This document shows positions 1 through 64,000 of a stretch of DNA of 64,000 nucleotides, one piece after another. The notes beneath the pieces are model-generated. The model made no database searches, was not told where the DNA came from, and saw nothing but the letters and a program-made list of their open reading frames with translations. The stretch spans positions 1 through 64,000 of the forward strand of contig CAIJMU010000127.1 of NCBI GenBank assembly GCA_903821875.1. Direction: 5' to 3'. The stretch is from an uncultured Spirochaetota bacterium. GTDB lineage: Bacteria; Spirochaetota; Spirochaetia; Treponematales; Rectinemataceae. The position numbers and the translations under genes are program-made. Positions within the stretch are counted from its first letter, which is position 1, and every line of letters begins with the position of its first letter.

Positions 1-77
1 CCGAGCACCTTGATGCACTGCACTTCCTTAGCCCCGGAATTGTCCGCGACGTTCAGCCTGGATTCTACCTGGATCAT
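1..77 (-). CDS. rplN: 50S ribosomal protein L14, N-terminal part only
   Basis: The reverse strand begins ATG at 77 and reads [20 protein letters not shown] before the window ends, which is the characteristic L14 N-terminus. L14 sits on the 50S subunit at the interface with 30S. It follows rpsQ in the usual S10-operon order. Only the first 25 or so codons are present; the remainder lies outside the window. Confidence 0.93.
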
Positions 78-96
78 ATTCTATTTCCTCCCAGGC

Positions 97-375
97 TTAT
101 TTCGCGCGCTCGACGATGGTCGTAAGCCGCCAATGCTTGTCGCGGCTCACGGGCCTCGCCTCGACCACCGTTACGGTGTCGCCGGTGTGTGCCTCGTTCT
201 TCTCGTCGTGAGCCTTGATCTTCTTCGACTTGGTCACGTACTTCTTGTAGAGGGGGTGCAGCTTCCTCGTCGTAATCTCCACGACTATGGTCTTGTCCAT
301 CTTGTCGCTCTTTACGATGCCGGTGAGGCTCTGCTTGCCCTTGCTCGCGTTCTCCACCTTGGTCTCCTCGCTCAT
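97..375 (-). CDS. rpsQ: 30S ribosomal protein S17
   Basis: The product is 92 residues, a normal size for S17, a primary 16S rRNA binder in 30S assembly. The S17 OB-fold signature is clear: [19 protein letters not shown] followed by [13 protein letters not shown] and the [19 protein letters not shown] block. A short, charged extension of about 14 residues precedes the conserved core. The start codon overlaps the rpmC stop (ATGA arrangement), which suggests translational coupling within the S10 operon. Confidence 0.98.
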
Positions 376-602
376 TTGGACAGGCCCTTGGTGGCAGTGA
401 CCACGCCGGGACCGCCGGTGCGCTGGTGCTCGGTGATGCGGGTCTCGAGCCTGGCGATATGCCGGCGGAGGATTCGCTTCTCGAGCGGGTTTTCCACGTG
501 CCCGACGACCGACATGAAGCGGAGGTCGAAGTACTTCTTCCTGACTTCCTCGCGCTTGGCGAGGAGTTCGTTGAGCTTGAGCTCCTTGAACGAATTCTTC
601 AT
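372..602 (-). CDS. rpmC: 50S ribosomal protein L29
   Basis: This 76-residue protein has the L29 helical hairpin: an N-terminal [20 protein letters not shown] segment and a C-terminal [16 protein letters not shown] segment. L29 lies near the polypeptide exit tunnel, where it helps form the docking site for SRP and trigger factor (family knowledge). It is slightly longer than the E. coli protein (63 residues) because of a Gly/Val-rich tail. Overlap with rpsQ and a 3-base gap to rplP place it firmly in the operon. Confidence 0.97.
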
Positions 603-605
603 CTC

Positions 606-1022
606 TTACTCCGTATCCGCGCGCAGGGCGAACCTGGTCTTGACCGGAAGCTTGGAACCGGCGAGCCTCATCGCCTCCTCGGCGACCTTGGCATCGACGC
701 CGGCGAGCTCAAAGAGGACTGTGCCCGGACGAACAACTGCCACCCAGTACTCCGGCGCGCCCTTGCCCTTGCCCATGCGGGTTTCCGCCGGCTTCTTGCT
801 GTAAGGCTTGTCGGGGAAGACCCGAATCCACAGCTTGCCACCGCGCTTGATGTAGCGGTTGAGGGCAACGCGCGCCGCTTCGATCTGGCGGTTGGTGAGC
901 CACTCGGGCTCCATGCAGATAAGGCCGTATTCGCCGAAGGCCACAGTGTTGCCCGTATGGGCGACGCCATGGATTCGTCCGCGTTGGACCTTCCTGTGTT
1001 TGACTCTCTTGGGACTCAGCAT
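606..1022 (-). CDS. rplP: 50S ribosomal protein L16
   Basis: The product has 138 residues, against 136 in E. coli. It starts [16 protein letters not shown] and carries the conserved segments [40 protein letters not shown] and [18 protein letters not shown]16 binds 23S rRNA near the A site and is needed for late 50S maturation. It lies 3 bases downstream of rpsC and 3 bases upstream of rpmC, the universal order. Confidence 0.98.
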
Positions 1023-1025
1023 AGC

Positions 1026-1865
1026 CTAGCTCCTCGGAGCGCTTTCGCGCTTGTCGACACCGCGACCATCGGTCGGGCGGGCGCCAACAGGGCGCGGACC
1101 GCGCGGGGCACCGCTGCCGGCGGGGCGGTCGTGATGGCCGCCACTACTGTGGCGAGGGCGCTCGTCACGCTCGCCGGTGGCCTCGTGCCGTGGCTTGCGC
1201 ACCAGCTGGCCGGCGTCCTCGTTCTTCTCGTTGCGGTAGACCATGCCCTGGTAGATCCAAACCTTGACGCCAATCTTGCCGAAGGTCGTATGGGACTCGG
1301 CGAAACCGTAGTCGATGTCGGCGCGAAGCGTGTGCAGGGGCACGCGTCCGTCCTTGTGCTCCTCGGTGCGGCTCATGTCGGCGCCGCCGAGGCGGCCTGA
1401 GACACGGACCTTGCAACCTAGGGCCCCGCCCTTCATGGCGTTGAGGACGGACATCTTGATGGCCTTGCGGAAGGATCCGCGGTTCTCAAGCTGACGGGCG
1501 ACATTCATCGCCACGATCTGCGCGTTGGTATCGACCTTCTTTATTTCCTTGATCTTGATGTTGACCTTTTTGGAGGCAACTTTCTGGATCTCGGCGCCGA
1601 TAAGCTCGATGTTGGCACCCTTGACGCCGATGAGGACGCCAGGGCGGGCCGTATGGATGACAATCGTCACCCTCTGGGGATGGCGGACGATCTCGATCTC
1701 GGAGATGTCGGAACCCTTGGTCTCCGGAATCTCGTGGATCCGTTTGCGGATGGCGAAATCCTCGTGGAGGGTTTTTGCGAAATCGCGCGGTTCCACGTAC
1801 CAGCGGGATTTCCAGTCCTTGTTGATCCCGAGCCGAAGGCCGTAAGGATGTACTTTCTGACCCAT
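1026..1865 (-). CDS. rpsC: 30S ribosomal protein S3 with C-terminal extension
   Basis: At 279 residues this is about 45 longer than E. coli S3. The N-terminal [18 protein letters not shown] is diagnostic. A KH domain follows, with [14 protein letters not shown], then the C-terminal S3 domain with [20 protein letters not shown] and [20 protein letters not shown]. The last ~55 residues are a low-complexity Arg/Gly/Pro/His/Asp tail. S3 forms part of the mRNA entry channel and its helicase activity. The tail is unlike the conserved core but is in frame and uninterrupted. Confidence 0.97.
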
Positions 1866-1866
1866 A

Positions 1867-2244
1867 TCAGGCCTCCACCTTTCCGATCTCGTCGATCACA
1901 CAGGAGATGTGGCACATGCGCTTGAGTTGCATGTCGGCGCGTCCCCTGGCGCGGAACCAGACGCGGCGCATCCTCGGACCCTCGTCGATCCTGAGCTCCT
2001 TGACGTAGAGCATGCCCTCGTCGAGCTTCTTGTTCCGGTCGAGGGCGTTGGCCGCTGCGGAGGCAACGACTTTCTTGATCAAGCGCGCACCCTTGTTGGG
2101 CATGTGATCGAGCACGGCGATGGCCTCGTTGTACGGACGCATGCGAACGAGATCTGCGACGGGGCGGATCTTGGAGGGGGAGCCGATGAGCCACTTGGCC
2201 TCGGCCCTGTAGCCCAGTCGCACGGGCTTCTCTTTTACTGCCAT
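1867..2244 (-). CDS. rplV: 50S ribosomal protein L22
   Basis: L22 lines the exit tunnel through its long beta-hairpin. The protein begins [20 protein letters not shown] and contains [14 protein letters not shown], the [20 protein letters not shown] helix and the [18 protein letters not shown] hairpin region. The start at 2244 was chosen over an in-frame ATG at 2304: the upstream one would sit deep inside rpsS, while 2244 has a GGCGAGGG ribosome-binding site just after the rpsS stop. Length from this start is 125 residues. Confidence 0.96.
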
Positions 2245-2254
2245 GTCCCTCGCC

Positions 2255-2536
2255 TCACTTCTTCTCGGCTTTTTTGTCGCTGCCGGCGTGTCCGCGGAAG
2301 ACACGCGTGGGAGCGAACTCGCCGAGCTTATGGCCGACGAGGTTTTCCGTCACATAGACCGGAACCCACGCCTTGCCGTTGTGCACCGAAATGGTCATAC
2401 CGACCATCTCGGGAAAAATAGTCGACGTGCGGGAGTACGTCTTGATCATCTTCTTGTCTCCCGACCTGTTCGACTCCGTTACTTTCTTGTACAGGCTCTT
2501 CTCGATGAAGGGCCCTTTCTTGACCGACCTCGACAC
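2255..2536 (-). CDS. rpsS: 30S ribosomal protein S19
   Basis: The product has 93 residues, typical for S19, which contacts A-site tRNA in the 30S head. The N-terminus [19 protein letters not shown] and the block [20 protein letters not shown], then [19 protein letters not shown], are canonical. It sits between rplB and rplV as in nearly all bacteria. Confidence 0.98.
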
Positions 2537-2550
2537 TTCGGGCTCCTCCC

Positions 2551-3381
2551 TTATTTACGGCGCTTCACGATGAAGCGACTCGACGGCTTGTGAGCATCGC
2601 GGGTCTTGTAACCCTTGGCAGGCTGACCCCAGGGCGACACGGGCTGCTTATAGCCCTTGCCGCGGCCCTCGCCGCCTCCGTGCGGGTGATCGACAGGATT
2701 CATGACCGTACCACGCACGGTCGGCCTGATGCCGAGCCAGCGCTTGCGTCCGGCCTTGCCGAAACGCTCGTTCATGTGCTCCTCGTTGCCGACCGAACCG
2801 ATGGTGGCCATGCACTTCTTGAAGACCATGCGAAGCTCTCCGGAGGGGAGCTTCACGACGACGTAATCGCCGTCCTTGCCCGCGATGAGGGCACTGGCAC
2901 CGGCCGAGCGGACCATCTGGGCACCGCGGCCGAGTGTGAGCTCGACGCAGTGGATGGTCATGCCGACCGGGATGTTCTCGAGGGGCAGGGCGTTGCCAGG
3001 CTCGATAGAGGCCGCAGGACCGGACATGAGCTTCATGCCGACCTTGAGACCCTTGCTCGCAATGATGTAGCGCTTCTCCCCGTCCGCATAGTGGAGGAGG
3101 GCGATGTTCGAAGAGCGGTTCGGATCGTACTCGATCGTGGCGATCGTCGCCGGAACACCGGTCTTGTCGCGCTTCCAGTCGATCTCGCGCAGCTTCCGCT
3201 TGTGGCCGCCACCCTTATGGCGCACGGAGATGTGGCCATCGGTTCCGCGTCCACCGGTAGAGGACTTGCCCTTGGTGAGGGACTTTTCCGGAAGGCTGGA
3301 GTTGTTCGTGATCTCGTTGTTGATCACCTGCACCCTATGCCTGAGCCCCGGCGTGATGGGCCTGAATGTCTTGATAGCCAT
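2551..3381 (-). CDS. rplB: 50S ribosomal protein L2
   Basis: L2 is a primary 23S rRNA binder near the peptidyl-transferase centre. The start is [18 protein letters not shown] at 3381; an in-frame ATG 48 bases upstream would add residues not seen in the family. From here the length is 276 residues, the standard size. Conserved features are [16 protein letters not shown], the central [15 protein letters not shown] block and the C-terminal [20 protein letters not shown] with the conserved histidine loop. Confidence 0.98.
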
Positions 3382-3397
3382 AATTATCCCCTTACGC

Positions 3398-3682
3398 TCA
3401 CGCGCCCTCGAAGACTGCGATCGTCTCACCCTTGGTCAGGGTGACGATCGCCTTCTTCCACTGGGCGGTCCGACCCTCGCGGCCACGGAGGCGCTTGGGC
3501 TTGGATGACACATTGATGATGTTGCAGGCAAGGGGGTGCACGCCGAACATGCGGCGGACAGCCTCCATGATCTGGATCTTGTCTGCGCGGGGGTCGACCT
3601 TGAAGCAGTACTTCGAAGACTCGCGCAGGATATTGCTCTTCTCGGAGAGCACCGGCTCTATAAGGATCGAATTGTATTCCAT
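3398..3682 (-). CDS. rplW: 50S ribosomal protein L23
   Basis: L23 (94 residues) sits at the tunnel exit and docks trigger factor and SRP. It shows the family pattern: an N-terminal [15 protein letters not shown], then [20 protein letters not shown] and [20 protein letters not shown] leading to a basic loop and [13 protein letters not shown]. It sits between rplD and rplB at its expected position. Confidence 0.97.
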
Positions 3683-3694
3683 GCTGCCCTCTCC

Positions 3695-4333
3695 TTACTT
3701 GTCCGCGTAGAATTCGGCGAGGGCCTTGGCCGCCGATTCGAGAACGATGACCTTGCGTCCGTAGAAGAGGTCATGGGCGCGGAGCCTGTCGAACTTGAGG
3801 AAGTGGAGCCAGTGCAGGTTGCGGCCGGCGCGCTTGACCATGACGTCATCGTCCTTGAGGACGAGGACGGTGCGCTGGGGAACGCCATCGACCGAGGTAA
3901 GCTGGCCGATCTTCGCGACCAGGTCCTTGGTCTTCCCGGACTCGACCGTGAAGTCTTCAACTACCTGCATGGTCCCATTCTGGGCCTTCAGGCTCAGGAT
4001 GGTCTTCATGGCCAGGCGCTTGGCCTTCTTGGGCATCGAGTAGGAGAAGTCGCGGGGCTTGGGCCCGAAGGCTACGCCGCCGCCGACAAAGATCGGGGAC
4101 TTGAAGTCGCCCTGGCGGGCCCGGCCGGTACCCTTCTGGGAGTAAGGCCTGCGGTTGCTGCCGTGAACCTCGCCGCGATCCTTCGTGCAGGCCGTGCCCT
4201 GGCGGGCGTTGGCAAGCTCGTTGTTGATCGCGTAGTAGATCACGTCTTCGTTGAGGGGGAGGCCAAAGACAGCTTCCGCGAGCTCAATGCTCCGGAGCGC
4301 CTCACCCTTCACGGAAACGACTTTGCTTTCCAT
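3695..4333 (-). CDS. rplD: 50S ribosomal protein L4
   Basis: L4 binds 23S rRNA and reaches into the exit tunnel; in E. coli it also represses its own operon. From the start at 4333 ([20 protein letters not shown]) it has 212 residues. The extended loop is present with [20 protein letters not shown] and the following [20 protein letters not shown], and the C-terminal Rossmann-like part shows [18 protein letters not shown]. An in-frame ATG 57 bases upstream lies inside rplC and was rejected. Confidence 0.97.
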
Positions 4334-4347
4334 AAAGATCCTCCGCC

Positions 4348-4974
4348 TTAGCTGGACTTCTTGACCGCACCGCGGACGAGGACCTGGCAATCACGGGGTC
4401 CGGGCACTGCGCCGCGGATCAGGATGCAGGAACTCTCGACATCCACGCGGACGACCTTGAGGTTCTGGACGGTGACCTGCTCGCGGCCCATGCGGCCCGG
4501 CAGCTTCATGTTCTTGAAGGTCTTGTGCGGATAGGTGCGCTGCCCCGTGGAACCAGGCTCACGATGGAACTTGGAACCGTGGCTCGCACGACCACCGTGC
4601 ATGTTCCAGCGCTTCATGACGCCCTGGAATCCCTTGCCCTTCGAGATCGCAGTGCAGTCGACAAAGCGAAGCCCGCCCAGGACATCCACGCCAAGGCTGT
4701 CGCCCACGTTGACGTCCTTCTCGAAGTCCCGGAGCTCCCTGAGGATGCGCTTGGGGGCGATCCCTTCGGGGAACTGACCGAGATAGGCCTTGTTCAGGCG
4801 CTGCTTCTTCTGGTCCTCGAGGCCAACCAGGACAGCGCTGTAGCCATCCTTATCGGCGCTCTTCTTGCCGACGACGACGTTCGGGGTGAACTCTATCACC
4901 GTTACGGGGATGAGTTTTCCGGTGTCGTCGAAGACCTGGGTCATCCCGGTCTTCCGGCCGATCAATCCGATCAT
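4348..4974 (-). CDS. rplC: 50S ribosomal protein L3
   Basis: This 208-residue protein starts [20 protein letters not shown], the universal L3 N-terminus. It has [40 protein letters not shown] and [20 protein letters not shown], the loop that approaches the peptidyl-transferase centre. L3 is an early 50S assembly protein. The 188-base gap to rpsJ upstream is unusually long for this operon and contains strong hairpins, listed separately. Confidence 0.98.
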
Positions 4975-4992
4975 GCTCCACTCCTGGTGTTG

Positions 4993-5080
4993 AACGACCG
5001 GGCACGAAGCCCGTCGTTATCTGCCATCGCGAATCCGCCGTGGCGGATTCGCGAGGAGTTCAGGCAAAGCCCGAACTCCT
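4993..5080 (-). repeat. three consecutive hairpins between rpsJ and rplC
   Basis: Three inverted repeats follow one another in the rpsJ-rplC gap. The first has arms 4993-5003 and 5009-5018 (one bulged base). The second is a perfect 13-bp stem, 5027-5039 with 5042-5054, with a 2-base spacer. The third has 12-base arms 5054-5065 and 5069-5080; its single mismatch becomes a G-U pair only when read as minus-strand RNA. No T-run follows, so they are more likely mRNA processing, stabilising or regulatory structures, or an interspersed repeat element, than terminators. Confidence 0.7.
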
Positions 5081-5162
5081 ACTACTATTCAACGCAGCAT
5101 CCGGTAGACTGCCGGTTCGGGCCCGTGGCCCAAATCCAGCGCGCGACCGGAAGTCGCGATGC

Positions 5163-5468
5163 TTACTGCTTGATCTCCACGTCCACGCCGGCTGGAAGCT
5201 CGAGCTTCATCAGTGCGTCCATGACGTCGGGTGTCGGATCGATGATGTCGATCAGGCGCTTGTGGGTCCGCATCTCAAACTGCTCGCGCGCCTTCTTGTT
5301 GACGTGCGGGGAGCGCAGGACGGTGATCTTGTTGATCCTCGTCGGAAGGGGGATGGGGCCTGAAACCTTGGCACCCGCCTTCTGCACCGTCTGAACGATT
5401 GATCGTGCGCTGTCGTCGATGAGACGGACATCAAACCCTCTAAGCCTGACTCGAATCCTGTCCTTCAT
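5163..5468 (-). CDS. rpsJ: 30S ribosomal protein S10
   Basis: S10 (101 residues) is a 30S head protein and also the NusE transcription factor. It starts [20 protein letters not shown] at 5468; an in-frame ATG 24 bases upstream would precede the ribosome-binding site (TGGAGGACCT) and was rejected. The conserved [20 protein letters not shown] and [20 protein letters not shown] blocks are present. It is the first gene of the operon. The gene upstream on this strand is not tuf, which usually precedes rpsJ. Confidence 0.98.
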
Positions 5469-5543
5469 AGGTCCTCCAAAGATCTCTTGCACGGGTCCCG
5501 ATCGGCCGTACCCGGGAGGGCGCGCCGTTCCTGCCTGTGCTAC

Positions 5544-5559
5544 GGGGCTGGGGAGCCCC
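5544..5559 (-). other. GC-rich hairpin in the S10 operon leader
   Basis: The sequence GGGGCT-N4-AGCCCC forms a compact 6-bp stem with a 4-base loop between the probable promoter and rpsJ. In other bacteria S10 leaders carry L4-responsive structures; here only a hairpin is visible and any regulatory role is inference. Confidence 0.4.
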
Positions 5560-5601
5560 GCCGATTTGCCCTGTAGAGATACTTCTCCACCGAGCTAGCA
5601 G

Positions 5602-5610
5602 GTTATAGCA
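5602..5610 (-). promoter_or_regulatory. probable promoter -10 of the S10 operon
   Basis: On the minus strand an extended -10 element TGCTATAAC lies about 130 bases before rpsJ. The -35 region is poor, as expected for an extended -10 promoter. This is the only plausible promoter in the 240-base gap between rpsJ and the next gene upstream (5711-6358). Confidence 0.45.
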
Positions 5611-5710
5611 AGGGCATGGCAGTCGTGGCTAGGGGCTGCGGAAAGAAAAGCGACCCCATTGGCCCCGAATCAGGGGGAAGCCGGCTTCGATCCTGCATCC
5701 GGATGCGAAG

Positions 5711-6358
5711 CTAGCTGTGCCTCGCCCGAGAATCGTATATCAAAAGTGAGCCCATCAGGGCAAGCTCAACGGCAGAACCCGCGCCACGCCTCAGGGCTTC
5801 GACCGGAACTCCCTCGATTACGAAGGTGAGGGCTACGAAGGCCCAGGTCCAGTGCCAGCCCCGTTTCCGGGGCCCCAGAAAGGAAGCCAGCCCGAGAAAG
5901 CCGATGCCGAGGATGCTCACCAGGGGCGGTCCCTTGCTGGTTGTGGCTACATAGCGCTGCACGCCATCCATTACGGCGGGCTCAAGCTGGAGGCCGACGA
6001 GCCGCGTCATGATGCCCGTAACCATGAGGGCAAGGCTGGCAACCAGGCCCCAGACCAGGGCTCTTCGGCCCTCTGCCCAGGTGGCTCCTCCTCGAGCTGC
6101 ATGCTCGATCGCAGTCAGGATGATCCAGGGGAGAAAGAGCTGATGGAGATAGAACCGGGGAAGGCTGAGGGCCAGGAGGAGGGGGCCTGAGCCGATGGGA
6201 TTGCCCAGGGCCAGGATGAGGTTGTCCCAGAATAGCCCGAAGAGGACCAGGCAGAGGGCGAGTCTACCGAGGCTGCGCCGGGCAAGGAAACGCAGGAACA
6301 CAGCCACAAGCAGGGCAAGGGCGGCGATCGCATAGGCTATATAGAGGATGAAACTCAT
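5711..6358 (-). CDS. unrecognised polytopic membrane protein
   Basis: A 215-residue, strongly hydrophobic protein with about six predicted membrane segments, starting at MSFILYIAYAIAALALL. Polar landmarks are FWDNLILALGNPIGSG (about residues 43-58), LPRFYLHQLFLPWI (about 66-79) and a GPRKRGWHW loop near 160. The family is not recognised and no function is assigned. No clear ribosome-binding site precedes the start. It lies between the S10 promoter and a lipoprotein gene on the same strand, 39 bases downstream of the latter, so the two may be co-transcribed. Confidence 0.7.
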   Translation of the reverse strand: MSFILYIAYAIAALALLVAVFLRFLARRSLGRLALCLVLFGLFWDNLILALGNPIGSGPLLLALSLPRFYLHQLFLPWIILTAIEHAARGGATWAEGRRALVWGLVASLALMVTGIMTRLVGLQLEPAVMDGVQRYVATTSKGPPLVSILGIGFLGLASFLGPRKRGWHWTWAFVALTFVIEGVPVEALRRGAGSAVELALMGSLLIYDSRARHS

Positions 6359-6397
6359 GGGCGCAGTGTAGCAAAGGCAGGAATTCGCTGAAAGCCG

Positions 6398-7051
6398 TCA
6401 GGGCCTCTGGGGAGCCCCTGGTCCCTTTTCGAAGTACCAGTCGATGACGGCCCAGTGGGCCGGGCTCCCGGTGATTGCCGGATCAAGGAGGCTCCCGATG
6501 TCATGGGAAGGTCCCGCAGCCACCTCCCCGCCTGTAAAGGGCACAGGATCGCGGAGCGTGTACCAGGTTTCTGCGCCGGCAGCGTTCAATCCCAGCCTGC
6601 GCTTCCCTTCCCAGGGCTGGAACAGGGACTCGGCGGTGAAGGGATCGAGGAACACCAGGGTCGGCCTGTCAGTCCTCCCCATCGCAGCCAGTCCGTCGGC
6701 CAGGCCCTGGGCAAGCCAGGCACCGGCCGAATGCGCGTAGATAGTACGTTCTCCCGGACCGAGGAGGCGGGCCATGCGGAGGCCGAGTCCGTAACCCTTC
6801 GCAGGTGCAGCCATCCGGTCGCCTGCGAGTCTTTCCCAGTCGACGGCAAAGCCGCCACGGGTTCCCGCGAGCGAGGCAGCCCAGCGCGCGGGTCCGTCGC
6901 CCGCGCCATGGATATAAAGGACCCGGGCGGAGCCCGCCCCGCTGTTGCGCGAAAGGAATTCCTCGATGTCGCCCTCGCCGGGGAGGGAGGCGCAGGAAAA
7001 AAGGAGGGCCAGGACGGGCACCAAGGGGCACATACGACTAATTACTTGCAT
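6398..7051 (-). CDS. putative lipoprotein with alpha/beta-hydrolase features
   Basis: The 217-residue product opens with a signal peptide ending in the lipobox LLFSC, so it should be a lipoprotein. The segment VLYIHGAGDGPARW (about residues 43-56) resembles the oxyanion strand of alpha/beta hydrolases. TIYAHSAGAWLAQGLADGL (about 100-118) resembles a nucleophile elbow with A-x-S-x-G. A late histidine in AGPSHDIGSLLDP could be the third catalytic residue. The substrate is unknown. A GGGGGAG ribosome-binding site precedes the start; a second ATG 18 bases on would also keep the signal peptide. Confidence 0.65.
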   Translation of the reverse strand: MQVISRMCPLVPVLALLFSCASLPGEGDIEEFLSRNSGAGSARVLYIHGAGDGPARWAASLAGTRGGFAVDWERLAGDRMAAPAKGYGLGLRMARLLGPGERTIYAHSAGAWLAQGLADGLAAMGRTDRPTLVFLDPFTAESLFQPWEGKRRLGLNAAGAETWYTLRDPVPFTGGEVAAGPSHDIGSLLDPAITGSPAHWAVIDWYFEKGPGAPQRP

Positions 7052-7196
7052 TCGGACAACTTCTCCCCCTGAGTGCGTCGCCTTCGCTGCCGTGGCGGAC
7101 CGTGACTGCAGGCACCGCCTGTAACCGTGACTCCGGGCCGCAGGCGGCGCATCATACTACCGAGTGCGGAAGCAAGGCTAGGCACAGGTACAGCCA

Positions 7197-7218
7197 GCCC
7201 TGCAAGCGCTTGCAAGGC
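7197..7218. promoter_or_regulatory. LacI-family-like operator palindrome
   Basis: A perfect 14-bp palindrome TGCAAGCGCTTGCA at 7201-7214 is extended by matching GCC/GGC flanks after one mismatched pair. The central CG with AAG/CTT arms is the classic LacI/GalR (cre-like) operator form. It lies 42 bases before the mprF-like ATG at 7260 and on the far side of the lipoprotein start at 7051. Its half-sites differ from those of the 26.8 and 27.4 kb operators, so a different repressor is expected. Confidence 0.5.
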
Positions 7219-7259
7219 CTTTTCCGATATGCAAAGCTGATTCCTGATCGGGAGGGACC

Positions 7260-8309
7260 ATGGAAAGGGAAGGGGAACTGACCGCCTTGAAGCGCCTTGC
7301 GCCCTTTGGCATCGGCGCCGTGCTCGCACTCGCGCTCTGGCTCCTCTACGGCGAACTCAGACACTACAACATCCATGTATCGCGAAGGCAGTTACAAGCT
7401 ACTCCGGGTGGGCGCTAGCCGCTGCGGCAGGCGCCACAGCACTCAATTATCTCGTCCTCACGCTCTTTGACACCATGGGCATCCGCTACGCGGGGGCGAG
7501 CCTCTCATGGCCCAAGACAGCCTTCACCTCCTTCCTGAGCTATGTATTCAGCTACAATGTCGGGCTCTCGATTTTCGGAGCCTCAGCAGTCCGCTACAGC
7601 TTCTACTCGGCCTGGGGGCTCGCCCCGCTTCCTCCGCTCTGCGATGGGCGTTTCCCTCCTGGGACTGGTGATTTTCGCGCGGGAACTCCTCTTGCCCGAA
7701 GTCCGGAAGGTCGGGGAAGGGTTCGCTGGCAACGAAGCAGCCGTGAAGGCCTGCATTGCAGCAAATGACGCCGCTAGCGCCAACCTCGCCCGGAGCGTTG
7801 CGGAGTACCTGAACAGCCTGGGCCTTCCCGTGGTTGGCTTCGACTCCCTTTCGTATTTCTGGAAGGCCCGCGATCCGGAAGGCCTCGCCCTGGACCTCGC
7901 CCGTGTCATCGAAGGCTACGCCGCCCAATGGAGTTGCGACAAAATCATCCTGGTCGGCTACTCCTTCGGTGCTGACGTCCTACCCTTCGCGATGACCCGC
8001 CTGCCCCCGGCTGTCGCTGATCGCATCGAAGGCCTCGTCCTGATCGCCCCCTCGAGTTACGCGAGTTTCAAGTTCCAGGTTGCCGGCTGGTTTGGAGCGG
8101 CTGGAGAAAAGCAGTGGCCAACCGTCCAGGAAGTGGCCAAGCTCAGGGGTCACGAAATCCTTGCCATCATCGGCAGGGACGAGAAGGGCGGACTCGCGAC
8201 AGACCTTGCAACAGCTGGGGCGAGGGTCAAAACCCTGCCTGGCGGCCACCATTTTGCCAACAACTATGAGGGCCTGGCAAAGATGATACTCGAGCAGTGG
8301 CCGCGCTGA
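7260..8309 (+). pseudogene. decayed mprF (N-terminal part) joined to a VirJ/AcvB domain
   Basis: From ATG 7260 the frame reads like the MprF (lysylphosphatidylglycerol synthase) N-terminus (ALWLLYGELRHYNIH) and stops at about 7417. A one-base deletion near 7378 moves the homology to another frame: ALNYLVLTLFDTMGIRYAGA, then SYVFSYNVGLSIFGASAVRY, up to about 7625. In the first frame again, about 7640-8309 encodes a VirJ/AcvB hydrolase domain with VGFDSLSYFW, nucleophile elbow VGYSFGADVLP and the catalytic-histidine segment LPGGHHFANNYEGLA. The membrane and catalytic parts of MprF are missing. In Agrobacterium LpiA (MprF) and AcvB make and hydrolyse lysyl-PG from one operon. Here a deletion has joined the two ends and frameshifts broke the reading frame. 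Confidence 0.75.
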
Positions 8310-8313
8310 ACGA

Positions 8314-8900
8314 AGGGGGGCTAGGCCGAGGCGCCGCGCGCCCGGGCAGCGGGTGAGGCTATGAGAGAATCGTGGGATTCGAAAATGAGATTTGCCCTCG
8401 GGCCCCGCAAAGCTGGTGGTCTTCGGGGAATGAGCGGAAGCGCGCCCGGGCCCTTGGCCCAGCGCTTCGTCGACGCAAGGACCAATCGAGCCAGGCCGTC
8501 GCTGCGCCCTCCTCCACGGCTCCCGCCCCCTCCCCCAGGGGACTCGCTGACCGCTTCGCCGGCCCGAAGAACCCACGCGGAGACCCGGGTAGAATGAAAG
8601 TGAAACGATACGCCATCACCGTCAATGGCCATGGTTATGCAGCTCATGTCCAGACGCACTGACCTAGGCAGCGAAACCACAACCATGCATCCCTGCCTTC
8701 TTTCGTTTTCGCGCCTGCCCATTTTCTCCCAAAGGATCAGCGCGTCAGCGACCCGAACCTACGACCAGATCGTGGTAAGCGCGGGAAAATGATTCCCGTA
8801 CCGTGCTGATTTTTCCCCCTATTCCCGGTGCGTGCTCGCTCCCGCTGATTCTGGGCAGGAGCTACATTGCTTTTTCACAAGGCTTTTTACCCATTTTGTG
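8314..8900. other. gene-poor interval, possible remnant only
   Basis: No convincing gene is visible in this ~590-base stretch. Several open frames on both strands are Pro/Arg/Ser-rich and look like GC-driven artefacts. The only suggestive piece is a 22-codon frame at 8594-8662 (plus), MKVKRYAITVNGHGYAAHVQ, which resembles the N-terminus of biotinyl carrier subunits of decarboxylases before it stops. It could be a gene remnant, in keeping with the decay on both sides. Confidence 0.35.
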
Positions 8901-8912
8901 CTTTGTATATAT

Positions 8913-8930
8913 TTGGCATGATTCCTGCAT
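8913..8930 (+). promoter_or_regulatory. sigma54-type (-24/-12) promoter
   Basis: TTGGCATG-N4-CTGCA matches the RpoN consensus, with GG and GC separated by exactly 10 bases. The predicted start near 8940 gives a short leader that includes the GAGCAGGAGG ribosome-binding site of the SHOCT gene at 8956. A sigma70 alternative (TATAAC at 8930-8935) lacks a well-placed -35. No enhancer-binding activator is encoded in the window. Confidence 0.5.
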
Positions 8931-8955
8931 ATAACACAGAGAGCAGGAGGTTACT

Positions 8956-9222
8956 ATGTATCATACATGGAATAGTGGTGGATGGGCACATAGTGGATAT
9001 GCGGCTGGTTTTCCTTTCGGAGGTTTGCTGATGGGAATACTCGTCATCGCGGTCATCGCGTTGATGGTGGTGCTTATCGTGCGCCTGGGCAGGACCGGCA
9101 CATCCGACCACTCCGGCCTCAAGGAGCGGGGCATCGATATTCTCATCGAACGCTATTCGCGAGGTGAAATCGATGCGGACACATTTAAGACCATGAAGGC
9201 CGAACTCGACGCACGAATTTGA
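8956..9222 (+). CDS. small SHOCT-domain membrane protein
   Basis: An 88-residue protein. Residues 1-20 are Gly/Trp/His/Tyr-rich, one membrane helix follows (about 22-44, LLMGILVIAVIALMVVLIV), and the C-terminus is a SHOCT motif: ILIERYSRGEIDADTFKTMK. SHOCT motifs are short C-terminal modules of small bacterial membrane and phage proteins, thought to mediate oligomerisation or interactions. The ribosome-binding site AGGAGG is strong. Placement before an efflux operon is common for such genes, but 249 bases separate it from the TolC-like gene. Confidence 0.8.
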   Translation: MYHTWNSGGWAHSGYAAGFPFGGLLMGILVIAVIALMVVLIVRLGRTGTSDHSGLKERGIDILIERYSRGEIDADTFKTMKAELDARI

Positions 9223-9471
9223 AGTAGGTCGTCCAGGGCTTCCGCAGCTTTGCGCTACGGCACTTTGGGGTTTGTACTAGCCTTTTCATCAGGTTTCTTC
9301 CTGAATCCTCCCCCTGATCACGGGATGCGATCTGTGGACGCGGGAATGCGTTCACGGAAGCCTTGCGGCAGAAGGCTTTGCGAGCGAAGAGCAACGAGGG
9401 GATTTTTGTTTTGAAAGTTGCATGGGGATCCAGGAATTTGCATGGATCCTGCATCATGGACGGAGGTTCCA

Positions 9472-10785
9472 ATGCCAGCTGCTCGCTTCCTTTTCGGCAT
9501 CTTGTTGCTCATCTCGGCGTTTCACGCAGGAGCCTTGAGCCTCGAAGAATCTCTCGCGGCTTCAGGCTTCAGCACCGATGCCCGGTCTGCAGAGGTCCGG
9601 GCTAAAAGCGCTACCATTCTCGAGGGCATCGCTTCCTTTCCAGGCGACCCGATTGTCATCCTTGAGCCTGGCTATCGTCGTATTGCCACCGAAGTCACCA
9701 GTATTCCGCAGCAGAGCGCCCTTGGGCTCTCCCTGACCCTCACCATCCCCCTCGGACTTACGGAGGATGATCGCCTCAAAGCCTTGTTCGCCTCGGAGGA
9801 AGCGGCCTTTCGCGGGGAAGAGCTCGGATGGATCATCGAAGGCCTGCGCCTCAAGGCCTATTCGTTATATGTCGCCGCTTGGGCTGCGCAGGCTGAATCG
9901 AAATTCATCGCTCGCGGAACCCAACTCTCCGAAGAGGAATTCGCCATTGCCCAGACTCTCTGGAAGAGTGGCACATCGAGCTACACCGATCTGCGGAATG
10001 CGGAGGAAGATCTGAACCAGGCCAGGTCTGCGGAACTGTATGGATTGATGAATGAAAGGGTGCGGCGCCTCGAGCTCTTTTCCTGGCTCGGCATCGCCGA
10101 TGATGCAGTGCCGCTGGTCATGGTAGCGCCTGCCGTCAAGGACCTGCCCAAGGGGCCGGAACTGGCGGCCTGGGCGCTCAATCGCGATCCCGCCCTCAAG
10201 GACAGCGCCGTAAAGGTCTCGCTGATCAAGGAGCAGGCGGCAGCCGCTTCCCGATTTTCACCCCCGATACTGGTAAAGCTGGCCTTCGCGAAGGATGGCC
10301 AGACGGGCAGCCTGAGCTTCGGGGCCGAGACCAGGAAGCTGGGCATTTCCTATGACGGTTCCCTCATTTCCCTGGAGGGCGGTCCTGCGCAGACGCCCTT
10401 CACCTTCAACGCCGGAGTATCGATCGCTCTCGAAACGGGAAATGCAGCCAATCGGCAAACCGAATCACTCCGTTTGGCAGCCGAAGCCGAGCGCCTGAGA
10501 AGGGAGTCCGCGACTGCCTCGCTTTCATTGGCCGTCCGTCAAGCTTTCCAGGCCTGGAAGCGCTCCGACGATGCGCGGAGCCAGGCTGAACGCGCTGTCG
10601 CTCTCTCGATGGAGATCCTGGCGACCGTCCAGGCCAGGACCGCCAACGGCCTCGCCACTTCCCTTGAACTGGCGCGGGCGCAGCTGATAACCGATCGCGC
10701 GGTCTACGGGGCGCTGGTCTCCGCGATCGAGGCTGAGATTTTCAGGCGGAATGCGGCTGTAACCGCCCGCTACCCCATCGAATGA
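9472..10785 (+). CDS. TolC-family outer-membrane efflux protein
   Basis: The start at 9472 (MPAARFLFGILLLISAFHAG) is chosen for its signal peptide and the GGAGG six bases upstream; an ATG 54 bases earlier has neither. The 437-residue mature protein shows the long amphipathic helices of the OEP family: KAYSLYVAAWAAQAES, GTSSYTDLRNAEEDLNQARS, and a repeat-like ANGLATSLELARAQLITDRA near the C-terminus. Two such halves are expected for the alpha-barrel channel. It is the first gene of an operon with a fusion protein and a MacB-type transporter. Overall conservation is low, so the substrate cannot be inferred. Confidence 0.8.
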   Translation: MPAARFLFGILLLISAFHAGALSLEESLAASGFSTDARSAEVRAKSATILEGIASFPGDPIVILEPGYRRIATEVTSIPQQSALGLSLTLTIPLGLTEDDRLKALFASEEAAFRGEELGWIIEGLRLKAYSLYVAAWAAQAESKFIARGTQLSEEEFAIAQTLWKSGTSSYTDLRNAEEDLNQARSAELYGLMNERVRRLELFSWLGIADDAVPLVMVAPAVKDLPKGPELAAWALNRDPALKDSAVKVSLIKEQAAAASRFSPPILVKLAFAKDGQTGSLSFGAETRKLGISYDGSLISLEGGPAQTPFTFNAGVSIALETGNAANRQTESLRLAAEAERLRRESATASLSLAVRQAFQAWKRSDDARSQAERAVALSMEILATVQARTANGLATSLELARAQLITDRAVYGALVSAIEAEIFRRNAAVTARYPIE

Positions 10786-10799
10786 GGCGAGGAGCAACT

Positions 10800-12002
10800 A
10801 TGAGCGCGAAAAAAAGCAGGGCTATCTGGGTTTTCCTGAGTATAGCCGTGGCCGTCCTCAGCCTCGGAGCGGCTTTGGTCCTTCCCGACCTGGTTGCGAA
10901 GGCCTCGGCCAAGGGTCAGGCCGAGGTTGCGGCGCTTGTCCCAGTCACCGCCATAGCGACGGATGGCGCCTTGAACATAGCGGTCGAGGCGGTATCGGTG
11001 GCCGAACCCGCCCTTTCCGCGTCCCTACGGAACCGGACGGCAGGATATGTGCGCTCCATCCTCACCGAGGGTACCAAGGTCGCACCTGGCATGGTCATCA
11101 TCGCCTTCGACGACGCGGAACTCCTTAAGACCCTCGCCCAGACGAAACTATCGCTTCGGCAGGCCCAAGTGTCCCTCGAACGGACGCGGGCCATGGAAGC
11201 GCGCTCGAAATCGGATCTGGCGACCAAAAAAAACCTCCTCGTGGCCAAGGCTACAACCCAGGACACGATCGACGCCGCCGGAGACGCCCTGGCGACCGCC
11301 CTGTTCGCCCGCAACACAGCGGAGTTCTCCCTGGAACAGGCGACGCTCGCAGCGGAGCAGGCCAAGCGAGACCTCGGCGAGGCGACGATCCGCGCTTCCT
11401 TCGCCGGAGTGGTTTCGCGACCCAGCCTCGTCGCCGGGGACTTCGCTCCCGCCAACAGCCAGCTCGCTTCCATCATCGACCTCTCGCGCATACTCTTCCG
11501 CGCGGAGGTGGACGAGTACGACATCGGGAAGCTCCGTGTAGGCTTGCCCGTAACCGTGACTGTCCCTGCCCTGGGAGACGCGGTTTTCCGGGCACGAGTG
11601 GATGCCATCAGCCCCGCCGCCGAGATCGTCAACAATATCTCGATCTTCCGGGTCTCCGTCTTCGTGGACAACAAGGACGGGCAACTCAAGCCCGGCATGA
11701 GCGCCGACGTCAATGTGCTCGTGAGCAACGAGAAGGGGATCACCGTTCCCTTCAAGGCAGTCACCACGGTAAGGGAGCGTTCCTATGTCGATGTGCTCGG
11801 GCAGAGCGGCGAGATCGAGACTCGACGCGTCTCGCTCGGCTCCAGCGATGGAAGGACGGTCATCGTCGTCGAGGGGCTCGCCGCCGGGGAGAAAGTGGTC
11901 ACGGGCCCGGCTTCGGCACCCACCGCAGCGGCCGCTCCTGCCACGCCGCCGGGCGGCTCCTCGATCATTCCGATCACCATCCCCGGCCAGGGAATGAAAT
12001 AG
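10800..12002 (+). CDS. HlyD/MacA-type periplasmic membrane-fusion protein
   Basis: From ATG 10800 (preceded by GAGGAG) the product has 400 residues, with an N-terminal membrane anchor (about 8-30). The lipoyl half-motifs are GYVRSILTEGTKVAPGMVII and TIRASFAGVVSRPSLVAGDF, flanking an Ala/Gln/Lys-rich alpha-hairpin. A beta-barrel part follows (EVDEYDIGKLRVGLPVTVTV), then a membrane-proximal domain (GSSDGRTVIVVEGLAAGEKV). The C-terminus ends in an Ala/Pro-rich tail. It would bridge the TolC-like channel and the ABC transporter encoded just downstream. Confidence 0.87.
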   Translation: MSAKKSRAIWVFLSIAVAVLSLGAALVLPDLVAKASAKGQAEVAALVPVTAIATDGALNIAVEAVSVAEPALSASLRNRTAGYVRSILTEGTKVAPGMVIIAFDDAELLKTLAQTKLSLRQAQVSLERTRAMEARSKSDLATKKNLLVAKATTQDTIDAAGDALATALFARNTAEFSLEQATLAAEQAKRDLGEATIRASFAGVVSRPSLVAGDFAPANSQLASIIDLSRILFRAEVDEYDIGKLRVGLPVTVTVPALGDAVFRARVDAISPAAEIVNNISIFRVSVFVDNKDGQLKPGMSADVNVLVSNEKGITVPFKAVTTVRERSYVDVLGQSGEIETRRVSLGSSDGRTVIVVEGLAAGEKVVTGPASAPTAAAAPATPPGGSSIIPITIPGQGMK

Positions 12003-12004
12003 CC

Positions 12005-12706
12005 ATGGGACTCGACGCGATCATCGAGCTGCGCGGCATCCGGCGCCATTATGTGATGGGACCGACGACGGTTCGGGCCGTCGATGGTGTCAGCCTCGAT
12101 ATCCACGCGGGCGAGTTCGTCGCCATCATCGGGCCAAGCGGCTCGGGAAAGACGAGCCTCATGAACATCATCGGTTGCCTCGACACGCCGACCGAGGGCA
12201 GCTACCGCATCGCGGGCGAGCCTGTCGAAGGCCTGTCCCGCGGACGGCTCGCCGAGATCCGGAACCGTGCGATCGGGTTTATTTTCCAGAACTTCAACCT
12301 CCTTCCCCGGCTCGACGCCCTCGAGAACGTGGAACTGCCCCTCGTATACGCGGGAATATCCAAAAGGGAGCGGAAGGCCCGCGCCCTCTCCATGCTCGCG
12401 AAGGTAGGGCTGGAGGGTCGCGAAGGCCACCTGCCAGCGGAACTTTCCGGAGGACAGCGGCAGCGCGTCGCCATCGCCCGGGCCCTCGCGGGCTCCCCTG
12501 CGGTCCTTCTCGCCGACGAACCGACGGGTGCCCTCGACACCAGGACCGGGGCCGAGATCATGGAGATGTTCCATGCCCTCAACGCCGAGGGTTCCACCAT
12601 CATACTCGTGACCCACGACATGGGCGTGGCACGGCAAGCCCGGCGTGTCGTGCACATCCTGGACGGGGGCGTCGTCGCCGACGAGATCCCGGGAGGGGCC
12701 GCATGA
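12005..12706 (+). CDS. MacB/LolD-type ABC transporter ATPase
   Basis: A 233-residue ATPase with all nucleotide-binding motifs: Walker A GPSGSGKTS (about residues 44-52), Q-loop IFQNFNLLP, signature LSGGQRQRVAIARAL, Walker B VLLADEPTGALD and the switch histidine in ILVTHD. The sequence type is that of MacB/LolD/YknY ATPases, which pair with FtsX-like permeases to power mechanotransmission, not substrate passage through the membrane. Its stop overlaps the permease start (ATGA), so the two are coupled. Confidence 0.93.
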   Translation: MGLDAIIELRGIRRHYVMGPTTVRAVDGVSLDIHAGEFVAIIGPSGSGKTSLMNIIGCLDTPTEGSYRIAGEPVEGLSRGRLAEIRNRAIGFIFQNFNLLPRLDALENVELPLVYAGISKRERKARALSMLAKVGLEGREGHLPAELSGGQRQRVAIARALAGSPAVLLADEPTGALDTRTGAEIMEMFHALNAEGSTIILVTHDMGVARQARRVVHILDGGVVADEIPGGAA

Positions 12707-13923
12707 GACTCAACGCAGCCCGGGAAAGCGTCGGCATGGCCCTGCGGAGCATCCGTTCCAGCGCAGGCCGTTCCTTCCTCACCACCCTCGGGGTCCTCAT
12801 CGGCGCCGGCTCCCTGATCGCCCTCACGGCCCTTGGCAATGGCGCTTCGCGGGCCGTCGAAGAAAGCCTCAAATCGCTCGGAGCCAACCTCCTCATCGTC
12901 TATTCGGGACAGGTGAAGGGACCGGCCTTGGTTCGGCGCAGCCTCAGCAATATCGTCCCGACACTGACCGCGGAGGACTTGAAAGCCATCAGGGGGCTCG
13001 CGCTGATCCGCCTCGCCGCCCCCGAGTCATCCATGAACGCCCAGGCGAAATTCGAGAACCGCAACATCTCCGCGAGCATCGTAGGAACCGACTGGAGCTA
13101 TCCGGAAATCCGCAATTTCCATCCCGCCGTCGGCGAGTTCTTCGGCGAATCGGATGTGGAGACCAGGCGGATGGTCGCGGCGATAGGGAGCAAGGTGGCC
13201 ATCGACCTCATCGGCGCGGATCTCGATCCGCTGGGTCAACGCATCCGGATCAATGGCCAACCTTTCACCGTGGTCGCAGTGATGCAATCCAAGGGCAACG
13301 ACACGACCGACGCCCAGATATTCGTGCCAATTAGCTCTTATCTGCGGAGCCTCTCCGGCGGTCTGAGATTCGCCGCCATCGACGTCCAGGCGGCTGGAAT
13401 GGCCACCATGCGCGAGGCCCAATACGCGATCCAGGACGAGCTTCTGAGGCTCCATGACCAACCATCGATGGATTCGGCCGATTTCTATGTCGCCAACCAG
13501 CTCGACGTGCTCGGAGCCGCCCAGGGAACCGCGAATACCTTCACCATCCTCCTCGGGGGAATAGCGGCCATCAGCCTCGTGGTCGGAGGCATCGGCATCA
13601 TGAACATCATGCTGGTATCGGTCACCGAGCGGACCCGGGAGATCGGGGTCCGCATGGCCCTCGGGGCCAAACCCGGCGACGTCCTCCTCCAGTTCCTCGT
13701 CGAGGCGGTGGTCCTGTCGGTATCGGGAGGAGTGCTCGGGATCATTGCAGGGGTGACCGCGTCCTGGGCCTTCAGCCGCTTCGGGGGGATGGCGGCCCTG
13801 GTCAGCGCGGAGTCCATCGTCCTGGCCTTCTCGTTCTCCCTCGTCACCGGTCTTTTTTTCGGCGGCTATCCGGCCTATAGGGCCTCCCGCCTCGATCCCA
13901 TAGCAGCCCTCAGGTACGAGTGA
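12703..13923 (+). CDS. MacB/FtsX-type ABC transporter permease
   Basis: The 406-residue protein begins at the ATGA overlap with the ATPase gene. It has one N-terminal membrane helix (about 20-42, FLTTLGVLIGAGSLIALTAL), a large periplasmic MacB-PCD domain, and three C-terminal helices. The C-terminus carries the FtsX-family signature GGIGIMNIMLVSVTERTREI followed by GVRMALGAKPGDVLLQFLVE. With the ATPase, fusion protein and TolC-like channel it forms a tripartite pump of the MacAB type, likely exporting a toxin, peptide, glycolipid or lipoprotein-like substrate. Confidence 0.92.
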   Translation: MRLNAARESVGMALRSIRSSAGRSFLTTLGVLIGAGSLIALTALGNGASRAVEESLKSLGANLLIVYSGQVKGPALVRRSLSNIVPTLTAEDLKAIRGLALIRLAAPESSMNAQAKFENRNISASIVGTDWSYPEIRNFHPAVGEFFGESDVETRRMVAAIGSKVAIDLIGADLDPLGQRIRINGQPFTVVAVMQSKGNDTTDAQIFVPISSYLRSLSGGLRFAAIDVQAAGMATMREAQYAIQDELLRLHDQPSMDSADFYVANQLDVLGAAQGTANTFTILLGGIAAISLVVGGIGIMNIMLVSVTERTREIGVRMALGAKPGDVLLQFLVEAVVLSVSGGVLGIIAGVTASWAFSRFGGMAALVSAESIVLAFSFSLVTGLFFGGYPAYRASRLDPIAALRYE

Positions 13924-13943
13924 CCCGGGCAAGGAGCAAGCAC

Positions 13944-14468
13944 ATGCGGCATCTATCCAGGAAAATCGCCCTCACGACCCTCGCCACCATCTTTCTCGTC
14001 GGCATCGCCATGGCCCAGGCAACCAGCGATCCCGTGCTGCTCAAAGCCAAGGAGGAGACGCTCGTCGTCTTCGATCTCGGCAGGATGTTCGGCTATCTCG
14101 ACGACATGGTGAAGGACGGCAAGACCGCCGCCCTCACTTCCGACCAGCTCAAGAAAATATATGATATCATGGGAGAAATTCGTTCCCTGAAACGCGTCGA
14201 ACCCGCCAAGGCGAAGGTCCTCCTTACCCAGATCGAGGACAGGATCCTCACGCCTTCCCAGCTCATGGCGACGGACAAGCTGGCGGCTGTCGGAGCGGTG
14301 ACCCGGACCGCGAATCAGGGTTCAGGCCCGGGAGCCAACGGGGGAACGAGCCCTCTGGCTTCCTATGTGGCGGGGGGTGATTTCAACCCCATCCTGGACA
14401 AGACCAAGACCATGGGCAAGGATTTCCTGTCCTTCTACGCCTTCGTCTCGAAGAAGCTGGGAAAGTAG
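13944..14468 (+). CDS. unrecognised periplasmic protein at the end of the efflux operon
   Basis: A 174-residue protein with a signal peptide ending around MAQA. The mature part has helix-forming blocks: DPVLLKAKEETLVVFDLGRM, LDDMVKDGKTAALTSDQLKK and PAKAKVLLTQIEDRILTPSQ. A Gly/Ser-rich patch precedes the C-terminus (LDKTKTMGKDFLSFYAFVSK). No family is recognised. An AAGGAG ribosome-binding site lies 20 bases after the permease stop, so it is co-transcribed and may be an accessory subunit or a substrate of the pump. Confidence 0.7.
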   Translation: MRHLSRKIALTTLATIFLVGIAMAQATSDPVLLKAKEETLVVFDLGRMFGYLDDMVKDGKTAALTSDQLKKIYDIMGEIRSLKRVEPAKAKVLLTQIEDRILTPSQLMATDKLAAVGAVTRTANQGSGPGANGGTSPLASYVAGGDFNPILDKTKTMGKDFLSFYAFVSKKLGK

Positions 14469-14544
14469 AAAAGGCCAGGTCTTGAGGAGAAACCGCAACT
14501 CGAGGGACTCCCTCTCGGTGTCAGATCCTCCCCCTGAAGCTCTG

Positions 14545-14805
14545 CCCATCGGTGCAGCCATACCCGAAACAGCGAGAGGATCTGTTCCGAGTCCACGGGC
14601 ATAATGAGGTCCATCAGGACGACTCCCATGGCCGGGCTCTGCTTCAGCCGGGCTATGGCATCCTTGCCGTTTTCCGCATACCTGACCTCCATGCCCTGCT
14701 TTTCGAGGAGGTTCGCGAGAGCAAAGATGTTGCGAATATCGTCTCCGCCCAGCCAGGGCTTCGTCGATCTCGAGTGCCCGCGACAGGAGCGTCTTGATCA
14801 ATCAC
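14545..14805 (-). pseudogene. remnant of a hybrid histidine-kinase receiver domain
   Basis: Read on the minus strand, one frame gives IKTLLSRALEIDEALAG, the linker typically found before the last receiver of large hybrid kinases. A second frame continues ANLLEKQGMEVRYAENGKDA to VVLMDLIMP, a receiver core with the phospho-acceptor aspartate. It then jumps straight to VDSEQILSLFRVWLHR, the expected receiver end. A frameshift and an internal deletion of roughly 50 codons have destroyed the domain. No intact upstream kinase remains in the window. Confidence 0.6.
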
Positions 14806-14854
14806 AGAAATCGAACTGACTGTCATGTCATGGCAATTCCATCTGAAAGAGCCG

Positions 14855-16066
14855 CTATGAAGCGAAGAACTCCATCGTTGCGGCAGACTGGCAGGACTGG
14901 ACAGAAATTGTTCTTCCCGAATAAGAGTACTCTGCGGGATCCGACTCCGGGGACCGGTCCTCAAGCGTCAGGAGATAGGCAGCCGGTGCATCGGGGTAGG
15001 CATCGAGGAACTTGTGAAGGCTCCGGAAATCCTGACTGCCGTGGAAGCTCACCTTGACTTCGATCGGTACGGGAGTCCGGTCACGACACAGGACAAAATC
15101 GACCTCATCGCCCTGTTTCGTACGCCAGAAATGGAGGGTTTCGTTGGGCTGCAATCGCCGCCGCAGGCTCGCCTCCACCACGCTTTCGGCAAGGATTCCC
15201 TTGTCTGGACGTGAAGCAAGGAGCGAAAAATCCTTGACCAGCATGTTCCGGATCCCCAGATCGTACAGATAGTACTTTCTGGATTTCTTCAGCTCGTTGG
15301 CAAGGTTTCGGGAAAAGCTCCCCAAAGGAAACACCGTGTAGGTCTGATGTAGGATGTACAGGTAGCGAGCCAGGGTCGGTTCCGAAAGCCTGATTTTACG
15401 GGCCAGGGATGCGGTAGACACGAGACTCCCCTGGTTTTGTGCCAGCATGTAGAGCAAGGCATTGAAGGCCCGGACATTCTCTTCCTGTATCAGCGCCCTG
15501 ATGTCCTTGAGCAGGTAAGTCGACACCAGGTTTGACAATAGTTCCATGCGATCAGCGTCAGAAGTCTCGTGAAGCAGGCCTGGCAATCCTCCAAATCGCA
15601 GGTAGTCCGGCCACGAGGCCTGCCTTAGTTGATCATACTCCCCCATCCATTCCAGGGGATGCACCAGAAAAGCACGGAAGCGACCGGAAAGGCTCTCCTT
15701 CAGGTGCTTGTGGATTTCGATCGACGAAGAACCCGAGGCGATGACTTTGGGTCCGGACCGCGAGTCTGAGAGGATTTTGAACAACCTCGTGGCGTTTTCC
15801 AGATACTGGAACTCATCGAGGAATACCACATCGCCGCTTGATTGAAAGAGACCCAGGAGTTCTTCGTCACTCCCCGAGAGCTGGCGAAGGTGGTCTGGCC
15901 GCTCAAGGTCAAAAAAGGTCGTGCGCTTACCCTGCTGCTGGGCGATTTCCTCGAGGCGCCTCAAGAGAAACGACTTCCCAACCTGGCGCGGTCCTAAAAG
16001 GATGGTGGCGGTGGGCCTGTCGAGTTCGGAAACAAGGCGGGCTTCCAGCAAGCGATGCAGGTTCAT
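14855..16066 (-). CDS. AAA (AAA_14) ATPase with C-terminal DUF4143
   Basis: A 403-residue intact protein. The N-terminal P-loop is LGPRQVGKSFLLRRL (about 24-38), Walker B is VVFLDEFQYL, and a sensor-like ASGSSSIEIHKHLKESLSGR follows. A winged-helix-like middle (SLARKIRLSEPTLARYLYIL) precedes the DUF4143 nuclease-like part with KSRKYYLYDLGIRNMLV and DEVDFVLCRDRTPVPIEVK. In this large family the biological role is unsettled; proposals include mobile-element and defence-like or toxin-antitoxin-like functions. An AT-rich inverted repeat (AACCAT/ATGGTT) sits at the start. A second full copy lies at 40.6 kb. Confidence 0.9.
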   Translation of the reverse strand: MNLHRLLEARLVSELDRPTATILLGPRQVGKSFLLRRLEEIAQQQGKRTTFFDLERPDHLRQLSGSDEELLGLFQSSGDVVFLDEFQYLENATRLFKILSDSRSGPKVIASGSSSIEIHKHLKESLSGRFRAFLVHPLEWMGEYDQLRQASWPDYLRFGGLPGLLHETSDADRMELLSNLVSTYLLKDIRALIQEENVRAFNALLYMLAQNQGSLVSTASLARKIRLSEPTLARYLYILHQTYTVFPLGSFSRNLANELKKSRKYYLYDLGIRNMLVKDFSLLASRPDKGILAESVVEASLRRRLQPNETLHFWRTKQGDEVDFVLCRDRTPVPIEVKVSFHGSQDFRSLHKFLDAYPDAPAAYLLTLEDRSPESDPAEYSYSGRTISVQSCQSAATMEFFAS

Positions 16067-16158
16067 ATAACCATTCTAAAGTGATGGTTTATAAAAGTAA
16101 AGCCACGATGATACTCAAAGAATGAGAGCAGTGGCTTGTCGGCGTATACCGGGCCAGG

Positions 16159-16236
16159 ATGCCCGAAGGTTGCCACCATTTTGCCAACAACCATGAGGGC
16201 CTGGCTAAAATGATACTGGAAGCCTGGCCGCGTTGA
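16159..16236 (+). pseudogene. short duplicate of the VirJ/AcvB gene 3' end
   Basis: This stretch encodes HHFANNHEGLAKMILEAWPR and a stop, nearly the same as the end of the VirJ domain at 8309. At DNA level 16172-16240 matches 8245-8313, both 69 bases long, at about 60 positions and in the same orientation. Only the C-terminal ~25 codons are present. It is therefore a gene fragment, left by duplication or insertion, and not a functional gene. Confidence 0.75.
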
Positions 16237-16254
16237 ACGAGGCGGTGCAGGCCC

Positions 16255-17646
16255 TCAGACCCTCCTCGTGAACCGGGACTCCTTGAAGCGTGCAGTGCAG
16301 GTCAGTCCACTCGCCGAGTCGAGGCTCAAGATGCCACCAAGTTGCTCTACCAAGCCATGGACGAGCTGGAAGCCGAGTTTTCCTGCCTTGCGGGAATCGA
16401 AACCCTCGGGCAGCCCTACTCCATCGTCAGAGACATCGAGCTGGATCTCTCCGTCCTGAGTCTTTGTGATCTTCACCCGGACCTCTCCCCTCCTGTCTCC
16501 TGGAAAGGCATGGCTAAATGCGTTTGAAAGGAGCTCATGGAGGAGAAGTCCGAAGGGGACAGCAGCGTCGATAAGCATGGGCACCGCTTCCGTCGAGATC
16601 TTCATGGTGATCCTCGTCCCAGGAAAGGCCTTCGCCTTCATGAGGGAGCTGATCAGGTCCCTGGCATAGTCGCCCAGGTTGATGCTCGAAATGTCCTGCG
16701 AAGCCAGGAGTTTTTCATGGACCAGGGACATGGACTGGATGCGTGAGTTCGTCCTGTCCACTATCGCGCTGACAAGTCCATCCTTGGCCAGGTCCTCCTC
16801 GAAGGAGAGGATGGACATAATTACCATCATATTATTTCTGGTGCGATGGAAAATCTCGGCGATGAGCGCCTCCTTCTCCGCCAGGTTTTTCCGGAGCTGC
16901 AGCTCGCTGCGTTTGCGCTCCGTAATGTCATGGATCGAAAGGATGAGCCGACCTCCCTTGTCAGGCAGGAATTTCGCGCTCACCTCGACATCGAAGACGC
17001 TGCCATCGCGGTGGCTATGGAGGGCTTCGAAGCGGCCTTCGCCGAGTTGTGCGAATTTCCGAATCCGGGTTGGCATGTCGGTCTCATGCTCTCCGACCTC
17101 AAGCTCGGACAGGTTCATGGCCAGGAGTTCTTCCTGATTGAAACCGCAGAGGCGGCAATAGGTCTGGTTGACCTCGAGGATCCTGCCATTCGCATCAGCC
17201 AGGCAATAGCCATCCATGGAAGTCAGGAGAAAGGCCTGGCGGCGCTCCTCGATTTCGCGTTGCATCGCACGGAGACGGAGGTGGGTTTCAACACGGGCGT
17301 GAACCTCCTCAAACTGAAAGGGCTTGTTTACATAATCCACGCCGCCTACGGCAAAGGCAGTGACCTTGTCATGAGTTTCAGTCAAGGCGCTGATGAAGAT
17401 CACGGGGATATCCTTCAGCGCAGCATCGGCCTTCAATCGCTCGCATACCTCAAAGCCACTCATCTCCGGCATGTTGATGTCCAGCAGAATGAGGTCAGGC
17501 GGATTCTTCGCGATGGCGTTCAAGGCTATCTTTCCGCCTGGGGCGGCCAGTACACGATAGCCTTTGGATTGCAGCATTTCCTGCATAAGTTTCAAATTTG
17601 CCGGGGTGTCGTCCACCACCATGATGGTTTCCCGAGCATCACTCAT
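16255..17646 (-). CDS. receiver-PAS-histidine kinase (HisKA_2 type)
   Basis: The 463-residue protein starts with a receiver domain (about 6-125; phospho-acceptor D56 in LILLDINMPEMSGFEVC, KPFQFEE near the end). A PAS domain follows (about 140-255, MDGYCLADANGRILEVNQTY). Then comes a HisKA_2 dimerisation helix with the phospho-histidine in EALIAEIFHRTRNNMMVIMS and an ATPase domain with LLLHELLSNAFSHAFPG and VSDDGVGLPEGF. This order allows it to be both target and kinase. Its start overlaps the end of the upstream kinase gene by 8 bases, so the two are translationally coupled and probably form one phosphorelay. Confidence 0.9.
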   Translation of the reverse strand: MSDARETIMVVDDTPANLKLMQEMLQSKGYRVLAAPGGKIALNAIAKNPPDLILLDINMPEMSGFEVCERLKADAALKDIPVIFISALTETHDKVTAFAVGGVDYVNKPFQFEEVHARVETHLRLRAMQREIEERRQAFLLTSMDGYCLADANGRILEVNQTYCRLCGFNQEELLAMNLSELEVGEHETDMPTRIRKFAQLGEGRFEALHSHRDGSVFDVEVSAKFLPDKGGRLILSIHDITERKRSELQLRKNLAEKEALIAEIFHRTRNNMMVIMSILSFEEDLAKDGLVSAIVDRTNSRIQSMSLVHEKLLASQDISSINLGDYARDLISSLMKAKAFPGTRITMKISTEAVPMLIDAAVPFGLLLHELLSNAFSHAFPGDRRGEVRVKITKTQDGEIQLDVSDDGVGLPEGFDSRKAGKLGFQLVHGLVEQLGGILSLDSASGLTCTARFKESRFTRRV

Positions 17647-19954
17647 TGTCTACTTCTCCCAGATATTGGCCGAGCCTTGTGTAGTCGTACCTGTCCGCCA
17701 GGGCTTGCAGTCCGCGGGCTGAAGCTGCATCAAGCTGTTCCACTGAAGCGATCAGCTCCGTCAATCGCGCAACGTCGCATTCGTTCACGGCTTGTCGCAT
17801 GGCCCCGATTAATTCCCGCGGCAGGGCCGCCAGCGATTTCGCGCTCAACTGCGCCAGGTTCGGATGGCCCTGGACAGCGCTTTCCTCATCGGCAAGGACA
17901 TAGTGCAGGTTCAAGCATTTCCCCAGCACCTCAAACAGGTCTTCCGATCGCAGGGGCTTGCGGAGATGGGCATAGATGCCGGTGGCCATCACCCGCTCGA
18001 AATCGTCTTCGAAGGCGCTGGCGGTTATGGCGATGACAGGGGTGACACTCCCGGCTGCTGTAGCCTTGAGCCTTCGGGTAGCTTCGTAGCCGTCCATGAC
18101 TGGCATGCGCATGTCCATGAGCACCGCATGGGGCGACCAGCGCTCAAAGACCTCCAGGGCTTCCACGCCGTTTATTGCCTCGGCAACCTCAAAGCCTACA
18201 GATCGCAACAACACCAGCAGCAGGGTGCGGTTGTCTGCAATATCGTCAACCACCAGGATGCGATACGGCCCGCTGCCAGGTTGCAAGCCGACAACGCGTT
18301 GCGAGACCGGTTCCTCCAGTCGGGCAAGCTCCTGGGCTCTCTCAAGCAGTATTTCGAGCCGGAAACAACTCCCCTTGCCCACCTGACTCTCTACCGTAAG
18401 GCGGCCGCCCATCAGGTCCACAAACCTGCGGCTGATCGCCAGCCCCAGGCCAGTGCCGCCCACTTTCACACCTGTTGCCGCTTGCTGAAAGGCATCGAAA
18501 ATCCGATTTATGTCCTCATTGGGGATGCCCGGCCCACTGTCTTCCACCTCGGCTACCAGGAGGAGGCCTGCCTTCCTCCCCACGATTGTTCCTGCTACCG
18601 CATCGGCGCGAACACGCACTGCGACCCCGCCCTTTTCCGTGAACTTGACGGCGTTCCCCATCAGGTTGACAAAAACCTGCCGCAACTTGCCCTCGTCCGC
18701 AGAAACGTAGCGCGGCACACTTTCGTCCCAGTCAATAAGGAGCTGCAATCCCTTGGCTTCGGCACGGGAGCGGAACATCAGCGCCAGGTCATCCAGAAGG
18801 TCATGCAGGCAGAAAGCAGTCTCGTTGACGGTGATCTGCCCTGCCTCGATCTTGGACATTTCCAGGATATCGTTGATAAGTGTAAGCAGGTATCCGCCAC
18901 TACGGGTGATGATCCGGACATGCTCGGCCTGCCCGGCGCTCAGCGAAGGGTCGCGCTCCAAAACCTGGGCAAAGCCCAGAATGGCATTCATGGGAGTGCG
19001 GATTTCGTGGCTCATGTTGGCCACGAAGATGCTCTTGGCCTGATTGGCCAGCGCGGCAGCCGCCGCCATGTCGTTCGCTCGTGTCGTGGTCGCCTCGAGC
19101 TGGCGATTGAGCTCCTGGAGGGCCGTCTCCACTTCCTTGCGCGCAGTGATGTCCTCGATGGCAAGCAGGATGATCCGCTCCTTGCCCTGGTCCCGTTGGA
19201 CCTGCCTGGCGTCGAGGAGCATGATGCGCTTCCCGATGGTGGCGAAATCATGCTCGACCTCGTAGCTATCGAAGCTCGTCTTCTCGGGAAGGATTTTCTC
19301 GAGGAGCTCCCGCAGCTTGGGAATGTTCCACTGCTTGTTGCCGAGGTCATAGATGAGCTGCCCCACCGTCTCCTCGGGCTTGACCCTGAATACAGAATAG
19401 AAGGAACGGCTCGCGGTCACGACACGGAGGTCCTGGTCGAGGACGATGAGTGGTTCGCGCACCGTGTTGATAATGCTTTCCGAATATTCGCGGGCCTCGT
19501 CCTCGGCGATCTTGGTAGCGGCCAGCTCCTTGCGCGCGCGCTCAAGACCGTTCTCGATCTCACGCCGCTCGGTGATGTCCTCGATGGCGAGGAGGATGAT
19601 CCGCTCCTTGCCCTGGACCCGCTGGATCTGCCTCGCATTGAGGAGCATGATGCGTCGCCCTATGGTGGCGAAATCGTGCTCGACCTCGTAGTTGTCGAAG
19701 GATGTTTTCTGGGGAAGGATGGTTTCGAGGAGCTCGCGCAACTTCGGGATATTCCACTGCTTGTTGCCGAGGTCATAGATGAGCTGCCCCACCGTCTCCT
19801 CGGGCTTGACCTTGAAGACCCCGTAGAAGGATCTGCTGACAGAGACCACGCGGAGGTCCTGGTCGAGGGTGATGAGGGGCTCACGCACCGTGTTGATGAT
19901 GCTCTCGGAGTATTCCTGCGAGCCCGTCATGTACTTCTTGGAGGCCATTCCCAT
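17639..19954 (-). CDS. hybrid sensor histidine kinase with duplicated PAS domains
   Basis: A 771-residue cytoplasmic kinase: two near-identical PAS domains (about 14-130 and 156-272), HisKA with phospho-His 316 in VANMSHEIRTPMNAILGF, HATPase_c (DSGPGIPNEDINRIFDAFQQ, GGTGLGLAISRRFVDLMGG), a receiver (RILVVDDIADNRTLLLVLLR, phospho-Asp in VLMDMRMPVMDGYEATRR) and a short helical tail. No membrane segment is seen, so it senses an internal signal. Start ATG at 19954 or, 6 bases on, 19948. The tail overlaps the next kinase gene, which carries an N-terminal receiver that could take phosphate from it. Confidence 0.92.
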   Translation of the reverse strand: MGMASKKYMTGSQEYSESIINTVREPLITLDQDLRVVSVSRSFYGVFKVKPEETVGQLIYDLGNKQWNIPKLRELLETILPQKTSFDNYEVEHDFATIGRRIMLLNARQIQRVQGKERIILLAIEDITERREIENGLERARKELAATKIAEDEAREYSESIINTVREPLIVLDQDLRVVTASRSFYSVFRVKPEETVGQLIYDLGNKQWNIPKLRELLEKILPEKTSFDSYEVEHDFATIGKRIMLLDARQVQRDQGKERIILLAIEDITARKEVETALQELNRQLEATTTRANDMAAAAALANQAKSIFVANMSHEIRTPMNAILGFAQVLERDPSLSAGQAEHVRIITRSGGYLLTLINDILEMSKIEAGQITVNETAFCLHDLLDDLALMFRSRAEAKGLQLLIDWDESVPRYVSADEGKLRQVFVNLMGNAVKFTEKGGVAVRVRADAVAGTIVGRKAGLLLVAEVEDSGPGIPNEDINRIFDAFQQAATGVKVGGTGLGLAISRRFVDLMGGRLTVESQVGKGSCFRLEILLERAQELARLEEPVSQRVVGLQPGSGPYRILVVDDIADNRTLLLVLLRSVGFEVAEAINGVEALEVFERWSPHAVLMDMRMPVMDGYEATRRLKATAAGSVTPVIAITASAFEDDFERVMATGIYAHLRKPLRSEDLFEVLGKCLNLHYVLADEESAVQGHPNLAQLSAKSLAALPRELIGAMRQAVNECDVARLTELIASVEQLDAASARGLQALADRYDYTRLGQYLGEVDNE
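19139..19915 (-). repeat. tandem duplication encoding the two PAS domains
   Basis: Two DNA copies, 19565-19915 and 19139-19489, are offset by 426 bases. They encode PAS domains that share long identical runs such as YDLGNKQWNIPKLRELLE and KERIILLAIEDIT. The high conservation indicates a fairly recent internal duplication. Differences cluster at a few positions (ITLDQ/IVLDQ, FYGVFKV/FYSVFRV). Confidence 0.85.
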
Positions 19955-20132
19955 CCTCCCTGTCCGATCAACGCCTTCTCCCCGCTTGCAAACCGGGGTT
20001 TGATGCAGGGGACTACCGCATCAAGTATGCGCGCGCCATGGGCGACCGTCTGTACGGCAGCGAACATACATGGTAGATTGTTCCTGAAGGGGCCTGGATC
20101 CGCAGGCGATCCCTTCCTGCCACATCCATGGA

Positions 20133-20138
20133 TATAAT
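20133..20138 (+). promoter_or_regulatory. -10 element of the Crp-family gene
   Basis: A perfect TATAAT lies only 18 bases before the preferred GTG start at 20156. The expected transcription start (about 20145) would leave a leader of roughly 10 bases, or none if the GTG at 20147 is used. No good -35 is visible, so activator dependence or autoregulation is possible. Confidence 0.5.
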
Positions 20139-20155
20139 CCTGAAAGGTGCTCCCT

Positions 20156-20890
20156 GTGATTGCCACAAGCCCCGGAATCTTTGCTACCCCTCGCCAGAAC
20201 CATCTCCTGGCCTCCCTTACCGATGCCGACTATGCGCGTCTGTTCCCCAACCTCGAGTATGCGCAACTGAGCCTCGGAGATGTGATGCATGGATCGGGGG
20301 ACGCTATGAATTGCGTCTATTTCCCTACGACGGCGATAGTCTCCCTCCTCTATGTCCTTGAGAACGGCGCCTCGGCCGAGATAGCGGTGGTTGGCAACGA
20401 GGGGATCGTCGGCATCGCGCTCTTCATGGGCGGCGAGACAACCCCCAACCAGGCTGTCGTCCAGAGTGCTGGCGAGGCCTACAAGCTACGAGGCAGCCAC
20501 TTAAAGGAAGAGTTCAATAGGGCCGGTCCGCTCCAGCACCTCCTCCTCCGCTACACCCTCGCCCTCTTCAGCCAGATGGCGCAGACCGCGGTGTGCAACC
20601 GTCACCACTCGGTTGATCAGCAGCTCTGCCGCTGGCTCCTCCTCAGCCTCGACCGTCTTCCCTCCAACGAACTCTGCATGACCCAGGAACTCATCGCGAA
20701 CATGCTGGGCGTCAGGCGTGAGGGCGTGACCGAGGCGGCGGGCAAGCTGCAGGCGGCTGGCCTCATCCAGTACAACCGTGGGCACATCACTGTCATCGAC
20801 AGGGCAGGCCTCGAGGCCCGGGTCTGCGAATGCTACGAAGTTGTACGGAAGGAATTCCACAGGCTCCTGCCCGACATTGTCGCGACCTGA
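20156..20890 (+). CDS. Crp/Fnr-family transcription regulator
   Basis: About 244 residues. The N-terminal part is a cyclic-nucleotide-binding-like beta-roll (LEYAQLSLGDVMHGSGDAMN, VVGNEGIVGIALFMGGETTP) without the canonical cAMP phosphate-binding RSA segment. The C-terminal winged helix has MTQELIANMLGVRREGVTEA and GLIQYNRGHITVIDRAGLEA. This is the subgroup often annotated as Crp/Fnr regulators lacking an iron-sulfur cysteine cluster. The start is GTG 20156 (AAAGG eight bases upstream); GTG 20147 is the longer alternative. It runs divergently from the kinase pair and could be linked to it functionally. Confidence 0.85.
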   Translation: MIATSPGIFATPRQNHLLASLTDADYARLFPNLEYAQLSLGDVMHGSGDAMNCVYFPTTAIVSLLYVLENGASAEIAVVGNEGIVGIALFMGGETTPNQAVVQSAGEAYKLRGSHLKEEFNRAGPLQHLLLRYTLALFSQMAQTAVCNRHHSVDQQLCRWLLLSLDRLPSNELCMTQELIANMLGVRREGVTEAAGKLQAAGLIQYNRGHITVIDRAGLEARVCECYEVVRKEFHRLLPDIVAT

Positions 20891-20898
20891 GCGGACAG

Positions 20899-20943
20899 CG
20901 CTGCGGAGGGGCCGGGCTGGCACTGCTTGGTTTCGCGAGCCTG
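20899..20943 (+). pseudogene. C-terminal fragment of a DUF4143 ATPase gene
   Basis: Directly after the Crp stop, one frame reads SAAEGPGWHCLVSRA and stops. This matches AAEGPGRHWLVSRSPARGE in the ATPase remnant at about 25.37 kb. The underlying DNA shares GCGGAGGGGCCGGG and CTGGTTTCGCG-like blocks in the same orientation. It is a very short remnant. Confidence 0.5.
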
Positions 20944-21139
20944 AAACCGAGCCTTATGCCGCAACCCAGATCGGCTACGCCGTCTGCGCCCCCTCCCTGC
21001 TTCAGCAGATGAAGCAAAGACAAACAGGCCATGAATTGAATTCGTCTCCCCTTGCCTCTCAAGGGCTGGAGCGATAGCTTAGAAACGAAATATTTTAGTT
21101 GCTTAACCAATTGCTGTGTCTGGGCAGAAGGGATAGCTA

Positions 21140-21409
21140 TGGAAACCATGACAATCACGGAAGAACGAGGCCCAGGGCGAGGCCGGGATGCGGGTCTCGG
21201 ACATCGCCTGCCATCTCCATGTATCAGCCTCGAACGTGACCCAGATGGTGACAGAGCTTGAAGACAAGGGGCTTGTCGAGAGGAAGATGGACGAACTCGT
21301 ACTCCATCCTGGCGAGGAAAGATCGAAGACATTGATCGGTCTCCTCGGTGAGGCGGAAGGATTTCTCATGCAAGGCAACAAGGGGTACAAGGACCAACGA
21401 AACGCCTAA
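21140..21409 (+). pseudogene. MarR-family regulator remnant
   Basis: The frame from 21188 encodes MRVSDIACHLHVSASNVTQM and VTELEDKGLVER, the winged-helix DNA-recognition part of MarR proteins. The residues expected before it (dimerisation helices) are mostly missing; a small piece (TITEERGPG) is in another frame. After the wing the frame continues only into EERSKTLIGLLGEAEGFLMQ. MarR genes often precede this type of ABC exporter pair, so it was probably the local repressor. Confidence 0.6.
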
Positions 21410-23070
21410 TTAGCTACATCAAGCCATATCTCGGCTGGATCCTGGCGGCGATACTCCTGCTCTACGGGCAGGCAAACTGCGACCTGGCCCTGCCTGACTA
21501 CCTGTCGAAGATCGTGAATGTCGGCATCCAGCAGGGGGGCGTCGCGGGAGCCATCCCCGAAGCCCTGCGCGAAACCACCATGAACAGGCTATCCCTCTTC
21601 ATGAAAGGTGGCATGGCTTCGCGGATACTGTCCGACTACGAACTCGTCGTGCCCGGATCGGAGAGGGCGAGCTGGCCGCAGCCGCCATGGACGGTCAGTC
21701 ATCTGCCCAAGGCGGTTTTGACCTTTCGAAGCTGCCAGCGGGCATGGACGAGGCGGCGATCCAGCGCAGCTACATGCTGGGCATTGGCGCCATGATGCTC
21801 CTTCTGACCCTCCTCGGCGCAGTCGCCACGATCCTGGTCGGCTACATCTCTGCGCGTGTCGCGTCGGGCATTTCCCGGGACCTCCGCAGGGCGGTCTTCA
21901 CCAAGGTCGAGGGATTCTCCCTGCACGAGTTCGACACCTTCTCCACGGCTTCCCTCATCACCCGCACGAACAACGATGTCATGCAGGGCCACGAGGAAGA
22001 ACGCTTCGACAAGGCCAACAAGGACCTGACCGGGAACCTGCTCTTCGTGAACCGGGTGATGGTCGTGATGATGCCCGTCATGATGCTCATCATGAACGGC
22101 GTCTCCCTCATCATCATCTGGGTCGGCGCCCACCAGGTCGCACAGGCCTCGATGCAGGTCGGCGACATGATGGCCTTCATGCAATATGCAATGCAGATCT
22201 TCTTCGCCTTCATCATGATGTCCATGATGCTGCCGAGGGCCCAGGTCTCCGCCAACCGCATCGCCGAGGTCCTGGAGACCGAGGCATCGGTCAAGGATCC
22301 CGCAAGCCCCCGCGCCTTCGCCCCTGCTGCCCAGATGGGCATCGAGTTCAGGGACCTGTCCTTCAGGTATCCGGGTGCGGAGGAGGACGTCCTCCACGGC
22401 ATCAGCTTTTCTGCCAGGCCAGACCACGGCCATCATCGGCGCGACAGGATCGGGCAAGTCGAGCGTCGTCGGACTCGTCCCGCGCTTCTACGATGCGACC
22501 GATGGCTCTGTCCTCGTGGGCGGCATCGATGTCCGCGAACTATCCCAGGTCGAGCTCCGCGAAAAGATCGGCTTTGTCCCCCAGAAGGCGAACCTCTTCT
22601 CCGGCACGATAGGATCAAACCTCCGCTATGCCGACGAGGAAGCCTCGGAGGAGGCTCTCGAAGGCGCGGCAAGGATAGCCCAGGCGGCTGAGTTCATAGC
22701 CGAGAGCCCCGAGGGCCTGGCTCGGACGATTTCCCAGGGAGGCGCGAACGTATCGGGCGGGCAGAAGGAGCGGCTTTCAATAGCCCGGGCCCTGGTCAAG
22801 CGTCCCCCCATCTACATCTTCGACGACAGTTTTTCCGCCCTCGACTTCAAGACCGACTCCGCCCTGCGCCGCGCGCTGAAAAAGGAGACGGGAGACGCTA
22901 CGGTCATCATCGTCACGCAGCGTGTGGCGACCGTCAAGGCAGCCGACCAGATCGTCGTCCTGGATGATGGCCGTGTCGTCGGCATCGGCAGCCATGAGTC
23001 CCTCATGGGCAGCTGCGAAACCTACCAGGAGATAGCGACCTCCCAGCTCAGCGAGGAGGAACTGCGATGA
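21397..23070 (+). pseudogene. first subunit of a heterodimeric ABC exporter, frameshifted
   Basis: The homology starts without a start codon in frame (LISYIKPYLGWILAAILLLY, SKIVNVGIQQGGVAGAIPEA). It shifts frame near 21665 into IQRSYMLGIGAMMLLLTLLG, and again near 22415, just before PGQTTAIIGATGSGKSS. In addition, TRTNNDVMQ is followed at once by GHEEERFDKANKDLT, so about 85 transmembrane-domain codons are deleted. The ATPase part is otherwise complete (signature NVSGGQKERLSIARAL, Walker B IYIFDDSFSALD with Asp in place of the catalytic Glu, as in the degenerate half of BmrC/TM287-type exporters). The gene looks inactivated. Confidence 0.8.
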
Positions 23071-24917
23071 GCGACAGCAACAGGAATACTTCTGGCCCAG
23101 CCACTGGCAGTGCCTCTGGAGCCCGCCGCGGCCCGGGCATGGGCGGACCGGGCATGGGCGGCCCCGGCATGGGCCCTCCTGGCATGATGATGGGCGGCGG
23201 GGCCAAGGCCAAGAACTTCAAGGGAACGATGAGGCGCCTCATCGCCTACATAGGGCAGTACCGCGTGGCCGTGATCGCCGTCTGGGTGATCGCCCTCGTC
23301 TCAACAGCCTTCTCCATTGCAGGGCCCAAGATCCTCGGCCAGGCCACCACGAAGCTCTTTGAGGGAGTGATGGCCAAGCTTTCCGGGAAGGGAGAGGTCG
23401 ACTTCACCAGCATCGGAAACATCCTCCTTTTCACCCTCGGTCTCTACGTGATCTCGGCCATCTTTTCCTACATCCAGGGCTGGGTCATGTCAGGCATCGC
23501 CGTCAAGATCACCTACCGCTTCCGCAGGGACCTCTCCGAGAAGATGAACCGCATGCCCCTGCGGTACTTCGATGGCACCAACCACGGCGAGGTGCTTTCA
23601 CGCATCACGAACGACGTCGATGTCGTAAACCAGACCCTGAGCCAGAGCCTCACCCAGATCGTCACTTCGGTGGCCACCGTCCTCGGCGTCATGGCCATGA
23701 TGCTCTCCATCAGCTGGAAGCTCACCCTCGTGGCCCTGGTCATCATGCCCGTCTCCATGGTCTTCGTGAGCTTTATCATCAAGAGGTCTCAGAAGCTCTT
23801 CAAGGCGCAGCAGGAACACCTCGGACATGTCAACAGCCACGTCGAGGAAATGTACGGCGGCCACCTCGTCATGAAGGCCTTCAACGGCGAGAAAAAAAGC
23901 GTCGAAGCCTTCGAGAAGCACAACGCCAGGCTCTACACTGTCGCCTGGAAGTCCACCTTCCTCTCCGGGCTCATGATGCCGATGATGATGTTCATCGGGA
24001 ACCTCGGCTATGTCGCCATTTCCATGCTCGGGGGCTATTACGCCGTCCCGAAGGCCATCACGGTCGGCGACATCCAGGCCTTTATCCAGTATGTCCGTTC
24101 CTTTACCATGCCCCTCTCCCAGCTTGCCAACATCTCGAATGTGCTCCAGCAGACCGCTGCGGCGGCAGAGCGCGTCTTCGAATTCCTGGACGAAAAGGAT
24201 GAGAGCCCCGAGACTGCCAATCCCGCGGATAGCGACCTGGACCGCGGGCACAAGATCGCGATCGTGGGTCCCACGGGCGCGGGCAAGACCACCATGGTCA
24301 AGCTCCTCATGCGCTTCTACGACCTTGAGTCGGGGCATATCCTGATAGACGGGATCGACGGCAGCACCTTCACGCGCAAGGACCTCCGGAAGTGCTTCGG
24401 CATGGTCCTCCAGGATACCTGGCTCTACAACGGCTCGATCATGGAGAACATCCGCTACGGACGCCCCGAGGCCAGCGATGCAGAGGTTTTCGAGGCGGCC
24501 AGGACCGCGCATGCCGACCACTTCATCCGGGCACAGCCCCAGGGCTACGAGACGGTCATCAACGAAGAGGCGAACAACATCTCCCAGGGCCAGAAGCAGC
24601 TCCTCACCATTGCGAGGGCCATCATCGCCGACCCGAAGATGCTCATCCTCGACGAGGCCACGAGTTCCGTCGACACCCGCACGGAAATCCTGATCCAGAA
24701 GGCCATGGACAACCTCATGAAGGACCGCACGAGCTTCATCATCGCCCACCGCCTCTCGACGGTGAAGAACGCCGACCTCATCTTGGTGATGAAAGACGGC
24801 AACATCGTGGAGCAGGGCAGGCACGAGGAACTCCTCGCCCAATGCGGGTTCTATGCAGAGATCTACAACAGCCAGTTCGACAGGATCGGCAGCACCGCCG
24901 AGGAGTGCGCGAGCTAG
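23067..24917 (+). CDS. second subunit of a heterodimeric ABC exporter, with internal deletion
   Basis: A 616-residue open frame that overlaps the preceding gene by ATGA. An N-terminal Gly/Met/Pro-rich extension (about 1-48) leads into six membrane helices and an ATPase domain with Walker A VGPTGAGKTTM, signature NISQGQKQLLTIARAI, Walker B MLILDEATSSVD (catalytic Glu present) and IIAHRLSTV. The join DESPETANPADSDLDRGHKI lacks about 30 residues that normally carry the first beta strands and the A-loop aromatic residue of the ATPase domain. The frame is intact but the protein is probably impaired, and its partner is broken. Confidence 0.8.
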   Translation: MSDSNRNTSGPATGSASGARRGPGMGGPGMGGPGMGPPGMMMGGGAKAKNFKGTMRRLIAYIGQYRVAVIAVWVIALVSTAFSIAGPKILGQATTKLFEGVMAKLSGKGEVDFTSIGNILLFTLGLYVISAIFSYIQGWVMSGIAVKITYRFRRDLSEKMNRMPLRYFDGTNHGEVLSRITNDVDVVNQTLSQSLTQIVTSVATVLGVMAMMLSISWKLTLVALVIMPVSMVFVSFIIKRSQKLFKAQQEHLGHVNSHVEEMYGGHLVMKAFNGEKKSVEAFEKHNARLYTVAWKSTFLSGLMMPMMMFIGNLGYVAISMLGGYYAVPKAITVGDIQAFIQYVRSFTMPLSQLANISNVLQQTAAAAERVFEFLDEKDESPETANPADSDLDRGHKIAIVGPTGAGKTTMVKLLMRFYDLESGHILIDGIDGSTFTRKDLRKCFGMVLQDTWLYNGSIMENIRYGRPEASDAEVFEAARTAHADHFIRAQPQGYETVINEEANNISQGQKQLLTIARAIIADPKMLILDEATSSVDTRTEILIQKAMDNLMKDRTSFIIAHRLSTVKNADLILVMKDGNIVEQGRHEELLAQCGFYAEIYNSQFDRIGSTAEECAS

Positions 24918-24927
24918 GCCGGAGCGC

Positions 24928-24954
24928 GGATACCGCCCAGCTTGGGCGGTATCC
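24928..24954 (+). terminator. strong hairpin after the ABC exporter
   Basis: A perfect 12-bp stem (24928-24939 with 24943-24954) and a 3-base loop follow the exporter stop by about 10 bases. There is no T-run, so it may be a weak or Rho-aided terminator. Confidence 0.55.
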
Positions 24955-25051
24955 ATGATGGACGGGAGTGGGCCGGCCTTCAGTCTTCAAGCCAGATATT
25001 GCAGGTTAGTATCCGAGGACTAATTTATTTAACAGAAAATAAATATATGCC

Positions 25052-25092
25052 ATGTTTGCAAAACGGACTTGCTGAGTTATAATTGCAAACAT
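25052..25092. repeat. AT-rich inverted repeat before an ATPase remnant
   Basis: ATGTTTGCAA (25052-25061) is repeated in inverse as TTGCAAACAT (25083-25092). The surrounding 120 bases are much more AT-rich than the window, and TTATAAT overlaps the right side. Position and composition suggest the old promoter/operator of the DUF4143 gene downstream. Confidence 0.5.
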
Positions 25093-25128
25093 GCACTTTC
25101 CCCGCCTCTTTGCTGCCCGCTTGGTCGC

Positions 25129-25489
25129 GGCAAGCGCATTGTGAAGGTCCCAAAGCTGTACTTCCGTGATTCGGGTCTCCTGTGCTGGATGCTCGGACTC
25201 GATGCGCGGACCCTGCCATCGTCGCCGTTCATCGGCGCGGTCTGGGAGGGCTTTGTCTTCGCGGAACTCAGGAAGCTGGCCGCTGTCGATTCCGCGCGGC
25301 CGCACTTCTGGTTCTACCGCGACCAGGCCAGCCGCGAGATCGACCTGGTCATCGAGGTCGGTGGGCGCAGCGGAGGGGCCGGGTCGACACTGGCTGGTTT
25401 CGCGGAGTCCCGCACGAGGTGAAATGGCAGCTGGAATCTGGGCAACCGATCCCCTGGACGCCGCCAGTCTTCTAGAGCCACTTCGATAA
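25129..25489 (+). pseudogene. C-terminal remnant of an AAA/DUF4143 ATPase
   Basis: The frame encodes KVPKLYFRDSGLLCWMLG, then GAVWEGFVFAELRK and FWFYRDQASREIDLVIE, the DUF4143 core. A frameshift near 25370 moves the end to AAEGPGRHWLVSRSPARGE and ATDPLDAASLLEPLR with a stop at 25489. The whole N-terminal ATPase half is missing. It is a third member of the family represented by intact genes at 14.9 and 40.6 kb. Confidence 0.75.
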
Positions 25490-25601
25490 GCCCCCCCGCC
25501 CTGAGGGGAGCGAAGGCTTCTGATCACGTCGCCGTGGATTTCGCGCTCAAGAGTCCGCGCAACTCAGGAAGGCGGAATATGCCATGGACAAGGGCCATAT
25601 C

Positions 25602-26624
25602 TCAATGGATGAGTGCTGCGCAACCGCATGATCCCCCGATTATGAGCTCGCCTGGGATTATTGTCTCGAGCGAAGTGTCCGTCTCCTTCTTGTCGATCAG
25701 GGAAAGAAGCATGCTCGCGGCAGCCGCTCCAATGTCCGCTTCGATCTTGCCCAAGGTCGTAGGCCGGGGAGAAAGTGCGTCGATGACGTCGGGATGCTCA
25801 AAGGAGGCCACCGCTATATCCTCGGGGATAGCCAGACCGAGTTCATGGATGGCTTTATAGCCGCCCAGGAGAAGCGGTGAGCTGGCGAATATCAGGGCAG
25901 TCGGACGAATCCCTTCGCCTGTCCCGAGCAACTCCAAGGTGGCATCGAAGCCCCCCCGAATCCCCCAGTCTCCGCTCCGGATGAGGGAATCGTCAAAGGA
26001 TAAACCTGCTTTGCCGAGAGCCTCGCGAAAACCCACGAAGCGCTCGCGAGCGGAGGACTCCTCGATGGGTCCGCTGATGAATCCAACGCGGCTGTGGCCG
26101 TGCCCCAGCATGTGGGTCGTGAGAAGCGCGGAGTTGCGTTCGTTGTCCTGCAGGACATAGTTGCGCGGAGGGCCGCTCAGGCGATTGTCGATCAGGATCA
26201 ACGGGGTATCGGCGAGATTCGGTACCCCGTCGAGATACTCGCCTGAGTTGCCGACAGGTGCGAGTATGATGCCGTCGATGCTTTTCGCCAGGAGAGACCG
26301 GATCGATGCGATCTCGTTTTCCCGGGAATTCGAGGTGAAGCAGATGAGGGTCGTATACCCCTGCGCGCGGAAAAAGGCATCCACGCCCATGCCGATCTCT
26401 CCAAAAAAACCGTTCGTGATATCCGGTACGATAAAGCCGATAGTCCTGGTGCGCTGGCTGCGGAGACTCTGCGCTGCCCAGTTGGGGGTGAAGGATCGCT
26501 TCCTGACCACTTCCATGATGGCAGCCTTGGTTTCAGCCTTGATATCAGGATGGTCATGGATCGCTCGCGAGACGGTTTTAATCGAAAAGCCCGTCTCCAT
26601 TGCAAGGTCCTTGAGCGTCGTCAT
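25602..26624 (-). CDS. LacI-family transcriptional repressor
   Basis: A 340-residue protein. The helix-turn-helix and hinge helix are at the N-terminus (MTTLKDLAMETGFSIKTVSR, AIHDHPDIKAETKAAI). A periplasmic-binding-like effector domain follows, with TRTIGFIVPDITNGFFGEI, GIILAPVGNSGEYLDG and a final IPEDIAVASFEHPDVID. The start at 26624 has GGGAGAA upstream and the HTH immediately after; the open frame runs 86 codons further but those residues are unlike the family. It is divergent from the ASRT gene and sugar operon, whose promoters share a matching operator, so it most likely represses both until a sugar is bound. Confidence 0.93.
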   Translation of the reverse strand: MTTLKDLAMETGFSIKTVSRAIHDHPDIKAETKAAIMEVVRKRSFTPNWAAQSLRSQRTRTIGFIVPDITNGFFGEIGMGVDAFFRAQGYTTLICFTSNSRENEIASIRSLLAKSIDGIILAPVGNSGEYLDGVPNLADTPLILIDNRLSGPPRNYVLQDNERNSALLTTHMLGHGHSRVGFISGPIEESSARERFVGFREALGKAGLSFDDSLIRSGDWGIRGGFDATLELLGTGEGIRPTALIFASSPLLLGGYKAIHELGLAIPEDIAVASFEHPDVIDALSPRPTTLGKIEADIGAAAASMLLSLIDKKETDTSLETIIPGELIIGGSCGCAALIH

Positions 26625-26794
26625 TTTTCGGTTCTCCCTTTCAGTACGGGGCTGGCTGCGGTGATTGCGGCAACGCAGAAGAATAGGCTCGCCTGTAATC
26701 CAAAATAGCATCCCGCAGATCCCTTTGCGAGAAGGATGCTTCCGATACGTGGTTCCAGTGCCGCGCCCAGGCCGCCGAATTCCTACTATTTTTC

Positions 26795-26824
26795 TTGACA
26801 GGACAGGGAAAGCACTCGAATATA
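26795..26824 (+). promoter_or_regulatory. sigma70 promoter of the ASRT gene
   Basis: A perfect -35 TTGACA (26795-26800) is followed after 18 bases by AATATA (26819-26824). The operator begins at 26825, over the expected transcription start, the classic arrangement for repression. The rest of the 26625-26961 gap shows no gene. Confidence 0.6.
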
Positions 26825-26848
26825 GCCATCGTTGTCGACAACGATGGC
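26825..26848. promoter_or_regulatory. LacI-type operator O1
   Basis: A perfect 24-bp palindrome whose core is CGTTGTCGACAACG. A 14-base core differing at one position occurs in front of the sugar operon at 27441. Central CG and 24-bp symmetry fit a LacI dimer. It lies about 200 bases upstream of the divergent repressor start, so the repressor may also regulate itself. Confidence 0.8.
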
Positions 26849-26961
26849 AATTGTCAAGCGCAGTCAAGAGAAGATGGAACAAGGCAGAATGAAATTGCAG
26901 TTGCGGCCCTGGAAAGACATCGCAACGCTGGATACAAAACTGTCGTCAAGGAGAATCGGCG

Positions 26962-27330
26962 ATGCTGGATGGAATTGGAAGGAAGGTATGGATCTTCCCT
27001 GACGCGGATCTACCGCCTCCGGGTGACTTCCCCTTGAAGGGGCACGAGTCGGTCATCGTTCTCAACATGGGAACGGAAGAAGCACAGGTCGTCATGACTC
27101 TTTACTTTTCGGACAGACCACCCGTCAAGACTCCAAGGCTTGCCGTGGGTCCGGAAAAGGTGCGCTGTTTCAGAATGGACTTAAAGGACGATATAGGGCT
27201 AGTCGTGCCGCTTGAAACGCAATACGCGATAAGGGTCGATTCGAGCGTCCCCGTTGTCGCGCAGTATGGCCGCCTCGATTCGCGCCAGGCCAATCTTGCC
27301 TATTACACGACCTTGGGATACCCGATCTGA
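26962..27330 (+). CDS. sensory-rhodopsin-transducer-like (ASRT family) protein
   Basis: A 122-residue protein that matches the ASRT/DUF1362 fold: HESVIVLNMGTEEAQVVMTL (strand pair), YFSDRPPVKTPRLAVGPEKV, CFRMDLKDDIGLVVPL and the near-C-terminal SSVPVVAQYGRLDSRQANLA. The family was named for the Anabaena sensory rhodopsin transducer, a small beta-sandwich tetramer. Many members occur next to carbohydrate genes without any rhodopsin and are proposed to bind sugars or DNA. Here an AAGGAG ribosome-binding site, a LacI-controlled promoter and a divergent LacI gene tie it to the sugar operon. No rhodopsin gene is in the window. Confidence 0.85.
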   Translation: MLDGIGRKVWIFPDADLPPPGDFPLKGHESVIVLNMGTEEAQVVMTLYFSDRPPVKTPRLAVGPEKVRCFRMDLKDDIGLVVPLETQYAIRVDSSVPVVAQYGRLDSRQANLAYYTTLGYPI

Positions 27331-27406
27331 AGCTGGACATGAGCTTCGAGTGAAACGACGAGGCTGGCCTGTGGTGGTGCACTCTTCACTAAATGCCGGA
27401 TTTATC

Positions 27407-27434
27407 TTGACAAAGCCGGGGACTAAAATATGAT
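27407..27434 (+). promoter_or_regulatory. sigma70 promoter of the sugar operon
   Basis: TTGACA (27407-27412), a 16-base spacer and TATGAT (27429-27434) form a strong promoter. The operator core begins seven bases downstream, over the start point. Confidence 0.75.
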
Positions 27435-27438
27435 AGTA

Positions 27439-27456
27439 AACGTTGCCGACAACGTT
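27439..27456. promoter_or_regulatory. LacI-type operator O2
   Basis: AACGTTGCCGACAACGTT is palindromic except for one central pair. Its 14-base core CGTTGCCGACAACG matches O1 at 13 positions. It overlaps the predicted transcription start of the sugar operon. Confidence 0.78.
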
Positions 27457-27495
27457 GGCAATATATCGACAGGCAGCTGCTAAATGGAGGTGGCT

Positions 27496-28488
27496 ATGAA
27501 ACGGTTCGGAGCGATGATTCTGGCGATGGTGCTTCTATCGTCAATGAGCACGTGGGCGCAGGCCAAGGACAAACAAACTCTCATAGGTGTAAGCATCATG
27601 GAGTTGACAGCCTATACCTGGTATCTTGGAGTCATCGATGGCTGCAAGAAGTGGGCAACAGATCATCCGGCTGCCAATTTCGCGTTCCAATTCGAGGATT
27701 CCCATTCAGATGTCCAAACCATGCTGAACAATGTCGAAAGCCTTCTCGCGGCCGATGCAAAAGGCATCATCCTGTTTCCGGCCGATGCATCCTCGGCGAT
27801 ACCGACAATCAAGCAGAATGTGGCGAAGGGAATCCCCTTCGTCATTGGCGACTACAAGCAACAGCCTTCGAAGCCATCCGATGCGGTATGGGCGACCTTC
27901 GTGGGACATGACATGAAGGCATTGGGCGTGATCTCCGGCAAGATCGCTGTAACCTATCTGAAGACCTTGGGCAAGACCAACCCGGTGTGCCTGTTCGTGT
28001 CGCGGCCGACATCGGGTCAGGTCTCGGCGGACAGGTTCAACGGTTTCAAGGAAACGATCCTGGCCAGTTTCCCCAAGGCGAGGATCATTGAAGAGGGCGA
28101 CTCGGGCGCTGGTAGCCGGGCCTCCTCGCAGGACCTCGTCGAGAACGTCCTTCAGAGAGAAAGCGTGATCGATGTCGTCAGCGGCCATAACGACGCCGAA
28201 GTCGTCGGCGCCTACAACGCAGCCGTCTCGCAGAAGCGCACGGCCATGAAGTTCATTGGCATTGCGGGCGACAAGGATGTCCTTACCTTCATATCCAAGG
28301 GCAATCCGGCATGGATAGGCGAAGTTCTCCAGGATCCTGTCGTCCTGGGCTACCAGGCAACGGATGCCATCTACAGATCACTCGTAAAGGGCGAAAAGCT
28401 TCCTCCGACCTACAATCTGCCTCAACCCGAGGGAATCACTCCTGCCAATATCAAGAATTACAATTGGCAGACATGGTCGTGGCTCTAG
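27496..28488 (+). CDS. sugar ABC transporter periplasmic binding protein
   Basis: A 330-residue member of the RbsB-like Peripla_BP_4 group. A signal peptide ends at AQA (about residue 23). The mature protein has IGVSIMELTAYTWYLGVIDG at the start, a second-lobe hinge with KGIILFPADASSAIPTIKQN, and VIDVVSGHNDAEVVGAYNA. ATG 27496 has GGAGG seven bases upstream; an in-frame ATG 12 bases earlier overlaps that site. The ligand is not readable from sequence. The neighbouring deacetylase and GH20-like genes point to an amino sugar or its oligosaccharide. Confidence 0.92.
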   Translation: MKRFGAMILAMVLLSSMSTWAQAKDKQTLIGVSIMELTAYTWYLGVIDGCKKWATDHPAANFAFQFEDSHSDVQTMLNNVESLLAADAKGIILFPADASSAIPTIKQNVAKGIPFVIGDYKQQPSKPSDAVWATFVGHDMKALGVISGKIAVTYLKTLGKTNPVCLFVSRPTSGQVSADRFNGFKETILASFPKARIIEEGDSGAGSRASSQDLVENVLQRESVIDVVSGHNDAEVVGAYNAAVSQKRTAMKFIGIAGDKDVLTFISKGNPAWIGEVLQDPVVLGYQATDAIYRSLVKGEKLPPTYNLPQPEGITPANIKNYNWQTWSWL

Positions 28489-28513
28489 GCAGGGACAAGT
28501 AGCTGATGATTCT

Positions 28514-28540
28514 GTGGGTGAGGAGCCTATCCTCGCCCAC
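28514..28540 (+). terminator. hairpin between binding-protein and ATPase genes
   Basis: An 11-bp stem (28514-28524 with 28530-28540, one G-U pair) and a 5-base loop follow the binding-protein stop. Such hairpins commonly protect or attenuate the mRNA so that binding protein is made in excess of the membrane components. Confidence 0.6.
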
Positions 28541-28619
28541 ATTTACATTGTACTAATTCATGTATCTATCATTCCGCGGATGGCGGTTCCGGCAATCGGA
28601 ATAGGTGGAGGCGATCAGC

Positions 28620-30155
28620 ATGACCAGCGGTACCCGGGTGGATGGCGGCGTTCGGGGCGAAAATGCGCCTTTGATTCAGCTCAAGAACTGCAGGATGGAA
28701 TTTCCTGGCGTGGTGGCCTTGGACGATGTGAGTTTCACCCTGTTGCCTGGCGAGTGCCATGGACTGGTTGGCGAAAACGGCGCCGGCAAGTCGACTTTGT
28801 CCAAATGCATAATCGGTGAAAACCACATGACTGAAGGCGAACTGTATGTGGAAGGAAAAAAGATACGAATCCATAGCTATTCTGTAAAGGACTCCCAGAG
28901 GCTTGGGATTCAGGCCGTTCACCAGGAATTCCAGCTGATGAACGATATGACGGGCCTCGAGAACATCTTCATCGGCCATTATCAGACCAGGTACGGGATG
29001 ATCAACTGGAGGGCCCTCGGCAGGAAGGCCGCTGAGCTCATGGATTTTCTGCAGTGCGAGGTGAACCTGAATGTTCCCGTAAAATACCTGCGCACGGCCG
29101 AAAAGCAGATCGTGCAGCTCGCAAAGGCAGTGCTGTCCGAATCGAAGGTCCTGATATTGGATGAGCTGACTGCTGTGCTCCAGGAAAAGGACATCCTGAA
29201 CATCTACAGGATCATCGGAATCCTGAAAAAGAGGGGGATGGGCGTCATTTATATTTCCCACCGACTCAACGAGATATTCGAATGTTGCGATTCCTACACC
29301 GTACTCTGCGACGGTCGCCAGATGAACAGTGGGCGCGTCACTGATATCGACAAGCCGAAGCTTATCAAGATGATCATCGGCCGTGAGCTGACGCAGGCAT
29401 TCCCCCCCATCAACGAGGTATTCGGGGACACGATGCTGGAAGTCAGGGGACTCTCGGCGCAGAAGGCATTCAGGGATATATCCTTCAGCGTGCGCTCGGG
29501 CGAGGTCATAGGGCTTGCAGGCTTGTTGGGCGCAGGCAAGACCGAGCTTGTGCATGCCATCTTCGGGAATCACAGGACCGTGGCTGGCACGATCCACATC
29601 AAGGGCAAAGAGACAAGGATAAAGAACCCGCAGCAGGCAAAAAAACTGGGGATAGGGCTGATTCCCGACGAGCGAAGGACCCTGGGGCTGAACATGCTGT
29701 TCGACATCAAGGACAACACGGTTCTTCCATCCATGGAAAAATTCAGGAAATTCAAATTCTTCCAGGATCATGCTGCGGAGGCCAAGGCAGCCTTCGAGAT
29801 AAACGAAAGACTTGAATTGAGCTACTACTCCCTGTGGCAGAACGTCAAGAACCTTTCCGGTGGCAATCAGCAGAAAATCATCATCGCCAAGTGGATGCTC
29901 CGGAATTCGGAGATAATCCTTCTTGACGAGCATACAAGGGGCATCGATGTCGGCGCCAAGTTCGAGATCTACAAGCTGATCAACGAGTTCACAAAACAAG
30001 GCAAGTGCGTGGTTCTCGTGTCTCCGGAGCTAGAGGAGCTGATGGGACTGTGCAACAGGATCTACATCATGTTCGAAGGCTCGATCATGGATGTTGTCGA
30101 AGGGGAGAGAAGGACGCAAGAGGTCATCATCCACAGTCTGCTAGGGGTGAGCTAA
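28620..30155 (+). CDS. sugar ABC transporter ATPase with two NBDs (RbsA/MglA type)
   Basis: A 511-residue protein with two ATPase domains. Domain 1 has Walker [10 protein letters not shown] but a degenerate signature ([16 protein letters not shown] in place of LSxGxQQ) and LDELTAVL in Walker B. Domain 2 has GLLGAGKTE as Walker A, signature [16 protein letters not shown] and [18 protein letters not shown]. The asymmetry matches the RbsA/MglA family, where one site is less active. The start at 28620 is preceded by GGTGGAGG. Confidence 0.92.
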
Positions 30156-30156
30156 C

Positions 30157-31173
30157 ATGAGTGATATTGACAGAAAGACGAAACGCTCCGGCGGAGTTTG
30201 GAAGGTCTTTCTCAGGGATTGGATAATACTGATACTGCTTCTAGTCCTGGTTCTGCTGTGCAGCGTGTTCCTGGAAAAATTCAGGACCACCAACAACATC
30301 ATGAACATCCTTCGCCAGGCATCCTTTACGGCTATCATCGCCATGGGCGAATTCTTCGCGATATTGACCGGACAGATGGACATGTCCGTATCTTCGGTCA
30401 TCGGGATGGTATCCATCTTCTTCGCGGGCTTTGTGGTCAAGCTCGGACTGCCGGTCTGGGTGGCCATCGTCCTGGTGCTGGCAATGGCTGTGGTGATCGG
30501 CCTGATCAACGGACTACTTGTTGTTTACGGCAAGATGCCGTCCTTCATAGCGACCCTGGTCGTGATGAATGTAGTGAGAGGTGTCAATTACCTGTATTCC
30601 AGGGGGCTTCCCATATCCGGCCTGCCCGAAGGCTTCAATTTCCTGGGCTCCGGCTATGTCGGCATCGTACCGTTCCCTGTCATCCTGATGTTTTTCGTCG
30701 CGCTCGTCCTCTATGTCGTCACGGCGCACACTTCACCCGGACGGAGTTTCTATGCCGTAGGCGGCAACCTTGAGGCGAGCAAGCTTTCAGGCATAAACGT
30801 GAACTACATAGGCGTTCTTGCCTTCGTGTTCAGCGCGGTCCTTACGGGGGTCGGCGCACTGGGTCTGACCGCGAAAACGCTCGCGGGAAATGTAACCCTG
30901 GGCGATGATCTGCTGTTCGACGTCATGACCATTGTCGTGTTAGGTGGGACGTCGCTGATGGGAGGACGCGGGCGGATCTTCGGCGTCGTCATCGGCGCAC
31001 TGTTCCTGCAGGTGATCGGCAACGCGATGGTGCTTCTCAGCATCAACACATACTGGCAGTGGGTGGTCAAAGGCGCAATCCTGATCATCGTAGTTCTTAT
31101 CGATTCAAATACCAAGAGAGATGTGATTACGGCAAAGGGCAAGACCCCACACAAGCACCCTGAGGAGGGATGA
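30157..31173 (+). CDS. sugar ABC transporter permease (RbsC type)
   Basis: A 338-residue inner-membrane protein with about ten hydrophobic segments. Family signatures are [20 protein letters not shown] in the second and third helices and [20 protein letters not shown] in the cytoplasmic coupling region. [20 protein letters not shown] precedes the last helices. It starts one base after the ATPase stop. With the binding protein and ATPase it completes an import system of the ribose/galactose type. Confidence 0.93.
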
Positions 31174-31175
31174 CC

Positions 31176-32348
31176 ATGCACGGAGACATTCGCATACCAG
31201 ACAGCGAGTACAAAGAGCGGGTCCGCCGCGCGGCGGAAATCCTGGTCCGCGAGCGGCTCGACGCCCTGATTGTGAACGGTAGCGAGGCCGATTACGCAAA
31301 CACAAGGTACTTCTCGGGATTCTGGCCCCTGTTCGAGCGCTGCGGCGTGGCGATCAGCGCGGCCGGGGCGGCAGCCCTGATGGTTGGCCCCGAGAGCAGG
31401 GCTTTCGGCGGAGACCGGAACAAGCTCGACAAGCTTTACGTGCTCAAGGACTATCGCGAGAGCGCCGACCCCGCTTATCCGGAGCTCAAGGTGGATAGCT
31501 TCAGCGACGTGCTCAAGGGCCTTGGCGTTACTGGAGCCAAGCTCCGGATCGGCGTCGCGAGCTACCTTGACACCTCCGTCGTGATCATGGAAGGGATCAA
31601 AACCGCTTTCCCCGCCGCCGAAATTGTGAGGGCAGACCAGATCATGGTCGAGCTGAGGCAGATCAAGTCAGAGAGCGAGATTGCCTGTCTGAAGGAAGGC
31701 TATCGCCTCGCGGAGCTCGCAAGCCAGCAAGTCATCAAGGAGATCAGGCCCGGCATGACCGAGCTGCAGATGGTCGGCGTCGCCCAGCGGGTTATCTACG
31801 AGAACGGTGCCGAGTACGAGGGCCTCCCCATGTACGTGTTCTCCGAGGCTTCGACGAGGCACGCGATATCCCGCTCCTCCTACCGCAAGTTCGAGAAGGA
31901 CGACATTGTCCAGCTCAACCTCTCGGCCAAGATCGACGGCTACTCGGCCTCGATAGGCTATCCCCTGGTTCTCGGCAAGCTCACGGGCAAGCGCCGCGAG
32001 ATCGTCCTCTTCTGCCTCGAAGCGCACAACTGGACGGAGCGGCAACTCAAGGCTGGCGTCATCGCTGCCGACGTCGCAAAGGAATTCTACAAATTCTACC
32101 TGGACAAGGGCTACAAGGACAACTTCGTCTACGGTCCCCTCCACGGTACTGGCCTCATCGAGGTCGAGGCGCCCTGGGCCGAGACTATCTCGAACTATCC
32201 CTTCAAGCCGAACATGACCTTCCAGATAGATACCTTTATCGCAACTGACAGTTTCGGCGTGCGCTGGGAGAAAGGTATCGCGATCAAAGAGAGCGGCGTA
32301 GAAGTCCTGTCAGCGCCCATCGGCAAGCTCTACGAGCTGGAATTCTAG
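31176..32348 (+). CDS. M24 (creatinase/aminopeptidase P-like) protein with altered metal site
   Basis: A 390-residue pita-bread-fold protein with an N-terminal creatinase-like domain (about 1-150) and an M24 domain. Typical M24 enzymes bind two metals through Asp, Asp, His, Glu, Glu. Here the first Asp is Asn (IVQLNLSAKIDGY), the second region reads SASIGYP, the His is kept (GPLHGTGL), the next position is Asp (FQIDTFIA) and the last Glu is kept (VRWEKGIAI). Metal-dependent peptidase activity is therefore doubtful. A creatinase-like, metal-free hydrolase or a binding role fits better. The start at 31176 is preferred (AGGAGG seven bases upstream); ATG 31170 overlaps the permease stop. Confidence 0.8.
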   Translation: MHGDIRIPDSEYKERVRRAAEILVRERLDALIVNGSEADYANTRYFSGFWPLFERCGVAISAAGAAALMVGPESRAFGGDRNKLDKLYVLKDYRESADPAYPELKVDSFSDVLKGLGVTGAKLRIGVASYLDTSVVIMEGIKTAFPAAEIVRADQIMVELRQIKSESEIACLKEGYRLAELASQQVIKEIRPGMTELQMVGVAQRVIYENGAEYEGLPMYVFSEASTRHAISRSSYRKFEKDDIVQLNLSAKIDGYSASIGYPLVLGKLTGKRREIVLFCLEAHNWTERQLKAGVIAADVAKEFYKFYLDKGYKDNFVYGPLHGTGLIEVEAPWAETISNYPFKPNMTFQIDTFIATDSFGVRWEKGIAIKESGVEVLSAPIGKLYELEF

Positions 32349-32378
32349 CAGGAATCGGAAAGGAGGGAGGAAGCGGCC

Positions 32379-33266
32379 ATGAGACCTATTTATGTCCTTC
32401 TCGGCGTCGATATGGAGACTGACGTAGGCAGTTTTACTCCTTTCTACGAGGGGCTGAAGCATGGAACGCCACTCCTCCTCGATCTTTTCGGGAAAAAGGG
32501 AGTGAGCGGCACCTTCTTTTTCACCGGTGACAGCGCAAAGGAAAACCCGGAGGTAGCGCGGATGGTGGCGGCGAGTGGCAACGAAGTCGGATGCCATTCG
32601 CTATTCCACGAAACCATCGGGGACGAGTTGTTCCCGATACCCGGCGTGAAGGCCTTGCTCCCCCACGAAGTCAAGCCCAGGCTGGCCCTGTGCAAGGAGT
32701 GGGTTGAAAAGGCTGCAGGCGTCGAGACAAGTTCTTTCCGTTGCCCAAGGCTTTGGGGCTCTACGACAGTCGTCAACGCCCTCGAGGAACTGGGGTTCAC
32801 CTGCGACGTGACATATCCGATGTACTTCTACCGCAAACAGTTCGCACCCTACCATCCCGACCGCAAGGACTGGACGCAAAAGGGAGACAGCACCCTGCTT
32901 GAAATCCCGAACTTCGCTGACATGACGATGGAAAGCAAGGATCCAGGCCTTGAACGCGACCGCGATCAGTGGCCGCTGTTCAGGACAGAGGGTGCTGGTC
33001 AGCTCCTCAAGAAGGCAAAGGGGTTTATCCAGTTTTGCGATGACAGGGGCATTCCTCCAGTACTCGCGTTCTACATCCATCCCTGGGAGTTCTGGCCAAT
33101 GGAGACAAGCTACCACTTCGGCGAAGCTACGGTCATCCCCGACGAGTTCATAACCCGGAACTGCGGCGAGGTGGCGCTTCGCGAACTCGGCAATGTGATC
33201 GACGGACTCAAGGAAATGGGAGCAACTTTCCAGACGGCGCGGGAGCTGACCGGAGTCTTTGCATGA
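32379..33266 (+). CDS. polysaccharide deacetylase (NodB domain)
   Basis: A 295-residue protein without signal peptide, so cytoplasmic. It has the NodB metal motif: the catalytic Asp in GVDMETDVGSF, then GTFFFTGDSA, and the His pair in EVGCHSLFHETIG. RCPRLWGS provides the third conserved block, and a late FYIHPWEFWP holds the general-base/acid His region. The family removes N-acetyl groups from chitin, peptidoglycan and related sugars. A cytoplasmic location in a sugar operon suggests deacetylation of an imported N-acetylated oligosaccharide. A strong AGGAGGGAGG site precedes the start. Confidence 0.88.
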   Translation: MRPIYVLLGVDMETDVGSFTPFYEGLKHGTPLLLDLFGKKGVSGTFFFTGDSAKENPEVARMVAASGNEVGCHSLFHETIGDELFPIPGVKALLPHEVKPRLALCKEWVEKAAGVETSSFRCPRLWGSTTVVNALEELGFTCDVTYPMYFYRKQFAPYHPDRKDWTQKGDSTLLEIPNFADMTMESKDPGLERDRDQWPLFRTEGAGQLLKKAKGFIQFCDDRGIPPVLAFYIHPWEFWPMETSYHFGEATVIPDEFITRNCGEVALRELGNVIDGLKEMGATFQTARELTGVFA

Positions 33267-33327
33267 AGGATACGCGTCAGGATTGCGACATGACTGGTTA
33301 TTGTTGGCCTGAAAGCGAGGAACGACC

Positions 33328-35433
33328 ATGCTGAAGTTGTTGCCCGAACCAAAAAGAGTGAAAGAAGGCACGGGATGCACAAAACTCTTTTCGGGTATAT
33401 CCTTTGCATTCGAGGGGCCCTCTGATCGCCAGCAAGAAGATTTCCTTGAAATAGTGCGGATGAGGTTCTGGAACCGCAGAGACCTGCGGATATCCGCGGA
33501 AGAAGCGCGGGATGACAATATCAATGCCACCTTTATCCAGGGGCTTGCAGGTATCGACACAGACAACAGCGACCTGTTCCTGAAGCAGGGCTACCAGCTG
33601 ATAATCGGGGCTGACAGGATCGTCGCAAGATACGGAGAAAAAGCAGGGTTCATCAATGCGGTCACTACGGTAAAGCAGCTGCTTATCAGGAAGGAGGGTG
33701 GATTTTCCCTCCCGCTCTGTGAAATCACCGATTGGCCTTCGGTGGAACACCGTGCCGTTGCGCCTACCTTCTCGTGGTACGCAGGATACGGCAGGCTCGG
33801 CTTCGACATGCAGCTGTGGGGCTACGATGAGTGGCTGGAGTACATGAACGTCTGTATTGACAACAAGATAAACCAGATGAACATGGTCATGTACGGGTAC
33901 TGGCCCTTCGAGCTCGAGAGATACCCTGAAACCGTATTCCGGGATGTGCCGGTGCAGATCTGGAACAAGGAAAACCAGAGATGGCTGAAGCTGCGCTACT
34001 CCCACCCGAACATCGAGGATGATTTCCTCGCCGACTTGATCGCCATGGCGCACACTCTGGATTTCAGGATCTTCGCCTACGTCGGACTCAATTCCTACAA
34101 CGGCGCGTACAGCATCAAGCATCCGGAAAAACGCATGATGACGCCCGCCGGATCGGGGTTCATGAACGATTTCGACTCATTGTGCCTGAGCGACGAGGGA
34201 AACATCGAGTACATCCTTGCGAGCATGGCAAGGTTGGCTGAAATCGGCTTCGATGGCTTCACCCTCGAGGAGAGCGAGGAAGGGTTCTGGTTCTGCGAAT
34301 GCGAGCGCTGCAAGGCGCGCTGGGGCAGCCTCTCAAGCTCCCCGGTGGAAGCCAAGCACAAGGCCAACCTGTGGCTTCTGAACCAGATCTACAATGAGAT
34401 TCGAAGGGTGAATTCCAGCGCGGTGATAGGCATCCGTGCCTACAGGCAGCCGCCCCTCGAGAAGGATCCCGCATTCCTTGATGAATGCGTGGAAAGCATG
34501 CCCAAGGACATTGTCCTGTTCTGGGCGCCTGCCCTCTACGTTCCACCTACGGAGTTCAGGAAATGGATCGCCGCCTTCGGGAAAGAACGCATTTGGGGCA
34601 GGGACACGGAGGCTAACGCCATCACCTCGACGATGGGCCGACTGTTCAGGATCTTCGAGTCCAACATGATCCGCTATGAGGACGAGCCCAACGTGCAGGT
34701 CATCGAGCGCGACATTGAGCAGCACATCACGAGCGCGGAGGAGGGTGTCGCCGGGGTGAATGGCTTCATGTTCGAATGGTACGGATTGTTCATGTTCCAA
34801 TGGGCGCACGCCAACTATGGCTGGGGATCCCAAATGGACAAGAACGCATTCTTCGACATGGCCTGCGAAATCGCCTTCGGCAAGGAACTCGGGGAAAGGG
34901 TTCTCGTCGTCCTCCAGAACATACTCACCATCCACGAGAGCCAGATGCCTCTCTACACAACGCCATTCCCATTCCAGAAGAACAGGATCACGAAAGCGGA
35001 TATTCCGATGATCATGCAGGCGCGCCTGCGCCATCCCGGCCTCCTGGAGGAGATCCACCGCATCCAGCAGGAAATCGGAAAGGACTCACAGCTCGTCCAC
35101 TACATCCCGCATTTCGCCAGGATCGAGAACGCCCAGCGGAGAAACGCGGTGATCTACGAAATGGTCCTCGCCTCGCTGGAATATGAGGACGCCATCTCGC
35201 CGGAAGACAAGGCGCGGTGGCTTGACGAGATCCTTAGCCTCAACGAGAAGGACTTCGACCTCGTTAAAGACATTTTTTTCGACATCAATCCAGTGAGCGA
35301 GACCGGTGTCAAAAGCTGCATGTACCCCTATCACGAGATCAAACGCATTATTCACAATATCAGGCACCCGGAGAGCCCCGATAATGGCGTCATATGTTCC
35401 GGCATAGAGGCCCTTGGGTGGCTGTGGCTATGA
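33328..35433 (+). CDS. GH20-like glycoside hydrolase, divergent
   Basis: A 701-residue cytoplasmic protein. The N-terminal ~125 residues resemble the GH20b domain of beta-hexosaminidases (PEPKRVKEGTGCTKLF, GYQLIIGADRIVARYGEKAG, then FINAVTTVKQLL). A TIM-barrel-like middle follows, with ITDWPSVEHRAVAPTFSWYA, IDNKINQMNMVMYGYW and, at about residues 310-330, GFDGFTLEESEEGFWFCECE. That Glu pair is the likely catalytic site, in place of the usual Asp-Glu. A C-terminal helical domain of ~250 residues has no recognised relative. It may belong to a distinct family near GH20/DUF4838. No signal peptide, so it acts on imported sugar. Confidence 0.72.
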   Translation: MLKLLPEPKRVKEGTGCTKLFSGISFAFEGPSDRQQEDFLEIVRMRFWNRRDLRISAEEARDDNINATFIQGLAGIDTDNSDLFLKQGYQLIIGADRIVARYGEKAGFINAVTTVKQLLIRKEGGFSLPLCEITDWPSVEHRAVAPTFSWYAGYGRLGFDMQLWGYDEWLEYMNVCIDNKINQMNMVMYGYWPFELERYPETVFRDVPVQIWNKENQRWLKLRYSHPNIEDDFLADLIAMAHTLDFRIFAYVGLNSYNGAYSIKHPEKRMMTPAGSGFMNDFDSLCLSDEGNIEYILASMARLAEIGFDGFTLEESEEGFWFCECERCKARWGSLSSSPVEAKHKANLWLLNQIYNEIRRVNSSAVIGIRAYRQPPLEKDPAFLDECVESMPKDIVLFWAPALYVPPTEFRKWIAAFGKERIWGRDTEANAITSTMGRLFRIFESNMIRYEDEPNVQVIERDIEQHITSAEEGVAGVNGFMFEWYGLFMFQWAHANYGWGSQMDKNAFFDMACEIAFGKELGERVLVVLQNILTIHESQMPLYTTPFPFQKNRITKADIPMIMQARLRHPGLLEEIHRIQQEIGKDSQLVHYIPHFARIENAQRRNAVIYEMVLASLEYEDAISPEDKARWLDEILSLNEKDFDLVKDIFFDINPVSETGVKSCMYPYHEIKRIIHNIRHPESPDNGVICSGIEALGWLWL

Positions 35434-35478
35434 GGGAAGCAGATAACTAGTATCGTCAGCGCTGAGCGAGGTAGCACA

Positions 35479-36501
35479 ATGGTCATCTCACTTGATCCAT
35501 CCATGTTCAAGGAGAAGGAACGGGAATTTCTTTTGTCCCCGACCTTCTCTGTCAGCCTGTTTCAATACCGGTCGGGCGTCGAGGCTGCCAGGATCAAGGC
35601 AGGGCGCGGTGAGTTTGTCTGGCTTCCCTATCTGGGACAGCAGATATGGGATTGGAACATCGACGGAATAAGCCAGAAGTTCGACGGCTTCGTGAAGGAG
35701 CCCGCATATGGCCGGAATTTCCTTCAGAACTATGGAGGCTTCCTGATCCATTGCGGAATGACCGCCATGGGCAATCCCGGCGAAGGTGACACGCATCCCC
35801 AGCATGGCGAACTTCCCCTCGCTCGCTTCGATGAAGCATGGATCGAAGTGACGGAGGAAAATGGAAGCCAGGCGCTGCGATTAAAGGGGCGCCGCCACTG
35901 GCACGTCCCCTTTGTCTCCGAGTATCACTGCATTACGGGTTTGCGGATTCCGGCCAATGGCCTGTCGATGGATGCAGATCTCCTCCTGGAGAATCCGACA
36001 GCGCAGGCCATGGAGTACATGTATCTCGCCCATATCAACTTTCCCTTCAAAGGTGCTGAAAGAATCCTATCAACTGCTACCTTCGATCAGGCGCATGTCC
36101 GTATCCGAAATGAAACGATAGCTGGCTTGTCGGCGCTGCCCGAAGTGATCAAATCGATAGGGCAGGCAGATATCTACGACCCGGAATTGGTAGCAATCGT
36201 AAGCGACATGGACGCATTGGGGGGAAACATAGGCTCGGCCCTGGTCTGCACCGACGGCACAATCCGATGGGTATGCCAGGAAGGCCCTTCCCTTGATCAC
36301 CATGTGGTCTGGATAACCCATAACGAGGATCGCGGCGCCTGCGGATTCCACCTGCCTTCCACCGACGGTCCTGACGGATACCGGAGCGAAAAAGCCCGGG
36401 GGACGGTAAAACAGTTGCCGGCCAGAGGCAGCGTCACCATGAAGTATTCCTGCGGCTATGGCGACAGCCAGGCAGCCGTTCCCTTTATCGGCGCTACCTG
36501 A
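35479..36501 (+). CDS. DUF4432 family, aldose-epimerase-like protein
   Basis: A 340-residue beta-sandwich-type protein. The family block GGFLIHCGMTAMGNPGEGDT followed by HPQHGELPLARFDEAWIEV is typical of DUF4432. Putative sugar-site residues include the His of HPQHGE and the His-rich HWHVPFVSEYHC. Related galactose mutarotase-fold proteins catalyse anomer interconversion or hexose-derivative isomerisation. It is the last gene of the sugar operon and a terminator overlaps its stop codon. Confidence 0.82.
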   Translation: MVISLDPSMFKEKEREFLLSPTFSVSLFQYRSGVEAARIKAGRGEFVWLPYLGQQIWDWNIDGISQKFDGFVKEPAYGRNFLQNYGGFLIHCGMTAMGNPGEGDTHPQHGELPLARFDEAWIEVTEENGSQALRLKGRRHWHVPFVSEYHCITGLRIPANGLSMDADLLLENPTAQAMEYMYLAHINFPFKGAERILSTATFDQAHVRIRNETIAGLSALPEVIKSIGQADIYDPELVAIVSDMDALGGNIGSALVCTDGTIRWVCQEGPSLDHHVVWITHNEDRGACGFHLPSTDGPDGYRSEKARGTVKQLPARGSVTMKYSCGYGDSQAAVPFIGAT

Positions 36502-36535
36502 AACAGGCAGAAGCAATGCTGCCTGTTTCTGCTTT
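36500..36535 (+). terminator. Rho-independent terminator of the sugar operon
   Basis: GAAACAGGCAG and CTGCCTGTTTC form a perfect 11-bp stem (36500-36510 with 36519-36529) with an 8-base loop, followed by a T-rich tract. The stem begins inside the stop codon of the DUF4432 gene. Confidence 0.8.
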
Positions 36536-36651
36536 CCTTCCCGTTCTGCGCCAAGAGCCCAGCCTTGGGAGCCTGCCACGAAGCCTGGCGCCTGGTGGCA
36601 GTGCCCAGCCCCGGTCGCTATGATAAGAGGGCACGCCGCGAGGAGGCTTCA

Positions 36652-37803
36652 ATGACAGGACGCGAACGGGTATTGACTACCCTGGCACACGAGGAACCCG
36701 ACCGGGTGCCCATCATCATTGGTGGAACCAATGCCACGGGCATCAAGATGAAGGCCTACCGCGCCTTATGCGCAAAGCTCGGGATGCAGGCTGAAGCGCG
36801 CTACATCTACGACTGGCCGGAGCTCGGGACCGCCCTCCCCTCCGAGGAGGCCCTCGAACGACTCGGCGCGGATTCGCGTTCGGTCCTCGACCGTTTCCCT
36901 GCCTTCGTGTACGAGCGCGCGCGAAACCGGCCGCCCCACGCGGACTTTATCGACGACTGGGGCGGGGGTGCGCGGGAGATCGCCCCCGGTTCCTGGTATC
37001 CGGGGATCCATCCCCTGGCAGAGGCAGCATCGATCGCCGAACTCGAAGCCTACCCCTGGCCAGACATGGACGATCCGAGCCGGGTCGCCCATGTGCGCGC
37101 CGGAGCCCGCGCCTTGGCTACCGACGGGCAGCACGCTGTCATTGGCTGCCCCTGGCTCCTCTTTCCCTTCGAGCGCGCCCAGGCGATGCGCGGCCTCGAC
37201 ACCCTCCTCATGGACATCGCCGCAGAACCCGAGTTCGCCTCGGCCCTCTTCTGGAAGATCGAAGGCCTCTGCAAGACCCTCATGGGTCACTTCCTCGACG
37301 AGGCAGGCGACACTATTGACATCATCAAGATCGGGGACGACCTCGGCATGCAGGAAAACCTCCTGATATCGCCCGCGAGTTACCGGAACCTGCTCAAGCC
37401 CGTCCATGCCGATTTCATCCAATTCATACGATCGAGGACGAAGGCGAAAGTGCTCTTCCACACCGACGGCGACGTCTTCGACCTCGTGCCCGACTTAGTC
37501 GAGATCGGCGTGGACATCCTCAACCCCATCCAGTCGGGGGCAGGACGGATGTCGGACCTGGCCCTCCTCAAGCGCGAATTCGGGAAGAGCCTTGTGTTCT
37601 GCGGAGCCATCGACACGCAGCGCATCCTGCCCTATGGCAGCCCCGAGGAGGTCCGCGCCGAGGTAGGACGCGTCATCGATATCCTGGCCCCCGGTGGCGG
37701 CTACATGCTGGCGGCGGTGCACACCGTGATGGACGAGGTGCCACCGGAAAACCTCCTCGCCATGGTGGACGCCGCGCGGGAGCTGGAGAGCCGGCATCAT
37801 TGA
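36652..37803 (+). CDS. URO-D family protein, function unassigned
   Basis: A 383-residue protein of the uroporphyrinogen-decarboxylase superfamily. It starts MTGRERVLTTLAHEEPDRVP, the usual opening of the methyltransferase-like branch (MtaA/CmuA relatives) and not of heme HemE. FHTDGDVFDLVPDLVEIGVD and GVDILNPIQ (substrate-barrel strands) and FCGAIDTQRILPYGSPEEVR follow. It lacks the Arg-rich tetrapyrrole-binding N-terminus. A role in methyl or sugar-derived C1 transfer is possible but not shown. ATG 36652 has GAGGAGG upstream. It follows the sugar-operon terminator by about 120 bases. Confidence 0.85.
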   Translation: MTGRERVLTTLAHEEPDRVPIIIGGTNATGIKMKAYRALCAKLGMQAEARYIYDWPELGTALPSEEALERLGADSRSVLDRFPAFVYERARNRPPHADFIDDWGGGAREIAPGSWYPGIHPLAEAASIAELEAYPWPDMDDPSRVAHVRAGARALATDGQHAVIGCPWLLFPFERAQAMRGLDTLLMDIAAEPEFASALFWKIEGLCKTLMGHFLDEAGDTIDIIKIGDDLGMQENLLISPASYRNLLKPVHADFIQFIRSRTKAKVLFHTDGDVFDLVPDLVEIGVDILNPIQSGAGRMSDLALLKREFGKSLVFCGAIDTQRILPYGSPEEVRAEVGRVIDILAPGGGYMLAAVHTVMDEVPPENLLAMVDAARELESRHH

Positions 37804-37839
37804 CACGATCGGATGCATTTGCGAATCTCTCGCCCAACC

Positions 37840-39021
37840 ATGAGCTCACCACGCAAGGCGATTATTTTCCTCGGGGACGGAATGGCAGACGAGCCCCTTC
37901 CCGAGCTCGGGGGCCGGACTCCCCTCCAGGCCGCCCATACGCCGTCGATGGACCGTATAGCCCGGGAGGGTCGCTCGGGCACGCTGCTCACACTGCCCGA
38001 GGGCTTCCCCACATCCAGTGACGTTGCCAACATGTCGGTCCTCGGTTGCGACCTCGCCACGGAGCTCTGTGGCCGTGGCCCCCTCGAGGCAGCAAGCCAG
38101 GGCATCACCCTCGGCCCGAACGACATCGCCTTCCGCATGAACCTTGTCACCGAGGACGAAGGCGGCATACTGCGCGACTATTCCGGCGGCCAGCTCCCCT
38201 CCGAGGAGGCAGGAGAGGCGATCAGGCTCCTGAACGCCCAGCTCGGTTCCGCCTCCGTCCGCTTCCACCAGGGCCTCAGCTACCGGAACCTCCTCGTCCT
38301 TTCCGGAGCCCAGTTCAACGCCGAAATCCACTGTGACAAGCCCGACGACAACCACGGCAACCCCACAGCGGAGCATCTTCCGCAGGCAACCTCGGCTTCG
38401 GGGGAGTTAACCGCCACAACACTCCGCAGCCTGATCGGCCGCTCCAGGGACATTCTCCAGGCCCGACAGGCCAACGCGATCTGGCCCTGGAGCGGGGGCC
38501 GCGCCGGTGCGATACACCGGCTGACCGAGCGCTACGGCGTAACGGCTGCGGTCATCTCGGCAGTCGACGTCATCAAGGGCCTCGGTCGCCTCATGGGCAT
38601 GGACGTAATCGAAGTGCCCGGCGCCACAGGCTATATCGATACCAATTATGAGGGAAAAGCCGACGCCGCCCTCGAAGCCATCAGGACGCACGACTTTGTC
38701 TTTGTCCACGTCGAGGCCCTCGACGAGGTCTCGCACGCCCAGGACCTCGCGCTCAAGCTCAAGGCCATCGAGGACTTCGACAGCCGCCTGATCGGCCGCG
38801 TCCTGGCCTCGCTGGATCCCAGTGTCGCGGTAGCCGTCCTCCCCGACCATCCCGTGCCCCTGCGGACCGGCAAGCACACGCGGACGCCCGTGCCCCTGGC
38901 CATCCGCCGAGCCGACTGGAAGCCCGACGCCCTTCAGTACTATGACGAACTGTCCGCGCCCTCCGGAACCCTCGGGGCGCTCCAGGGCAGGCAGTTCATG
39001 GACCTCCTCCTCGGGATCTGA
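37840..39021 (+). CDS. apgM: 2,3-bisphosphoglycerate-independent phosphoglycerate mutase, archaeal type
   Basis: A 393-residue enzyme of the alkaline-phosphatase superfamily that interconverts 3- and 2-phosphoglycerate. The metal-binding start AIIFLGDGMADEPLPELGG and the nucleophile region TSSDVANMSVLGCDLATE are diagnostic, as are FVHVEALDEVSHAQD and VLPDHPVPLRTGKHTRTPV near the C-terminus. It starts after the URO-D stop without overlap. This aPGM form is common in archaea and found in some bacteria. Confidence 0.93.
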   Translation: MSSPRKAIIFLGDGMADEPLPELGGRTPLQAAHTPSMDRIAREGRSGTLLTLPEGFPTSSDVANMSVLGCDLATELCGRGPLEAASQGITLGPNDIAFRMNLVTEDEGGILRDYSGGQLPSEEAGEAIRLLNAQLGSASVRFHQGLSYRNLLVLSGAQFNAEIHCDKPDDNHGNPTAEHLPQATSASGELTATTLRSLIGRSRDILQARQANAIWPWSGGRAGAIHRLTERYGVTAAVISAVDVIKGLGRLMGMDVIEVPGATGYIDTNYEGKADAALEAIRTHDFVFVHVEALDEVSHAQDLALKLKAIEDFDSRLIGRVLASLDPSVAVAVLPDHPVPLRTGKHTRTPVPLAIRRADWKPDALQYYDELSAPSGTLGALQGRQFMDLLLGI

Positions 39022-39096
39022 AAATACCATGTAGCGTTAGTGCACAGGAAAGCTGTTCCTGGCATCTCGGATGTGCGACAGGAAAGGAACCTTGCA

Positions 39097-40368
39097 ATGG
39101 GCAACAATAGTCTGACCATCACTGACAATCGGACCGGCGTCATTTATGAGGTCCCCATTGAGGAAGGCACGGTCCGGGCCATGGACCTCCGGGCCATCCG
39201 CACAGGGGAGAGCGACTTCGGTCTCATGTCCTACGACCCTGGATTTGCAAATACCGCCTCGACGCGGAGTTCCATCACCTACGTCGACGGCGAAAAGGGG
39301 ATACTCCGCTACCGGGGCTACCCCATCGAAGAGCTTGCAGAGCGGGCCGACTTCCTGGAGACAGCCTATCTGGTCATCTTCGGTACGCTGCCCGACGAGG
39401 TCCAGCTCGCAGCCTGGCGGAGCGAGATCGGCGGACACAGCCTCCTCCACATGAACATCCAGAACCTCGTTTCAACCTTCCGCTACGACGCCCACCCGAT
39501 GAGCGTCTTCATCTCCTCGGTAGCCTCGCTGTCGACCATCTATCCTGACTCGCGTCGGGTCACCGATCCCGAAAACCGGAGGCTCCAGGTAGAGCGCGTG
39601 ATCGCGAAGGTGGCCTCGATCGCAGCCTGCGCCTATCGCCATAACCAGGGTTTCGCCTTCAACCGCCCCGACGCATCCCTCTCTTACATCGGAAACTTCC
39701 TCAACATGATGTTCCGTATGGGCGAGGGGCGCTATGAGCCCCATCCAGTCCTCGAGCGGGCGCTGAACGTCCTTTTCGTCCTCCATGCAGACCACGAGCA
39801 GAACTGCTCGACGACGGCGATGCGCGTCATCGGCTCGGCCCATGGCGATCCATACTCTGCGCTGGCCGGTGCGGCAGCCGCCCTCTATGGCCCCCTCCAC
39901 GGCGCAGCCAACGAGGCAGTCCTGCGCCAGCTCGAGGCCATTGGCACACCCGAGCGCGTACCCGCATACATCGACAAGGTCAAGCGAGGAGAATGCCGTC
40001 TCATGGGCTTCGGCCATCGCGTCTACACGAACTACGACCCTCGCTGCCGCATCATCAAGCGCATTGCCGAGGAGGTATTCGAGATCACGGGGAGGAGCCT
40101 ACTTCTCGATGTCGCCCTCGAACTCGAGCGGGTAGCCCTTGCCGACGAATACTTCATCTCACGACGCCTCTACCCCAATGTCGATTTTTACTCGGGCCTT
40201 ATCTACCGTGCGATGGACCTGCCCGCGAGCCTCTTTACGGTTATGTTCGCCGTACCGCGCTGCTGTGGCTGGCTCGCGCACTGGCTGGAAGCCTTCGATG
40301 ACGCCGAGCAAAAGATCATGCGACCCCGGCAGATCTATTCCGGCGTTTCCGAGAGACGGATGGGCTGA
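39097..40368 (+). CDS. gltA: citrate synthase
   Basis: A 423-residue type II citrate synthase: oxaloacetate plus acetyl-CoA to citrate. The start MGNNSLTITDNRTGVIYEVP has AAGGA upstream. Catalytic features are the His in LYGPLHGAANEAVL (about 270), the His of MGFGHRVYTNYDPR, and the Asp/Arg region near YPNVDFYSGLIYRAMDLP. Entry HADHEQNCSTTAMRVIGSAH is also typical. It is the only TCA gene in the window. Confidence 0.96.
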   Translation: MGNNSLTITDNRTGVIYEVPIEEGTVRAMDLRAIRTGESDFGLMSYDPGFANTASTRSSITYVDGEKGILRYRGYPIEELAERADFLETAYLVIFGTLPDEVQLAAWRSEIGGHSLLHMNIQNLVSTFRYDAHPMSVFISSVASLSTIYPDSRRVTDPENRRLQVERVIAKVASIAACAYRHNQGFAFNRPDASLSYIGNFLNMMFRMGEGRYEPHPVLERALNVLFVLHADHEQNCSTTAMRVIGSAHGDPYSALAGAAAALYGPLHGAANEAVLRQLEAIGTPERVPAYIDKVKRGECRLMGFGHRVYTNYDPRCRIIKRIAEEVFEITGRSLLLDVALELERVALADEYFISRRLYPNVDFYSGLIYRAMDLPASLFTVMFAVPRCCGWLAHWLEAFDDAEQKIMRPRQIYSGVSERRMG

Positions 40369-40399
40369 CCAGGGAATCCAGGATCTGGTCCTCGTGAAC

Positions 40400-40506
40400 A
40401 AAGGCTCCTGGAAGTACTTGAGGGCTGTCAGTGCCCTCGGGAAAAACTGTATTTCGTCGTAGTTGATCAGGCTTATACTGGCTGAGAGCTTGCGGCCGTG
40501 GTACAC
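40400..40506 (-). pseudogene. remnant of an AAA_14 ATPase (Walker B region)
   Basis: On the minus strand the frame reads YDEIQFFPRALTALKYFQE, the Walker B segment of a different AAA/DUF4143 subfamily from the neighbouring full gene (which has LLVIDEAQRVPDI). It is cut on both sides within about 100 bases. It is a fifth trace of this family in the window. Confidence 0.55.
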
Positions 40507-40575
40507 CCGGCAGAATTAGCGGCTTCCGGCAAGCCAAGGTGGAGTCTTCTGTCAAACGGCGAGGGTCATCTCTAC

Positions 40576-41706
40576 TCAGCCCAGCAGGAAAGCAGCCCAA
40601 TTATCACGATGTACGACCTCGAAGGGCGAGCCAGGATAGGCTTCCGCAAAGACCTTGGGCAAGATTGCGGCCTTGCCCGGATTCCACTTGAACTCATAGG
40701 TCCAGAGCTTGCCGCCGCGTTCCTCGACCAGATCGATCTCCTTGCCCTCCCAGGTCCGCCAGAAAAAGGGATTGGCATCGATGCCGAGGTAGGACCGCGA
40801 TTTCAGGCGCTCGAGCATGATGAAGTTCTCCCAGAGCGCTCCCTGGTCGTCCCTCAGCTCGAGGGGGTTGAGATTGGCGATAAGGGTATTTCGGATGCCG
40901 ACATCGTAGAAATAATACTTGTTCTTCCGCTTGACCTCGTTGCGCAGGTTTCCCGAATAACCGCCGAGTGAGAACAGGACGAAGGCCTTTTCCAGGAGGT
41001 CAAGCCAGCGCGCGACGGTCTTGCCATCGAGCCCGAGCTTCTGCCCAAGCTCGTTATGGCTGACCTCCGAGCCTACCTGCCAGGCCAGGAGCCTGAGCAG
41101 GGAGAGGAGAGTCCTCGAAGCCTTCACGCGCTCGAGCTCCAGGACATCCCGAAGCAGGTAGGAACCGACGAGCTCGCGAAGGACCTCTCGCTTGCCTTCC
41201 ACAGCTGCCTCCGTGAGGACTGCCGGATACATGCCATACACAAGAAACTCCGGGATGCGAAGCGAGAGCTCGTAGGGGGAGGATTCCGTTGCCAGTTCGA
41301 GGAGTGACTCTGGATAGAGGGTGATGGTCTTTTTCCGACCGGTGAGTGGCTCGCCTATCTGGCCTGCGAGTTCAAAGGACGAGGAACCTGACACGAGGAT
41401 GCGGAGTTCCGGGCACTCGTCCACGAGAATTTTAAGTGCAAGTCCTATATCAGGGACCCGCTGAGCCTCGTCGATCACCAGGAGTTCGAGGCCCTGAGCA
41501 AAGGCCTTGAGTCGGGGAAAATCCCTACTGCCAAGCGTCTCATGGATCAGGATGTTCTCTCCCGACTCAAAACGTGACCTAAGTAATGTCGATGCCAGAT
41601 AATTCTTTATAAGAGTTGTCTTTCCGACTTGCCGTGACCCGAAAATGACGAGAACCTTGCCGGGAAACAAGGAGAGATCAAGCTTAGCATGATGACGAGG
41701 AAGCAT
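40576..41706 (-). CDS. AAA (AAA_14) ATPase with C-terminal DUF4143
   Basis: A 376-residue intact protein. The P-loop is VIFGSRQVGKTTLIKNYLA (about 19-37), Walker B LLVIDEAQRVPDIGLALKIL, sensor LRILVSGSSSFELAGQIGEP. The middle winged-helix part has LGQKLGLDGKTVARWLDLLE. The DUF4143 part has KRKNKYYFYDVGIRNTLI and FFWRTWEGKEIDLVEERGGK followed by EFKW. It shares organisation but only moderate similarity with the copy at 14.9 kb, so the two are not recent duplicates. An imperfect AT-rich inverted repeat precedes its start. Confidence 0.9.
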   Translation of the reverse strand: MLPRHHAKLDLSLFPGKVLVIFGSRQVGKTTLIKNYLASTLLRSRFESGENILIHETLGSRDFPRLKAFAQGLELLVIDEAQRVPDIGLALKILVDECPELRILVSGSSSFELAGQIGEPLTGRKKTITLYPESLLELATESSPYELSLRIPEFLVYGMYPAVLTEAAVEGKREVLRELVGSYLLRDVLELERVKASRTLLSLLRLLAWQVGSEVSHNELGQKLGLDGKTVARWLDLLEKAFVLFSLGGYSGNLRNEVKRKNKYYFYDVGIRNTLIANLNPLELRDDQGALWENFIMLERLKSRSYLGIDANPFFWRTWEGKEIDLVEERGGKLWTYEFKWNPGKAAILPKVFAEAYPGSPFEVVHRDNWAAFLLG

Positions 41707-41712
41707 ATTATA

Positions 41713-41760
41713 AGGATATACATTCCTGGTTATAGGTCAAGAGCACGGAATGATATTCCT
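41713..41760. repeat. AT-rich inverted repeat upstream of the ATPase gene
   Basis: AGGATATACATTCC (41713-41726) and GGAATGATATTCCT (41747-41760) form an imperfect inverted repeat, with TATTATAAGG and GGTTATAGG inside or near it. It lies immediately before the ATPase start and is the likely promoter/operator region. Inverted repeats also precede the other intact copy and the 25.1 kb remnant. Confidence 0.5.
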
Positions 41761-41819
41761 TAAAAAAGGATGCATTTCAGGATAATGGTTCATCATATTC
41801 TGCGACAGTATGTGTCAGC

Positions 41820-41945
41820 CTAGGCCGGGTCGACAAAATCCTTTTCGAAAGCCTGCCTGAAACTGGGTGAAGTCGCAGCCCAGTCCAGGAAGTCAACCCT
41901 GAATGGGAGCTCGGACTCGGAGACGGCATCCCGGAGCAGAATCAT
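41820..41945 (-). pseudogene. C-terminal remnant of a nucleotidyltransferase
   Basis: The frame reads LLRDAVSESELPFRVDFLDW, then AATSPSFRQAFEKDFV and a stop. This is the C-terminal signature of MNT-type minimal nucleotidyltransferases (of HEPN/MNT pairs). The catalytic GS...D-x-D part is missing, replaced by the start of the helicase gene on the other strand. No HEPN partner gene was found next to it. Confidence 0.5.
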
Positions 41946-44763
41946 GCCTATTCGAGGTCTCTTGGATCAGATCCCGGTAGGGCCCCCCAATTTCATCCTC
42001 GGTCACGTAGCGATGGGACCGCTATCCCTCTCCCCGCCCATGCCTTACTATCCCCCCATGGCCAGCGGAAACCCTGAAGTCTCCTGCCTGCGCCTGACCC
42101 CCTCGGGCAGGTTGCGGCTGCGGGCGGAGCAGATCGGCGACGAAGAGGGTGCGCCGCGCCGCGTGCTGGAAGCCTTCCGCTCAGGCGAGTCCGAGGGCCT
42201 TTTCGAACTGGCTTCCCGTCCTGCAGGCACTCTCCTTTCTGCAGACCTCGCCTACTGGCGCGATTTTGCCGCCTCCTATCTGACGCTCCGCTGTCAGACA
42301 CCTACGGGCGTGGCCAGCATCGAGGCGCTGGAACCTCCCCCCGAGAGCGAGCTCCTGTCCCTTCTCCTTTCAGCGCCACCCATGGAAGGGGCCGAATACC
42401 TGGATGCCAATGTGTTCCGCGCACTCTGGCATTCGCTCGATGAGTGGGTTTGCGCCGAAGCAGCCCAGGCCGGTGGTCTGGGAGCCTTCCTGGCCGCGCG
42501 GGCACCGCTCTGGCACCAGGTCGGGCGCGTCTGCTTCCACCTCGCGGAGAACAAAAAGGATCCTGAATTTCCCTTTGCCTTCCTGGTCACCTATGCCCCA
42601 CGGCTCTCGGCCTCCGACAAGGTACGCTACCAGCCACTGGCAAAGGCCTTGCAGGAATTCGCCGGTGAGGGCGACCGGAAGGCACTCGCCAAGCTCCTCA
42701 CGCCCATCCACGAAGCCGCCAAGAAAAGCCCCCTCGTGCGCGAACTCCTCGACGCCCAGGACATCTACCATCCGCTCGCGTGGACGGCCGAGGAAGCGTA
42801 TCGCTTCCTCCAGGAGATTCCCCTCTTCGAGGAGAGCGGGGTCCTCGTGCGCGTGCCAGACTGGTGGGCCAAGCGACCCCGTCCGCGCGTGACGGTGAGC
42901 ATCGGCTCGCGCGGGAAGGGCCTCCTCGGTGCTGCTTCGATGCTCGACTTCGACATAGGTATCGCCCTCGGAGAAGAGAGCCTCTCGGCCCGGGAAATAA
43001 AGGACATACTTGCCGGTACTTCGGGCCTCGCCTTCATCAAGGGGCGCTGGGTCGAGGTCGATCCCGAGCGGCTGGCCGAAGCTTTGGCCCACTGGAAAAA
43101 ACTCGGGAAAAAGGCTGGCGAGGAGGGCATCTCCTTTGTGGAGGGCATGCGGCTGTTGGCCGGCGCGCCCTCGGATCTCACAACTACGATGGATGGCTCG
43201 GTGGCACAGTGGTCCCTCGTGACGGCCGGCCCCTGGCTGAAGGAAACCCTCGATGGCCTGCGCTCGCCCGAGGGCATCGAACTCGCGCTGCCGGGCAGGG
43301 AACTCAAGGCGGAGCTCCGCCATTACCAGGAGAGCGGAGTCCGCTGGCTCTGGCTTTTGTCGCGGCTCGGACTCGGAGCCTGCCTGGCCGACGACATGGG
43401 CCTCGGAAAGACCATCGAGGTCCTTGCCCTGCTTCTGGTCGAGAAACGAGAATCAACCAAGGGGCCGGGCAGGAGGCAGGCGAAGGAAACAATTGCTCCT
43501 TCAATCCTTATCCTGCCTGCCTCGCTGCTCGCGAACTGGAAGGCTGAAATCGAGCGCTTTGCGCCGAGCCTGCGTTGTCGCTTTATCCATCCCTCGATGG
43601 ATGGCGCATATGACGGGCACGACCTTGCCGAACTCGACTTAGTCCTTACCAGCTACGGCATGCTCGGGCGCAAGCCCTGGCTGCTGGACTTCAACTGGAA
43701 CCTCGCCATCCTCGACGAAGCCCAGGCGATCAAGAATCCCGGTTCGAGCCAGTCGAAGGCAGTACGGAAGCTCCGTGCGCACAGCAGGATCGCCCTTACG
43801 GGTACCCCTGTCGAAAACCGCCTCTCCGACCTCTGGTCCCTCTTCGACTACCTGAACCCCGGGCTCCTGGGCAGCGCCGCCCGCTTCAAGGATTTTGCCG
43901 CCGACCTCGAAAAGCGGGAGGGAGAGCGTTATGCGCCGCTCCGCAACCTGGTCAGGCCCTACATCCTCCGGCGCCTCAAGACCGACCGGAGCGTCATCGC
44001 CGACCTTCCCGACAAGACGGAAATAAAGGCCTATTGCGGACTATCGAAGGCACAGGCCGCAGTCTACAGTTCCGTTGTCGAGGACTTCGCCGAAGCCCTC
44101 CGGAATGCTGGAGGAATAGCCCGTCGCGGCCTCATCCTGGCCTCCCTGATGAAGCTCAAGCAGGTCTGCAACCACCCCTCGCAGCTTTCTGGCGACGGCG
44201 CCTGGGATGCGGCCGATAGCGGAAAATTCGCGCGCTTGGGCGAACTCTGCGAGGAGATCGCCTCGCGGCAGGACAGGGTCCTCGTGTTTACCCAGTTCCG
44301 CGAGATGACCGGGCCCCTCGAGGCCTTCCTGGCGGGCATCTTCGGCAGGCGGGGGCTCGTCCTCCATGGTGGCACCCCGGTTGCCGCCCGGCGCAAGCTG
44401 GTGGAGGCCTTCCAGTCGGAGGACGGCCCACCCTTCTTCGTGCTCTCGCTCAAGGCTGGCGGAACGGGCCTCAACCTCACGGCTGCCTCGCACGTCGTGC
44501 ACTTCGACCGCTGGTGGAATCCGGCAGTGGAGAACCAGGCCACCGACCGGGCCTTCCGCATCGGGCAGAAAAAGAACGTTCTAGTACATAAGTTCGTGTG
44601 CAGGGGCACGGTCGAGGAACGGATCGACGCCCTCATCGAGGAGAAGACCGGACTGGCGCGGGACCTCCTCGAGGGTGGCTCGGAGCTTGCGCTCACCGGA
44701 ATGACGAACGAGGAACTCCTGTCGACGGTGAGCCTCGACCTCGACCGCGCGCGCGCCTGGTAA
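41944..44763 (+). CDS. SNF2-family DEAD-like helicase/ATPase
   Basis: A 939-residue protein with ~430 N-terminal residues of low conservation and a C-terminal two-lobed SNF2 motor. Motif I is LADDMGLGKTIEVLALLL, motif II NLAILDEAQAIKNP, motif III IALTGTPVENRLSDLWSLFD, motif V LSLKAGGTGLNLTAASHVVH and motif VI NQATDRAFRIGQKKNVLVHK. Such proteins remodel protein-DNA complexes by ATP-driven translocation. The start at 41944 has GGAG eight bases upstream but also overlaps a pseudogene on the other strand; the ATG at 42058 is possible. The partner downstream carries the SWIM finger that many bacterial SNF2 proteins use. Confidence 0.9.
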   Translation: MPIRGLLDQIPVGPPNFILGHVAMGPLSLSPPMPYYPPMASGNPEVSCLRLTPSGRLRLRAEQIGDEEGAPRRVLEAFRSGESEGLFELASRPAGTLLSADLAYWRDFAASYLTLRCQTPTGVASIEALEPPPESELLSLLLSAPPMEGAEYLDANVFRALWHSLDEWVCAEAAQAGGLGAFLAARAPLWHQVGRVCFHLAENKKDPEFPFAFLVTYAPRLSASDKVRYQPLAKALQEFAGEGDRKALAKLLTPIHEAAKKSPLVRELLDAQDIYHPLAWTAEEAYRFLQEIPLFEESGVLVRVPDWWAKRPRPRVTVSIGSRGKGLLGAASMLDFDIGIALGEESLSAREIKDILAGTSGLAFIKGRWVEVDPERLAEALAHWKKLGKKAGEEGISFVEGMRLLAGAPSDLTTTMDGSVAQWSLVTAGPWLKETLDGLRSPEGIELALPGRELKAELRHYQESGVRWLWLLSRLGLGACLADDMGLGKTIEVLALLLVEKRESTKGPGRRQAKETIAPSILILPASLLANWKAEIERFAPSLRCRFIHPSMDGAYDGHDLAELDLVLTSYGMLGRKPWLLDFNWNLAILDEAQAIKNPGSSQSKAVRKLRAHSRIALTGTPVENRLSDLWSLFDYLNPGLLGSAARFKDFAADLEKREGERYAPLRNLVRPYILRRLKTDRSVIADLPDKTEIKAYCGLSKAQAAVYSSVVEDFAEALRNAGGIARRGLILASLMKLKQVCNHPSQLSGDGAWDAADSGKFARLGELCEEIASRQDRVLVFTQFREMTGPLEAFLAGIFGRRGLVLHGGTPVAARRKLVEAFQSEDGPPFFVLSLKAGGTGLNLTAASHVVHFDRWWNPAVENQATDRAFRIGQKKNVLVHKFVCRGTVEERIDALIEEKTGLARDLLEGGSELALTGMTNEELLSTVSLDLDRARAW

Positions 44764-44799
44764 ACCGAAAGCTGAAAGGGAACCTTGAAGGAGGATGCT

Positions 44800-45966
44800 A
44801 TGGGATATGGATATCATCAGTGGGCCCCCTATGTCAGCGTGGCCGAAAAGCGCCGCAGGGCCGAGCGTGAGATGGCCAAGCTCGCGAAGAAGGGCAAGCC
44901 CGCCCTGCCCGTCCACATCGAGGGCAAAACGATCGCGAAAACCTTCTGGGGCAAGGCCTGGTGCACGCATCTGGAAAGCTACAGCGACTTCGAAAACCGC
45001 CTTCCCCGCGGCCGGACCTACGTGCGGAACGGCTCGGTCTGCCACCTCGAGATCCTGGAGGGAGAGGTCCGGGCCAAGGTGGCAGGGAGCGAACTCTACA
45101 CAGTTACCATTACCATACAGCCCCTCGGCCCCAAGGCCTGGAAGGCCATAAAGGAACGCTGCTCGGGCAGCATTGCCTCGATCCTTGATCTCCTGGGCGG
45201 CAAGTTGGCCGACGGAGTCATGGCCGTCGTCACCGACCGCGAGACGGGGCTCTTTCCCAAGCCGCGCGAGATTGCCCTCGCCTGCACCTGCCCCGACTGG
45301 GCTGACATGTGCAAGCACGTGGCAGCGGTCCTCTACGGCGTCGGCGCGAGGCTCGACGAGCATCCGGAGCTCCTCTTCCTCCTTCGGGGCGTCAACCACG
45401 AAGAACTTGTCTCTGCCAAGGTCGAGGAAGCGGTGTCGGCAGTCGTCAAGGGTGGCTCGCGGAGGCGTGTCGCGGAGGCCGATCTTTCAGCTGTCTTCGG
45501 GATGGACCTGGGCGGGGAGGATGCGAAGGCTGCGGGCGCTGACAGGGTGACGCGTACGCAGTCGGGTCTTCCGGTGAAGGCCAAGCCGGAGAAGCGCGAC
45601 ACAAGAAAGGGCACTGCCGTGGCCACGCTGCCCACCGCAAAGCGCCCGGCGGCACTGGCGGCTGCCCCGTCTGGAAAAACCCAGGCTCCAGCTGCTCCCT
45701 CCCTGGTTCCCGAGCTTCCCCTGTCCATTTCCGGCACGCACATTCGTGAGCTCAGGGAACGCCTCGGCTTGAACGGCAAGGACTTCGCGGCCCTCCTGGG
45801 GGTTTCTGGAGGGGCAGTCTCCTCATGGGAGAGGAAACGTACGGCGCTCAATGTGCAGGACAGGAGCCGCCTGGCCCTGGAGAAGGCCTGGAAAAAAGCC
45901 GCCAAGAAGGAAGCTGCCGCCGAGGCACGGAGAAGAGCCAAGCCAGGGAAATCCTCCCCACGCTGA
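44800..45966 (+). CDS. SWIM zinc-finger protein with C-terminal XRE-type HTH
   Basis: A 388-residue protein. The N-terminal half (about 1-200) has the typical SWIM-protein opening YGYHQWAPYVSVAEKRRRAE and KTFWGKAWCTHLES; the SWIM finger is ALACTCPDWADMCKHVAAVL (CxC...CxH). A basic, Ala/Lys-rich linker follows. At the C-terminus (about 310-370) an XRE-like HTH is visible: LRERLGLNGKDFAALLGVSG with GAVSSWERKRTALNVQDR. It starts 36 bases after the SNF2 stop behind GAAGGAGG. SWIM fingers often pair with SNF2 helicases in DNA binding; the added HTH suggests sequence-directed loading. Confidence 0.88.
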   Translation: MGYGYHQWAPYVSVAEKRRRAEREMAKLAKKGKPALPVHIEGKTIAKTFWGKAWCTHLESYSDFENRLPRGRTYVRNGSVCHLEILEGEVRAKVAGSELYTVTITIQPLGPKAWKAIKERCSGSIASILDLLGGKLADGVMAVVTDRETGLFPKPREIALACTCPDWADMCKHVAAVLYGVGARLDEHPELLFLLRGVNHEELVSAKVEEAVSAVVKGGSRRRVAEADLSAVFGMDLGGEDAKAAGADRVTRTQSGLPVKAKPEKRDTRKGTAVATLPTAKRPAALAAAPSGKTQAPAAPSLVPELPLSISGTHIRELRERLGLNGKDFAALLGVSGGAVSSWERKRTALNVQDRSRLALEKAWKKAAKKEAAAEARRRAKPGKSSPR

Positions 45967-46120
45967 ATTCCCAAGGAGTCCCTGTGGCGCCATTCACAAG
46001 CAGGGTGAGGCTCGCGGTGCTGGCCAGGCCTGGAGTGCCAACTTCACTCAGCAGTTGCAATTCGCCGCAGGAAGAGGCAAAATCGGAGTCAGCGGTTCCA
46101 ACCGCGGAAGGCACTGGAGC

Positions 46121-47233
46121 ATGAGTACGATCGGCATCAAGCTCGCTGACGGCAAGTTCTATCCCATCCTCGATGACGGCAGGCCTGCCGGCAAGAAACT
46201 TGTCGTGACGACGGTCAAGGATGGACAGAAGAGCGTTCAGATCGATGTCTACCGTGGCGAGGGCGAATCGGTAGTCGGCGCAGACTACATGGGCAGCCTC
46301 GTGGTCGATGGTATCCCCGAGCAGACCGCTGGCACGCCAGATGTCAAGCTCGAACTCGAGCTCGACGACGCAGGCCACCTGAAGGCCCGGGCCTCGGTGG
46401 CAGGAGCGGAAGAGACCACAGAAGTCTCCCTTGAATCCCTGGTCGAGGATCCAGGTTATGAGACACCTGACTTCGATATCGAGGAAGACCGCACGGACAG
46501 CCTCCCCGAGGAGGGCCTGGCCTCCGACGATTTGAAAATGGATATCGACGATGATTTCGAGATTCCCGACATGGACTCATCAAGCTACGGCAGCAACGAC
46601 GATGAGGTAACCACTCCCGAAGAGGGGGCTGGCCTCCTTGCCAAGGCGAGCGAGAGTCAGCGGGAACGGCATGGCCTGCCCATAACTGCCTTCGTGGGCG
46701 GCGCCGTTGTGCTGATTGTCCTGGGCGCCCTCCTGTGGATGTTCCTCCGCAGTCCAGCTGCGGTGTCCAAAGCACCCGCTGCGCCGGCGGTGGCAGCCAA
46801 ACCCGTGGAGAGCAAGACTCCAGCGGCAACAGCCGCTCCCGCCCCGAAGCCCACAGCAGCCCCCGCAGCATCGGCAGTATCTCCGGCAGCCAAGACGGCT
46901 GCCAAGCCAGCCGCCCCTCCAGAGGCAAGCGCTGCCAAGGCAGGCTCCACTCAAACCACTCCCGCTGCCAAAGCCACAGAGGCTGCGCCAGCAACCAAGC
47001 CCGCGATGGCCCCCCCCACGAAGGCAGGTGCCAAGCCCGCAGCTGCGCCCACCAAAGCGGAGCCGGCTCCCGCAGGCAAACGCTACAGGATCAAGTGGGG
47101 CGACACACTCTGGGACATCGCCTGGGCCAGCTACCGAGACCCCTGGCTCTATCCGCGTATCGTGAAGGCCAACAAGCTCCGGAACCCCGACCGCATCATG
47201 GCGGGCACCTGGATCGTGATTCCCCGGCGCTGA
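46121..47233 (+). CDS. membrane-anchored LysM protein with DnaK-SBD-like N-terminus
   Basis: A 370-residue protein. Residues 1-95 resemble the beta-sandwich substrate-binding domain of Hsp70: IGIKLADGKFYPILDDG, KKLVVTTVKDGQKSVQIDVY, GSLVVDGIPEQTAGTPDVKL and ELDDAGHLKARASV. An acidic segment (about 96-180) precedes one membrane helix (about 186-209). A long Ala/Pro/Lys linker leads to a C-terminal LysM domain (YRIKWGDTLWDIAWASYRDP, NPDRIMAGTWIVIPRR). With the N-terminus inside and LysM in the periplasm, it could link a cytoplasmic client-binding domain to peptidoglycan. The start at 46121 is chosen because homology begins there. Confidence 0.75.
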   Translation: MSTIGIKLADGKFYPILDDGRPAGKKLVVTTVKDGQKSVQIDVYRGEGESVVGADYMGSLVVDGIPEQTAGTPDVKLELELDDAGHLKARASVAGAEETTEVSLESLVEDPGYETPDFDIEEDRTDSLPEEGLASDDLKMDIDDDFEIPDMDSSSYGSNDDEVTTPEEGAGLLAKASESQRERHGLPITAFVGGAVVLIVLGALLWMFLRSPAAVSKAPAAPAVAAKPVESKTPAATAAPAPKPTAAPAASAVSPAAKTAAKPAAPPEASAAKAGSTQTTPAAKATEAAPATKPAMAPPTKAGAKPAAAPTKAEPAPAGKRYRIKWGDTLWDIAWASYRDPWLYPRIVKANKLRNPDRIMAGTWIVIPRR

Positions 47234-47323
47234 TCGCCAGGGGGGAATCCAGGAAGCCCGGCATCCCAAAACGGGGGCCTCGTATGGACACGGGGCGTCC
47301 ACATCCCCTAGGCTCGCCTACCC

Positions 47324-49741
47324 ATGCCTAAAGTTCCGTTCCAGCTCCGTCGTTCCACCCTGGCTGGCGCGAGCGCCCTGGTCCTGGGTCTCATTGCCCT
47401 TTCAGCCTGCCTCGGCCAGACAATCCCTTCAACGCCCGCGCCCGCAGCCCCGCCCTTCGGCCTCGATGCCCAGGCCTACGCGGAGATTCTCGAAAAACGC
47501 GACGCAAAGGCCGTACTCGGGCTTCCCGAAGCAGTTTTTGAGAATCCGGGACCAAAGGGTCCCCTCGCCTGGTTCGCCACGGCAGCCTGGCTCGAGAAGC
47601 GATCTGCTCCAGACCTCGATGCGACGTCACGGATCCTGGACCTCTACTCACGGGCTGAGGCAACCTCCAAGGGCTTTGTCCACGACGAGTCCTCGAGGAG
47701 ACGCACGGCGATGCTTTTCACAATTGCCCGCGCTTCGCCAAAAGGCGGGCCCGGGCGAAGCGCTGCATGGGAAACCGCCCTCGCCTCGCTGCCCCAGGAA
47801 GCTGCGGGGATCGATGCGGAACTGCGGAGGCTCGAGGCTTTGTCGGCCCTCGGGAACTGGGACGCGATCATCAGGCTCCTGCCCTCCTTCGCCGCACGGG
47901 GCGACCTGGGGACCTCCATCCCACGGAGCGGAGCCCTCCTGTGGTTCGAGGCCGAGGCGAGGCTGCGGCGCAACCTCGGGGACGACGGAAAGATCGGTGC
48001 AGCTGCGCTCGGCAGGCTCCTCGCCCTCGGGAAGGGCCCCTGGGTCGCGCGCGGGATAGACCTCGCCGGAGAGCTTGCCACCGGGGGCAGGGCTGCCCCG
48101 GATGCGACAGTCATCACAATTGCCAAAATGCGACAGGCTGTCGAAAGCCGTATCTACGCCGAAGCCTATTCGCTGTCGAGGCGCGCCCTTCCCGCCATCC
48201 TCGCGGGCCGGCGCGACCGCGACCTCGTTACCGACCTGTCGAAGGCCTACCTCTTTTCGGGCAAGTCGGGCGAGGGGCTCGCACTCATGGACGAGCTTGG
48301 CGCGGTGTCGCCTGCAGCGAGGGTCGGTGCTTCGCCTGAATGGACTGCAGCCTGGTACAAGGCCCGCATGCTCAAGACCCTCCTCCGCAACGAGGAAGCG
48401 AATGCCCTCTTCGGGGAACTCGCGGCGACAGCCTCGGGGGAAACCGACCGCGACTCTGCGCTCTGGTACCTCCTCGACGGGGAATTGTCGCTCGTGGAGA
48501 CGCGTCTCGCCGCGGAGAAAGCCTGGACATCGCGAAGCGACCGGGACCACGCAGTCGCGCGGCGCAAGGTCGCCCTCATCGCCAAGGCTGCAAGGGGCTG
48601 GACTGACCCGAAGGCGTTCAGCGACCTCGCGGGGACAGCGTTCCGGCAGTTCCTGGGCAGCGGTGACTGGGAGGCTGTCGAAGCCTTTGCGCTTTCTGTG
48701 GCAACCCGACTGGCCCCCGACCTCGGTGCGAGGAGCCTCTACCTCGCTGGCCGCGCCAGGGAACTCGGGTTCATTGGCCGTGCCGACAGCTCTCCCCTCA
48801 TCATGCTGGCAGATGCAGCGCAACGGGATGAAGCCGGTCCAGCCCGCCCCGGCGACGGCATTCGTGCTGCGGCTCGCTTCGAGGCAGTCCTCGGTATGGC
48901 CGATGCTCCCGACTATTACAGAGTGACAGCCGCCGCCCGCCTTGGCCGCGACATTCCCCCCATTGGAGCAGCCCAGGCGGAATCCGGCGCAAACCCTGCT
49001 GCACGTACTGCCCCCCCGGGGACAGACAGCATTGCAGCTGCGCTGGAAGGCATTGTCGCGCTGGGCATGCCCGAACTCGCCTGGAGCCTGGCATCGACGC
49101 GTCTCGACTTCCTCGAGGACGCCAGGCTCCTCTCCCTCGCCGAAGCCTGCTCTGAACTCGGGCAGGTCACCTGGTCGATGCGCTTTGCCAACAGCCTCGA
49201 CTCGCGTTCGGGGGGAACCCGGCGGACCCAGGAACTCCTCTACCCACGCCCCTGGCTCTCCGAACTGCAGGCTGCCCTGGGCGACTCTGGCATTCCCGAG
49301 GAGATCGCCCTTGGCCTCGTCCGTTCAGAAAGCTGGTTCGACCCCAGCATCAAGAGCCCGGTCGGAGCCACAGGCCTCGCCCAGCTCATGCCGGCCACCG
49401 CCGTGGAACTCGCTCACAAGCTTAAGCTGAAAGTGTGGTCCATCGAGTCACCAGGCGACAATCTCATGCTAGGCATGAAGATGTTCCGGGACCTCTACCT
49501 GGAGACGGGAGGCCGCGCCATGCGCTCGGCCTTTGCCTACAACGCAGGACGGACGCGGCTCAAGCGCTGGGTGGCTGAATCAGGGTGGCTTCCCGATGAC
49601 CTCTTCCTCGAGACCCTCCCCTTTGACGAGACCCGCCAGTACGGCCGGAAGATTGTTTCCGCCTCAGCACGGTATGGGGCTCTGTATTATGGGAAGGGCA
49701 GCGCTGAATCAGTGCGGGCGATACTCAGGCCGCGAGACTGA
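47324..49741 (+). CDS. lipoprotein lytic transglycosylase (SLT family)
   Basis: An 805-residue protein with a signal peptide and lipobox LSAC (Cys about residue 29), hence a lipoprotein. The central ~600 residues are helical, Ala/Leu-rich repeats like the doughnut domain of Slt70. The C-terminal SLT domain has the catalytic Glu in ALGLVRSESWFDPSIKSPVG, ATGLAQLMPATAVELAHKL and AFAYNAGRTRLKRWV. It cleaves peptidoglycan glycan strands with 1,6-anhydro product formation. It lies 90 bases after the LysM gene, a natural functional partner. Its 3' end overlaps the next, convergent gene. Confidence 0.9.
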   Translation: MPKVPFQLRRSTLAGASALVLGLIALSACLGQTIPSTPAPAAPPFGLDAQAYAEILEKRDAKAVLGLPEAVFENPGPKGPLAWFATAAWLEKRSAPDLDATSRILDLYSRAEATSKGFVHDESSRRRTAMLFTIARASPKGGPGRSAAWETALASLPQEAAGIDAELRRLEALSALGNWDAIIRLLPSFAARGDLGTSIPRSGALLWFEAEARLRRNLGDDGKIGAAALGRLLALGKGPWVARGIDLAGELATGGRAAPDATVITIAKMRQAVESRIYAEAYSLSRRALPAILAGRRDRDLVTDLSKAYLFSGKSGEGLALMDELGAVSPAARVGASPEWTAAWYKARMLKTLLRNEEANALFGELAATASGETDRDSALWYLLDGELSLVETRLAAEKAWTSRSDRDHAVARRKVALIAKAARGWTDPKAFSDLAGTAFRQFLGSGDWEAVEAFALSVATRLAPDLGARSLYLAGRARELGFIGRADSSPLIMLADAAQRDEAGPARPGDGIRAAARFEAVLGMADAPDYYRVTAAARLGRDIPPIGAAQAESGANPAARTAPPGTDSIAAALEGIVALGMPELAWSLASTRLDFLEDARLLSLAEACSELGQVTWSMRFANSLDSRSGGTRRTQELLYPRPWLSELQAALGDSGIPEEIALGLVRSESWFDPSIKSPVGATGLAQLMPATAVELAHKLKLKVWSIESPGDNLMLGMKMFRDLYLETGGRAMRSAFAYNAGRTRLKRWVAESGWLPDDLFLETLPFDETRQYGRKIVSASARYGALYYGKGSAESVRAILRPRD

Positions 49742-50111
49742 ACAGCATGCCGGATTCGACGGGAGCCGAGAAGGAGTAGGGCGCAGTCGGGGCGACTGCA
49801 GCGGACCTGAGCTCGGAGCCGTACTGCTGAATGAGGGCATCGATGCGCTCGGAAGTCATTCCCTCGGGCTTCTGGGCTGCCTCGAGGGGCTGGGACTTCA
49901 TGCTGGAAAGGCGCTCGATGAGGGTGTCGAGGATCTTGAGACGGTCGATGGAGGCGACAGGCTGCCCTGGCGAAGCCGCGACTCCACTCACGTGCTGGAA
50001 ATTGGAGTACAGGAGTTCGCTGGCCGACACAGGCAGGCTCATTTTTCCCGCGCCATTGCTTGCGTAGGCGTACGAAAGAGGCACAGAACTCGTGGCTAGC
50101 ATTCCAGTCAT
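49725..50111 (-). CDS. small conserved-looking protein of unknown function
   Basis: About 128 residues from ATG 50111 (a second ATG 15 bases upstream is possible). The first third is Ser/Ala/Gly-rich (PLSYAYASNGAGKMSLPVSA). The middle has helix-like RLKILDTLIERLSSMKSQPL and GMTSERIDALIQQYGSELRS. No signal peptide or family is recognised. It overlaps the lytic transglycosylase stop on the opposite strand by 17 bases and is divergent from the hybrid kinase gene, so it could be a small regulator, but that is speculation. Confidence 0.5.
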   Translation of the reverse strand: MTGMLATSSVPLSYAYASNGAGKMSLPVSASELLYSNFQHVSGVAASPGQPVASIDRLKILDTLIERLSSMKSQPLEAAQKPEGMTSERIDALIQQYGSELRSAAVAPTAPYSFSAPVESGMLFSLAA

Positions 50112-50218
50112 GGCAGGACCCTCCATCCCGAATATCGGCGCAGGCGGGGAAGGAATTAGCGGAATTTTGCCTCTGGCTGTGCTTGAGTCCCCACGAGCTG
50201 GGGGACTATCATTCAGGC

Positions 50219-51844
50219 ATGGACAGGAACAAGGAAGCTCAAATCCCCAGGACGGGACAGCATGACCAGATAACGGACAGGCGCTGGAACGGGTCGAGGG
50301 AAGATCTCTACCGGGTTTTCGCCGAGGCGGGGAACCATCTGGTCTGGGCCCTCGACACTTCCCTCAATACAATGTACGTGAGTCCGGTGATAGAGGGCTT
50401 CCTTGGCTGGACTCGGGAGGAGTACCTCCAGCTTCCACCTGAGCGCATCCTCGCCCCGGAATCCCTGGCCCGGGCCCGTTCCATCCACGCAGACTTGCTA
50501 GCGGATTCCTCTGTGCAGGGCTGGCGGAGCTACCTGGCACTCCATATACACAAAGACGCTTCGCTGGTACCCGGCATCGTGACAGCCTCACTCCTCGTCG
50601 ACCTGGACGGAAAAATACGCGGCTTCATCGGCAGCACCCAGCGTGCCCAGCTCGAAGCTGCTGTTGCCAACCCCGAGTCCTTCAGCGAACTCGACGAGGA
50701 AATGCTGATGGCAAACCGCCTCGAAGCCATCGGCATCCTCGCCGGTGGGGTCGCCCACGATTTCAACAACCTCCTGGCAGCCATCATGGGCAATATCAGC
50801 CTGGCCATCCTTGAGCTCGACGACCTGCCCAAGGAGGGCGTCATGCAGTCACCCCCGGTCATCGAGACCAGGCGACTCCTGGGGGAGGCGGAAAGGGCCT
50901 CTCTCCGTGCCCGCGACCTCACCCGCCAGCTCCTCATGCTTTCCAAGGGTGGCAGTGTCGCAAAAGCCGCGCTCGACCCTGCAGACCTGGCACGGGAAGT
51001 GAGTGCCTTCCAGACCCCGAACCTCGGAACCCGGATAGAGCTGGAAGTAGGGCCCAGCCTCCCCTGGATACTCGGGGACCGGAGCCAGATTTTCCAGCTG
51101 GCCCAGAACCTCATCATCAATGCAGCCCAGGCCATGCCGAGGGGGGGGCTCGTCAGCGTGAGGCTCCACCGCGCGGAGGGCCCGGAAAGCCCTGGCCCGG
51201 GCGTCTGGGTCTGCTTCGAGGTCGAGGACGAGGGGAAGGGCATTCCGCCCGATGTCAGGAACAGGCTCTTCGAACCCTGGTTCACCACCAGGAAGGAGGG
51301 CTCAGGGCTCGGGCTGGCGATCTGCCAGGCAGTAGTCAGGAAGCACGGTGGCACGATCTCGGCAGGTGATGGCTCCCGGGGAGGGGCATTGTTCCGGGTC
51401 TTCCTGCCGGCGATTCCGCCCCGAAGCCCCGAAGCCCTCGCCATGGGGCTCAGGATTGAACCAAAACACGGCCGTCGCATCCTGTTGATCGATGACCAGA
51501 AGAGCATCCGAGACCTCGCACGGGACATGGCCGCCCGCGCCGGATACCTTCTGGTCGCCGTAGCCTCGGTACAAGAGGGAGAGGCCGAATGGGAGAGGAA
51601 TCGCGCCCGCAACACCAGGGCCGAACTGGTCATCATCGACTGGAAGCTCGGCGGAGGCTCCCGGGGAATTGACTTCCTCATCAGCATGAAGGAGCACGAT
51701 CCTGGCCCCCTCGTCCTGATATCCAGCGGCTACCTCGAAGGCGATCCGGTCGACCCCGAATCGCGCGGCTACGGCAGGGTACTCCGGAAACCTTTCAATT
51801 ATGAAGATTTCATCCATGCTGTGGAGCTCGCCTTCCCCGGCTGA
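50219..51844 (+). CDS. PAS-histidine kinase-receiver hybrid protein
   Basis: A 541-residue cytoplasmic kinase: PAS domain (about 20-150, NHLVWALDTSLNTMYVSPVI), HisKA with phospho-His in AGGVAHDFNNLLAAIMGNIS (about 181), HATPase_c with NLIINAAQAMP and GSGLGLAICQAVVRKHGG, and a C-terminal receiver with phospho-Asp in ELVIIDWKLGGGSRG. Kinases of this NtrB-like subgroup with a C-terminal receiver often regulate through a separate Hpt or response regulator; none is adjacent. The start at 50219 was chosen because the ~53 codons before it contain nothing like the family. Confidence 0.87.
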   Translation: MDRNKEAQIPRTGQHDQITDRRWNGSREDLYRVFAEAGNHLVWALDTSLNTMYVSPVIEGFLGWTREEYLQLPPERILAPESLARARSIHADLLADSSVQGWRSYLALHIHKDASLVPGIVTASLLVDLDGKIRGFIGSTQRAQLEAAVANPESFSELDEEMLMANRLEAIGILAGGVAHDFNNLLAAIMGNISLAILELDDLPKEGVMQSPPVIETRRLLGEAERASLRARDLTRQLLMLSKGGSVAKAALDPADLAREVSAFQTPNLGTRIELEVGPSLPWILGDRSQIFQLAQNLIINAAQAMPRGGLVSVRLHRAEGPESPGPGVWVCFEVEDEGKGIPPDVRNRLFEPWFTTRKEGSGLGLAICQAVVRKHGGTISAGDGSRGGALFRVFLPAIPPRSPEALAMGLRIEPKHGRRILLIDDQKSIRDLARDMAARAGYLLVAVASVQEGEAEWERNRARNTRAELVIIDWKLGGGSRGIDFLISMKEHDPGPLVLISSGYLEGDPVDPESRGYGRVLRKPFNYEDFIHAVELAFPG

Positions 51845-51892
51845 CTGCCCTGCCCTCGCCCTGGCGCTACCCGGCAGGGCTGCGTCCCAGGT

Positions 51893-52888
51893 CTACTGCT
51901 TTGTCGAAGCCTTCCAGAGGCGGTCGTTGACAGCGAGGCCAAGCCCCTCCGCTGGAACGCGCTCCGCCCAGATGCCCGCAACGCCTGCCTCGTCCAACTC
52001 GTGGAGGACGACAAAGAGGGCAGCTGCCGCCTCGCGGAGGTCTCCACCTGGCGAGAGGATGCGCTCGGTGACTCTAGGGCCACAGGAGCCCCGGCGAGCC
52101 CGGTAGGCAGCTCGCGAGGCTTCGCTGAAAAAGACGAGGCCTTCACCCTCTCCGATGCTGGCATCGGGGAGGGCCCCCTCCGCCACAAGGTGGAGGCTCG
52201 CGCGCGGCGCGTAGTGGCTCGCCAGCTGCCCAGGGCTCGTGGGCGTCTCTGAAACCCTGTCCACAAGGTCCACCGGTCCCACCACTGCCTCGATCGCCGC
52301 GCGGGGCAGTCCACCCGGCCTGAGGATGAGCGGTCGCTCCCCCGTAACGTCCAGGACCGTTGATTCCACGCCGATATCGGTCGCTCCCCCATCGACGACA
52401 AAGTCGATAGCGTCCCCGAGCATGCGGACCACGTGCTCGGCGCGCGTGGGAGAGAGGTAGCCGAAGGGGTTGGCGCTCGGAGCGGCGACGGGAACCCCCG
52501 CAGCGCGGATAATGGCCCGCGCGACGGGATGGGCAGGCATGCGTACAGCCACCGTGTCGAGGCCGCTGGTCACGAGGGCCGGCACGCGGGGGGTCCTGGG
52601 AAGTATGAGGGTCAGGGGACCGGGCCAGAAGGCTTCGGCCAGTCGCTCGGCTAACGCGTTCGGAAAGGAGGCCACCAGGGCCAGGCCCGAGATGTCAGCG
52701 ATGTGGACGATGAGGGGATCGAAGCCCGGCCTCCGCTTCACCTCGAAAACACGGGCTACGGCCACCGCATCGAAGGCGTTGGCTCCGAGTCCGTAGACTG
52801 TCTCAGTCGGGATGGCCACGAGAAGGCCCCCCGCAAGGGCCCTGGCGGCACGGTCGATGCCCGGGGCATCGGGCTGAAGGAGTTCCAT
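51893..52888 (-). CDS. tsaC: L-threonylcarbamoyladenylate synthase
   Basis: A 331-residue Sua5-type enzyme that makes TC-AMP for the t6A37 modification of ANN-decoding tRNAs. The YrdC core (about 1-205) has GGLLVAIPTETVYGLGANAF, KRRPGFDPLIVHI and GVPVAAPSANPFGYLSPTRA, plus IDFVVDGGATDIGVESTVLD. A C-terminal Sua5 domain (about 230-331) follows, linked by SPGQLASHYAPRASLHLV. Thus it is the long Sua5 form and not short TsaC. It is convergent with the hybrid kinase gene. Confidence 0.93.
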   Translation of the reverse strand: MELLQPDAPGIDRAARALAGGLLVAIPTETVYGLGANAFDAVAVARVFEVKRRPGFDPLIVHIADISGLALVASFPNALAERLAEAFWPGPLTLILPRTPRVPALVTSGLDTVAVRMPAHPVARAIIRAAGVPVAAPSANPFGYLSPTRAEHVVRMLGDAIDFVVDGGATDIGVESTVLDVTGERPLILRPGGLPRAAIEAVVGPVDLVDRVSETPTSPGQLASHYAPRASLHLVAEGALPDASIGEGEGLVFFSEASRAAYRARRGSCGPRVTERILSPGGDLREAAAALFVVLHELDEAGVAGIWAERVPAEGLGLAVNDRLWKASTKQ

Positions 52889-52966
52889 GATCGGCCGATT
52901 GTAGCGGCGCATGGCGAAATTGCCTATGCGGAAGGAAATGGCCTGAGTTCGATCAATTTTTACCCT

Positions 52967-52994
52967 TTGCGCAAAAACGAAGGCATGTTAGAAT
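52967..52994 (+). promoter_or_regulatory. probable promoter of the DUF1538 operon
   Basis: TTGCGC (52967-52972), 16 bases, then TAGAAT (52989-52994) with an extended TGT before it. It leaves a leader of about 195 bases before the gene at 53197. The leader holds a tetranucleotide repeat and a 23-codon reading frame, and no gene. Confidence 0.5.
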
Positions 52995-53078
52995 CGCGGG
53001 AATTTGAGGGGCAATCAGCATCACCGGCAGGGCGGTCTCGAGGGCGTTCAAGCGGAAACGTGCTTCGGGCGCGTCAGC

Positions 53079-53101
53079 CAGACAGACAGACAGACAGACA
53101 G
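53079..53101 (+). repeat. GACA tetranucleotide repeat (5 units)
   Basis: Five complete GACA units at 53081-53100, with partial units on both sides. Such short tracts can change length by slippage. It is in the untranslated leader, so a change would affect spacing or RNA structure instead of a reading frame. Confidence 0.85.
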
Positions 53102-53124
53102 CCATAGCCTGCGGGGACACGTAG

Positions 53125-53196
53125 ATGAAAGGCCTGTTTCTAGCCGCGAGACTGGGCACCAGGGGCGGCAATGACTGGAAAAATGGAGGCAATTAA
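53125..53196 (+). CDS. possible 23-residue leader peptide
   Basis: A short frame MKGLFLAARLGTRGGNDWKN ending GGN and a TAA directly abutting the DUF1538 start codon. The GGAGG that serves the DUF1538 gene lies within its last codons, so translation of the leader would pass through that site. No strong ribosome-binding site precedes the leader ATG (GGGGACACGTAG). It could couple translation, or be chance. Confidence 0.3.
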   Translation: MKGLFLAARLGTRGGNDWKNGGN

Positions 53197-55302
53197 ATGA
53201 AAGAAGCGGCGGGAAAGCTCGAACGGGTGCATCTGAGCCTGAAGGAAAAAGTCAACCTCGTCCTGCCCTATGTCGGAAGGAAGATCATGGAGCAGATCAA
53301 GGCCGTAGCGCTGATCGTCGTCTACCTGGTGCTGTTCCAGGTAGTCGCCCTCCGTATCCCGATCGCCGACGCCGCCATCATTGCATCGGGCATTGCCGTC
53401 ATCGTTCTGGGCCTGGCCTTCTTCATGGAAGGGCTCTTTCTCGGTCTCATGCCGCTGGGCGAGACCATCGGGATCCGGCTGCCACAGAAGACGAAACTTC
53501 CCGTAATACTGATATTTTCCTTCATCCTCGGCGTAGGTGTGACCTTCGCCGAACCCGCCATCGGAGTCCTCCAGGTAGCCGGTTCCTTCATCAAGGCCTG
53601 GAACGCGCCCCTCCTCTTCGTGGTGCTCAACAAGTACGCGATGCTGCTCAAGATCACGGTCGGTGCCGGTGTGGGCCTGGCTGTTCTCGCGGGCATGCTC
53701 AGGTTCTTTTACAATTGGTCCCTCAAACCCTTCCTGTACATCGGCGTCCCGGTGACGATGGCCCTCTCGATCTGGGCGACCTTCGAACCGAACCTCGCCT
53801 ACTTAAGCGGCGTCGCCTGGGACTGCGGCGGCGTCACCACCGGACCCGTCACCGTGCCGCTCGTCCTCGCCCTCGGCATCGGCGTCAGCAGGATGACCAG
53901 CAAGGACGGAGGCGAAGCCGGTGGCTTCGGTGTGGTCACGCTGGCCTCCCTGTTCCCCATCGTTACGGTATTCCTCCTCGGCATCATCCTGCTCCCCTCA
54001 GTGCCTGCCCCGATGGACCAGAAAGCTTTCCTCGCGTCAGAAAATCGTGCAAAGGCCGTCGCTCTCTTCGATTCGGAGGACGCACTCTTTGGTTACGCCC
54101 TTCGCAATGCCTCGATCGAGGCCCAGAGCGGCCTGTGGGACGGCGACAAGACAGCAATGCTTTCCTATGTGGCTAAGCTGGGAAGCGACGAGGGCCTCCG
54201 GACCCGTGTGCTTGGGAAAGGCGACACAGCCACCCTGGAACGTTGGGCTATCGGAAACGGATCACAGGAACAGCGCGTCGCAGCGCTCGGCAGCGAAGAG
54301 GCAGTGCGCGCTGCAGTGGCCAGGGTGGATGTATCCAATTCCAGTAGCCTCGACCTTCCGGACCTCCTGGCCCGCAACGGCGCTGCAGCCGTCCAGGCAA
54401 TCCTCCCCCTCGTGATATTCCTGGTCTTCGTGCTCGCAGTCGTCCTCCGCGAAAAGCTCCCACATCCTGACCAGCTCTTTATCGGTGTCGTCTTCGCCCT
54501 CATCGGCATGGGCTTATTCAGCATTGGCATTGAATTGGGCCTGTCCAAGCTCGGCAACCAGGTGGGTTCGAAGCTGCCGTCTACCTTCAAGAGGATCGAG
54601 CTGACCGAACAACAGACGACCATTTCGGGCTTCGACAAATCGATCATCCAGACTGCGGTTAATCCCGACGGGAGCACGGTGCAGTTCTTCTACGCAAACC
54701 TCAACGACGCCTACGTCCAGGTTCCCTGGGACGAAAAGCGCTTCGAAGACTCGACCGGAAGATATCAGTACGTACCGACCCACGGTCCGCTCTACGGCGA
54801 GACCATGGGTGTGGGAGGAATACTCGTCGTGATCTTCTTTGCCTTCGTGATGGGTTTCGGGGCTACCCTCGCCGAGCCCGCCCTCAACGCCCTCGGCCAG
54901 ACCGTCGAAGTACTGACCGTCGGTGCCTTCCGGAAAAGCCTCCTCATGCAGACTGTGGCCATAGGCGTGGGCATAGGAATAGCCGTAGGAGTAATGAAGA
55001 TCGTTTTCGACATCCCGCTGATATTCATCCTTGCCCCGCCCTATGCCGTCCTGATGCTCCTTACCAAGCTATCGAGCGAGGAATTCGTCAATATCGGCTG
55101 GGATTCCGCCGGCGTCACGACGGGTCCGATAACTGTCCCCCTCGTCCTGGCCATGGGACTTGGCATAAGTACCCAGGTAGGCGTAGTCGAGGGCTTCGGG
55201 ATACTGGCGGCCGCCTCGGCCTTCCCGATCCTGGCGGTCCTCGCTGTCGGTCTCGTCACCAATTCGAAGAAGAAGGCCCTTCTCGAAGCAGCGGGCGCGT
55301 GA
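53197..55302 (+). CDS. DUF1538 membrane protein, two homologous halves (UmpAB-like)
   Basis: A 701-residue inner-membrane protein. Both halves carry the same motifs. Half 1 has GVTFAEPAIGVL and WDCGGVTTGPVTVPLVLALG; half 2 has GATLAEPALNAL and WDSAGVTTGPITVPLVLAMG. Each has about six membrane helices, so it is a fusion of the two DUF1538 subunits that are separate in some bacteria. Soluble inserts of about 110 and 80 residues lie between and inside the halves. It is followed 10 bases later by a PII-like gene, and a transporter-regulator pair is likely. The substrate is unknown. GGAGG precedes the start. Confidence 0.88.
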   Translation: MKEAAGKLERVHLSLKEKVNLVLPYVGRKIMEQIKAVALIVVYLVLFQVVALRIPIADAAIIASGIAVIVLGLAFFMEGLFLGLMPLGETIGIRLPQKTKLPVILIFSFILGVGVTFAEPAIGVLQVAGSFIKAWNAPLLFVVLNKYAMLLKITVGAGVGLAVLAGMLRFFYNWSLKPFLYIGVPVTMALSIWATFEPNLAYLSGVAWDCGGVTTGPVTVPLVLALGIGVSRMTSKDGGEAGGFGVVTLASLFPIVTVFLLGIILLPSVPAPMDQKAFLASENRAKAVALFDSEDALFGYALRNASIEAQSGLWDGDKTAMLSYVAKLGSDEGLRTRVLGKGDTATLERWAIGNGSQEQRVAALGSEEAVRAAVARVDVSNSSSLDLPDLLARNGAAAVQAILPLVIFLVFVLAVVLREKLPHPDQLFIGVVFALIGMGLFSIGIELGLSKLGNQVGSKLPSTFKRIELTEQQTTISGFDKSIIQTAVNPDGSTVQFFYANLNDAYVQVPWDEKRFEDSTGRYQYVPTHGPLYGETMGVGGILVVIFFAFVMGFGATLAEPALNALGQTVEVLTVGAFRKSLLMQTVAIGVGIGIAVGVMKIVFDIPLIFILAPPYAVLMLLTKLSSEEFVNIGWDSAGVTTGPITVPLVLAMGLGISTQVGVVEGFGILAAASAFPILAVLAVGLVTNSKKKALLEAAGA

Positions 55303-55312
55303 GGAGGATGCG

Positions 55313-56434
55313 ATGACCATCAACAGGGATTTCAGCAAGATACACATCAGCCTCTACCGCGAGCGCGCCAAGGAAACGCTGGCCGCGCTGGGCCGCATAG
55401 GCGTCACGGGCATCCATGTAGAGGCCGGTCGAAGCATACAATTAGGACAGGCTTCCGGCCTGGCTCGCCTGATGTCGTCGACGCAGCCCATCAGCGAGGA
55501 ATCCGTCTCGGTATTCACCTTCCTCGTACCCAGGGAACTCGAGCGGGATGCCATAGCCTGGCTCGTCGGCGAGCTGGGCCTCGACCATCCTGGCAGGGGC
55601 AGCGTCTGGGCCACGCAGGTCAACATGCTCGCCACCCATGCGGCATGGGTCGAAGCGAAGCTGTCAATTCCCACGAGTTCGGCCCGGCTCATAGCCTCCG
55701 ACCTCACTGGTCTGGCTTGCATCGTGCAAAAAGGAGAGGCCAACGAGATCGCGCGGATCGGCCTTTCCACCGGAACCGCGATACCGGTCATCACCTACGG
55801 CATTGGAACAGGGCTTCGCAACCGCCTCGGACTCTGGCGCATCCTGGTGCCCGCCGAAAAGGAAGTCGCTACCCTCGTGATGCACGCATCCGAGGCAGAA
55901 GCCGTAATGAACCGGATGATCGACGAGGGACAGCTTGACCAGCCCGGGAAGGGCTTCATCTACGTGTACCCCGTGGCTTCGGGAGTCCTCGATACGAAGT
56001 TCCACGTAGGAGCCGAAAGCCAGGCAGCCAGTGTCGAGCAGATCGTCTCCACCCTCGACGAGATCAGGGGCTCCACCGAATGGCGACGGAAGAGCTTCGC
56101 GCCAACCCAGGGTTCTGCGAAGAAACGGAAGTTCCTTAACAACCTCGTCAATTTTTCCATTACCTGCAACGAGGGCCAGGTCGAGCACTTTACGCAGGTC
56201 GCAATGACCGCCGGTGCGTCCGGAGCTACCTTCCGCAGGCTGCGCTATCTTTCCCCGGGCGAGGAGAAGTCGGCGATCTCACCTGCCAGGGAAGTCAGCA
56301 TACTGACTATCGGTCCGGACAAGGTCGGTCCGATTGCCGCAGCACTGGAGAAGGAGGGACTCCACGAGGCGGAATCCTCGGGAGAGATCCTCATCAGCCC
56401 GGTCGCCAAGGCCTGCACCTTCCTCGGAAAGTAG
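55313..56434 (+). CDS. multi-domain PII-like regulatory protein
   Basis: A 373-residue protein that looks like three tandem ferredoxin-like PII units: about 1-110 (KIHISLYRERAKETLAALGR), about 155-235 (LWRILVPAEKEVATLVMHAS, DEGQLDQPGKGFIYVYPV, the PII C-terminal strand pattern) and about 270-373 (NFSITCNEGQVEHFTQVAMT). Classical PII proteins are ~112-residue trimers that gate transporters in response to ATP, ADP and 2-oxoglutarate. A three-unit chain could mimic a trimer. It is co-transcribed with the DUF1538 gene and most likely regulates it. T-loop tyrosine is not evident. Confidence 0.75.
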   Translation: MTINRDFSKIHISLYRERAKETLAALGRIGVTGIHVEAGRSIQLGQASGLARLMSSTQPISEESVSVFTFLVPRELERDAIAWLVGELGLDHPGRGSVWATQVNMLATHAAWVEAKLSIPTSSARLIASDLTGLACIVQKGEANEIARIGLSTGTAIPVITYGIGTGLRNRLGLWRILVPAEKEVATLVMHASEAEAVMNRMIDEGQLDQPGKGFIYVYPVASGVLDTKFHVGAESQAASVEQIVSTLDEIRGSTEWRRKSFAPTQGSAKKRKFLNNLVNFSITCNEGQVEHFTQVAMTAGASGATFRRLRYLSPGEEKSAISPAREVSILTIGPDKVGPIAAALEKEGLHEAESSGEILISPVAKACTFLGK

Positions 56435-56451
56435 ACAGGCCGGGCGTAGGG

Positions 56452-57771
56452 CTATTTTGACGCGTTCCGTCGCCTTTCGACCACGGCGAGCACTTGGGCG
56501 TCGAACACGGGGTACCTGCTCCTTAGTCCATCGAAGTCAGACTTCGAGAGCTGGTACCCTGTACTGTAGGTGATGGAACGTATGCTCGCGTTGCGGAGGC
56601 CGTTCTCGACGAGGGCGGTCTCCCCGAAGGGCGAGCCGGGGCCGAGCACGGCTACCTTGTTTCCATTGACCAGTACCTCGACCTCGCCTCCGGTCAGGAA
56701 ATACATGCAGTCACCATACTCACCCTGCCGTATGATGAATTCGTCAGGCAGGAACACGCGGGTTCGCAGCAGGGTGACCGATTCACGGAGGAAGATCTCG
56801 TCGGCGCCGCGGAACAGCTCCACACGGGTCAGGAGGTCGCGGTTCAGGAAGAGGAGTATCTCGAGCGACAGGCTTTTGGGAAGCCCGTCCACCACCGACC
56901 CCGACTCCACCGAGCGATTCTGCGACCAGAGGTAGGAGTAGTAGTCGCGCACGCGCTCCTGGAGCACCGGCGGGATATTCTGGGCTCGAAGGAAGGCATT
57001 GATCTCTTCGAGCCGTTTCTGATAGGCAGCGCGGGCGATGTCGAGATTGGAAACCAGGCTCGCCACGTTGGCTATGAGGTAGGTGTACATGCCGACACCG
57101 AATATCTGGACTATGATGGTATAGAATATCTGGGCGTTGCTGTCCTTGTTGGGAGAGTAGTCCCCATAACCTATGGTCGCAATCGTGGTCGTAACCCAGT
57201 AGAAGGCACGGAGGTACTGGTCGGCCGGTGGCCGGTTTGCTTCGGAGGCGCCGACAAGTATCCAGCCGAGGGCCATGAAATGCACTGCGATCGAGAACCA
57301 GAAACCGAAAACGACCAGCCGTCTGATCGCAGGAAGAAGCCCTAATACCTCGAAGAGGTCTCGCAACAAGCGGACTGCTTTTACAAGCTTGAAGAGGGTC
57401 AGGGACTGGAGGCCGAGAAACAGCGTAAAGTGGCTGGAATCTGCGGGAATCGATCCGAAGATGGCAAGGGGTATGAGCTCGAAGGGGAAGGCGGAGAGAA
57501 AGTCTATGGTGAACCAGCTCCGTAGATAGCTTCTCGCGATCTCCTTGGGATCCTCGATCCTGATGTAACTTTTCTTAATCGTGGTCCGGAAGCTCAGGAG
57601 AAGGTCGATTATGAATATGGTGTTGAGCAAGTAGTAGAAAGGCACGAGGTGAAAGCCCTTGAAGACCTCCCCGTACGTGATGATAAAGGCAAAGCAGAGA
57701 ATCGCGACAAGAACGAGGGCATTCCAGGCGGCGCGCCCTCTGCTGTTCCAGGCAAAGACGGGGAGTTTCAT
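56452..57771 (-). CDS. cyclic-nucleotide-gated potassium-type channel
   Basis: A 439-residue channel with six membrane helices in the first ~230 residues. The selectivity filter TIGYGD is in [20 protein letters not shown], as in K+ channels of the HCN/CNG type. A C-linker is followed by a cyclic-nucleotide-binding domain (about 315-425) with [18 protein letters not shown] and the phosphate-binding [18 protein letters not shown]. The voltage-sensor S4 is only modestly charged ([13 protein letters not shown]). It is convergent with the PII-like gene, 17 bases apart, and divergent from kbl. Confidence 0.92.
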
Positions 57772-57862
57772 ACCCTACTATCGGCAGCTTCCTCCACATC
57801 CTTTCCTTGTCGGCCCGCCGATTTCGGTGCTACCATCGGGGTTTCCTGCCGAGGAGCCTGCC

Positions 57863-59116
57863 ATGTACGGTGCTTTGAAATCCGAACTCGAGTCAAAGCT
57901 CTCCGCCATAAGGGCCGAGGGCACCTGGAAGGGCGAGCGCGTCATCACGACAGCCCAGGGCGCCACAATCCGGGCTACCTTGCCTGGACAGGAGGCCCTG
58001 GGAGGCTCCGAGGTCCTCAACTTCTGCGCCAACAACTACCTCGGGCTGGCCAACAACCCGGGCCTCCGCGCCGCCGCCGCAGAGGCCCTCGAAAGCCAGG
58101 GTTACGGGATGGCCTCTGTCCGTTTCATCTGCGGCACCCAGGACATCCATAAACGCCTCGAGCGCGCCATCGCGGACTTCCTCGGTCAGGACGAGGCCAT
58201 CCTCTTCGGTTCCTGCTTCGACGCCAACGGCGCGGTCTTCGAGCCCCTCCTCGACGAGGACTGTGCCATCATCACCGACAGCCTTAACCACGCCTCCATA
58301 ATCGACGGCATACGCCTTTCAAAGGGCCAGCGCTGGATCTACAGGCACGGGGACCTCCGTGACGTCGAGGAGACCGATCCCGATACCGGAAAAGCTGCAA
58401 AGGGCCTGGAGCGCTGCCTGAAAGAAAGCGCTGGCTTGAAGCGCCGCATGATAGCCACTGACGGAGTGTTTTCCATGGACGGCGACATCGCGCAACTCGG
58501 CGCGATATGCGACCTCGCCGAAAAGTACGATGCCCTGGTGATGGTCGACGACTCGCACGCCACGGGTTTCATGGGCAGGACGGGCCGCGGCACCTGGGAA
58601 CACTGCGGTGTGGCAGGCCGCATCGACATCATCACGACGACCTTCGGAAAGGCCCTTGGCGGCGCCTCGGGGGGCTGCATCGCCGCGCGGAAGGAAATAG
58701 TGGAGTACATGCGGCAGAAGGCCCGGCCCTACCTCTTCTCGAACACCCTCATGCCCGCCATCGTGGGCGGCACCCTCCGCTGCCTCGAGCTCCTCTCATC
58801 CTCCACGGAGCTCCGCGACCGCCTCGAGGCCAACACCAGGCGCTTCCGCGAGGGCATGACGGCAGCCGGCTTCGACATCAGGCCGGGGGTGCACCCAATT
58901 GTGCCTGTCATGCTCTACGACGAAAAGCTGGCCATGCGCATGGCCGAAGCCCTTCTCGGGGAGGGCATCTATGTGATCGGCTTTACCTTCCCCGTCGTGC
59001 CGAGGGGCAAGGCACGCATCAGGGTGCAGGTTTCTGCGGGACATTCGGAGGGCGACATCGAAGCCGCCCTCGCTGCCTTTGCGAAGGTGGGCAGGGAACT
59101 CGGAGTGCTTAGATAG
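57863..59116 (+). CDS. kbl: glycine C-acetyltransferase (2-amino-3-ketobutyrate CoA ligase)
   Basis: A 417-residue PLP enzyme of the alpha-oxoamine synthase family. Key features: [60 protein letters not shown] and the PLP lysine in [18 protein letters not shown]. The enzyme converts 2-amino-3-ketobutyrate with CoA to glycine and acetyl-CoA in threonine catabolism. Threonine dehydrogenase (tdh), the usual partner, is not adjacent. The related 8-amino-7-oxononanoate synthase is less likely given the match. Start at 57863 with GAGGAG; an open frame continues ~68 codons upstream without homology. Confidence 0.92.
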
Positions 59117-60023
59117 GAGGGAGCCCCTCCGCTGGGCTGACGACAGCGGCTGCGCCTGGGGCAGGCCCGGAGGGCCGCCCCCGGTTCCACCAGAGCCCCG
59201 CGAAAATGAGGGCCAGGCCGAGGGCAAAGCCCAGTGTCAGGTGCTCCCCCGCAAAGAGCAAGCCCAGAATCACTGTCAGGCCCGTCTCGAGAAAGAAGGT
59301 AACACTGCCCTTCGCGGCGCTCACCGTGCGGTAGCCGAGGGCCATGAGGGCCTGGGCAGCAAAGGCCAGAACCCCCACGCCTAGCAGGAAAAGAATGGGA
59401 AGGAGGCCCGGAACTGCGGTCGGGAAGGGCGCAAAGAACAGTATCGGTAGTCCAAAGACCGAGGGCGAGAGGTAGAGGAGGAAGGGATCGGCGCCGGCCT
59501 TCGATGCCCGCCTGACGAAATTCACGGCCACACCGGCGGTCAGTGAGGCGAAGAGGGCCAGGAGGTCTCCCGCCAGGCTCGCCCCGCTTCCGTCGCGCAT
59601 CACAAAGGCCGAGCCCAGCACGCAGAGCGCCAGGCTCACGATGACACGCTTTCCCGGCTTCTCCCCGAAAAACAGGACACCGAAGATGCTTACAAAGACC
59701 GGGTAGCTGTTCGAAAGGAGGGCCCCGCGACCAGGCCCGGTCAGGTTGATGGCCGCGTAGGTGGCCGTCATCGAAAGGGCTCCGAAGAAGCCGCGCAGGA
59801 TGACGTCCGGCCATAGCCTTCTGTCAATGCGGACACGGCGAAGGCCGAGGGCTGCGAGGGCGAGGACGATACCCATCGCGAAACGCGCTCCCGACACAAA
59901 GAGGGGGTGGAAGCTTGCTCCCGCGAGCTTGACAAAGAGGTTCACGAAGGCAAAGCCGAAGGCTGCTATATATAATGCCGCCTGTCCCCCCGGGATCACG
60001 GCTCTACTCCCACTGTTTGGCAT
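59109..60023 (-). CDS. EamA/DMT-family transporter
   Basis: A 304-residue inner-membrane protein with ten hydrophobic segments in two homologous EamA repeats. The first repeat has [20 protein letters not shown] and [20 protein letters not shown]; the second [18 protein letters not shown] at the end. Members export metabolites such as amino acids or nucleosides. The substrate is unknown. Its 3' end overlaps that of kbl by 8 bases, convergently, and it is divergent from hslO. Confidence 0.9.
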
Positions 60024-60136
60024 CCGGTGACTCTAGCGGCGAAGGCTGGCTTGTTCAACTCACCACGTTCCTCGAAGCTTGTTGGGAGCTGAAACAGCGG
60101 TTGCCCTAGCGCCTGGCGATCGCTACCCTCCTATGC

Positions 60137-61189
60137 ATGATCGAAGTTCCCATCACCGACACCAGCCTGAATGAGCATCTAGGTGCCCTTCCGCCCGACG
60201 GCCTCCACTTTTTCACCCTCGGCAGCCCCGACGGTCCTCCCGGAGGAGAGCTCCGAGGTGCCCTCGTCCACGCGACGCGCCTGGTCAACAGGATGCGCGC
60301 CAACCATGGCCTTGGCCTCCTTGAGTCCTACATGCTCGGGCAGGCCTGTGTGGCGGCCGCCCTCCTCGCCTCAACCCTGAAGGGGCAGGACAGGCTCGGT
60401 CTCCGCCTCGACTGCGAGGGCCCAGCCCAGGGCTGGTCAGTCGAAGCCTCTGCCAGCGAGGGCGGCTTTGGCGTGCGCGGCCACCTCTTCCTCGATGCCT
60501 TTACGCTTGCCGAGCTACCTAAGACCTTTGACACTGCCCCCCTCGTGGGCGCAGGCTCGCTCACCCTCACGCGCCAGAGCGAAGGCGCGGCACAGCCCTT
60601 CACCGGAAGGGTCGCGCTGAAAACGGGGCGCCTGGCGGAGGACCTGGCGGTCGCCTTTCTGGAGTCCGAGCAGACTCCGACAGCCTTTGATCTCGGCCTT
60701 CACTTCGACAGGGAGGGGAGGCTCAGCGGAGCGGGGGGGCTCTACCTCCAGGCCCTGCCCGGTGCGACTGTCTCGCTTCTGGAGCGGGCCGAGTCAGCCC
60801 TCGCGGGGTTCAAGCCCATCGGGCGCTTTTTCGCTGAGGGTGGTCAGGCTGAGGCCTGGCTGGGCGCATCCTTCGCCTCGATGGGCCTGGTGCTGAGGGG
60901 AGGCGCCCCGGTAGCCTTCCGCTGCAACTGCGAACGGGAGCGCTTTGCGAAGTTCATGGCCAATGTGGGAAGCGAAAAGGCCACAGGCGTAGCGCCTGGC
61001 AGCCTGGGTAGCGGTACCGCCGGGGAGCCGCCGAGCGCGCCCGCAGTATCACCACGTCGCAGCCTCCTCCACGATCTGGCAGAGGAGGGTCCCTGGCCCG
61101 TCGAAGCGGTCTGCCACCAGTGCGGCAGCCGCTACTACTGGAGCCGCGAGGAGCTGCTCGGGCTCATCGCAAAACAGGCCCTGATATAA
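60137..61189 (+). CDS. hslO: redox-regulated chaperone Hsp33
   Basis: A 350-residue protein, longer than the usual ~290. The core opens LGALPPDGLHFFTLGSPDG and ATRLVNRMRANHGLGLLESY. The redox switch has CxC in VAFRCNCERERFAKFMAN and CxxC in AVCHQCGSRYYWSREEL. Between them about 60 residues (GVAPGSLGSGTAGEPPSAPA and more) are low-complexity, roughly twice the usual linker. Oxidation of the four Zn-binding cysteines unfolds the linker and activates holdase function. The long, disordered linker might alter sensitivity. Confidence 0.93.
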   Translation: MIEVPITDTSLNEHLGALPPDGLHFFTLGSPDGPPGGELRGALVHATRLVNRMRANHGLGLLESYMLGQACVAAALLASTLKGQDRLGLRLDCEGPAQGWSVEASASEGGFGVRGHLFLDAFTLAELPKTFDTAPLVGAGSLTLTRQSEGAAQPFTGRVALKTGRLAEDLAVAFLESEQTPTAFDLGLHFDREGRLSGAGGLYLQALPGATVSLLERAESALAGFKPIGRFFAEGGQAEAWLGASFASMGLVLRGGAPVAFRCNCERERFAKFMANVGSEKATGVAPGSLGSGTAGEPPSAPAVSPRRSLLHDLAEEGPWPVEAVCHQCGSRYYWSREELLGLIAKQALI

Positions 61190-61253
61190 TAGTCTCCTTC
61201 TCAAGCTCCTGTTGGTACCAGTTACCAGTACCGGGGATCGTGGGGCTGCACGG

Positions 61254-62537
61254 TCAGGCGCGTCCCCCGCGTAGCTCAGCCGCCCTCGCGTGGGCTTCGA
61301 GGCCCTCGAGGCGGGCGAAGGCTGCGCTGTCGACAGCGAGGCCGGCGGGCTCGTCCATCTTCAGCCAGGTGCGCGCACGGAGGAAGGCGAGGACCGAGAG
61401 GCCCGCTGCAAAGCGCGAGGCTCCACCGGTGGGCAGGCTGTGGTTGGGTCCGGCACCGTAGTCGCCCAGGACCTCCGCCGAACCCGAGCCGAGAAAGACC
61501 GCCCCCGCGTTCGAGATCTGCCCCTCCCAGGCCTCCGGATCGTCCACCAGGAGTTCGAGGTGCTCCGGCGCAAAGCGGTTGGCCGCTTCGATAGCCTCTT
61601 CCCTGTCACGGGCAAGGAGGGCCCAGCCACCCCTTGCCAGGGCTTCGCGCGCCAGGCCCGCGTTGAGCTTTGGCAGAAGGGCGAGCTGCCGCCCGAGCTC
61701 GGCCTCGACGGCGAGAACCAGGGCTTCATCAAAGGCGATGAGGGCGGGACAGGCTGCCACATCGTGCTCCGCCTGGGCTAATAGGTCTGCGGCTATCAGG
61801 CCCGGGTCAGCGCCCCTTGTGGCAATTATGAGTAACTCGGAGGGCCCCGCCGGCGCGTCGGTGCCGATGATCCCGAAGAGGACACGCTTTGCAGCGGCCA
61901 CATATCGCCCGCCGGGACCTACGATGAGGTCCCGCGGCTCGATGGGGCCACAGCCGTAGGCCAGGGCCGCGATAGCCTGGGCGCCGCCCGCAGCCAGGAA
62001 TCCGTCTGCCCCCGCGAGGCAGGCTGCCGCCAGGGTCTCCCTTCCAGGACGCGGACCCGCCATCCAGACCGAGGCCACGCCGGCTTCGCGGGCTGGAATG
62101 GCTGTCATCAGGGCGCTCGAAGCCAGGGGGAAGCGGCCGCCGGGGACATAGCAGCCAGCCTTCGCAATCGGGATGAAGCGGTGCCCTGCCCTCCCCCCGG
62201 GAATTGCTGTCTCAAGGTCCAGGAGGCAGGCGCGCTGGGCCCGCGCAAAGGCGGCCACCCGGTCGCGTGTCCGCTCAAGAAGCTCCCGCGTAGAGCACTC
62301 GAGGCCAGATAGGGCAGCCTCAAGCTCCGCCTTGCCGAGGAAGAGGGCATCGCCGGGCGCGAGTTCCCCGAGGGCCAGGGCCCGTTTCCGCAGCGCCGCC
62401 TCGCCGCCGGTACGGACCTCCTCGATGATCCGGGATGCCACCGCTTCGGCCTCGGGATCGGAGCCCCGTCCTCCCGACCCGACGATGTCGCCTAACACGA
62501 TCCTTTTCAATGAAGCCCGTTCCACGTCGCCCCCCAT
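61254..62537 (-). CDS. hisD: histidinol dehydrogenase
   Basis: A 427-residue Zn enzyme that oxidises L-histidinol to L-histidine, the last two steps of the pathway. Signature blocks are AKAGCYVPGGRFPLASSALM, GTDAPAGPSELLIIATRGAD, LLAQAEHDVAACPALIAF, NRFAPEHLELLVDDPEAW and GDYGAGPNHSLPTGGASRFA (catalytic His region). The start at 62537 overlaps the end of the hisA-IE gene by 31 bases; GTG at 62525 with GGGGGCGAC before it is an alternative. It is followed only by hslO on the other strand. Confidence 0.95.
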   Translation of the reverse strand: MGGDVERASLKRIVLGDIVGSGGRGSDPEAEAVASRIIEEVRTGGEAALRKRALALGELAPGDALFLGKAELEAALSGLECSTRELLERTRDRVAAFARAQRACLLDLETAIPGGRAGHRFIPIAKAGCYVPGGRFPLASSALMTAIPAREAGVASVWMAGPRPGRETLAAACLAGADGFLAAGGAQAIAALAYGCGPIEPRDLIVGPGGRYVAAAKRVLFGIIGTDAPAGPSELLIIATRGADPGLIAADLLAQAEHDVAACPALIAFDEALVLAVEAELGRQLALLPKLNAGLAREALARGGWALLARDREEAIEAANRFAPEHLELLVDDPEAWEGQISNAGAVFLGSGSAEVLGDYGAGPNHSLPTGGASRFAAGLSVLAFLRARTWLKMDEPAGLAVDSAAFARLEGLEAHARAAELRGGRA

Positions 62538-63817
62538 TCGTCGCGCGTCCACTGGGGCTTGGCCGCTCCGCCCCGGCGCGTCAGCTTCAGGGATCTCCGG
62601 TCGAGTTCGGCCTCGACATCGGCCATGCCTGCACCCTTCAGGGAGAGCTTTGCGAGGGCAAAGTAGATGAGGTCGGCAGCCTCGGACACGGCCTCCTCGC
62701 GCGAGGAGGCAGCTGCGAGCTCGGCTGCCTCCTCGGGCAGCTTGGCGGCCAAAAGCTCCGGGTCCTCGAAGAGCTTGCGCGTGTAGGAGCCCTTGGGCGC
62801 GTCGATCCTCCGCGCGGCGAGGGTCGCCTCGAGCTTCGGAAAGCCGGTGGCAGGGCCGAAGCAGCCCTGCGTGCCATTGTGGCAGAAGGGACCCTTCTGG
62901 CGCACGGTGAAGCGCAGGGCGTCGCGGTCGCAATCAGTCTCAATTACGATGAGTTCCTGGGTATTGCCCGATTCTGCTCCCTTTTCCCAGAGCCCCCTCC
63001 GCCGCGACTTGTAGACACCCCGCCCGGAGTCGACCGCGGCCTTGAGGCTCTCGAGGTCCGACCAGGCCAGACCGAGGGCCCTGCCGCCCTCATCGCAGAC
63101 GACTGTGGGCCACAGGCCATCCGGGCGGTCCGAGCCCAGCGGGGCAGCAAAGGCCGCTGCCAGGTCGAGCTGGCCCATGGCGATGGCAGTGCCCGCCTGT
63201 ACATCGGCGCCGATGGCGTCGAGTTCGCCTATCTCGGCAGGTAGCGTCGCCCCGCCTGCAAAGGTGACCCGGCACCCTGGAGCGGCCTTGGCTGCAGCCT
63301 CCACCACTGCGCGTGCCCTCGCAAGGTCGAGGCCCTGGAGCCTGCCCTCGCGCTCGATAAAGGTAACAAGAAAACCCGAAACAAAGGGCGCGAGGGCTCC
63401 GAGGCGCTCCTCGATGCCGTGGCCCGTTCCCTTCGACCAGCCCTCCACCATGATCTCGCCATCCCGCACGTCGAGGGCTGCGATGATGCGGTCCTTCGGC
63501 AGGCCCTCGAGGAAATCGGCATCGGCCCTCGTTCCGATCATGAGGGCGCGGGCGCCTGCATCGAGGTAGCGGAGGGCCGCCTCCTTCGTGCGGATGCCCC
63601 CACCCACGCGGCTGGGCCAGGTCCGCGCAATGCGCTCGACCAGGGCACGGTTCTCGCCGCGCCCGCGGGCGGCGTCGAGGTCCACGACAGCGATCTGTCC
63701 CACCCGCGAAAGGCGGGCTGCCAACTCCAGCGGGTCCCCGAGGTCGAGGGTGGGGAAGGCGCCTCCCCTGAGCTGGACCGCGCGGCCCTCCTGGATGTCG
63801 ATGCTGGGTACTATCAT
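62507..63817 (-). CDS. hisA-hisIE: HisA-HisI-HisE trifunctional fusion
   Basis: A 436-residue fusion. Residues about 1-230 form a HisA barrel (MIVPSIDIQEGRAVQLRGGA, VGGGIRTKEAALRYLDAGAR, IIAALDVRDGEIMVEGW, the two catalytic Asp). About 231-335 is HisI, phosphoribosyl-AMP cyclohydrolase (YKSRRRGLWEKGAESGNTQE, DCDRDALRFTVRQKGPFCHN with the Zn ligands). About 340-425 is HisE, PR-ATP pyrophosphohydrolase (GSYTRKLFEDPELLAAKLPE, EAVSEAADLIYFALAKLS). HisIE fusions are common; fusion with HisA is unusual. Together they cover three successive steps around ProFAR. The start overlaps the hisF stop (ATGA). Confidence 0.93.
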   Translation of the reverse strand: MIVPSIDIQEGRAVQLRGGAFPTLDLGDPLELAARLSRVGQIAVVDLDAARGRGENRALVERIARTWPSRVGGGIRTKEAALRYLDAGARALMIGTRADADFLEGLPKDRIIAALDVRDGEIMVEGWSKGTGHGIEERLGALAPFVSGFLVTFIEREGRLQGLDLARARAVVEAAAKAAPGCRVTFAGGATLPAEIGELDAIGADVQAGTAIAMGQLDLAAAFAAPLGSDRPDGLWPTVVCDEGGRALGLAWSDLESLKAAVDSGRGVYKSRRRGLWEKGAESGNTQELIVIETDCDRDALRFTVRQKGPFCHNGTQGCFGPATGFPKLEATLAARRIDAPKGSYTRKLFEDPELLAAKLPEEAAELAAASSREEAVSEAADLIYFALAKLSLKGAGMADVEAELDRRSLKLTRRGGAAKPQWTRDEWGATWNGLH

Positions 63818-64000
63818 GATCTGACTCCTTGCTTGTGTGCCGAAAGATGGTTCTTGAGGTCGCCGATCGCCAGCTCCCCACGGTGGAAGGCGCCCGCTGC
63901 GAGGATGGCCCTCGCCCCGGCGCGGGCGGCCTCCTCGAAGTGCCGCATGCCTGCCTCTCCTCCCGCCGCCCCCCCCGAGGCCACGACGGGGATGCCCGCT
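63814..64000 (-). CDS. hisF: imidazole glycerol phosphate synthase cyclase subunit, C-terminal part
   Basis: The reverse strand from the right edge reads AGIPVVASGGAAGGEAGMRH, FEEAARAGARAILAAGAFHR and GELAIGDLKNHLSAHKQG to a stop. This is the C-terminus of HisF, the barrel that uses PRFAR and ammonia to make IGP and AICAR. About 62 codons are visible. The stop overlaps the hisA-IE start, so the genes are coupled. Confidence 0.9.
   Translation of the reverse strand, partial: AGIPVVASGGAAGGEAGMRHFEEAARAGARAILAAGAFHRGELAIGDLKNHLSAHKQGVRS

What the first reader, a model, noticed from the sequence alone, without database searches (positions are those of the whole stretch)
46121..47233. Chaperone-like substrate-binding domain tethered to the wall: DnaK-SBD/TM/LysM
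The N-terminal 95 residues match the Hsp70 substrate-binding sandwich without the ATPase domain. They are followed by an acidic stretch, one membrane helix and a periplasmic LysM. A cytosolic client-binding domain linked through the membrane to peptidoglycan is unusual. The next gene is a lytic transglycosylase, suggesting a role in cell-wall growth or protein delivery to the wall.
Basis: partly seen in the sequence, partly recalled or inferred. Interest (0 to 1): 0.6.

Follow-up and report, generated by a model that had tools for sequence, protein, structure and literature searches.

The report
Flagellum-linked chaperone-domain wall anchor in spirochaetes
This gene makes a membrane-spanning protein with the peptide-gripping half of the Hsp70 chaperone inside the cell and a cell-wall-binding domain outside; it is found only in flagellate spirochaetes and sits beside a flagellar wall-cutting enzyme, so it probably anchors or helps build their internal flagella.

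Summary
Window 46121-47233 encodes a 370-aa protein: an Hsp70 substrate-binding beta-sandwich (Pfam E 7e-9; predicted fold matches Hsp70 SBDs at Z 16), no ATPase and no lid, an acidic disordered linker, one membrane helix and a C-terminal LysM. No signal peptide; charge bias puts the SBD inside. It is no oddity of one genome: 85 homologous sequences share the layout, all in Spirochaetota, with the peptide-groove positions more conserved than the rest.

The next gene belongs to the BB0259 family, named in Borrelia as the flagellar lytic transglycosylase. In the window's own family the SBD-TM-LysM gene is in 10 of 11 genomes with fliF and 0 of 19 without, while the transglycosylase persists in 15 of those 19. 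A divergent Borrelia ortholog (BB0260 position) lacks LysM.

Best explanation: a bitopic flagellar-assembly adaptor, working like the polar landmarks HubP/FimV (LysM, membrane helix, long acidic cytosolic arm) but with reversed orientation and an Hsp70 SBD as head. Architecture, fold and tracking with flagella are shown; client, peptide binding, localisation and partner contact are inferred. I found no paper describing it.

The parts
46121..47233 (+). SBD-TM-LysM protein, 370 aa
   Evidence: open frame; Pfam; 85 homologous sequences with the same layout
46130..46435 (+). Hsp70 substrate-binding beta-sandwich (residues 4-105), cytosolic by inference
   Evidence: PF00012 394-497 E 7.2e-9; PDB profile E 3.6e-14; fold Z 16
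46436..46666 (+). acidic disordered cytosolic linker (residues 106-182)
   Evidence: 25 D/E against 5 K/R; pLDDT under 50 for most of it
46463..46477 (+). linear motif TPDFD (residues 115-119), conserved just after the SBD
   Evidence: [ILV]P.F found 153 times in family linkers against 9.7 in shuffles; positions
46562..46576 (+). second motif copy IPDMD (residues 148-152)
46676..46750 (+). single transmembrane helix (residues 186-210)
   Evidence: hydropathy peak 2.59; helix in model, pLDDT about 90
46751..47077 (+). Ala/Pro-rich periplasmic spacer
   Evidence: sequence; disordered in model
47078..47230 (+). LysM domain at the C-terminus (residues 320-370)
   Evidence: PF01476 E 1.4e-6; pLDDT about 95
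47324..49741 (+). BB0259-family lytic transglycosylase, 805 aa, lipoprotein-like N-terminus (LSAC), SLT domain at residues 650-759
   Evidence: NF047373 287.8 bits, cut-off 234; PF01464 E 1.1e-22; same neighbour in 71 of 94 loci in a phylum sample

Best explanation
A bitopic inner-membrane adaptor for the periplasmic flagella of spirochaetes. Its N-terminal Hsp70-type peptide-binding sandwich, with no ATPase and no lid, sits in the cytosol as a passive receptor for an extended peptide segment of a partner. The acidic arm carries repeated [ILV]PDFD motifs that probably dock further partners. The membrane helix and the periplasmic LysM hold the assembly to peptidoglycan where the BB0259-type lytic transglycosylase must open the wall for the hook. 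It would work like the polar landmark proteins HubP/FimV: a wall-anchored membrane hub that gathers cytosolic flagellar factors at one place. Shown here: architecture, fold, groove conservation, gene linkage and co-occurrence with flagella. Inferred: cytosolic side, peptide binding, identity of the client, contact with the transglycosylase, localisation.
For: Fold and homology. Topology: no N-terminal hydrophobic segment in 85 sequences, and K/R within 12 residues are more frequent on the N-side of the helix in 68, equal in 14, fewer in 3. Groove positions (equivalents of DnaK 401-406, 426-438, 472; contact list from memory) are more conserved than the rest, P 2e-4; the Gln equal to DnaK Q433 is invariant in 74. 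Co-occurrence in family f1: 10/11 fliF+ against 0/19 fliF-, Fisher P 4e-7, while the transglycosylase does not track fliF, P 0.63. All 92 genomes with it in a 297-genome phylum sample have fliF or flhA; the fliF-less family f12 shows none above the threshold. Transglycosylase directly downstream in 71 of 94 loci and in 71 of 73 loci of a separate set. BB0259 enzyme activity is needed for the hook to pass the wall, and it binds FlgJ (PMC8517470). HubP/FimV share LysM, membrane region and acidic cytoplasmic domain (PMC12918733), and HubP recruits FlhF-FliG-FliF (PMC11236974).
Against: No direct evidence of localisation or binding. Borreliaceae orthologs have lost the LysM, so wall binding is not universal. 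In two closed genomes the transglycosylase gene lies elsewhere. The co-occurrence test ignores phylogeny: the 19 fliF- genomes may reflect only one or a few losses of flagella. Sigma-28 sites upstream are barely above chance. The motif was not docked on the SBD in the model.
Confidence: 0.5

Rival explanations
1. It is a recruitment and activity factor for the BB0259-type transglycosylase alone: it places the enzyme at flagellar sites and the SBD reports the state of the motor, without any hub or landmark role.
For: The transglycosylase is the only neighbour shared by nearly all loci. Borrelia keeps the gene pair without the LysM.
Against: Non-flagellate relatives keep the enzyme without this protein. 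Some genomes keep this protein without a detected enzyme of that family (f9, f17). The most conserved and elaborate part is cytosolic, away from the enzyme.
Confidence: 0.2
2. It is a membrane station of a dedicated flagellar Hsp70 system: the Hsp70/J pair at the end of the flagellar operon hands clients to, or takes them from, this SBD at the flagellar base.
For: A second Hsp70 plus a J-domain protein lies behind flhB-flhA-FapA in the window's genome, and bb0264 is the last gene of the Borrelia flgB operon (PMC10802407). In family f1 the second Hsp70 is detected only in fliF+ genomes.
Against: The SBD clade is separate from both DnaK and the flagellar Hsp70s (100/99 support), so common descent with that Hsp70 is not shown, and no interaction is known.
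Confidence: 0.15
3. One reading: a factor in cell-wall growth or delivery of proteins to the wall.
For: LysM and a neighbouring transglycosylase; ftsK-like and uppP-like genes lie in the same region in several relatives (names from sequence appearance, not tested).
Against: Absent from all 19 non-flagellate genomes of the family, most of which keep the transglycosylase.
Confidence: 0.08
4. The SBD fold has been kept only as a structural head or dimer module and no longer binds peptides; the acidic arm or the LysM does the work.
For: The DnaK arch Met404 is Ala and Thr403 is Leu here; no lid, no ATPase.
Against: Groove positions are the more conserved ones and the Gln equal to DnaK Q433 is invariant; lidless SBDs bind peptides with fast exchange (known for DnaK, from memory).
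Confidence: 0.15

Closest known systems
Hsp70/DnaK substrate-binding domain (PF00012, C-terminal part)
   Same: Same fold (Z 16, rmsd about 3 over 113 residues), significant sequence homology, conserved groove positions including the Gln at DnaK Q433
   Different: No ATPase domain, no interdomain linker, no helical lid; loop between strands 2 and 3 is two residues shorter; membrane-tethered
HubP/FimV polar landmark proteins
   Same: LysM, single membrane region, long cytosolic arm rich in acidic residues; link to flagella (PMC12918733, PMC11236974)
   Different: Reversed orientation (N-terminus inside, LysM at the C-terminus); Hsp70 SBD instead of the FimV-type TPR; no FimV family match in NCBIfam
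BB0260-position protein of Borreliaceae
   Same: Diverged SBD (E 5e-9 to 5e-6), long acidic linker, one helix, directly upstream of BB0259
   Different: Ends about 25 residues after the helix: no LysM
BB0259/LTase of Borrelia (neighbour gene)
   Same: Window neighbour is over the family cut-off
   Different: Family retained here also in non-flagellate relatives

Membership tests
Hsp70 chaperone family | substrate-binding beta-sandwich | tested here: met
Hsp70 chaperone family | actin-like ATPase domain | tested here: not met
   protein starts at the SBD; Pfam match begins at profile position 394; same start in the homologs
Hsp70 chaperone family | alpha-helical lid after the sandwich | tested here: not met
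   residues 109-182 predicted without structure
Hsp70 chaperone family | binds extended hydrophobic peptides | not testable with these tools
   only groove conservation was measured
LysM proteins | LysM domain over the curated cut-off | tested here: met
   PF01476 28.6 bits, cut-off 20.9
HubP/FimV landmarks | LysM, membrane helix and acidic cytosolic arm in one protein | tested here: met
HubP/FimV landmarks | C-terminal FimV-type TPR domain or FimV family match | tested here: not met
   no FimV or TPR match
HubP/FimV landmarks | LysM N-terminal to the membrane region, acidic domain C-terminal | tested here: not met
   order is reversed
HubP/FimV landmarks | polar localisation and recruitment of FlhF | not testable with these tools
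   needs microscopy and binding assays
BB0259-type transglycosylase (neighbour) | NF047373 over the curated cut-off | tested here: met
   287.8 against 234 bits

The most novel reading that the evidence does not exclude
Many spirochaetes use a wall-anchored landmark whose cytosolic head is an ATPase-free Hsp70 peptide-binding domain. It recognises a peptide tag on a flagellar factor and so sets where periplasmic flagella are built and where the wall is opened: a HubP/FimV-like hub of independent origin and a new use of the Hsp70 fold.
Probability: 0.3. Interest if true: 0.8.

Novelty: new variant of a known kind. Interest (0 to 1): 0.62.

Why it matters
How spirochaetes place periplasmic flagella at a fixed position near the cell ends and open the wall only there is open, and I found no HubP/FimV-like landmark described for them in the papers searched. 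This conserved, apparently uncharacterised gene offers a direct candidate with a clear knockout test. It also appears to be an Hsp70 peptide-binding domain kept, with its groove, in a protein with no ATPase, which would show the fold used as a plain peptide receptor.

Tried and rejected
(1) Chance match to Hsp70: rejected, all 74 members match and the fold agrees. (2) Longer start at 45851: rejected as overlap with the upstream gene; homologs start at the position of 46121. (3) T. pallidum Y2H locus TP0046-TP0048 (PMC2386257): first taken as the ortholog, then dropped; gene order (SBD-LysM, SLT, mnmG-like, adenosine-deaminase-like) fits TP0042-TP0045 numbering from memory, and searches for TP0042/TP0043 found nothing relevant. 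(4) Sigma-28 promoter: 2 of 71 upstream regions at score 11 or more, 0.2 expected, too few to argue from. (5) Descent of the SBD from the flagellar Hsp70: the tree shows one SBD clade but, unrooted, not its source. (6) Cis docking of the PDFD motif in the groove: not seen in the full-length model, motif region pLDDT 40-50. (7) GltJ match in NCBIfam: Ala/Pro low-complexity only, far below its cut-off. (9) The second-look structural list holds essentially Hsp70 SBD entries; no other fold came up there, which excludes nothing.

Full report
What is there. Window 46121-47233 (+) is an open frame of 370 codons. Residues 4-105 match the Hsp70 profile only at positions 394-497 of 599, E 7.2e-9, and residues 322-368 match LysM, E 1.4e-6. 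The gene starts at the SBD; there is no ATPase part. The next gene, 47324-49741, carries an SLT domain and belongs to NCBIfam NF047373, flagellar assembly lytic transglycosylase of the BB0259 type, 287.8 bits against a cut-off of 234. Its N-terminus has a lipobox-like LSAC.

Is it more than chance. From these and genome-search loci I extracted 85 homologous sequences (a few places are held twice). All have the SBD at the very start with a form of the motif IGIKLADGxFYP, no signal peptide, one strong helix and a LysM at the C-terminus. An alignment of 74 SBDs finds solved Hsp70 SBDs at E down to 3.6e-14, and each of the 74 alone matches PF00012. The predicted structure is an eight-stranded sandwich whose best matches are Hsp70 SBDs, Foldseek E 5e-8 and Z 16. 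A full-length model gives three confident modules (SBD, helix 186-210, LysM) joined by disorder.

Topology. No hydrophobic N-terminus exists in any member, and lysine and arginine within 12 residues of the helix are more frequent on the N-side in 68 of 85, fewer in 3. With a C-terminal LysM this puts the SBD in the cytosol and the LysM in the periplasm. This is inference, not experiment.

The groove. Positions equivalent to DnaK 401-406, 426-438 and 472 are more conserved than the rest of the domain (P 2e-4; P 2e-3 with a stricter list; contact residues taken from memory). The Gln at DnaK Q433 is invariant, the arch residues are Ala and Val/Ala, and residue 7 is Lys or Arg throughout. The lid is absent. 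The picture is a lidless, ATP-independent peptide receptor.

The arm. The cytosolic linker is acidic (about 31% D+E, 3% K+R) and runs from 31 to 931 residues. It carries a repeated linear motif: [ILV]P.F occurs 153 times against 9.7 in shuffled linkers, with a first copy just after the SBD in most short-linker members (YETPDFDIEED in the window).

Tie to flagella. In the window's own family (30 genomes) fliF is present in 11. The SBD-TM-LysM gene is in 10 of these and in none of the 19 others; the missing one, G002, is in 650 contigs and also lacks the transglycosylase. The transglycosylase itself is found in 15 of the 19 fliF-less genomes. Fisher P is 4e-7 for the SBD gene and 0.63 for the enzyme. 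Seven of the fliF-less genomes were tested for flhA and have none. In a phylum sample of 297 genomes 92 carry the SBD gene at E 1e-18; 90 have fliF and the other two, G084 and G303, have flhA. The fliF-less family f12 shows none above that threshold. The counts are not corrected for shared ancestry.

Tie to the transglycosylase. It lies directly downstream in 71 of 73 loci of one set and in 71 of 94 places in the phylum sample; the two sets may overlap in species. Most exceptions are on other contigs or in genomes without a detected enzyme; in two closed genomes the two genes are far apart. In Borrelia, BB0259 activity is required for the hook to pass the wall, and BB0259 binds FlgJ (PMC8517470).

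Variation. Borreliaceae have a diverged ortholog in the BB0260 position: SBD (E 5e-9 to 5e-6), acidic linker and helix, but no LysM. A T. pallidum-like genome (G078, by size and gene order) keeps the full layout beside the transglycosylase. Brachyspira- and Leptospira-like genomes, identified only by placement and size, show DnaK alone. The SBDs form one clade apart from DnaK and from the flagellar Hsp70s (100/99).

How it may work. The combination of LysM, one membrane helix and a long acidic cytosolic arm is that of HubP/FimV (PMC12918733), which hold FlhF, and through it FliG and FliF, at the pole (PMC11236974). The order of parts here is reversed and the head is an Hsp70 SBD, and no FimV family matches, so it is not a member of that family; it may work like one. 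I propose a flagellar-site adaptor that binds a peptide of a cytosolic flagellar factor and fixes it to the wall where the transglycosylase acts. A second, flagellum-linked Hsp70 with a J-domain protein stands at the end of the flagellar operon in this genome, and bb0264 ends the flgB operon in Borrelia (PMC10802407); it may share clients with this SBD.

Novelty. Searches of the open-access library for LysM with Hsp70 SBD, for BB0260 and for TP0042 found no description; subscription papers are not covered. The parts are known; the architecture with this flagellar tie appears undescribed.

Noticed in passing
L171:3071-15705 (G000 contig C126, same genome as the window): Flagellar operon end: flhB, flhA, FapA, a coiled membrane protein, then a second Hsp70 (607 aa) and a J-domain/HEAT protein. 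In family f1 this Hsp70 is detected only in fliF+ genomes: a dedicated flagellar Hsp70/J pair.
   Followed up: partly
L051:14-1432, L169:6185-7564, L176:2861-4267, L191:5077-6423: A TPR protein with an N-terminal membrane helix (BB0261 type; the Treponema member also has a weak restriction-endonuclease-like hit) is transcribed divergently from the SBD gene in several spirochaete lineages.
   Followed up: partly
genomes G005-G029: The BB0259-type transglycosylase persists in 15 of 19 genomes without fliF, so its label as flagellum-specific may be too narrow outside Borrelia.
   Followed up: no
window 41944-45966: SNF2-family helicase followed by a SWIM zinc-finger plus HTH protein directly upstream of the SBD gene; not a common neighbour of it elsewhere.
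   Followed up: no
L031:7005-7952: In 25 treponemal loci a secreted RHS-repeat-like protein lies upstream on the same strand.
   Followed up: no
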